Virus record (IMG/VR): IMGVR_UViG_3300030329_000517 | Location: 3,372 to 34,475 of that record | Length of the DNA stretch: 31,104 bases | Strand: one strand, 5' to 3' | Source of the DNA: a virus | In this document: in pieces, positions 1 through 31,104 of the stretch | How the letters are laid out: every line of letters starts with the position of its first letter | How positions within the stretch are numbered: position 1 is the first letter of the stretch | Position numbers and translations under genes: made by a program | Notes under the pieces: generated by a model | The model's database searches: none | Told to the model about the DNA's origin: nothing | What the model saw: the letters and a program-made list of their open reading frames with translations, nothing else

Positions 1-1402
1 CAGCACTTCCTGCGGCTACCATATTTTCTGATATTATTACTGTAGTTCCATCAACCGATATTACATTTGGTTTAGGAGACGTAGGCATTCCTGTTCCAGT
101 TACAACTTGTCCTACTTTTATATTTGAACCACTTGCAACAGTAATAGTTGAAGAGTTTTTTGCCCATGTACCATTAGTAGTAGGATTAGTACCTTGGGAA
201 TCACTATCTGCCATTCTTCCAAGATATGTATCATCAAAAGAATCAAATATATTAGATACTGAAGCGGCACTATTCTTAGCAGATGTAGCTGAATTAGAAG
301 CATCTGTTGCATAATGTAATGCTGATCTATCATCTGCTCCTGCACCCGGAACTGCTGCACCATGTGCTGTAGAAGCCCAACCTTTTGCAGAACCTCCGTA
401 TGTACCTGATCCTGCTGTAGCAGATTGTGCATATGTTTTTGAAGAATAATCAGCAGTATCTACTAATCCTGTTGCTATTGCCCATTCCTTAGATGCACCT
501 TTAGATGCTGTTGTTGTTACACCAGTTCCTCCAACTGCCCAAGCCTTTGCAGAGTGATCTGAAGTTGCTCCTGATACTCCTCCATCTACTTTTTGTGCAT
601 AATCTTTTGCTGAACCACCTGTAGATGCTTGAGTTCCTTGTGCATATTCCTTTGCTGAAAAAGATGTTCCATCAACATTTCCAGAAGTTTCAATCGCCCA
701 TTCCTTTGCAGCACCTTTTGAAGCTGTATCAGTAACTCCTGTACCTCCTATTGACCACGCTTTAGCTGAATGGTCAATCTCTCCTCCTGTAACAGACCCT
801 CCAGAGTATGCTTTAACTCCTCCATCATTTTTCTGTGCCCAATCCTTTGCTTCTAACTTATAGTCATTTGTAGTTACTTCTGTAGCTGTTAATTGTCCTT
901 TATTTACTGCATCATTATCTGCAACACCATCAGCAACACTCTTAACTACTTTACTATTTGCACTAAATTTATCATCAGTATCTAATACAACTCCTCTCAG
1001 AGCTATATCCATAGCTTCTTGAGCTACATGGAGAGTTTGATTAGTTGTATTATCTAAATCTTGTTCTCTTATTACTGATCCCGGAGCAAAGTCTACTTGT
1101 GCAGTAGATCTATTTGAAAGTCTATAAATATCAATAGTACCTGAAGCAGGATTACTAACTAAAGTTATTTTAGTTGGATTAGTTAAACTATCAACATAAA
1201 ATCCATGTGCAGGAGATTGAGCACTTGCATCGCTTGAAGATGCTACTGAACCATCTCCTTCTATTTTTGTGCCATTTACTATGACTTCTAAAATCTCACC
1301 ATTATCTTTGCTAAATTTAGATTTAACTAGGACATACTCTCCATTACTTGTTCTAGTTAAATTATCATAACTAAATGGTCCTCGTCTTGCTAAATCTGGC
1401 AT
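1..1402 (-). CDS. Tail fibre protein, T7 gp17-like N-terminal part (3' end outside window)
   Basis: The reading frame starts at an ATG ending at 1402 and stays open for 467 codons to the left edge, so the C-terminal, receptor-binding part is missing. Residues about 1-150 match the T7 tail-fibre N-terminal domain that anchors the fibre to the tail. The clearest stretch is FAPGSVIREQDLD followed by QTLHVAQEAMD, which corresponds to the VDF-DGS-L-A-DLN and MHVAEEA segments of T7 gp17. After it comes a Gly/Ser/Ala/Thr-rich region with repeats of the form SAK-x-W/Y-A, including two 72-residue units. Such repeats are common in marine phage fibres and probably form an extended shaft. An AAGGAA Shine-Dalgarno lies 7 bases before the ATG, and the start is 12 bases downstream of internal virion protein D. 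Confidence 0.9.
   Translation of the reverse strand, partial: MPDLARRGPFSYDNLTRTSNGEYVLVKSKFSKDNGEILEVIVNGTKIEGDGSVASSSDASAQSPAHGFYVDSLTNPTKITLVSNPASGTIDIYRLSNRSTAQVDFAPGSVIREQDLDNTTNQTLHVAQEAMDIALRGVVLDTDDKFSANSKVVKSVADGVADNDAVNKGQLTATEVTTNDYKLEAKDWAQKNDGGVKAYSGGSVTGGEIDHSAKAWSIGGTGVTDTASKGAAKEWAIETSGNVDGTSFSAKEYAQGTQASTGGSAKDYAQKVDGGVSGATSDHSAKAWAVGGTGVTTTASKGASKEWAIATGLVDTADYSSKTYAQSATAGSGTYGGSAKGWASTAHGAAVPGAGADDRSALHYATDASNSATSAKNSAASVSNIFDSFDDTYLGRMADSDSQGTNPTTNGTWAKNSSTITVASGSNIKVGQVVTGTGMPTSPKPNVISVDGTTVIISENMVAAGSA
344..775 (-). repeat. Two tandem 72-residue repeats in the tail fibre
   Basis: Translated on the minus strand, one unit runs from 775 to 560 and the next from 559 to 344, exactly 216 bases each. 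Both begin DHSAKAW and continue GGTGVT-TASKGA-KEWAI, followed by S-x-K-x-YAQ and GGSAK segments. The second unit drifts towards its end. A further partial unit (AKDWAQKNDGG) precedes the first copy. The DNA of the two units differs at many third positions, so the duplication is not recent or is under selection for protein sequence. Confidence 0.8.
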
Positions 1403-1414
1403 ATTTTATTCCTT

Positions 1415-4400
1415 TTATAGTTTATCTTTTTCAAATAAAGGTGGTCTACCTTTTCTTTGAGTCTCTGCTCTAACCCAGTATTCATAAAATTCTCCGTTTC
1501 TTTCTAATGACATCATATCTTGCATTGCAAGTAAACGATTTTTTTCTATAAAAAGTTCAACTTGGTGCTTTATTATTTCTTTTTCTGCTCTTCCTTCTGG
1601 GGTATTTTCAAATTCTCCTAATCTTTCTCTAAGAAGAACTTCATCCCAATATGGACCACTAAAAGTTTGTTTATTTAATTGTCCTGCTTTTACTGCCCAA
1701 TGATATTTTTGTTCAGGATTAAGAGCATAATTTGTTTCTGTACTCCATTCATCCGTTTTTTCATAAGGAATTTCAAAAGCCATTATTAAATCTCCTGTAT
1801 TAGTTCGTGCTTGAACTTCTGGAGAAAATGGAATTGCCAAGATTTTTAAAGCTCTTATAAGTTTATCATGAGTTTTAGAAGGAAAATATTTAACCATATT
1901 ACCTTCAGGATCTACTAAAGCATGTAAATCTTGACCAATAGTAGGATATTCAGGATCACCATATTTTTTAGTTCCTATAGAACGATGTATTGTTTTTCCT
2001 ACAGAAATCTCAGGCTTTTTTCCAGTTATAGGATCTTCATCAGTAAATGGAATAGGAACATTCCATTCAGGAGGATTCCAAGAAATAACGGAAACTCTTG
2101 TGGCAACCTCATCTAGCTGATTCATAAATTTTAATAAATCATTTATACTTGTACCTTTTACAGGAGACATTAGAGGATATTTTTGTGCTAATTGATCTTT
2201 ATATGTTTGATCTTCCCAATAAACATTTCCCGGAACTCTACCAGTTTCAGGAATATCTTGACCCATAGAAATATTCATTTTTTTAGGGTCTGTTTCTTTT
2301 TGGTATCTAACTCCTCCTTCACCAACTTTTCGTACACTAGCTCTTGCACTTGATAAGGCACTAAGTCCGGGATTTAAAAACCCATAAAATTGTGAAACTT
2401 CTTTCCCCGGATCCCATTCATAACCAAATCCGGGAATTAAATTTTGAATTGATTCTCTAGCTCCTTGAGCCATAGGTAAATCTAAAACAAAATCTGTTAA
2501 AGCTCGTGCAAAATTTAGATTAATGTCTGCTAATTCTCGTTCACCTTCGACTCTTTGTGTTCCTTCCATTTTCATAATAGCTTCGTAAGCTTGAGCTTCT
2601 CTTGTAGCAAATATAGCTCCTAATACTAGAGGTGCTTTAGCCATATCTAAGCGTTCTAAAGGTAAATGAGTTATTTCACCAGTTTTTTTATCTCTCATAG
2701 TTATAGTAGGACCAAAAGGTTTTCCTGTAACTAATTTCATATGTTGACCAGTTCGTTTAGCAGCATCTATTCCTTCCATATAAACTTCTTTTTCATCATC
2801 TAACATCCATTTAGATCCTAATCCCCAGCCAGCCCATAGTAATAAACTTCCTGAAGTTATTTTAGCCATAGTGTCTTGTCTGAAAGCTTCATTATTTAAA
2901 AATTTTCTTCGATCTGGACCTTTAAAAAGAGTTGTTGCTATTTTCCCTAATCCTCTTTCAGTTAATGTTTGTTTATAAATATTTGCCATTGTCCTAATAA
3001 AAGAAAACTTACTTGCTGCATAAGTTCGTGCTAAATTAGAAGCAATATTTGTAGGAATATGAGGATGATTACTAACAATATTTTTAAAATTTTCTACTCC
3101 ATTAACAGCTCCCATAGATTGTTCTTGCATTAAGCCAACTTTTCTACCTTTATTAGCTATTTCAGCTACATCAGGAGGTAAATTTTTAACTACATGAAAA
3201 GTTTCTTCAACAAGTTCTTTAGTTGTAAAACTATCTGCACCTTCTACACCTTTTTCTGCAAGATTTTTTCCTCGTAATCTTTCTTCAGCCCTTTTAACTG
3301 CTCCCATGTGTATCTCTGCTCTTTCTAAAATTGTTCCAAAGAAGCCATCTTGAGCCATAATTAAACGAGAATTTGCACTTGTTATAAATCCTGCACCATT
3401 TACTAAGAACTTAAAGAATTTTACTCCATGCCCTTTTAATCCTTTTTCTGGAAGTTGAAATAATTCATCTAGAAATTCTGCATTTAATCCTTTTGCCATT
3501 ACCCATTCACCAATTCTTTGGCTTTTAGAACCTCCAGCTATTTTAAGCATTTCATGGGACTCTCTATCTCCAAGTTTTAAAGTTTTTGCTGTTTCTAATC
3601 CTTGTCCAAAAGCAGATCTTTTACGATACCCTGTACCTCCAAAGACTTCTAAAAGAGCTTGAGCCATTCCAAACTGGTAGGCATTAGCCTGAGACATACT
3701 TATACCTTTTCCTGCACCTAGTACAGGTTTTCCAGTTTTTTTGTATACAAATTTTGCAGCAGTATTCCATGATGCGGCTACATAATTTTCAAAAGTTTTT
3801 GCTGCTAAATAAGTTGTTAATCCTACAGGAACAGCAGCTAATGTCTTAGGACTACTTAATAATCCACCTACAGCAATACTTTTAAGAGCTTCAAATCCAT
3901 AAGCTAATAGTCCTTTTTTCTGATTTAATGCTCTTAGTAAAGCTTCTGGCTCTGAATGAGCAGATACAGCTTGTGCAATAGTAACTAATAATTCTTCTCC
4001 TTGAAGTCCACCATCTTTTGCAGATTCAATAATAGTATTTATTAGACCTTCTGTTCCTCCTACAGAGATTTTTCTTGCTTCCAAAGCTCTCGCAACATTT
4101 CCTGCTAACTTTACATCTGCTTCTAATACATCCATTAACTTATATGTATTAGTATAGAACTCTAGTAAAGCTTTTTTGTATACAGGATCTTTTGCTTTTA
4201 ATTCTCCACTAAGTATTTTCTTTTTTAGATTTGCTACATTATCTGCAGCCATTCTAAATGGTACAGTTTCTTCAATAAGATATTGTCGTAATGCTAACAT
4301 AGTTCCGGGAAGAGTATCTGATCCTTGTGCATACTCTTTCAAATATGTTATCGTATTCTCTTCTCCTCCTAATAAGTGCTCTAATTGAGCACGAATCTTT

Positions 4401-6223
4401 GTAGCATCCATTACAGTTTCAGGATGAGATTTTACTGCATTTACATAATGTTTATTAAATATTTCCCCTAATTCAGCTATAGATTGTTTTCTATTTTTAC
4501 TAGAAATATTTTTTAAATTATATAATGTAGGAAAATAATCCGTTTTACCAGCTATAATTTCTTCATAACTTACACCATCTTCTATCCCCTTCATAACTTT
4601 ATTTATACTATCAATCCACTCTTTATTAGTTGAATCCTTTTTAATTAAAAAAGAATCTACATCTTCAAATTTAATCTGAGGTTGAAGAATATCATCTTCC
4701 ATTTTAAGACCTTGCCCTTCAAGCATCTCTTTAACAGCATTTTTTTCATTGACTTTTACACCTACTTTTTTTAGATTTTTAGCTAATTTATTTCTACTCT
4801 CTTCTTTAATACCAGCTTTTTCTATTTGTTCTTTAGCAAAATTTGAAATCCTTCGGAGTTCTTCAGTTTTAATTACTTGTGGTCCACCAAGATCTAATCT
4901 CATAGCTTCTTCAACAGGATAATTATGAAAGATTCTATCAAAATAAGATGCTCCATAAGATAAAGCTTTCTGAGCTTTTTCTTTAGAACCTTTTGAAGCA
5001 TACCAAGCTCCTTTTCCTGTCATCATAATTAATGGAGCTACTAATGATAAACCTACTCCTGTATATACTGAATCAACAAAAGATTTAAATCGTTCTTCAA
5101 ATACATTATCATCGGGACTTCCAGCTATATAATCTACCATATCTGATTCTACACCCATCATTTGAAGAGCAGTTGCTAATCTTTCTTCTGATGTAGTTAT
5201 AAGTGTTCCTCCAATAACTTCTTTAGCAGCCATCCCACCAGCTTGAGTCTCTAACATTGCTGCTATTCTAGGCATTAAATTTTTAATAGGAGCAGCTACA
5301 CTTTGATAAATAGCTCTTCCTGTAGCGTAAGCAAGTGCAAATTCTCCTCCTGATAATGCTAATTGTCCTAATACTGTTTGAGGTTTATCGGCAGGAGGAA
5401 AGTAATAATTACTAACAGCTTTAAAACTTTTTTCTTCGGTTGCTGTAATTGATTCCCTCATTTTATGTAACATCCAAATTGAAGGCATCAGCCAATCTTT
5501 ACTTCCTGATGGAGTGTCAGTCATTGCAATCCCTGCATCTCCAATACTAGCTAAAGTATCAATAAGACTTCTTTTAGGAATTGTATATCCTAAAGCAACT
5601 AACATTTCTTTAAAAGTCTGTCCTGTAGCACTAACAGCATCCATTCCAAAAGTTTCAATAGGATACTCTCGTCTATTCCATTCTTTTTTTAAAAAATCTT
5701 TTAGTTTTTCTGCTGAAGCACTAACTGGTCTAGGTTTTTCATTCCCATCAGCAATAGTTTTAACATCTGGATAAACTTCTTGTAAAGGATTTAAAAGATT
5801 GGCAACATCTATTTCTGAAAAAACTCCATCATCTCTAAAATCTCCTTCTTCTTTATAAAAGCTATTAATAAGATTTGTAGCATGATGTACTCCATTAGGG
5901 TGGTCAGATATTTTAAACATAAGATCTAAAAGATCTTCTTCAGAACCCTTACCACCAATACTATAACCTCTAGAAATAATACTTTCTTCATAAGCTGCTG
6001 CTTCTGGATCTGCCCAATCTCCTAATTCTTTTACTCCTTCTTCAGGAGGAATTTGTTCTGTAGTATCTAAAGTAAATTGTTCAGGAGTTTCTTTATTTAC
6101 TGTAGGATCATCAATTAATATTTCTTTATTTTCTTCTTCATTAATAGAATGTAGATCCTCTAATGCTTCTGTATTAACTCCTTTTTCAGGAAAAGTTTGT
6201 TCTAGTTCTATTTCTTCACTCAT
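1415..6223 (-). CDS. Internal virion protein D-like (T7 gp16 position), 1602 aa
   Basis: This is the largest gene, lying between an internal virion protein C-like gene and the tail fibre, where T7 has gene 16 (1318 aa). In T7, gp16 is ejected with the genome and helps form the channel across the cell envelope. Here the N-terminus is acidic and looks disordered (residues 1-80). Hydrophobic or amphipathic stretches occur near residues 293-323, 385-408, about 775-810 and 1115-1135 (SGSLLLWAGWGLG), which would suit membrane insertion. I do not see the lytic transglycosylase (E-S-x-Y-N type) domain that T7 gp16 carries at its N-terminus. The start is preceded by AAAGG 7 bases upstream. The assignment rests on position, size and composition, not on clear motif matches. 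Confidence 0.75.
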   Translation of the reverse strand: MSEEIELEQTFPEKGVNTEALEDLHSINEEENKEILIDDPTVNKETPEQFTLDTTEQIPPEEGVKELGDWADPEAAAYEESIISRGYSIGGKGSEEDLLDLMFKISDHPNGVHHATNLINSFYKEEGDFRDDGVFSEIDVANLLNPLQEVYPDVKTIADGNEKPRPVSASAEKLKDFLKKEWNRREYPIETFGMDAVSATGQTFKEMLVALGYTIPKRSLIDTLASIGDAGIAMTDTPSGSKDWLMPSIWMLHKMRESITATEEKSFKAVSNYYFPPADKPQTVLGQLALSGGEFALAYATGRAIYQSVAAPIKNLMPRIAAMLETQAGGMAAKEVIGGTLITTSEERLATALQMMGVESDMVDYIAGSPDDNVFEERFKSFVDSVYTGVGLSLVAPLIMMTGKGAWYASKGSKEKAQKALSYGASYFDRIFHNYPVEEAMRLDLGGPQVIKTEELRRISNFAKEQIEKAGIKEESRNKLAKNLKKVGVKVNEKNAVKEMLEGQGLKMEDDILQPQIKFEDVDSFLIKKDSTNKEWIDSINKVMKGIEDGVSYEEIIAGKTDYFPTLYNLKNISSKNRKQSIAELGEIFNKHYVNAVKSHPETVMDATKIRAQLEHLLGGEENTITYLKEYAQGSDTLPGTMLALRQYLIEETVPFRMAADNVANLKKKILSGELKAKDPVYKKALLEFYTNTYKLMDVLEADVKLAGNVARALEARKISVGGTEGLINTIIESAKDGGLQGEELLVTIAQAVSAHSEPEALLRALNQKKGLLAYGFEALKSIAVGGLLSSPKTLAAVPVGLTTYLAAKTFENYVAASWNTAAKFVYKKTGKPVLGAGKGISMSQANAYQFGMAQALLEVFGGTGYRKRSAFGQGLETAKTLKLGDRESHEMLKIAGGSKSQRIGEWVMAKGLNAEFLDELFQLPEKGLKGHGVKFFKFLVNGAGFITSANSRLIMAQDGFFGTILERAEIHMGAVKRAEERLRGKNLAEKGVEGADSFTTKELVEETFHVVKNLPPDVAEIANKGRKVGLMQEQSMGAVNGVENFKNIVSNHPHIPTNIASNLARTYAASKFSFIRTMANIYKQTLTERGLGKIATTLFKGPDRRKFLNNEAFRQDTMAKITSGSLLLWAGWGLGSKWMLDDEKEVYMEGIDAAKRTGQHMKLVTGKPFGPTITMRDKKTGEITHLPLERLDMAKAPLVLGAIFATREAQAYEAIMKMEGTQRVEGERELADINLNFARALTDFVLDLPMAQGARESIQNLIPGFGYEWDPGKEVSQFYGFLNPGLSALSSARASVRKVGEGGVRYQKETDPKKMNISMGQDIPETGRVPGNVYWEDQTYKDQLAQKYPLMSPVKGTSINDLLKFMNQLDEVATRVSVISWNPPEWNVPIPFTDEDPITGKKPEISVGKTIHRSIGTKKYGDPEYPTIGQDLHALVDPEGNMVKYFPSKTHDKLIRALKILAIPFSPEVQARTNTGDLIMAFEIPYEKTDEWSTETNYALNPEQKYHWAVKAGQLNKQTFSGPYWDEVLLRERLGEFENTPEGRAEKEIIKHQVELFIEKNRLLAMQDMMSLERNGEFYEYWVRAETQRKGRPPLFEKDKL

Positions 6224-6232
6224 AGATAACCT

Positions 6233-9200
6233 TTATAATGTTGCTGATGAAATGTCATATGGTTCACTTATTGTAACATAAGTTTCTTTTTCATTATTCC
6301 ACAATCCATCAGATAATTTATCCATAGTAATACCAAACCATCCTTGAGGATTTTCCTGTTTTGTAGTAATTATAGAATATGTTCCTTTAGCTGGATTTAT
6401 TATATAAGAAGTTGTATCATTTTCTAAATCTTGATAAATACTAGATTTTTTTGCCTCGTCAGATAGTTCATGAGTTTCTGTATTTTTTTTATCAGTTTTA
6501 GTTTTATCTATTGTTTTTTGTGTATTTTTTGAAGCATCTTTGACTTCTTGTTTTCTTTGATCTTCTCTTTGTTTCTTTCTTAATTGTAGCAACTTTAAAG
6601 TATCCATTTGGTATTCTTTAAGTCTTTGGTTTGTTTCTGGATCTATTGGATGATCTTTATCATTTGCATAAACTTTAGTATATGATCTTGCTAATTTAAC
6701 TGCTGCAGCTAATCTTTCTTGTGGAGTATTATCTTTTAATTCTTCTGCTAGTCCTGCCCAAGCATAATTAAAATCTTGGACTAAAGTATCATATAATTTC
6801 CCATCTTCATTAACAGGAAGTAACATTTTATTATTATTAAATTTATTTAAATATCCAGCAAATAAAGATTTAATATGGTTTTCTCCTGCAGCAAGAGGTT
6901 CTTTTGTTTTAACTTTACCCTCACCTTGAAGTGATTTAATTAAACTTCTTTCTTTATTAAAATCTTTTTGACTTAAATTTCCAAGTAAATATTCTTGTTC
7001 AATAAGCTCTATATTTTCTTGAATTTTTAACCATTTATCTTCTCCACTTAACTCTCTAGCTTCTTGTTGCATAGTATAAGATTCTAAAATAACTGAAGCT
7101 TTACTAACAAATTTAGAAGGATCAGTTTTTTCTTTTATACTAACTTGAAGTTTTCTTATATGTTTATTTATATCATCAGCAGAAAATACATTAGTCTCTC
7201 CTAAAGTAACTCCAACTTCTTTACTTGTTTTACTATGTGTAGAATTTGCTAAAATATCTTGAAGATTTGCCAAAGCATCAGTAGGTTCTATTCTTTCACC
7301 ATTTTTATTTACAAGAGGATTTTCTATTAATTCTCTAATACTGGTTAATTGTTCTCCTTTAAATGCTTCTCTAGAAATTTCATTTTTTTCATGTTCCTCT
7401 AGCCACGTTTTCTTTTTATTAGAGATTTCTTTTTCAGTTCGTTGTCCTAGTATTTCTGCATAAGCATCTTCAAATCTATCATCATGATCAATATTAATTC
7501 CTAAATCTCCACCTTCTTTAATAATTTCTGCAAAGTTATTATCAAACTTTTCTCTAGCTTTCTTTAACTCGTCTAATGCAGTTTCTACAGTTATTCTTCC
7601 TTTAGTACCTTCTGGAAGAGATACTTTACCTATTATATCAGCTAAATTCTTTTCTACTGGTTTTAACTTATTAGATAATTTAGTTCTATACTTATTTTCT
7701 TTTTTTAAGTCTGCCACTTGTCTATCAAAATCTCCAGTTTTATTTCTTCCAGCAGAAATTAAAGTAAGAAGTTGGGTTTTTTGAGGACTTCCTTCAATCC
7801 ATGTATGAGAATTAAGTTCTTTTTCTAAATCATTCCAATCTTTTGGAGTTAATAATTTTCCATCTTTACCTTTACTTGTTATTTTAGTAAAAAGTGATGA
7901 ATGTTTTGTAGTATCTCTTTTAATATGTTCTGTTTTTTGTTGTTCTTTTATTCTTGTATTATAAAGTTCATATAATGTATTAAAATCTTCCTTAGTAATG
8001 TTTTTATCGTTTTCTATTACTTGTAGTTTTTTTAATAATTCATCTGAAGAAAGAATTTTTCCCTCTTCATTTCTTACTTGTGCTCGATAGCTACGAGATT
8101 TTTCTCCACTTGTTTGTTTAATTTTATTTGTTTCTAATAGTTGCTTAGATTTAGCTATTGTATCTTGATCTTTTTGTATTTCTCGTTCTTCGTCTAATTG
8201 TTTTAAACGATTTTCTATAGCTTTATTTTTCATATTCACTATAGCAGGAGTCTGATCTAAATTTTGCTGATGAGCAGTTCTTATTTTTATTACTGTTGCT
8301 ACATCTGCTTTAGAAAGCTCTGCTATAAATTGTTTTTCTAGTAGTTTAGCCTCTGGATCTTTAGAAATATCAAAATCTTCATGTTTAGGATTTAATTTAT
8401 GTATGGCTGCTACTAATTCCTTTCTTCTGTCATTAAACTCTTTACTCATATGTGCTGTTTTAAAATCTTTTTGATTAGCATCTAAATGAGATAAAGCTAT
8501 TTGTAGTTGTTGTAATCTATTAAGTTTTCCTTTAAATTTACCATCTTGAAATACTGCACCTTCTCCCTCATCTTCTGGTCTAATAGTTTGATAATCTAAA
8601 GCTCTTGAAGAATTTATTAAACTATTATGTGCAGAGCTTTTTGCTCTATCATTTTCAATTTTAAGGTTAGCTTTATTTCTTGTTTTTTCATCTTTAATTA
8701 ACTCAGATTTTTTCTTTAGAGCATTTCCATAAACTTTTTTCCATGCATCTCCTACACCTCTTCTTCTTTCCATCATCCTTATTCCTCCTTTTTTGTGTTT
8801 TCTGTTCTCTCCACTAAAAGAATCTATAATTTTAAATACAGGATCATCAGAAGAAGTTGCATTAGTTAATTTACTTTCTATATCATCTATTAGTTGAAAT
8901 TGGACTTTATCTCTGGAATGAACTCTAAGAACTTTACCATCTGGTCCTGTTAACTTAGAACCTTTTGGACCTAATTCAGAAATATGTTCTATAAGAGCAT
9001 CGATTGAATCTGGGTTTCCAAGATCAGTAATTGGTGATTCCCCAATTAAATGAGTATCTATTGCTGATTGAATATTCTTATCTTGTAATTCATCTACATG
9101 TTGTTGCTTCCTCTTAGCAACCATAGAAAGATATTTATCATCATTTATAGGAACATTTTTTAGAGCTTCTCCTAATTGTGGAAGTCCAATAAAATGTTCT

Positions 9201-9853
9201 TGTGCTCTTTCTAATTTAATAATTTCTAATTTTGCAGTAGCGTATTTAGTAAAATCAGTTTCTCCAATTTGTTGTCCAGTTTCAGGATCTTTATTATTTC
9301 TTTGATCTTTCCATTCTTGATAAATATTATCTACTAAATTAGGAGCTACAGCATCCCAATCTGCTTGTTGTTTTTTAAGAACTCCTTCCGTTCTTTTTTG
9401 TTGGTAAGCATTTTTTAAGAACTCATCTTGAGCTTGTTCGTCTTTAAGAACTTTAAATTTTACTGTACCAGTATCTGCTCCAGCATGTGTTCTCCATGAT
9501 TCAGGTATATTTATTTGTTCTTCTTTTTCAGCTTCAGTTAATTCATCCCAATTTTTATCACCATGTAGAGCATATAATCTTTCTGCTTCTATTTTAGCTT
9601 CATTTTCTTTTCTATTTTTTTCTTGTCTAGCATAAGCTTCATCAGCCCTTCTTTTTGCTTCATCTCTTTTTTCTCTATTTAATTTAGCTACATAAGCTTT
9701 TCCTCCTTTATCAGCAAACATTCCAATAGCATCAGCAAGACCTTGCCACTTGTTTGCTTCAGACATATCAACAGTTGCTTTACCAGTAGGAACATTAGCA
9801 GATCTATCAAATCTACCTAGTTGAAGTCCAGCTTGAGAATATTGTTCTGCCAT
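6233..9853 (-). CDS. Internal virion protein C-like (T7 gp15 position), 1206 aa
   Basis: A very large, highly charged protein rich in Lys, Glu, Asp, Asn and Gln, with long stretches predicted by eye to be helical or coiled coil (for example residues about 430-900). It lies between the gp14-like and gp16-like genes, which is the place of T7 gene 15 (747 aa), whose product forms part of the internal core and the ejected DNA-translocation channel. It is much longer than T7 gp15. The N-terminus (QYSQAGLQLGRFDRSANVPTG) looks like the start of other marine phage internal core proteins. The C-terminal 40 residues are less charged. The Shine-Dalgarno AAGGTAGG is about 9 bases before the ATG. The function is inferred from position and composition. 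Confidence 0.7.
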   Translation of the reverse strand: MAEQYSQAGLQLGRFDRSANVPTGKATVDMSEANKWQGLADAIGMFADKGGKAYVAKLNREKRDEAKRRADEAYARQEKNRKENEAKIEAERLYALHGDKNWDELTEAEKEEQINIPESWRTHAGADTGTVKFKVLKDEQAQDEFLKNAYQQKRTEGVLKKQQADWDAVAPNLVDNIYQEWKDQRNNKDPETGQQIGETDFTKYATAKLEIIKLERAQEHFIGLPQLGEALKNVPINDDKYLSMVAKRKQQHVDELQDKNIQSAIDTHLIGESPITDLGNPDSIDALIEHISELGPKGSKLTGPDGKVLRVHSRDKVQFQLIDDIESKLTNATSSDDPVFKIIDSFSGENRKHKKGGIRMMERRRGVGDAWKKVYGNALKKKSELIKDEKTRNKANLKIENDRAKSSAHNSLINSSRALDYQTIRPEDEGEGAVFQDGKFKGKLNRLQQLQIALSHLDANQKDFKTAHMSKEFNDRRKELVAAIHKLNPKHEDFDISKDPEAKLLEKQFIAELSKADVATVIKIRTAHQQNLDQTPAIVNMKNKAIENRLKQLDEEREIQKDQDTIAKSKQLLETNKIKQTSGEKSRSYRAQVRNEEGKILSSDELLKKLQVIENDKNITKEDFNTLYELYNTRIKEQQKTEHIKRDTTKHSSLFTKITSKGKDGKLLTPKDWNDLEKELNSHTWIEGSPQKTQLLTLISAGRNKTGDFDRQVADLKKENKYRTKLSNKLKPVEKNLADIIGKVSLPEGTKGRITVETALDELKKAREKFDNNFAEIIKEGGDLGINIDHDDRFEDAYAEILGQRTEKEISNKKKTWLEEHEKNEISREAFKGEQLTSIRELIENPLVNKNGERIEPTDALANLQDILANSTHSKTSKEVGVTLGETNVFSADDINKHIRKLQVSIKEKTDPSKFVSKASVILESYTMQQEARELSGEDKWLKIQENIELIEQEYLLGNLSQKDFNKERSLIKSLQGEGKVKTKEPLAAGENHIKSLFAGYLNKFNNNKMLLPVNEDGKLYDTLVQDFNYAWAGLAEELKDNTPQERLAAAVKLARSYTKVYANDKDHPIDPETNQRLKEYQMDTLKLLQLRKKQREDQRKQEVKDASKNTQKTIDKTKTDKKNTETHELSDEAKKSSIYQDLENDTTSYIINPAKGTYSIITTKQENPQGWFGITMDKLSDGLWNNEKETYVTISEPYDISSATL

Positions 9854-9875
9854 ATCTTAACCTACCTTATAATTA

Positions 9876-10454
9876 TTAAGCATATTTTCCTGTACCTAGA
9901 ATTGCTGAATCTGTGTTTTGACCAAATGTATAAGCATCTAATGCAGCTCCTCCCAAGCCCATCATTAAGCCCATAGCTCCCGGTCCAGATTGATACTGAG
10001 TTGATGCTATTTGTTGTTTTGCCTGTAAGAAAGCCATATCCATTCCTTGCTGTATTTCTTTATCTCTATAATCTAATTGGGCAGCTTTCATTTGCATATC
10101 TTTTAAGAATTTATTATGACCTTTTAATACAGTATTTTCTGCTTGTCTTAGTAATCCATCAGTACTTTGACCTTCAGGTAGTCCAGAAGCAGCGAAAGCA
10201 GCTTTAGCTTTCATTTGTTCTAGAGTTGCTGAGACTTGAGCATCAGCTTTAATATCTAAATTTCTTTGTCTCATCATATTTGTATCGGCAAGAGCCTGAC
10301 GAGCTTGAGAAGCTTTAGCTTGAAATGCTTTTTTAATCATCATGTCTTGTTTATACTTTGCAGCATTTGCAGCAGAAGCTTTGGCATTTCCTGCCATTTG
10401 TCCTAAAACAGCTTGACTACCTTTAGCAATCATCATAACTGTAAATGGGTCCAT
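9876..10454 (-). CDS. Internal virion protein B-like (T7 gp14), 192 aa
   Basis: The length is almost that of T7 gp14 (196 aa), the core protein that sits nearest the portal and is thought to form the outer-membrane pore during ejection. The protein is Ala/Gln/Met/Lys-rich and mostly helical, with short glycine-rich hydrophobic segments at both ends (PFTVMMIAKGSQAVLGQMAG near residue 3, and GAMGLMMGLGGAALDAYTFG near 159). The central segment ASGLPEGQSTDGLLRQ-E-TVLKGHNK resembles the conserved centre of gp14 proteins. A strong AGGTAGG lies just upstream of the ATG. The gene follows the gp13-like gene by 8 bases and precedes the gp15-like gene by 22. Confidence 0.75.
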   Translation of the reverse strand: MDPFTVMMIAKGSQAVLGQMAGNAKASAANAAKYKQDMMIKKAFQAKASQARQALADTNMMRQRNLDIKADAQVSATLEQMKAKAAFAASGLPEGQSTDGLLRQAENTVLKGHNKFLKDMQMKAAQLDYRDKEIQQGMDMAFLQAKQQIASTQYQSGPGAMGLMMGLGGAALDAYTFGQNTDSAILGTGKYA

Positions 10455-10462
10455 GTACCTAC

Positions 10463-10936
10463 CTATCCATTATATTTTTCAAATTTAATAAAAGGGATTT
10501 GTAAAAATCCATACTTAATTTTATCTGTAAATGTAAATCCTAAATGTTTTAACCAAGTTATTGATTCTTTATTTCTTTCATCTACATAGTTAGACATTGC
10601 TGGATAGTACTCACTCATATGTTCTATCCAAGATTGACTACTTTTAAAAAACCTTCTTCTGTTATTTTTCTTCCAAAAATGAAAAAGTTCAGTTCTTAAA
10701 AACCAAGGAACTCCATCTCCATTAGATTTAGGTGCTACACCTCCAATCCCTAAAAGGTTATCATTACTAAAATAACAAATTAAATGGTTACTTGTTAATA
10801 TAGAATAAAGAATAGCTTTTTTAGGTGTATAACCTGAACTAGCGTATACTTCATCTTTATCAACTTTACATATATTTCTTGCTAATATATCTACAAAATG
10901 AGGTTCAAAAGGTTTTGTATATTTTTTATAATACAT
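10463..10936 (-). CDS. GNAT-fold protein, T7 gp13 (internal protein A)-like, 157 aa
   Basis: The middle and end match the pattern of T7 gp13 and related phage GNAT-like proteins. NLLGIGGV (around residue 61) is the beta strand before the acyl-CoA loop, then comes GVPWFLRTELF, and then the C-terminal NYVDERNKESITWLKHLGFTF, equivalent to the N-V-x-N-x-x-H-I-x-F-L-K-x-x-G segment of gp13. T7 gp13 is needed for virion morphogenesis and infectivity and is lost or absent from mature particles; no acetyltransferase activity is established for it. The ATG directly follows the TAG of tail tubular protein B (TAGATG), with AGAAGAG as a modest Shine-Dalgarno, so translation is probably coupled. Confidence 0.7.
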   Translation of the reverse strand: MYYKKYTKPFEPHFVDILARNICKVDKDEVYASSGYTPKKAILYSILTSNHLICYFSNDNLLGIGGVAPKSNGDGVPWFLRTELFHFWKKNNRRRFFKSSQSWIEHMSEYYPAMSNYVDERNKESITWLKHLGFTFTDKIKYGFLQIPFIKFEKYNG

Positions 10937-13870
10937 CTAAACTCTTCTATTTCTTTTATGTAAGAATCCTTCCCATTCTGCTGACATAAATGCACATGGA
11001 AGATATTGATCATTTTCTAGTATAATATTACAATTAGAACTATTTGTCATAACAGAGCTTTTGAATGTTCCTGAAAGTAATTTATATTGTCCTAATTGAG
11101 AAGTATTAGTTAATAATCCACTAAAATTCTTTGAATAATTAGTTCGTGGAAGAACATCTTTAGTTGCTCCGGGTGAGTCTGGATCAGGAATTTTAATAAT
11201 TCCGGGTGTAACATTAACTTTTATATTAAAGAATCCAGTTTTATTATAAAGTAAATTAATATTTCTAATTTGTAATTTTGCAGTTTGAACTGGAAGCTCA
11301 TTTTCCTTATGAATAAATCTTGAAAACTCATATTCAAAAGTATAAGGAATTCCTGCATAAACTACGTTAGTAGAATGTTCTGCAAGATATTCATCGACTT
11401 GTGTTTCTGTAAGAAGTTTTCTTGCATTATCTGTAACATACTCTATATTACTTGGAAGAAATACTAACGTAGTATTAGTATTACTTGCAGTTGCATTTTT
11501 AGAAAGTTCAAATGTAGTTGTATTTGTAATTGATAATACAGTTGTATCTGCTGGTATTCCTGTTCCTACTACTCTCATTCCTGCTGAAATTCCTACAGTA
11601 CTATCCATAGTAACTGTGGCATCTGCATTAGAAGTATCACATGTAGCATCTCTAAGATAAGACATATTAGCAGCTATAGTTTGATTGTATGTTAGCTTTA
11701 CTCTTCTATCTAAAAGTACTGCTGTCTCATCTTCCATAACTGCTTCAGCAGAATCTAAACTAAGATTTAAATCTTCTAAATATATACCATCATTTCTTTT
11801 TACAAGTAGCTTTAGAGTTGATCCTAAGAATGCACAATTAAGAATATCTCCATCAAATTCCCAATGACTCCAAGAGTTTTGTATTTTCTCTTGTCCTTGC
11901 CAGTAATTTTTATAAATATAAACTTTTTTTAAATCATCGTCACTAAGAACTGCTAACATTTGGTCAGTAGAACTCACAATCATTTTTGTAATATTCCCTT
12001 TAATATATTGGGGAACATGTGAGGTAATATCTGTAGCATCATTTGCATCTGCTGTTCCAGTATCTACAAAATATTCTCTTACTCCTGAGTATTCTCCTCG
12101 TTGAAATGGAAAATAAACAAACTTACCTGATGATACAGGAGGAGTTTTTGAAGTTGATTCAAATTGAGTTACAACATCTACTGAAACAGAAGAAGGAGTG
12201 AATGCTTCTTTTGAGTTTAAACTAAACTGCTGAAAATCTGAAAAGAGTAATAAGCTTTGGTCAAAAGCTGCGGCATGTCTCAAAATAGAAACTTCATTAT
12301 TTGATACAGAAATATCAATAGGATTACTTTCTAATGCTGTCATTACAGAAATTGGAAAGAAATTATAGAAGTTTCCTGCTACTGAGAATATTATATTTTC
12401 ATCACTTAAAATACCAAAACGATTCTTATGAAAAGTAACATCATTTATTTTTCCTCCTGTAAATGAAGGAAATGGATTAGTATCATCATCTCCTGCTTTC
12501 CTAGATGACCATCCAAATCTAGCTCCATAATTTCCTGTTGCAGCTACTTCTTTTATAGGCTCATATAAAAAATATTTATTATTACTATCATCAAATAATC
12601 TTACAAGTCTATGAGGCATAGTAGTTACTTTAAATCCTGTTTTTTGTGAAGGACCTAAAGATTCTTTCCAGACTTTATCTGTTGCATTAAATTTTACATA
12701 AAAATCATCTTGAGTTGCATCTGCATTTCCTACGATTTTTACTAAATAATCATTAGGAGCACCATCTCCGGGTAGATTTGAAAAAGATGTAGTAGCATTT
12801 GTAATTCCTACTAAAGCTCCTCCACCTTTTGAATCAGAAGTTTTAATTTTAAAAGCTTCTTTACATTGTATTTTAATTACACTTCTACTTGCATCTAAAG
12901 TAAATGCAAATTTATTTTGAGCAGTAGCTACAGCATCTAAGCCATTATAATAAGTATTTCCTTCATATCCAGTATCAGATGCAGTTTTTCCATTTTCATC
13001 TCTTCCTGCTGTTGGTAACCATCCACCGAAACCTTCTCCAATATCAGTAGAATCAAAATCATCCCAATGTCCGTCTGCTGTTCCTCCAGAAGTCTGACTT
13101 GAACCACTTTTTAAAATCTTTGCAATCTTTGTAGTTGCAGTATAAGTTTGGTTTACTGCTGCTTGAGAAGATGGAGTTTGAAATCCAACTTTATAATGAG
13201 TGCTAGCCTCACCATCGCTATTTTCATCAGAATCTAATGTTAAATCTACAAGATACTTACTAGAATAATCTCCTGCTTTTACATAAATTAATCCTTCATG
13301 AGTATATCCTGCTGATATTGCAGCAGATGAAGTAATTAATTTTGAACCTCCAGCAGAAGTGGCTAAAGTAGTACCTTCCCCTGAAACTTCACTATCAGAA
13401 GAAGCTTCTGTTACTGTAACTGTTTTGTTTGTTAAAAAAGTTGTATCTGCTACAGTAGTGGCAACAATATTATCTTTAACTCCTCCTGTAGCTGTTACTT
13501 CAAGATATGATAAAGCTGCATTATCAACATCAGTTGCTGAAGCAACGGCAGCGTGTGTGGTTGTTTTTACAGGTATTTCTGTTCCATCTTGATCATATAT
13601 TTTAAGAGTTTTACTTCCTCCTGAAGTCCTACTGAGAACCATAGTATACTCTTCTTCTCTATCTCTACGAATACTATGGATAAAAGAATCTGTTTCTGTA
13701 CTACTTGAAAGTTTTGCTTTATGCTCTGTTCCCGGTCTTTTTTCTAAACCTCTTGCAACTGAACTTAATCCATTCACTTGTCTTTCAGCTTGTGTAGATA
13801 ATCTTATTTCATCAGGTTGTTGTGAAATTCCATTAATAAGATTAGGTATAGAACTGGAAACTAATGTCAT
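10937..13870 (-). CDS. Tail tubular protein B / tail nozzle, T7 gp12-like, 977 aa
   Basis: The N-terminus (SSSIPNLINGISQQPDEIRL, then NGLSSVARGLEKRPGT) is the hallmark of T7 gp12-type nozzle proteins, which close the tail tip and carry the fibres. The protein is longer than T7 gp12 (794 aa); the extra length seems to lie in a Ser/Thr/Gly/Asp-rich region at about residues 110-370 that may be an inserted domain. A second short low-complexity region (TMDSTVGISAGMRVVGTGIP, near residue 760) resembles a repeat also seen near the visible end of the tail fibre (ITVASGSNIKVGQVVTGTGMP). The ATG is 2 bases after the TAA of tail tubular protein A and has no Shine-Dalgarno, so translational coupling is likely. 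Confidence 0.9.
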   Translation of the reverse strand: MTLVSSSIPNLINGISQQPDEIRLSTQAERQVNGLSSVARGLEKRPGTEHKAKLSSSTETDSFIHSIRRDREEEYTMVLSRTSGGSKTLKIYDQDGTEIPVKTTTHAAVASATDVDNAALSYLEVTATGGVKDNIVATTVADTTFLTNKTVTVTEASSDSEVSGEGTTLATSAGGSKLITSSAAISAGYTHEGLIYVKAGDYSSKYLVDLTLDSDENSDGEASTHYKVGFQTPSSQAAVNQTYTATTKIAKILKSGSSQTSGGTADGHWDDFDSTDIGEGFGGWLPTAGRDENGKTASDTGYEGNTYYNGLDAVATAQNKFAFTLDASRSVIKIQCKEAFKIKTSDSKGGGALVGITNATTSFSNLPGDGAPNDYLVKIVGNADATQDDFYVKFNATDKVWKESLGPSQKTGFKVTTMPHRLVRLFDDSNNKYFLYEPIKEVAATGNYGARFGWSSRKAGDDDTNPFPSFTGGKINDVTFHKNRFGILSDENIIFSVAGNFYNFFPISVMTALESNPIDISVSNNEVSILRHAAAFDQSLLLFSDFQQFSLNSKEAFTPSSVSVDVVTQFESTSKTPPVSSGKFVYFPFQRGEYSGVREYFVDTGTADANDATDITSHVPQYIKGNITKMIVSSTDQMLAVLSDDDLKKVYIYKNYWQGQEKIQNSWSHWEFDGDILNCAFLGSTLKLLVKRNDGIYLEDLNLSLDSAEAVMEDETAVLLDRRVKLTYNQTIAANMSYLRDATCDTSNADATVTMDSTVGISAGMRVVGTGIPADTTVLSITNTTTFELSKNATASNTNTTLVFLPSNIEYVTDNARKLLTETQVDEYLAEHSTNVVYAGIPYTFEYEFSRFIHKENELPVQTAKLQIRNINLLYNKTGFFNIKVNVTPGIIKIPDPDSPGATKDVLPRTNYSKNFSGLLTNTSQLGQYKLLSGTFKSSVMTNSSNCNIILENDQYLPCAFMSAEWEGFLHKRNRRV

Positions 13871-13872
13871 AA

Positions 13873-14505
13873 TTAAGGATATAATTTTCGTTGTGTGTTA
13901 AGTACATTTAATGCAGGAGAAACATTAGTTCTATCTATTGCTGCAAAAGTATCATAATGATCAAATATATTATAATCAGAGGATTGAGATTCAAAATCTT
14001 TTAAGTTAAGTAAAGCAGCTTGTTCATCTTTAAATTGAAGCTGAGTCATTTCACTAGAACCTAAAATATTTTCCTGAAATTTTCTTCCTGCTCTTAATGT
14101 AATGTATCGTCTAGCTACTTCAGGAAGCTCTTCAAAATCAAAAAGGTATGTGATATCAACTTCTACTTCTCCATCAAATTCAAAAGTATTTTTTGTTCGG
14201 TCATATAACTTACCATTACGTTCAACAACATCTGTATTATATTCTCTTTTTAATTTAGTAGTATCTACAACAAGAGTATTTGTAGGAAGTATAATTTCTT
14301 TTGAAGTATTAGCAGTAAGTTTATAACGTATATCAGTATTAAAAGACCAGCAAGCTGATTGAACTTCTTTTGATATATTATCTAATAATATTTCAGCTAT
14401 TTCAGCTTCTTGAAGTCCTGAGTTAAGTGTATTTACAGGAGCTTCACCAATTCCAATAAGCATGGAATTAATAGCATTTAATTTTGAAGTTTTTGTTACT
14501 GCCAT
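13873..14505 (-). CDS. Tail tubular protein A / adaptor, T7 gp11-like, 210 aa
   Basis: The length (T7 gp11 is 196 aa) and the start KLNAINSMLIGIGEAPVNTL are typical of the T7 gp11 adaptor, a ring of twelve subunits joining the portal to the nozzle. The segment SACWSFNTDIRYKL and the later ITLRAGRKFQENILGS also fit the family (W-F-N and RAGR-F patterns). It is the first gene after the capsid gene and is preceded by two perfect inverted repeats. There is no visible Shine-Dalgarno before its ATG; the leader is simply AT-rich (AATTAACTTCAAAT). It is followed 2 bases later by the nozzle gene. Confidence 0.9.
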   Translation of the reverse strand: MAVTKTSKLNAINSMLIGIGEAPVNTLNSGLQEAEIAEILLDNISKEVQSACWSFNTDIRYKLTANTSKEIILPTNTLVVDTTKLKREYNTDVVERNGKLYDRTKNTFEFDGEVEVDITYLFDFEELPEVARRYITLRAGRKFQENILGSSEMTQLQFKDEQAALLNLKDFESQSSDYNIFDHYDTFAAIDRTNVSPALNVLNTQRKLYP

Positions 14506-14532
14506 ATTTGAAGTTAATTATATAGGTGAGGA

Positions 14533-14569
14533 GTAGAGGGGTATGGAGAACTCTTTTTCACCCCTCTAC
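14533..14569 (-). terminator. Perfect 10-bp inverted repeat between capsid and adaptor genes (distal hairpin)
   Basis: GTAGAGGGGT (14533-14542) pairs perfectly with ACCCCTCTAC (14560-14569) across a 17-base loop that contains a possible small inner GAG-AA-CTC hairpin. In the transcribed (minus) direction the stem is followed by TCCTCACC, not by a run of Ts. It may therefore be a terminator for the phage polymerase, a pausing site or an RNA-processing or stability hairpin. Its place, directly after the capsid gene, is that of the T-phi terminator in T7. Confidence 0.6.
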
Positions 14570-14573
14570 ATAA

Positions 14574-14607
14574 ATGAGGTATGGCAAGAGGATAAACCAT
14601 ACCTCAT
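14574..14607 (-). terminator. Perfect 11-bp inverted repeat just after the capsid stop codon (proximal hairpin)
   Basis: ATGAGGTATGG (14574-14584) pairs perfectly with CCATACCTCAT (14597-14607) around a 12-base loop. It begins 9 bases downstream of the capsid gene's TAATAA. Read on the minus strand the stem is followed by TTTATGT, only a weak T tract. It lies 4 bases from the second hairpin. Read on the plus strand, part of each left arm is alike (GGGGTATGG near 14538-14546 against GAGGTATGG at 14576-14584), so one may be a modified copy of the other. Confidence 0.65.
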
Positions 14608-14616
14608 AAGAGGTTA

Positions 14617-15807
14617 TTATGAATTATGCGAGGCTTTTAACGCTACTGCCATTGCTGGTCGTAGTACGTTATGACCCATAGCATACTTGGAAACAATTAG
14701 AGTTCCTTGACGATTGACCATATAATCTGTCTCAACCGAAAGGTCTAATAGTTTCACAGTTGCTACTGCATCTTTATTCATGACTAAAGCACGAATTAAA
14801 TTTGCTTCAGTTTGTAAATTTACTGAACTTGTTCCATCAAGTCCACCAACAGCACCAGTATTACTACCTCCAGCAGTTGTTGCAGTATAAGTTGCTGGTA
14901 AATTATATTGGGCTGCCCTGTTAGATTCAGCAGAACCTAATGGTGCTGTACCTTGAGTGAGAGCAGGGTTTGCTGTAGTAAATAAACTACCTGTAAATGC
15001 AGAACCAGTATCAGAACCTAAATGTGGAGTTCTAACTACAGGAATTCCTGCAATATTAGGCATGTTTGCACCTACTACAGAACCACTTCCACCTATGTCT
15101 GTATTAAACATGTGTAGACTTGTGGTTGCTTCACTATTTGTAGCAGCTTTAAATAAGTGATAATAAACATCTGAAGATACAACACAGACTAAATCATCTA
15201 ATGGTGCTCCTGCACCTTCAAGGATACGCTTTGCTTCCAGAACACCTTCAAAGAAATTTGAAGATTTTTTGGAGTTTGCATAGTTAGTACTAGAATAAGT
15301 TACATTAGCTGTAAAATCTTCATCATCCCAAGCATTATAATCTTGAATTAGTTTACTTGCACGTTCCTTATTTGTTGCTAGTGCAGCTTTTACAGCCATT
15401 CTAAGAATGTTCTGATCAGCTTCTTTTGCAAGACCATAAGCAGCTTCCTGAGTATAGACTGAACGAATATCATAATGAGCCATCGCTTCATCAATATTAG
15501 GAATGAATTGATGAACAATCAAAAGATCGTCAATACTAACAACTCTTTCCGAGTTTTTCGCAGTTGTATCTGGAATAATCTCGGCTCCGGGTGTATGATA
15601 TGCGGCTGTCCTATGTTTACCTGTCATGATGAATTGAGCCTGTTTACCTTTCTTGATATTACGGACTCTTGTATAATCCATCATTATATTTTTGGTCTGA
15701 AAAGCAGTCATGACCTCACCAGCATATAACTTTAGAAATAATGCTCTAGAGTTATTAGCTGCATTGACCATACCTGATCTTTGACCAGTATAATTAGTTG
15801 CAGACAT
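14617..15807 (-). CDS. Major capsid protein, T7 gp10-like (HK97 fold), 396 aa
   Basis: The N-terminal third follows T7 gp10 closely: RALFLKLYAGEVMTAF, then GKQAQFIMTGKHRTAAYHTPG, then SIDDLLIVHQFIPNIDEAMA and HYDIRSVYT, with the AMNHYDVRSEYT of T7 as counterpart. NIAGIPVVRTPHLG (residues 251-264) is the conserved P-domain strand. Between residues about 264 and 331 there is a Gly/Ser/Thr/Ala-rich insertion that makes the protein longer than T7 10A (345 aa). I see no slippery sequence for a 10B-like frameshift product near the end. The gene has a 132-base leader, and there is no Shine-Dalgarno before the ATG, only AT-rich sequence. That is unexpected for what should be the most abundant virion protein. 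Confidence 0.95.
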   Translation of the reverse strand: MSATNYTGQRSGMVNAANNSRALFLKLYAGEVMTAFQTKNIMMDYTRVRNIKKGKQAQFIMTGKHRTAAYHTPGAEIIPDTTAKNSERVVSIDDLLIVHQFIPNIDEAMAHYDIRSVYTQEAAYGLAKEADQNILRMAVKAALATNKERASKLIQDYNAWDDEDFTANVTYSSTNYANSKKSSNFFEGVLEAKRILEGAGAPLDDLVCVVSSDVYYHLFKAATNSEATTSLHMFNTDIGGSGSVVGANMPNIAGIPVVRTPHLGSDTGSAFTGSLFTTANPALTQGTAPLGSAESNRAAQYNLPATYTATTAGGSNTGAVGGLDGTSSVNLQTEANLIRALVMNKDAVATVKLLDLSVETDYMVNRQGTLIVSKYAMGHNVLRPAMAVALKASHNS

Positions 15808-15939
15808 ATTTTAATTTAATTAAGGTTAAGTTTAGCTAGTTTTACCTAGCACGATTTAAGTTACGGCTATAACTACATCGTACCTCAATTAAAGTTATCC
15901 TCCTCAGAGGGCAATAATCTTCTCGTGTGTTCTTCCGTA
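15808..15939 (-). promoter_or_regulatory. Structured leader upstream of the capsid gene
   Basis: This 132-base gap is the longest non-coding stretch in the window and sits where T7 has its strong phi10 promoter. It contains GCTAG/CTAGC (15835-15839 with 15846-15850), a 5-bp hairpin. It also contains a nested inverted repeat of ACGAT/ATCGT (851-855 with 877-881, after 15000) around GTTA/TAAC (860-863 with 870-873). Near 15900 the minus strand reads CCCTCTGAGGAGGATAAC. That is only loosely like the promoter core seen elsewhere and also contains a perfect GAGGAGG without a start codon at a proper distance. I cannot point to a convincing promoter. Confidence 0.4.
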
Positions 15940-16746
15940 TTACATTAGATTAGAAGCTTCTAGTTTTCTAGTTACTTCTTCTCTAAATTTAGGATCAGTT
16001 TGATATTTTGGATCTTTCATTGCTTCCGACATTTGTGCTAGCGATGTAAATGCTTCAACTGAAGATCCACCAGTTGATCCTTGTAAAAGATTTGGTGTAC
16101 TACCATTTGAAAGTTGATATTGAGCACCTAAAGATTTAATAGCAAATAAACTTTGGTCTACTGTTCCGTGTTCTAAAGCAGAATTAAAAGCATCTATTTC
16201 ATTTTCTGGGAGATTTTTCCCTGCCCATTCTAATATTTTTTGATACTGTTCTTTTCCTCCTACAGAATTATAAGCAGTTGTTGCAAGTTGATCTGAAATA
16301 GCATTTTGTCCTTCAATCCATGAATCTACCATCTCTTTAGACATTCCTTTAGAGTCTAATTCTTTTAAAGACTCTTCAGAAAGAGAATCATTTTCTAAGT
16401 ATTCATTATAATATTTATTAAAATCTAATCCTTCTTTTTCTATTGCTTCTCTTGTTTCTTGTAAAGAAGGTTGATTTTTTGTAGGAGTCTGGGAGGTTGG
16501 TGTAGCCTCATTGTTGTCCATCACAGACTCCGAATTAGAAGATAACTTCTGTTCTAACTCCCTATAAGCTTTAGCCATATCTTCAGGCGTTTCAAACTTA
16601 TCAGGTAACCATGATGGTTGTTGATCTTCTCTTTCTACTGCACCAGCTTCTTCAGCTAATTGAATCATTTCTTGTTCATGCTCTTTAGTTCCTTCTACTG
16701 GAGGTGGAGCATCTTCATGTGTACTTACTTGTTGTAATTCTGCCAT
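15940..16746 (-). CDS. Capsid assembly (scaffolding) protein, T7 gp9-like, 268 aa
   Basis: This is an acidic, Glu/Gln/Ser-rich protein between portal and capsid genes, as in T7 gene 9. Its N-terminal region contains PSWLPDKFETPEDMAKAYRE (residues about 43-62), the W-L-P-x-K-F-x-x-P-E-D-x-A-K-A-Y pattern typical of podovirus scaffolds. The C-terminus (DPKFREEVTRKLEASNL) is a charged helix, the part which in scaffolds contacts the coat protein. Length is near the usual 270-310. The start has a perfect AAGAGGAG Shine-Dalgarno and lies 14 bases after the portal gene's stop. Confidence 0.9.
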   Translation of the reverse strand: MAELQQVSTHEDAPPPVEGTKEHEQEMIQLAEEAGAVEREDQQPSWLPDKFETPEDMAKAYRELEQKLSSNSESVMDNNEATPTSQTPTKNQPSLQETREAIEKEGLDFNKYYNEYLENDSLSEESLKELDSKGMSKEMVDSWIEGQNAISDQLATTAYNSVGGKEQYQKILEWAGKNLPENEIDAFNSALEHGTVDQSLFAIKSLGAQYQLSNGSTPNLLQGSTGGSSVEAFTSLAQMSEAMKDPKYQTDPKFREEVTRKLEASNLM

Positions 16747-16760
16747 AGAGTCTCCTCTTA

Positions 16761-18407
16761 TTAATTAGTTACTTCTGGTTGTTGTTCTGCAAGTGCTTGT
16801 TGTTCTGCAAGTGCTGCCGATTCATTCATACCTTTCATTAATTCAGGTGCAGATTTTACTGCCATATTTGCCATTGTGTCTTGATTTTGTTGTAATGCTT
16901 GTTGGTCTTGTGCTGCTTGCATTTCAAGTTGTTTTTGTTTTTCATCTTTAACAAGACCTTCTGTATCAATTCCTAATGATCCTGCAAGTCTTGTAATATA
17001 ATCAGAAACATTTAATTCTTTTAATACTTCAGGACCAAGTGGACTTAATTGTTGTAAGAACATACCAAGTTTATTAAGATCTTCTCCTCTACCAAGAGCT
17101 TCTACTCCTGTAATAATAAGAGGTTTCAATCCTTCTTTAGGTAATTCAGGAATCTTATTTTCTTTTGCCATTTTACCCATTAATAGTTCTACTAATGGTA
17201 ATTGAAATTCTTGAGAAAGAACAGAGTAAACTCCACCTAAAGCAATTTCTAATTCTTGGTGGGCTATTCTTATCTCTTCTGCTGTAACTCTTTCTGCATC
17301 TCTTCTAATAGAGCTATTCATTAAGAATACTCTAGATAGTCTAGTTTGTAATACTTGTATAGTTTGCTGTGCTACATTAAAATCCTGAGATTTTCCAAGT
17401 TGAAGTGAAGATACATCATTATCATCTCCTGTAACTATTGCACCATTCGGAGATTCTGCAAGAGTTTTAACTCGTGTAGTTCCATTAGGTCTAACAAGAA
17501 ATAAAACTTTTGCTGCTGCGGCTGATCCTTCAACAATAGATTGAGTAAGAGATTCTAAAGATTTTAAATCTCCTAAGTATTCTTCTACATATCCACGTCC
17601 ATAATCTTCACCATCCATTGATGTAAATCTTAATGCAATATATGGACATTTATTTTTAGGATAAGATCCTTCAGATCCGGGAACTATTTTACCTTCTAAC
17701 TCTTGATGTATTAACCAGTTCCTTCCTGTCCATTTTATACAAGTGAACAAATCATAATTTTTATAAGTTGTTTCACTTTCAGAATCAGCTATTATTTCTT
17801 TAGCTTTGTCGGGAAGTGATAAAGATGAAAGGGATTCTTTAGTAATAATTTTTAAAACATTTCCCATTGCATCTCGTTTAACTACATAACGATCTAAACG
17901 AAATACTCTTATTTGATTATTAGGAGGTAAATATAAAAGTACATTTCCTGTAACGATAAGTTGTTTCAATGCTTCAGATACAGGAACTCTTAATCCTCTA
18001 ACTTCTATTTCTTGCATGACTAATCTTTCAATCTTTGCAAGACCTTCTTCAGCTTGGGATTTTTGTTCAGCTAATAAAGATTCAAGTTCTGCATTATCTA
18101 CAACAAGTCTAAAGAAAGGTGCATTAGGAGGAAGAAGAGACATCAAAAGTTTAGAACTTAAATTATTAACTCCTTCTGCTCCTATTGATTGAAATGGTGT
18201 AGTAATTTCTGAGGAACTTTCAAATCCTTCTTGAGGTAAAATAGTAGGTATAGTAAATAAAGCAGCTTCCATGCCTCTTCTAAGATAATTATCTCGATCT
18301 TGAGAATACTTTTGATATTCAGATTTTATTACTCCTTCTTTATTATCATATCCAGCATCTGCATTAATTTCGATTTTATCTTTTTTGTTATTACTTTTAT
18401 ATTTCAT
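16761..18407 (-). CDS. Portal (head-tail connector) protein, T7 gp8-like, 548 aa
   Basis: The length matches T7 gp8 (536 aa). After a Lys/Asn-rich N-terminal extension of about 30 residues comes YQKYSQDRDNYLRRGMEA, then FTIPTILPQEG, then TPFQSIGAEGVNNLSSKL, which correspond to Y-E-R-L-K-N-D-R, Y-T-I-P-S-L-F-P and T-P-W-Q-A-V-G-A-R-G-L-N-N-L-A-S-K-L of T7. DYGRGYVEEYLGDLKSLE is the conserved stem/wing segment (T7 D-Y-G-R). The C-terminus is Gln/Ala-rich. The portal forms the dodecameric ring through which DNA is packaged. There is no clear Shine-Dalgarno; the start lies 3 bases after the TAG of the preceding gene (TAGATAATG), pointing to coupled translation. Confidence 0.93.
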   Translation of the reverse strand: MKYKSNNKKDKIEINADAGYDNKEGVIKSEYQKYSQDRDNYLRRGMEAALFTIPTILPQEGFESSSEITTPFQSIGAEGVNNLSSKLLMSLLPPNAPFFRLVVDNAELESLLAEQKSQAEEGLAKIERLVMQEIEVRGLRVPVSEALKQLIVTGNVLLYLPPNNQIRVFRLDRYVVKRDAMGNVLKIITKESLSSLSLPDKAKEIIADSESETTYKNYDLFTCIKWTGRNWLIHQELEGKIVPGSEGSYPKNKCPYIALRFTSMDGEDYGRGYVEEYLGDLKSLESLTQSIVEGSAAAAKVLFLVRPNGTTRVKTLAESPNGAIVTGDDNDVSSLQLGKSQDFNVAQQTIQVLQTRLSRVFLMNSSIRRDAERVTAEEIRIAHQELEIALGGVYSVLSQEFQLPLVELLMGKMAKENKIPELPKEGLKPLIITGVEALGRGEDLNKLGMFLQQLSPLGPEVLKELNVSDYITRLAGSLGIDTEGLVKDEKQKQLEMQAAQDQQALQQNQDTMANMAVKSAPELMKGMNESAALAEQQALAEQQPEVTN

Positions 18408-18410
18408 TAT

Positions 18411-18998
18411 CTAATAACTTTTTTGAATTCTTAAAGAACCTCTTGCTCTTTTCTTAGCTTTATTTGCACCAAGTTCAGAAGCTTTCTTACCCTTTAATCC
18501 ACCTTTCATAGATTGTTTACTAAGCTTTACTTCAGACTGTTTTTGTGGACCGTGTATAAACTCAGTTAATTTTCTACCTACTTGATCAGCAAAACCTCCT
18601 GCTATATTTATTGCATCCATACCTACAGGCATTACTTTTTCACCAAACCAATCTCCTGCTTGTCCTACAGTAGTATTAAGTCCTGTTTGAAATTGTCCAC
18701 CTAAATTTCCTAACCCTCCTGCAACTTGACCCATTCCTTGATTGATTCCACCTGTTACTGAGCCTAATGCTTGTTGAGTACTATCAGTAAAATTAGGCAT
18801 TACATCTCCTAGCCCTGTCATGTCAGGAGTTATTTTTCCTAAAGCAGTAGCAGGATTAAATTTAGGATTTATTTTTGGAGGGGACCATCCTCCTCCTCCA
18901 CAAAGAGTAACTTCTCCTTCATAATCAAATGATTCTGATGATACTTCTTTTAATTCACCATCAACCCATTCATATTGTATTTCTGTATATATTTTCAT
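18411..18998 (-). CDS. T7 gp7.3-like virion/tail assembly protein, 195 aa
   Basis: This sits directly before the portal gene, the place of T7 gene 7.3, whose product is a small virion protein needed for tail assembly or adsorption. The protein has three parts: a short N-terminal domain (MKIYTEIQYEWVDGELKEV, ending in CGGGGWSPP), a Gly/Gln-rich middle with VTGGINQGMGQVAGGLGNLG, and a basic Lys/Ala/Gly-rich tail ending KKRARGSLRIQKSY. The tail parallels the KKSLSVARSS end of T7 gp7.3. It is longer than the T7 protein (99 aa). The ATG overlaps the preceding stop region (TAATATG) and has no Shine-Dalgarno. The assignment rests on position and tail composition. Confidence 0.6.
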   Translation of the reverse strand: MKIYTEIQYEWVDGELKEVSSESFDYEGEVTLCGGGGWSPPKINPKFNPATALGKITPDMTGLGDVMPNFTDSTQQALGSVTGGINQGMGQVAGGLGNLGGQFQTGLNTTVGQAGDWFGEKVMPVGMDAINIAGGFADQVGRKLTEFIHGPQKQSEVKLSKQSMKGGLKGKKASELGANKAKKRARGSLRIQKSY

Positions 18999-18999
18999 A

Positions 19000-19482
19000 T
19001 TAAGTTATTGGAAAGGTTATATGATAACAAATCTCTACATCTTTATTTAAAACTTTAAAGATTCTTGCGATATGATCAAGATGTGATAATGCTATAACTT
19101 CAATACAATTATTAGTTTTAGCAAAGTTAGAAGTTGCATCATAAAAATCTTTATAAAGTTTGAACATTTCAACTTTATATTTTTTAAGATCTTCTTTATT
19201 ATTTATATTTTCTAATTTTGAATAATTTAATCTTGTAAAAGTATATAAGGTTAAACTTTTACGTTGGGTAAAAACACATTCATGTATATAAGTAACTATA
19301 AGATATTCATTATCTGACCAAAGATGCATATCAGGATTAAAAGGATTCATTAATTTAGAAAAAATTACTTTTAATCCTTCTTTTTCTTTATCCTTAAATG
19401 TATCTCTTAAAGCTTTCTGAATATATTTTTTATAGAACTCCCAATCTTTTTTAATTTTTCTTTGGGGAATTAATTTTAACAT
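19000..19482 (-). CDS. Unrecognised late-region protein, 160 aa (possible GNAT-like fold)
   Basis: I do not recognise this protein with certainty. It lies where T7 has gene 7 and where many marine podoviruses have a GNAT-like protein before the portal gene. The layout is compatible with that type: an N-terminal helix (DWEFYKKYIQKALRD), strands around LWSDNEYLIVTYIHE and KSLTLYTF, a helix with FYDATSNFAKTNNCIEVIAL, and a final helix-strand (HIARIFKVLNKDVEICYHI). The pair 'helix, then A-K-x-N-x-C-x-E-V' is the strongest hint. It is rich in Lys, Phe and Tyr. Its Shine-Dalgarno (AAGAGGAT) almost touches the ATG, giving short spacing. There are 24 bases between it and the preceding small gene. Confidence 0.55.
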   Translation of the reverse strand: MLKLIPQRKIKKDWEFYKKYIQKALRDTFKDKEKEGLKVIFSKLMNPFNPDMHLWSDNEYLIVTYIHECVFTQRKSLTLYTFTRLNYSKLENINNKEDLKKYKVEMFKLYKDFYDATSNFAKTNNCIEVIALSHLDHIARIFKVLNKDVEICYHITFPIT

Positions 19483-19506
19483 ATCCTCTTAAAACAAAAT
19501 GTATTA

Positions 19507-19680
19507 TTAAGCTACGACTTTTGAAGGTTTACGAATTCTAAGACTTTGTTTTATATTTCTATTTTTACTTGGTCTATTTCCTTTAAATCTAGGATCTTCA
19601 TTTGTTATTGTGTTACCAGCTATTGCTTGTACTTTTTGAATTTCCACATCAGCAGGTTCAGATACTGGATTCATACACAT
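19507..19680 (-). CDS. Small basic protein, T7 gp6.7-like candidate, 57 aa
   Basis: This short gene starts ATG TGT ATG AAT CCA and stops with TAA at 19507. It begins MCMNPVSEP and ends NIKQSLRIRKPSKVVA. The N-terminus is uncharged, and the second half is strongly basic (Arg/Lys/Asn). T7 gp6.7, a small virion protein, also starts with Met-Cys and ends in a basic, Ser/Lys-rich tail, and it occupies the same place between gp6.5 and gp7. I prefer the upstream ATG (19680) because AAGGAAAG lies 8 bases before it; the second ATG at 19674 would give 55 residues. The gene overlaps the end of the 63-aa gene by 23 bases in another frame. The SLRI motif recurs in the gp7.3-like protein. Confidence 0.65.
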   Translation of the reverse strand: MCMNPVSEPADVEIQKVQAIAGNTITNEDPRFKGNRPSKNRNIKQSLRIRKPSKVVA

Positions 19681-19849
19681 CTTCTATACTTTCCTTATAA
19701 ATAGATTTAATAACATTAATAACATCTTGTTGACCTTGAAGGAATCTTATTTTTTCAATGTTACATTCTTTATCAGTAGGTAAATTGTTAGGAAAAGTTT
19801 TATCTAACCAATTAATAAAATCTTCAGAAATATCAAAAGCTCCTACCAT
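19658..19849 (-). CDS. Small T7 gp6.5-like protein, 63 aa
   Basis: This is the first gene of the late cluster. It begins MVGAFDISEDFINWLDKTFP, a pattern (F-x-x-W-L-D-x-x-F-P) I associate with small proteins in many podoviruses, and ends with IRFLQGQQDVINVIKSIYKE. That last part resembles, from memory, the ILGFIQGLQYASNVIDEIE segment of T7 gp6.5, an 84-aa protein of unknown role. It has a textbook TTAGGAG Shine-Dalgarno 8 bases before the ATG. A promoter-like element lies 30 bases upstream, just as phi6.5 precedes gene 6.5 in T7. Confidence 0.75.
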   Translation of the reverse strand: MVGAFDISEDFINWLDKTFPNNLPTDKECNIEKIRFLQGQQDVINVIKSIYKESIEDVYESSI

Positions 19850-19865
19850 TTAATCTCCTAATAAA

Positions 19866-19894
19866 AGTATTCCCTTTATTCTAGAGTGGGTAAT
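19866..19894 (-). promoter_or_regulatory. Putative phage RNA-polymerase promoter before the late genes
   Basis: On the minus strand this reads TTACCCACTCTAGAATAAAG then GGAATAC. The 10-base core CCACTCTAGA (19880-19889) is identical to one just after the RNA polymerase gene, and both are followed by an A-rich stretch and GG-A-A-x-AC. It lies in the 90-base gap between the ribonucleotide reductase gene and the gp6.5-like gene, the T7 phi6.5 position. The sequence differs from the T7 consensus but keeps a similar style (ACTC upstream of an A/T run and Gs). A second inverted pair, TCCCTTTGTTTTAG/CTAAAAC-type, is not evident. Confidence 0.6.
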
Positions 19895-19939
19895 TTGTAT
19901 ATACTAAAACAAAGGGATATACATTAAGTACTGAATTTA

Positions 19940-21871
19940 TTATACTATTTCACATGCTCCCCCTGAACAAGAAAGCTCTTGGGAAGATGTTGTATAATCA
20001 TTTTTTTCATATTCAGAAAGCTTACTCCAATCTATAGATGGCATCTTTTTAAGAAGAGATTTGTACTCTTTTTCAGTACAATCTTGATATGGAGCTTGTT
20101 TGTATACATGATCAGAATAAGGTAAAAATGAAACTCCTGATATAGCATCAAAATGTTCATAAACAAATGCTCCTACTTGTAACCATTCATCTTCTTTTAC
20201 TGAAATAGTTTGAGAAACTTTATGTTCAGTATAAGATTCTGAGTAAACAGTATGAATTATAAGTTGATCAATAGCAGATAAGTCATCCCTATATAAAGCT
20301 TCTTTAGGAGACTTCATAGGAAAACTAAACACTACACCTACATCAGGTCTTATAATATCATCTTCATATGGAACTCCTTGATCAATCATTAGCTTAGTTA
20401 TTGGATCTTTTTTATCTCCTCTTACTGTTCTAATGTAATAAGGACTATGCCTTGTATGAATTCCAGAGGCTGAATCTACTAATTGACTTACTGTTCCAGA
20501 TGGTTTAACAGCAGTTATAGCAGCTGAAGGATTGATACCTATCCTTTTTGAAAACCATTGGTTCTGATTAACTGCAACTTCTTTTAAGGATTCTAAACGT
20601 AAAGAGATATTATCTACATCTTTTTTAGAAGTTAAATCTTTACAATTAGTTAATGAATTATCCATAATTCCAGTAAGTGATACTCCTAATAATCTTTCTT
20701 CTTCACAATTTATTTTCCATTTATTAGAAATATATCTAAAGTCAGTTAAAGTACTTTGCCATGTTCCTAAAATTGTAGCTAGTTTAACTTTGGTTTCAAT
20801 ATCATCCCAAGTATCATCTGATCTTATAACTGCTTCAGTAAGATTACAGAATTCTCTGGATCTAAGAATAATTTCAGAACAAGGATTTGTACCAAAATCA
20901 TCCAGAGATTCCCTTCTTTCACCTAGTTTTTCTGTATGCTTTTTAGCATTAAGTGAAGAAAATATACCACGTTCACCTGACTTGGACATGTAAAGACTTC
21001 TCCATTCTTTTAAGAATGTTCCTAAGTCAGGTTTTTCATGATAGTTTGCTGAGTTATTTGCTAAGTATCTTTGAGAATTTTCATAACCAAATTCACCAGA
21101 CTTACAATTTCTGAGTTCATCATCTCCAAGATCTGAAAGAGAAAGTAAGGCACTTCTTCTAACTCCTCCAACTACAATACACTCAGCTACTTTACATACT
21201 ATATCATGACATTCTAGTGGTCTTAATTTTCTTCCAGTTGCACCTTTAAATTTTTCTATAGTAAATTTAAATAAATCAACTAAAGGTTCTGGACCTGATG
21301 CTCTTCCACCAAATGTTTTTAGAACTGATCCTGCTGCTCTGACTTGTGAGACATCCCAACTTGGAATTAAACCAGTACAAAGAAGAGAAAGTAATTCTCT
21401 ATATGCCTTTGCCCAACCTAGCTTTGAATCTCTAACTTTAATAATTGTTTCAGTAGGATACAATTCTATAGGAACTTGTGGTAATTTTTCTGTATGCTTT
21501 CTTTCTACAGAAAACCCTACGCCTGTTCCATTCATTAGAACATATAATATTTCATCAAAAGATTTTATACTATCTACTGGTATATATGCACAGTTATATC
21601 CTGCAATATTTTCCTTTTTTAATGCTGGTCCTGCTGTCATAAGACATCGCATAGATGGCATTATCTTTAGATTTAATACAGCATCTTCTAATTCTTTTCT
21701 TAAATTAGGAGGAATTTTATAGGAAAAATTTTCTTTTAAATGTTCTTCAAAGAATTTAAAGTATCTTCCTACAGTTTCACTCCATGTTTCTCTTCTCATT
21801 TTATCAGGTAACCATCTAGAATATCTACTAAGATGGATATACTCTTGATATTGTGTAGGTAAGTTACTCAT
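19940..21871 (-). CDS. nrdJ: Class II (adenosylcobalamin-dependent) ribonucleotide reductase, 643 aa
   Basis: It reduces ribonucleotides to deoxyribonucleotides for phage DNA synthesis. Motifs fit the monomeric B12-dependent class typified by the Lactobacillus leichmannii enzyme and found in cyanophages. Cys94 in AGYNCAY is one of the redox pair. NPCSEI (residues 329-334) gives Cys331, the thiyl-radical site, and Glu333. Cys342 in REFCNL is the partner of Cys94. The C-terminal CSGGAC (Cys635, Cys640) is the swinging tail that re-reduces the active site. AITAVKPSGTVSQLVDSASG and IHTRHSPYYIRTVR are conserved barrel segments. There is no separate small subunit, as expected. The gene start overlaps the DUF3310 gene by 8 bases. 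It ends the DNA-metabolism block and is followed by the late promoter candidate. Confidence 0.93.
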   Translation of the reverse strand: MSNLPTQYQEYIHLSRYSRWLPDKMRRETWSETVGRYFKFFEEHLKENFSYKIPPNLRKELEDAVLNLKIMPSMRCLMTAGPALKKENIAGYNCAYIPVDSIKSFDEILYVLMNGTGVGFSVERKHTEKLPQVPIELYPTETIIKVRDSKLGWAKAYRELLSLLCTGLIPSWDVSQVRAAGSVLKTFGGRASGPEPLVDLFKFTIEKFKGATGRKLRPLECHDIVCKVAECIVVGGVRRSALLSLSDLGDDELRNCKSGEFGYENSQRYLANNSANYHEKPDLGTFLKEWRSLYMSKSGERGIFSSLNAKKHTEKLGERRESLDDFGTNPCSEIILRSREFCNLTEAVIRSDDTWDDIETKVKLATILGTWQSTLTDFRYISNKWKINCEEERLLGVSLTGIMDNSLTNCKDLTSKKDVDNISLRLESLKEVAVNQNQWFSKRIGINPSAAITAVKPSGTVSQLVDSASGIHTRHSPYYIRTVRGDKKDPITKLMIDQGVPYEDDIIRPDVGVVFSFPMKSPKEALYRDDLSAIDQLIIHTVYSESYTEHKVSQTISVKEDEWLQVGAFVYEHFDAISGVSFLPYSDHVYKQAPYQDCTEKEYKSLLKKMPSIDWSKLSEYEKNDYTTSSQELSCSGGACEIV

Positions 21872-22223
21872 GTCGTTCTCTCTCTCGTTGAATTAACCAG
21901 TTAATATATTGTCTTGCTTTTAATAAATCATTTACTCCTCCTTTATGTTCATACCTAGATACATATTTAATAACATTACCTTCTAAAAAATCTAATTCAT
22001 TTTTAGTTATGTATTCTATAGGCTGAATAGCAAATCCAACTTTATCATAATGTTTAGGATTTGTTACTTCTTCTTTTTCAAAAGACTCAGATTCATCTCG
22101 TTCATATCCATTCTTATCTTTTGTATAAACATCTGAATTTCTTTGTCTTTCTCTTTCTTCTGTAATAGTTTTTACTATTGCATCTCTATGCCTTTGATCT
22201 TCATCTAATCCATAGTTAGTCAT
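21864..22223 (-). CDS. DUF3310 protein, T7 gp1.7-type nucleotide kinase candidate, 119 aa
   Basis: Residues 55-112 (NPKHYDKVGFAIQPIEYI, then FLEGNVIKYVSRYEHKGG, then LLKARQYINWLI) are a clear DUF3310 domain, recognised by NP-x-HY, QPIEYI, G-N-x-I-K-Y-x-x-R and D-L-x-K-A-x-x-Y. T7 gp1.7, a dGMP/dTMP kinase, belongs to this family as far as I know, which would fit its place beside the ribonucleotide reductase; the kinase role is inference. The N-terminal 50 residues are highly charged. I chose the ATG at 22223 rather than a TTG seven codons upstream, because ATAAGAGGATAT immediately precedes the ATG, the same ribosome-binding sequence as before the exonuclease gene. Confidence 0.8.
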   Translation of the reverse strand: MTNYGLDEDQRHRDAIVKTITEERERQRNSDVYTKDKNGYERDESESFEKEEVTNPKHYDKVGFAIQPIEYITKNELDFLEGNVIKYVSRYEHKGGVNDLLKARQYINWLIQRERERHE

Positions 22224-22231
22224 ATATCCTC

Positions 22232-23026
22232 TTATTTTTTCCAAAGTTTAGGTTCATGAATTACTGTTTTTGAATCGGGCCATAGTTTTACTTTATATTG
22301 CCCATGATTATACTCAGTTGCTCTAAGTATTCTTGCCATCCTAGCATTTATGATAGCATCTTCTTCAGTTAATCCTGCTTTTTTAAATCTATTTATAACA
22401 GTTTCCCAAAGATCTTCCCCTGATTCTTTAGCTTTATTCAATAATTTTTCGGCTGTTACCTTACCAACATTAGGACATCCTTTATAATTATCTGTCATAT
22501 CCCCTACTAAAATTTGAGAATAGAAATTAAAATCTGCTTCTTCAGTAGACAAAGAATATAATTTTTTATTTTTTAAATCCCAATGAAAACCCGGTACTGT
22601 TAATAAATCTTTATCTTCACTAACAATAACATATTCATCTGGTTCTCCCATTTTACAAGTTGCAAGAATACCAATAACATCATCAGCTTCTAATCTTGGT
22701 AGTTGTCTAAAAGGGTAAGTTTCTTTACAATAATTTAAAGCTTCTGTAAAACATAAAGGTTTTCTTCCACCTCTTCTGTGAGATTTGTAGAGAGGATTAA
22801 TTTCTTTTCTAAAATTTTCTTTATCAGAAAAACATAGAATACTTCTATCTGCTTTCATCTCCTCTACTATTAAATCAACCTGATCATCAATAATCATTTT
22901 TACATTATTCAAATCAGACCATAAAACCCATTGGTCATCTCCAAAATCTACTTCTTCTTCAGCAGCTCTACAAGCTTTATAAAGTATAATGTCTGCATCT
23001 ATTACAGCTATTCTTTCTTTTGTCAT
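22232..23026 (-). CDS. 5'-3' exonuclease, T7 gp6-like (FEN superfamily), 264 aa
   Basis: The protein has the acidic clusters of flap/5' exonucleases in order: AVIDADIILYK (Asp10, Asp12), SILCFSDKENFR (Asp68), the basic helix PLYKSHRRGGRKP, RLEADDVIGILA (Glu113, Asp115, Asp116), IVSEDKDLLTVPG (Asp138, Asp140), and the DNA-binding turn VGDMTDNYKGCPNVGKVTAEKLL (Asp176, Asp179). In T7 the enzyme removes RNA primers and degrades host DNA. The length is close to T7 gp6 (300 aa). The Shine-Dalgarno AAGAGGAT ends 2 bases before the ATG and overlaps the region just after the preceding gene's stop. Confidence 0.92.
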   Translation of the reverse strand: MTKERIAVIDADIILYKACRAAEEEVDFGDDQWVLWSDLNNVKMIIDDQVDLIVEEMKADRSILCFSDKENFRKEINPLYKSHRRGGRKPLCFTEALNYCKETYPFRQLPRLEADDVIGILATCKMGEPDEYVIVSEDKDLLTVPGFHWDLKNKKLYSLSTEEADFNFYSQILVGDMTDNYKGCPNVGKVTAEKLLNKAKESGEDLWETVINRFKKAGLTEEDAIINARMARILRATEYNHGQYKVKLWPDSKTVIHEPKLWKK

Positions 23027-23034
23027 ATATCCTC

Positions 23035-23559
23035 TTATAATTGTGGTGGGTTATTGTAAGTTTCAGGATCATTTAGATCATATGAATAATCCTCATAATT
23101 TTTTAAAGTTAAACTATTTCCTTTAATCTCATTAAAGGGAAGTATATAAATTTTTGGGAATTTTACCATGAACAAAAAAGTAAAATCACCTTCAGTATAT
23201 GGAAACTGTCTAGATTTACCTCTATACTTATCCCCATTCTCTCGTTTTAAAGTTATACGATTTCCTTTTTCAGTTGTCTTAACTTGAATAGTAGACCATG
23301 AATTACCTTTATTTATAGCAAAATCACAACTACTACATGAATTAGTAGGCTCAAATATATCATAGTTCCATCTATGTAGTATGTAACGTACAAGATCTTC
23401 TCCTGCTAATCCAATAGTTTGATTTACTTTCCCCTGTTTAATGTGTTTCTGCCCAGTTGTTTCCAATCGAGTATTCCCCGGAGAGTGGGATTCGTAATCC
23501 AAATTTTTCTCCTGTAGAGGTAATTGCCTCGACACAAACTCTACCGATTTCTTCTGCAT
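23035..23559 (-). CDS. PD-(D/E)XK-like nuclease, 174 aa, start inside the DNA polymerase gene
   Basis: Residues 46-105 follow the restriction-endonuclease-like fold: GLAGEDLVRYILHRWNYDIF with Glu54, then SCDFAI with Asp79, then STIQVKTTEKG with Gln92 and Lys94. This is the E...D...(E/Q)xK pattern of Holliday-junction resolvase and homing-type PD-(D/E)XK enzymes. The Gln in place of Glu in the last motif occurs in real members. The chosen ATG at 23559 has a perfect AAGGAG 5 bases upstream and lies 122 bases inside the polymerase gene in another frame. I find no ATG, GTG or TTG between the polymerase stop and the domain, so the overlapping start is the likely one. The first 40 residues are then an unusual Gln/Glu/Ser-rich leader. 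The role is unknown; recombination or host-DNA degradation would fit its neighbours. Confidence 0.7.
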   Translation of the reverse strand: MQKKSVEFVSRQLPLQEKNLDYESHSPGNTRLETTGQKHIKQGKVNQTIGLAGEDLVRYILHRWNYDIFEPTNSCSSCDFAINKGNSWSTIQVKTTEKGNRITLKRENGDKYRGKSRQFPYTEGDFTFLFMVKFPKIYILPFNEIKGNSLTLKNYEDYSYDLNDPETYNNPPQL

Positions 23560-25186
23560 AGTTCTCCTTTACTGTTAGTTGGACTTCATCATGGACAAAT
23601 GCTACTTGATTATAATCCTCTCCACATTTGAAGCCTTTCTTTTTAAGTAGTGAATGCATTTCAACTACCCATTGTTTACAAATAATAGCTCCTGCTGATT
23701 GCAGTAGTGTATTTAAAGCAGCATGTTTAGATCTAACAGGAACAAGTCTCCCATCTAATCCTTTTATTGATCCTTTATTTATTGCTTTTTCTTCTACTGC
23801 TTCTCTTAACTTTTTTAATGCAGGAAGCTGAGTTAAGAATTTTTTCTTTAATAAGTTTCCTTCCTTCCTCCCTTTACCAACGATCTCACCGATCTTTTGA
23901 TCTCCTGCACCATACAAAAAACCATATATGAAAGTTTTGGCTTGATCTCTCGTAGCCAAACCTGCGGCTTCCTGATTAACAGAATGTATATCCTCCTCCA
24001 AAAGCTTCTTACCATATTCGCCATTGTCATAGCGAGCAAGATAATGCGATAAGCAACGCAGCTCAAGACCAGAGACATCAATTCCCAATAATTTTTCTCC
24101 TCTATTCGCAATAAATAAAGCCCTGCAATCCTTCCCAAAGGGTGCATTTGTATTCGGAACTTGAGCGATGTTTGGGTTCGAGTGAGATGCCCTCGAAGTC
24201 GCTGCTCCCATCGTATTGACTCTCCCATGTAACCTCCCTTTATTAACAAGTTTTAACCATGCTTGATCTCCTTCTGCAAGTTGACCAATACGTTTATTAA
24301 TCATTAAATACTCAGACATTAACTTAGCTTCTGGAAATTCTAACTTCTTGAGAATAGTCTCATCAACTTTAGCTTCTCCAGACGGAGTGAATTCTTTTGG
24401 TTTCCAACCTCTAAGTTCTTTGAGTCTTTTTGCGATGTGTTTTCTGCTATTGGGATTAAACTCAACAACCTTAATCTTTGTGTAGAGGTCATTCCTTCTG
24501 ATGCCCTCATTAATAACCCAAGATCCAAAGACTTTTTTGAGTTCTTCCCCCAACTCTTCCCTTCTTTTTGAGAGTTCTGAGTATAATATAATAGCTTGGC
24601 TTTCATTAAAGGCAAATCCATTTTTCTCCTGTTGATTACAAATGTTAGCAATATTATGTTCCAAACGTACCGAATTCTCTGGAGGTATTTTCTGTTTTAA
24701 ATTTTCCCATAAAATATTGGTAAGTTCAACATCATTTTTACAGTAGTCAAGCATTTCTTGAGAGAAGTTTTTAAAGTTCTGCTCTTCATCACCAAATTCC
24801 CCTTTGTAATGCTCAAGTCTATATCCCCAAGCTTTTAAAGAATGTGATCCCCATAAGCGTGGTTCTAATCTTCTAACTTCTGCATCTTCTTTTCTTATAT
24901 CAGGATAGATTAAACGTGATAAAATTAATGTATCAGTTATCTGATCTACAGGAACTTTAAATCCATAAAATCTTTTCAAAACTTCTAAGTCAAATCCTAG
25001 AATATTATGTCCAATAATATGACTATTCTTTAGTTTATCCATGATCTTATACATATCACTTTCTGTAGTCGCAACATCTACATAAGACATATGATCACTT
25101 ATAAGATTTTTAGTTACTATACAATGAATTTTAGTAACATCATCTAATAATCCATCTGTTTCTATATCAAGTATTATTTGATCCAT
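23438..25186 (-). CDS. DNA polymerase, T7 gp5-like family A, 582 aa
   Basis: This is the replicative polymerase with proofreading. The 3'-5' exonuclease domain shows LDIETDG (Asp7, Glu9), GHNILGFD (Asn61, Asp66) and YCKNDVELT (Tyr148, Asp152). The polymerase domain shows LLGIDVSGLELRCLSHYL (motif A, Asp370), RDQAKTFIYGFLYGAG (motif B, Arg413, Lys417, Tyr421) and VAFVHDEVQLTV (motif C, Asp533). It ends GNNWAETH, like the GPNWAICH of T7. At 582 aa it is about 120 shorter than T7 gp5, and I see no long thioredoxin-binding loop. Tyr421 occupies the position of E. coli Pol I residue 762, as in T7. The start overlaps the primase-helicase stop by one base (TAATG), with AAGGAGG upstream. Confidence 0.97.
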   Translation of the reverse strand: MDQIILDIETDGLLDDVTKIHCIVTKNLISDHMSYVDVATTESDMYKIMDKLKNSHIIGHNILGFDLEVLKRFYGFKVPVDQITDTLILSRLIYPDIRKEDAEVRRLEPRLWGSHSLKAWGYRLEHYKGEFGDEEQNFKNFSQEMLDYCKNDVELTNILWENLKQKIPPENSVRLEHNIANICNQQEKNGFAFNESQAIILYSELSKRREELGEELKKVFGSWVINEGIRRNDLYTKIKVVEFNPNSRKHIAKRLKELRGWKPKEFTPSGEAKVDETILKKLEFPEAKLMSEYLMINKRIGQLAEGDQAWLKLVNKGRLHGRVNTMGAATSRASHSNPNIAQVPNTNAPFGKDCRALFIANRGEKLLGIDVSGLELRCLSHYLARYDNGEYGKKLLEEDIHSVNQEAAGLATRDQAKTFIYGFLYGAGDQKIGEIVGKGRKEGNLLKKKFLTQLPALKKLREAVEEKAINKGSIKGLDGRLVPVRSKHAALNTLLQSAGAIICKQWVVEMHSLLKKKGFKCGEDYNQVAFVHDEVQLTVKENYAEEIGRVCVEAITSTGEKFGLRIPLSGEYSIGNNWAETH

Positions 25187-26814
25187 TAGAAATCCTCCTT
25201 TCCCTCTTTTTCAAAACCATAAGATTTTACTTCTTCTGGAGAGGCACTTACTACCATCCTTCCAGTTTCTTTAGAGTAATGTAAGGTATCAGAAATTCCT
25301 GTTTCTCCTGTCCATCTATTCTTTAAGACTCTAACTGTAGTGAGATCTGGATTCTCCTCATCTTGTTGATTACGTTCACAACCAATTACAATATCTGATA
25401 ATTGTGCTATACCATGTGAACCTCTTAGTTGATTCAGAGATGTACGAACTCCTTCCTCATGTCCTTTGTCTCCCGAAGGTCTACGAAGATGAGAAACTAG
25501 AACTAAAGAACATTGAACTTCTTCAACTAAACTTCTGAGTTTAGTCATTACAAAGTCTAACATTCTCCTTTCATCTCCACCTTCTAAGCCTGAAAGAACT
25601 ATTGTTATATGGTCAAGAAATATATAAGAACATCCTACTCCTTTAACTAAGTACCTAATCTTATTAAGAAGATGATTTATTTCCATTGATCCCCAATGAT
25701 CATAAAGATATAAATTACCAGTACCTAGTACATTATCAAACCCATCTTTTAATTCTTCCTTAGTACAATCTACACTTTGAAGATGGATAGGTTTATTTAA
25801 ATACAGCCCAATAAAACCTAAAGCTGTACGTTTTGTATTTTCTTCTAATGCAAGATAACCTACTTTTTGATCTTGTAACATAAGTGAATAGGATATTTCT
25901 CTACATATTTGAGATTTACCTATCCCTGATCCTGCTGTTATAGTGACTATTTCACCTTTACGAATACCTTGAGTCATATTATTCAAACCATTAAAAGGAT
26001 AAGGCATTGAATCAGTTTCCTGCTCAGTACTTACAAGATCCCATATGTCTCTGGTATCTATTATCCCATCTGGTCTATAACTTTTTGCATTCCATAAAGC
26101 ATTTATTATTTCAGATCCTCTTCCATTTTGGATCATTTCATTAGGATCTTTTAATGGTAGAGTAGCTATCTTCACCTTACCGGGAGAAAATAACTGAACA
26201 CAATCATCAACAGCTTTTTGTCCTGCTTCATCTTGATCAAACATTAAAATAACTGTTTCAAAATTTTCCAAATATTCTAGATCATTTTGAATAGCTTTCC
26301 TTGCTCCTGCTGCTCCAGTTGGAATAGAAACAACGGGCCATTTATTACCCTGTGCCTGAGAAACAGACATTGCATCTATCTCACCTTCACATACAGTAAC
26401 CATCTTTCCTTTTTCCCAAAGATGTTTCCCATATAATCCTGCTTCTTTGGTATCCCCAATGAAAAGAAAATCTTTGTTGGGGAAACGAAGTTTTTGAGCT
26501 ATTACATGTCCATCTTTTTTGTAGTTTGCTATTTGAACTTTTTTTCCTTTGAACTCTCCAACTTCATATCCCCATTTATCTACAGTAGCTTTATTAAGTC
26601 CTCTTTTTTTAAGAGGTTGTGTTTCTCCTTTTATAAAATCCATTGAATATTTCTCCTCTTGTTTAATGTTATTTTCGTTATCTCCTTTCTGTCTATAATT
26701 GCATCCCGGAGTAAAACACCAACCATGCCCATCATCATAGATTGCAAGGTTATCTACTGAACCACATCTAGGACATGGAGCATGGGAGATGCAAGTAGAT
26801 TCTTGTTCTCCCAT
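25186..26814 (-). CDS. Primase-helicase, T7 gp4-like, 542 aa
   Basis: It makes RNA primers and unwinds DNA at the fork. The N-terminal zinc ribbon has CPRC (Cys14, Cys17) and Cys33/Cys38. The TOPRIM domain shows VTVCEGEIDAMS (Glu143) and ILMFDQDEAG (Asp193, Asp195). The RecA-type helicase domain shows ITAGSGIGKSQI (Walker A, Lys300, Ser301), SYIFLDHITIVLS (Walker B, Asp401), LVLVSHLRRP (motif 3) and LRGSHGIAQL (motif 4). The acidic C-terminus ends GKEDF. In T7 an acidic tail with a terminal Phe binds the DNA polymerase. Length is near T7 gp4A (566 aa). A perfect AAGGAGG precedes the ATG, which lies 9 bases after the endonuclease gene. Confidence 0.97.
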   Translation of the reverse strand: MGEQESTCISHAPCPRCGSVDNLAIYDDGHGWCFTPGCNYRQKGDNENNIKQEEKYSMDFIKGETQPLKKRGLNKATVDKWGYEVGEFKGKKVQIANYKKDGHVIAQKLRFPNKDFLFIGDTKEAGLYGKHLWEKGKMVTVCEGEIDAMSVSQAQGNKWPVVSIPTGAAGARKAIQNDLEYLENFETVILMFDQDEAGQKAVDDCVQLFSPGKVKIATLPLKDPNEMIQNGRGSEIINALWNAKSYRPDGIIDTRDIWDLVSTEQETDSMPYPFNGLNNMTQGIRKGEIVTITAGSGIGKSQICREISYSLMLQDQKVGYLALEENTKRTALGFIGLYLNKPIHLQSVDCTKEELKDGFDNVLGTGNLYLYDHWGSMEINHLLNKIRYLVKGVGCSYIFLDHITIVLSGLEGGDERRMLDFVMTKLRSLVEEVQCSLVLVSHLRRPSGDKGHEEGVRTSLNQLRGSHGIAQLSDIVIGCERNQQDEENPDLTTVRVLKNRWTGETGISDTLHYSKETGRMVVSASPEEVKSYGFEKEGKEDF

Positions 26815-26823
26815 AGTCCTCCT

Positions 26824-27192
26824 TTATTTTTCATGAATCCAAGAGTTAGGTACTATAGATTCAGCGTATAAAAATTCATATTTCTCACACCATTCTCTGC
26901 AAGTAAACCTTCCTCCTTGAACTTGTTTATTTAATTTTTGAAATACAAATCTAATGTCTAATTCGGGATGTTGTTTCCTTATGAGTTTATGTTTTCTTTG
27001 ATCTTCATATTTGAACCATCCCTTGACTTCTATTAGAATTCCATTTGGAAGCAGAAAGTCTGGAGTATATCTTTTTGGAACTTCATATTCAATTTTATGA
27101 GGTTCAAAGATAAAATCAACTCTCTGCTTCTCTAATTGTTCTGCTACTAATCCTTCAAGATCAGATCTATAGCGATTAAAAATCTTCTTCAT
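26824..27192 (-). CDS. Endonuclease I (Holliday-junction resolvase), T7 gp3-like, 122 aa
   Basis: The sequence parallels T7 endonuclease I: RSDLEGLVAEQLE (Glu13), YTPDFLLPNGILIEVKG (Asp45, Glu55, Lys57), then KLIRKQHPELDIRFVF and a C-terminal YAESIVPNSWI. These match Glu20, Asp55, Glu65 and Lys67 of the T7 enzyme with the same Asp-Glu-Lys spacing. It resolves branched DNA during packaging and helps degrade host DNA. I take the ATG at 27192; the frame is open further upstream, but that stretch is simply the out-of-frame end of the ssDNA-binding protein gene. The overlap with that gene is 17 bases, and the Shine-Dalgarno is weak, so translation is probably coupled. An in-frame ATG 9 bases upstream is an alternative. 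Confidence 0.93.
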   Translation of the reverse strand: MKKIFNRYRSDLEGLVAEQLEKQRVDFIFEPHKIEYEVPKRYTPDFLLPNGILIEVKGWFKYEDQRKHKLIRKQHPELDIRFVFQKLNKQVQGGRFTCREWCEKYEFLYAESIVPNSWIHEK

Positions 27193-27736
27193 TATTACCA
27201 TTAGAATTTTCTTCAACAAATGGATTATTAGAAGATTCTTCTGAAATAAATCCTTCCTCTTTTTCAAAGAGTTCTGCTGATCCATCATACTCAACAAGAT
27301 CAATAACCTGAACTGCATTGAAATATAATGTTACACCAGACTTTCCATTGACTGTATAAGGAACTGGATTATAAGAAACTTTAACAGTTGATCCCCAACC
27401 AATATCTACATTACATGGTTTAGCTGATGAATCTACTATCATTATTTTTCTTTCCTGTTCTACTCCATTCTTTCCTCTGAAACGTGGCTTTTGTTTGAAC
27501 TTGAAGATAATATCATCACCATCTTCTTTATATGGGATATGCTCAGATGGTTTTTTACCTGATGCTTTAACTTCATCAGCAACCCAACCATCAATTTTAC
27601 TCATCAAATCTTTTGCTTCTTCTGACTTAACTGGAAGCATCAAAGTAATTTGATATGTATCATATTCTGGATGAGGTTGTTTGATATTAACCCATTTACA
27701 TTTTGCTTTTGGACTAACAAGTTTTTGTTGTGCCAT
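27176..27736 (-). CDS. Single-stranded DNA-binding protein, T7 gp2.5-like, 186 aa
   Basis: The position (between the early region and endonuclease I) and architecture fit T7 gp2.5. There is an OB-fold-like body (KAKCKWVNIKQPHPEYDTYQ near the N-terminus, then strands such as IIFKFKQKPRF, RKIMIVDS and GVTLYFNAVQVIDLVEY) and an acidic tail ending NGNNEEDF. In T7 the tail's terminal Phe is essential and contacts the polymerase and primase-helicase. It coats ssDNA and coordinates the replisome. T7 gp2.5 is longer (232 aa). An AAGGAG Shine-Dalgarno precedes the ATG, and the gap upstream is purely AT-rich. Confidence 0.87.
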   Translation of the reverse strand: MAQQKLVSPKAKCKWVNIKQPHPEYDTYQITLMLPVKSEEAKDLMSKIDGWVADEVKASGKKPSEHIPYKEDGDDIIFKFKQKPRFRGKNGVEQERKIMIVDSSAKPCNVDIGWGSTVKVSYNPVPYTVNGKSGVTLYFNAVQVIDLVEYDGSAELFEKEEGFISEESSNNPFVEENSNGNNEEDF

Positions 27737-27746
27737 TTTGTTCTCC

Positions 27747-27782
27747 TTTATATATTATTATATTATATATTATATATTATAT
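27747..27782. other. 36-base tract of only A and T
   Basis: Positions 27747-27782 contain no G or C and consist of irregular TATAT/TATTAT units. The tract spans the last codons of the 76-aa gene and the short gap before the ssDNA-binding protein gene. It could melt easily. In T7 the primary replication origin is a promoter pair (phi1.1A/B) behind the RNA polymerase gene, followed by a 61-base AT-rich segment. Here a promoter-like element sits about 240 bases upstream of this tract. An origin role is a suggestion only. Confidence 0.35.
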
Positions 27783-28000
27783 GATTGATAAGATTTAAAT
27801 TCATTTAAGATCTCTTTTTGAATAGGATCTAAACCATCTTTTATTTCTTCTTCTTCTATATCTTCATTATCCTCCTTTGTAAAAAAGTTTATAAGAAACT
27901 CTGGATCTATACCAGAATTATTTAATTCCATATAAGTATCTACAGGTAAAGGTTCTCCTGATTTTAATATCTTTATTGCTTGATATTCTATATCTTTCAT
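27770..28000 (-). CDS. Small acidic protein of unknown function, 76 aa
   Basis: I do not recognise a named family. The protein starts MKDIEYQAIKILKSGEPLPV, continues with TYMELNNSGIDPEFLINFF, and then has a very acidic stretch (residues 41-55, EDNEDIEEEEIKD). The first half (helix, S-G-x-P-L-P-x-D, helix, G-I-D) looks like a small helix-turn-helix-like unit that I associate with small early proteins of other podoviruses. T7 has small genes, including the host-RNA-polymerase inhibitor gp2, in the stretch between its RNA polymerase and gp2.5, but there is no sequence evidence for that role here. I chose the ATG at 28000 with AAAGGAA upstream; the frame also extends to a TTG at 28030, but that would run through the promoter-like element. 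Confidence 0.75.
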   Translation of the reverse strand: MKDIEYQAIKILKSGEPLPVDTYMELNNSGIDPEFLINFFTKEDNEDIEEEEIKDGLDPIQKEILNEFKSYQSYNI

Positions 28001-28003
28001 AGT

Positions 28004-28030
28004 GTTCCTTTCTATATCTAGAGTGGTCAA
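28004..28030 (-). promoter_or_regulatory. Putative phage RNA-polymerase promoter after the RNA polymerase gene
   Basis: On the minus strand this reads TTGACCACTCTAGATATAGA then AAGGAAC. The core CCACTCTAGA (28017-28026) is identical to that of the element before the late genes. TATAG directly follows the core, so if the G is +1 the layout resembles T7 promoters (TATAG at -4 to +1). It lies in the 39-base gap after the RNA polymerase stop, the T7 phi1.1 position. The polymerase's own specificity loop differs from T7, so a different promoter sequence is expected. Confidence 0.6.
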
Positions 28031-28039
28031 AAAGAATTA

Positions 28040-30478
28040 TTAACAGAAAAAATAAGGTGATCTTAACACCTCATGAATATTAAGACTTCCCATCTTAGGA
28101 GGTTCAGGAACTTCATCTAATACCTCCAAAGCTGCCTTACGAAAGTCCTCTAAAACATCATTGTTTTTATAAATATCTACAAATGCTTCTCTTAAAAGCT
28201 TTGCAAGTTTAGGAGTATTATGAGCATGTGTTCCATAACTATCATGGATCATAGCAAAATTATTAATACCCTCTTTACTACATAAATTAACAGTAAGAGT
28301 TAGTGCTGAAGCATCCAGAGAATGTACAAAGTTAGGTGCTGAACCATTAACAGATCTATGAATATCTATTTTCTTACCATCTTCTTCATGTATAACTGGT
28401 TTTAAAAGTTTACCATCAATGGTAGTAGTAATTCTTCTCCATTTGAAAGCTTTATAATGTTGATAAACATAAAGTCCAGTAGGAGTATTCCAGATTACTG
28501 GATAACCCTTCTTAGAAAGTTCTGAGCTTACATGTCTAATCCAGTTCATAGCTTCTCTTGCTGAAATTACAACTTCTCCTATAGCATTCCAGACTAAAGA
28601 AGTTATCCAGTTTATGTACTTGGATAAGGTTTCATTTTCAGAAATTTTAAATTCTTCTCCTTTCCTAAGTTGTTCTTTTACATATTCCTCTACATAAACC
28701 ATAGCACTAAATCTTGTTCCACCATAGGGAACTACCATTACTGGTCTTTTAGTCATCTTACGATTTATAAGACCTGACTCAAGCCATTTTTTAGCTATTG
28801 GACATTCAGCATCAGCATGTTTTTTACATTCTCTTAAAACTACATCTGCTACTTCCTGATAAATGTCTTGAGGAGCATCTTCTTTTGTTAAGTTTGTTGC
28901 TTTACCTCCTACAGGACATCTCAACATAGCTGAATAATGCTGTAAACCATTGTTAGAGCCATCTAAAGCTATCGGGAGATAGCTGAGTACCCCTAGACCT
29001 TTTCTTTTCAATACAGCCCATTCTAAGCAGAATGCAAAGAACAGCCAAGCATCATCAAATTTAGTCCACCAATCATAATCAAGTCCAAGTTCAGCAGATT
29101 TGATAATATGCTCCTCATTATCCATTACCCATTGGATTCTTTCTGTAAAACTTACTTTATCTATTCCTGCACAATTAGCACCATGAATAGCAAGCCAATC
29201 TTTTTGCTCTTGATTCTCTATTGGTAACCCTTCTGCAAATGTTAGTAGAGATTTAGCATACTCTGTTCCTTGAGGAGTCAAAAAGCTGCTTATTGTATAT
29301 TTCCTTCCTCTAAAATCTGCTTGGTAAGGAAAATATATCTGTTCAAATTTATTAAATCTTTCAGCAAGATTTAAAGTTCTCATAAATTGTAAGATTTGAC
29401 TTTTTCTTCTGATATTTTCCTCATAAATTTGAGTTGCTTTTATTTTCCAAGCTTTAAATTTTTCTTTAGTTTCCTCATCCATCTCAGATTTTTTAAGGTT
29501 CTTTGGAATATCACTAACAGGCAATTCTAATTCTCCATAGTCAGGTATTGAACCTATAAGTCTCCTTTGATCCCAAGCTTCTTTCATAACTTTTAAAACT
29601 TTAGAATTTACTTTCCATTTGGTAGCTTGGAGTTTGTTAGTACAATCAAATTCCATTCCCATTTGGTGATAAGGTAATTCTGTTTTTACGTTTTTAAAAG
29701 TATCTTTTATAAATGGTAGCCTGTGACTAATATATCCACCATTAAAACCATTAGTCCATTCTTTAGGTGTAACTACCATAGGTAGATAGGCAGGAGACAT
29801 TAGTTCTCCTTGATTAATTATATCTTGAATCATATCAAGAGTTGCTTGAGTTGGTACAATCGTATAAGAACTAAACTTTTTTCCTATAGTTTTTGTACTT
29901 CCAAGTTTTATTAACCCTGTTGATCTAATAATTAAATCTATCATTAATTGACCTACTTGAGTTCTTTCAACTTGAGTCCATACTGGTATCTTATCTTTTA
30001 TTTTATAAGAAGCATGACGTATTAAACCATACCTTCTATAATGCCTAGATGCAGATATTTTCCCAAGTTTTTGAAGTAAATAATCAAAGTATTCTTTATC
30101 TGTAGATTCCCATAAATTAAATCTAACTTGGTCACTTAATGCCTGTCCTATTTGATGTGATAAATTTACAAATTTCTGAGAATGTGAGATTCCATCCATT
30201 ATACATCTCAAACTTATAAATGCAGACACATCACTATCTAACATAGCTAGAAGTGGACTCACAGCTTTCATCCTTCCTGCTTTACTAACTTCTTCTTTAA
30301 TATGTTTATCAATAGCTTTACTAAGGGATGTTACTGTTTTTTTCATCAGTAATATTCCATGAAGAGTTATAGATTCTGTACCTTTTTGTTTAGCTTCTCT
30401 TACTTGTTTTTGAAACTTCTCAATTCCAGTATAAACCATTTCCTCTTCTAAACTTTTTTGCTCTTCAAATATATTCAT
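28040..30478 (-). CDS. Phage single-subunit RNA polymerase, T7 gp1-like, 812 aa
   Basis: It transcribes the phage middle and late genes. Catalytic motifs are intact: LPIALDGSNNGLQHYSAMLR (motif A, Asp506, T7 Asp537), KMTKRPVMVVPYGG (motif B, Lys577 and Tyr585, T7 Lys631 and Tyr639) and FAMIHDSYGTHA (motif C, Asp746, T7 Asp812). PYQADFRGRKY and PNFVHSLDASAL are further conserved segments. The specificity loop region (about residues 665-700) is unlike T7, implying its own promoter set. The C-terminus ends SPYFFC instead of the FAFA of T7. Length is 812 against 883 in T7; the shortening is mainly N-terminal. The ATG directly follows the stop of the 50-aa gene (TAAATG), with GAGGAG just upstream inside that gene's last codons. 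Confidence 0.97.
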   Translation of the reverse strand: MNIFEEQKSLEEEMVYTGIEKFQKQVREAKQKGTESITLHGILLMKKTVTSLSKAIDKHIKEEVSKAGRMKAVSPLLAMLDSDVSAFISLRCIMDGISHSQKFVNLSHQIGQALSDQVRFNLWESTDKEYFDYLLQKLGKISASRHYRRYGLIRHASYKIKDKIPVWTQVERTQVGQLMIDLIIRSTGLIKLGSTKTIGKKFSSYTIVPTQATLDMIQDIINQGELMSPAYLPMVVTPKEWTNGFNGGYISHRLPFIKDTFKNVKTELPYHQMGMEFDCTNKLQATKWKVNSKVLKVMKEAWDQRRLIGSIPDYGELELPVSDIPKNLKKSEMDEETKEKFKAWKIKATQIYEENIRRKSQILQFMRTLNLAERFNKFEQIYFPYQADFRGRKYTISSFLTPQGTEYAKSLLTFAEGLPIENQEQKDWLAIHGANCAGIDKVSFTERIQWVMDNEEHIIKSAELGLDYDWWTKFDDAWLFFAFCLEWAVLKRKGLGVLSYLPIALDGSNNGLQHYSAMLRCPVGGKATNLTKEDAPQDIYQEVADVVLRECKKHADAECPIAKKWLESGLINRKMTKRPVMVVPYGGTRFSAMVYVEEYVKEQLRKGEEFKISENETLSKYINWITSLVWNAIGEVVISAREAMNWIRHVSSELSKKGYPVIWNTPTGLYVYQHYKAFKWRRITTTIDGKLLKPVIHEEDGKKIDIHRSVNGSAPNFVHSLDASALTLTVNLCSKEGINNFAMIHDSYGTHAHNTPKLAKLLREAFVDIYKNNDVLEDFRKAALEVLDEVPEPPKMGSLNIHEVLRSPYFFC

Positions 30479-30631
30479 TTAGAACTCCTCTTTACGAATA
30501 GTTAATGAGTGACCTGACAATATAAAATATAATACTATCAAGATAGTTATAAATACTCCTACTAAAAATCCAAATCCAAATATACTAAAGAATACTAATA
30601 TATCTGGCAATATTAAGAACCATCTTTCCAT
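30479..30631 (-). CDS. Small single-pass membrane protein, 50 aa
   Basis: The frame starts at an ATG ending at 30631 and stops with a TAA that abuts the RNA polymerase ATG. The protein begins MERWFLILPD, followed by a long hydrophobic helix rich in Phe, Ile, Leu and Gly (about residues 11-39) and a short C-terminal tail SLTIRKEEF. There is a clean AGGAG 8 bases before the ATG, and the last codons (GAG GAG) serve as ribosome-binding site for the RNA polymerase gene. It overlaps the methyltransferase end by 19 bases. No family is recognisable. A holin-like or host-membrane-directed early protein is possible, but nothing in the sequence decides this. Confidence 0.7.
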   Translation of the reverse strand: MERWFLILPDILVFFSIFGFGFLVGVFITILIVLYFILSGHSLTIRKEEF

Positions 30632-31104
30632 AGTCTTTCTCCTATAGCTTTGATTACTGGTACAGTTACACTATTACCAATCATTTTATAGAGATTAGTG
30701 TCTGCTATGTTTAATTCTTTTGCTTTGAAATACATTTCATCAGATGCTCCTTGTAATCTAAAGCATTCTAAAGGCGTTAATCTTCTTACTCTTGCACCAT
30801 CCACAATAGTTTGTTCTATCGTAGGTGAAGTTGTAAGAGTACCAACTAATCCATCTTTTTTCTGGACAATTTCTTTACCTCTTCTAGGTGAATAATCTTT
30901 TCCAGTTTTTTTCATGTGTTCTTGTCTTATTTTCCTAGCTTCTTCTGTTCTCCTTTCTGTTAGTACAAATGGTTGTCTCCTTCCACCTTGCATAGTGTTT
31001 AATGTAGGTGAAAGTCCTTCTGGATCATATACTCTATTGTTACTATGAATAGGTTTATTAACTTGAATAAGTTGTCTCCTATTCTTTTTTAAAGTGTTTG
31101 TGTC
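30613..31104 (-). CDS. DNA (cytosine-5) methyltransferase, C-terminal part (5' end outside window)
   Basis: The frame is open to the right edge of the window, giving 163 residues of the C-terminal part. It contains GLSPTLNTMQGGRRQPFVL and GLVGTLTTSPTIEQTIV, which are typical of the target-recognition region of phage C5-methyltransferases, then RRLTPLECFRLQG (motif IX) and YKMIGNSVTVPVIKAIGERL (motif X, which folds back on the SAM-binding domain). The PCQ catalytic motif and the FxGxG SAM site must lie upstream and cannot be checked. An internal ATG at 30993 is not a sensible start because it would remove part of the recognition domain. Such enzymes usually protect phage DNA from host restriction. 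Confidence 0.92.
   Translation of the reverse strand, partial: DTNTLKKNRRQLIQVNKPIHSNNRVYDPEGLSPTLNTMQGGRRQPFVLTERRTEEARKIRQEHMKKTGKDYSPRRGKEIVQKKDGLVGTLTTSPTIEQTIVDGARVRRLTPLECFRLQGASDEMYFKAKELNIADTNLYKMIGNSVTVPVIKAIGERLWKDGS

Follow-up and report, generated by a model that had tools for sequence, protein, structure and literature searches.

What kind of nuclease lies between the DNA polymerase and the exonuclease genes of this T7-like virus, and what does it do there? The window, by which we mean the whole stretch of 31,104 nucleotides that was analysed, belongs to a virus record of 43,029 bases and carries on its minus strand a T7-like block of endonuclease I, primase-helicase, DNA polymerase, the nuclease ORF, a gp6-type exonuclease, DUF3310 and ribonucleotide reductase, the helicase name being taken from tblastn to an annotated relative. 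Pfam and PHROG profiles were used to identify the upstream neighbour as a T7-type (family A) DNA polymerase (23438..25186, minus strand) and the downstream neighbour as a gp6-type 5'-3' exonuclease (22232..23026, minus strand), and both genes are possible target regions of the nuclease. A minus-strand ORF between these two genes had been proposed in an initial annotation made from the sequence, and its presence was confirmed by ORF positions and profiles. The two other nucleases named there, endonuclease I and the gp6-type exonuclease, are likewise real, the window proteins matching the Pfam families Phage_endo_I (E=8.7e-38) and 5_3_exonuc_N (E=1e-12). By polymerase, the nearest named phages among the matches listed were LUZ100 and Roseobacter and Pelagibacter phages (45-49%), and a marine origin is therefore likely for this virus of bacteria. 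The endonuclease I ORF as listed (26824-27318) overlaps an upstream ORF (27176-27736), and its true start is probably further downstream, since residues before 48 are not covered by the family match. Positions 30613-31104, at the edge of the window, encode a C5 cytosine DNA methylase of which only the C-terminal part is included (PF00145, E 4.6e-14).

The nuclease ORF, supported by profiles, predicted structure and tblastn, occupies 23035..23559 on the minus strand and encodes 174 residues plus a stop codon. It had previously been given as 23035-23437, which cuts it at the polymerase stop codon and omits the 122 bp at its 5' end, which lie within the polymerase gene; the residue numbers that went with those coordinates were nevertheless correct, and they need an ORF that begins at 23559. 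The overlap with the 3' end of the polymerase gene (23438..23559, minus strand) codes for residues 1-41, which are predicted to be disordered, and the folded core comprises residues 48-174 plus the stop codon (23035..23418, minus strand), residues 1-47 being the sole segment of the predicted model with pLDDT <50. The ATG at 23559 is the likeliest start, because it is preceded by a Shine-Dalgarno-like AAAGGAG, read from the sequence at 23564..23570 (minus strand), and is the only start-codon position common to all 28 listed sequences, near-duplicates included. It was also kept in 6/6 of the loci L034-L039, where the local polymerase residues differ. A shorter start is possible, since a 143-residue protein 99% identical to the window nuclease, without a name in the tables consulted, has already been deposited and residues 1-47 are predicted to be disordered, and the working protein may be shorter than 174 residues. 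Synonymous variation of the polymerase gene was lower in the overlap (0.24 vs 0.34; 0.21 vs 0.38 at four-fold sites), but values equally low occurred elsewhere in 51 and 33 of 504 overlapping windows; extra constraint on the overlap was thus rejected as a special feature, and it neither proves nor excludes translation from the ATG at 23559. The median dN/dS of the nuclease, taken over 112 usable pairs of 153, was 0.30, as compared with 0.13 for polymerase and 0.17 for exonuclease, and the gene is therefore under purifying selection. Promoter-like sites close to the nuclease gene did not exceed chance level, and the single terminator-like site beside it is on the opposite strand.

An alignment of 42 distinct sequences, comprising the window protein, its relatives, T7 gp5.3 and two other named phage proteins, was used to assess the active site. 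Glu54, Asp79, Gln92 and Lys94, the residues originally singled out, were located as claimed in the numbering of the 174-residue ORF. The predicted catalytic residues Glu54 (23398..23400, minus strand) and Asp79 (23323..23325, minus strand) are E in 42/42 and D in 41/42 sequences, the sole exception (L129) having its Asp one column off, while the Gln and Lys of the Gln92-Val93-Lys94 (QxK) motif (23278..23286, minus strand) are present in 42/42 and align with the QVK of I-Ssp6803I. The suggestion of a PD-(D/E)XK-like nuclease had been staked on a restriction-endonuclease-like core, and such a core, with its E, D and QxK, was present in the alignment and the predicted model. Foldseek gave I-Ssp6803I (2ost) as the best match of the predicted core (E 6.1e-7), and VIA-align placed the same enzyme at Z 14.3 (rmsd 2.5 A, 119 residues), with the Hjc Holliday-junction resolvases as second-best fold group (best Z 10.8). 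Independently of the model, a search of PDB with a 21-sequence profile returned 2ost as the only chain under E 0.001 (E 4.8e-4), with the D and QVK of I-Ssp6803I in register with the nuclease profile. In the proposed profile searches the window protein matched PDDEXK_5 (PF11645; E 0.0016), at 18.9 bits and thus under the Pfam cut-off of 26.1, and gave no match to Hjc (PF01870) at E 1, a level at which most matches above E 0.1 are lost to the HMMER filters. Relatives matched PDDEXK_5 more strongly, 18 of the 21 alignment members (window included) doing so at E 1, with a best value of 6.6e-11, and L119 scoring 42.8 bits. No match was obtained in NCBIfam, and PADLOC returned PDC-S01 alone (E 0.0034, 14.3 bits). 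Taken together, alignment and modelling support residues 48-174 as a predicted PD-(D/E)XK domain, the nearest solved relative of which is the homing endonuclease I-Ssp6803I, described in a 2012 paper as the one PD-(D/E)XK homing enzyme (PMC3428280).

When the nuclease was searched by tblastn against 50,697 phage records, 70 records matched at E 1 or better, including T7 gene 5.3 (29% identity over residues 50-149, E 6e-4), Klebsiella T7-like phages and orf37A of phiIBB-PAA2. The nuclease gene directly follows the polymerase gene in 4/4 records examined, as it does in the window; in one of these, OP617747, the polymerase has no name and was recognised by sequence match. The window nuclease matched PHROG 5018 over residues 47-154 (E 1.3e-13), as did T7 gp5.3 (E 1.5e-46), and T7 gp5.3 matched PDDEXK_5 (E 1.1e-10). 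Judged by sequence, then, the window nuclease is the counterpart of T7 gp5.3 and not an extra gene type. Its initial description as 'extra' had to be given up, since it shares both family and slot with T7 gp5.3, and was misleading because the slot between polymerase and exonuclease is often filled. The reference record of T7 lists the little-studied gene 5.3 as 'hypothetical protein', and a literature search that mostly took in papers outside subscription found none calling T7 gp5.3 a PD-(D/E)XK protein; T7 gene 5.3 and its relatives thus gain a probable identity as PD-(D/E)XK nucleases closest to I-Ssp6803I. By sequence matches the gene is patchy across T7-like phages, 107 phage records matching T7 gp5.3 at E 1e-3 (51 of these at 99% or more) and 975 containing most of the window's polymerase.

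The slot after the polymerase was then surveyed with a pattern-based, polymerase-anchored scan, in which the best 80 of 470 loci, near-identical contigs such as L021 and L023 included, were classed by their content after the polymerase. The window nuclease family occupied 29 of these 80, counting L019 and L066, where the match covers no more than residues 1-73 of the nuclease and stands at the contig end. In 23 of the best 80 polymerase and exonuclease were adjacent and the slot was empty, and in the others, likewise from more distant relatives, it held an Hjc-like protein (7), a PHROG 13596 protein (3), a GIY-YIG (T5orf172) protein (3) or other content (13, some ThyX-like by eye), two loci, L033 (cut off) and L074, standing outside all classes. 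Where polymerase identity was at least 59%, the nuclease was found in 29/29 evaluable sampled loci, L033, which also reaches this identity, being cut off and not among them; a nuclease-less member of this clade was possibly missed, because some loci recovered by the nuclease scan (L105, L107, L108 and others) were not picked up by the polymerase scan. Among genome contigs there were no bacterial relatives of the nuclease, 99 pattern matches yielding 0 confirmed. Gene 29 of Pf-WMP3, a structural match from BFVD, was set aside as a slot gene, as it is not beside the polymerase (genes 12-14; the stretch examined covers genes 9-26).

Among the Hjc-like slot proteins (L062, L069-L071, L073 and L075-L076), which share the motif GDxAE...GAxD...DVK in a frame open back into the polymerase end, 2/3 of those tested passed Pfam's Hjc cut-off. 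PHROG 13596 proteins were seen in L056 and L057 and in the cultured pelagiphages HTVC019P (gp20), Eistla (gp31) and HTVC109P (gp20) (L133-L135); they have an EVK motif and a PD-(D/E)XK look by eye, but were not counted as nucleases because the model of a relative had a pLDDT of 43.6, too low to be of use, and Pfam gave no nuclease family. Just upstream of the exonuclease, L056-L058, L062, L069-L071, L073, L075, L077, L081, L085, L087 and L090 carry a small ORF (54-81 residues, with one longer reading in L070), by eye a single-span membrane protein, and the window has no space for such an ORF. In T3 and phiYeO3-12 an HNH_3 protein sits exactly in the gp5.3 slot of T7, between polymerase and gene 5.5. 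In a paper on Citrobacter phages the phiYeO3-12 gene is called a homing endonuclease, and phage SH1 is without the HNH nuclease that SH2 and phiYeO3-12 have in the slot (PMC4925675). T4-like phages offer a precedent, by the title of a work cited in PMC2988022, for one homing nuclease replacing another at one site. That other T7-like phages fill this slot with nucleases of unrelated folds is in keeping with a hot spot for nuclease insertion.

Discordant allele histories were seen in some pairs of relatives. For L020/L021, dS in the nuclease (0.54) exceeded that in polymerase (0.16) and in exonuclease (0.08-0.13), and identity fell from 97-100% in the last 300 polymerase bases to 69-81% in the adjoining 375, then rose to 92-100% in the 750 after these; the pair also diverges in other places, around endonuclease I, DUF3310 and the reductase. 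A divergent stretch from the polymerase stop to near the nuclease stop was found in 3/14 pairs picked by the analyst for plotting (L020/L021, L025/L027 and L015/L016). The converse was found in L017/L025, where dS was 0.80 in polymerase, 0.12 in the nuclease and 0.64 and 0.34 in the exonuclease halves, and where identity of 89-97% starts about 300 bases inside polymerase, continues across the nuclease and declines in exonuclease. Such a pattern is as a co-conversion tract would give, but it is a mosaic, since another similar block is present higher up in polymerase. The L012 nuclease has an N-half identical to that of L015 and a C-half 86% like that of L084.

These pairs were set against a wider comparison of 16 sequences, two with partial polymerase having been left out; of the 120 pairs, 109 could be used for the nuclease. 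By dS, 8/109 pairs were more than two-fold off in the nuclease, compared with 5/109 and 6/94 in the exonuclease segments and 0/75, 3/113, 0/119 and 0/97 in four polymerase segments, which points to a modest excess of discordant pairs in the nuclease. With polymerase dS, the nuclease had a rank correlation of 0.69, the exonuclease halves of 0.79 and 0.80, and the polymerase segments of 0.33-0.89. Topology tests on 18/26 sequences (three without a long enough gene and five near-duplicates left out) showed nearly every gene rejecting the trees of other genes, exoN keeping the exo tree (p-AU 0.054). A 130-residue polymerase piece, however, rejected the polymerase tree itself (p-AU 0.013), and exchange is therefore general and the topology test over-sensitive; tree congruence was discarded as a nuclease-specific signal, as it does not single the nuclease out. 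By these sequence comparisons a discordant allele history is not unique to the nuclease, and the exonuclease recombines almost as much. The nuclease gene therefore stands at a border of exchange and is not a proven driver of it, a location that fits the observation that nuclease genes lie at borders of exchange in phages (PMC10448857).

Fold, slot turnover and allele histories together make it probable that the nuclease is free-standing and of the homing type, belongs with I-Ssp6803I in the PDDEXK_5 group, and has as its target the region of polymerase and exonuclease in co-infecting relatives. Such an enzyme would cut double-stranded DNA at a specific polymerase-exonuclease site in a co-infecting relative with another allele, repair from the carrier genome would copy in the nuclease and some flanking sequence, and the carrier would be spared by an altered or interrupted site of its own. 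No intron was found, whereas a group I intron-encoded endonuclease gene would lie inside one: the window had no Rfam match at gathering score and the polymerase ORF is unbroken. A homing endonuclease had been among the initial options, and with I-Ssp6803I as best match that option has gained; recombination or host-DNA breakdown, the guesses preferred on account of the gene's inclusion in the replication operon, are not favoured because the closest solved structure belongs to a homing endonuclease, ahead of Hjc, because the gene is the T7 5.3 counterpart and because unrelated folds turn over in the slot. Homing genes are usually patchy in distribution, and what weighs most against homing is that the gene is fixed in the clade as sampled, with 29/29 evaluable loci; such fixation would also suit a resolvase or a nuclease acting on rivals or host. 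Against homing, too, discordant pairs are nearly as many in the exonuclease and the correlation of one polymerase segment is as low as 0.33, and against the PDDEXK_5 assignment stands a window protein that scores under the family cut-off.

A resident recombination nuclease, resolvase- or flap-like, which acts with polymerase and gp6 exonuclease on branches in phage DNA and is fixed by selection, would account for this fixation and for a constant position overlapping polymerase. Seven of the best 80 loci have an Hjc-like protein in this slot, which keeps recombination a reading, and Hjc is the second-best fold group; yet the window already has endonuclease I, I-Ssp6803I is the better fit, some allele histories are unlike those of the flanks, and the 23 loci with adjacent polymerase and exonuclease indicate that the replication set manages without the gene, so that we regard such a role as unlikely. 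Decay of a former homing gene, now inactive and kept by linkage, is very improbable: small size and a median dN/dS above that of both neighbours are in keeping with it, but the active-site residues are kept in 41-42/42 sequences and purifying selection is clear.

A nuclease that attacked specific sites in competing phages (interference competition) or in host DNA, but did not copy itself, would fit alleles that are diverse while every evaluable sampled clade member has the gene, as if each allele attacked the others. Breakdown of host DNA in T7 is credited to gp3, a relative of which is in the window. The T7 record credits it to gp6, which likewise has a relative there, and both speak against a host target. 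Harm by a homing endonuclease has a precedent in an intron-encoded enzyme that suppresses a co-infecting phage (PMC11620839), so that homing and rivalry may here be one thing; the present evidence does not separate them, and cutting without self-copying seems to us a rather remote prospect. A broader proposal, which we hold to be doubtful, is that the nuclease is a fixed weapon of this T7-like clade, the alleles cutting the polymerase-exonuclease region of rivals, and that the slot is a socket for unrelated folds. Each phage would then have one of several alleles, tied to the polymerase end by the overlap, allele diversity would be kept by competition between co-infecting phages, and PDDEXK_5, Hjc-like, GIY-YIG and HNH folds would have been fitted repeatedly into the slot. 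The nuclease is of an ordinary kind, and its place and swapping alleles are the points of interest. If homing or rival-cutting is true, the polymerase-exonuclease slot would be a directly testable nuclease hot spot in T7-like phages, for which T7 is a convenient laboratory system.

Four known systems bear comparison with the homing-type nuclease proposed here. I-Ssp6803I resembles it in fold and, as aligned, in the D...13...QxK spacing, but is intron-encoded, in a cyanobacterial tRNA gene, whereas the gene in the window is a free-standing phage gene. Archaeal Hjc shares the PD-(D/E)XK core over 103 residues (Z 10.8), with a structural score under that of I-Ssp6803I and a Pfam family that the window protein does not match at E 1. 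The HNH gp5.3 of T3 and phiYeO3-12 occupies the identical slot with a different nuclease fold, its HNH_3 domain. Closest is T7 gp5.3 (NC_001604, T7p30; PHROG 5018), which has a PDDEXK_5 domain, an aligned E-D-QVK and a gene directly after DNA polymerase; it is, however, of 118 residues and without polymerase overlap, in contrast to the overlapping 174-residue ORF of the window, and in T7 genes 5.5-5.9 stand between gene 5.3 and gene 6.
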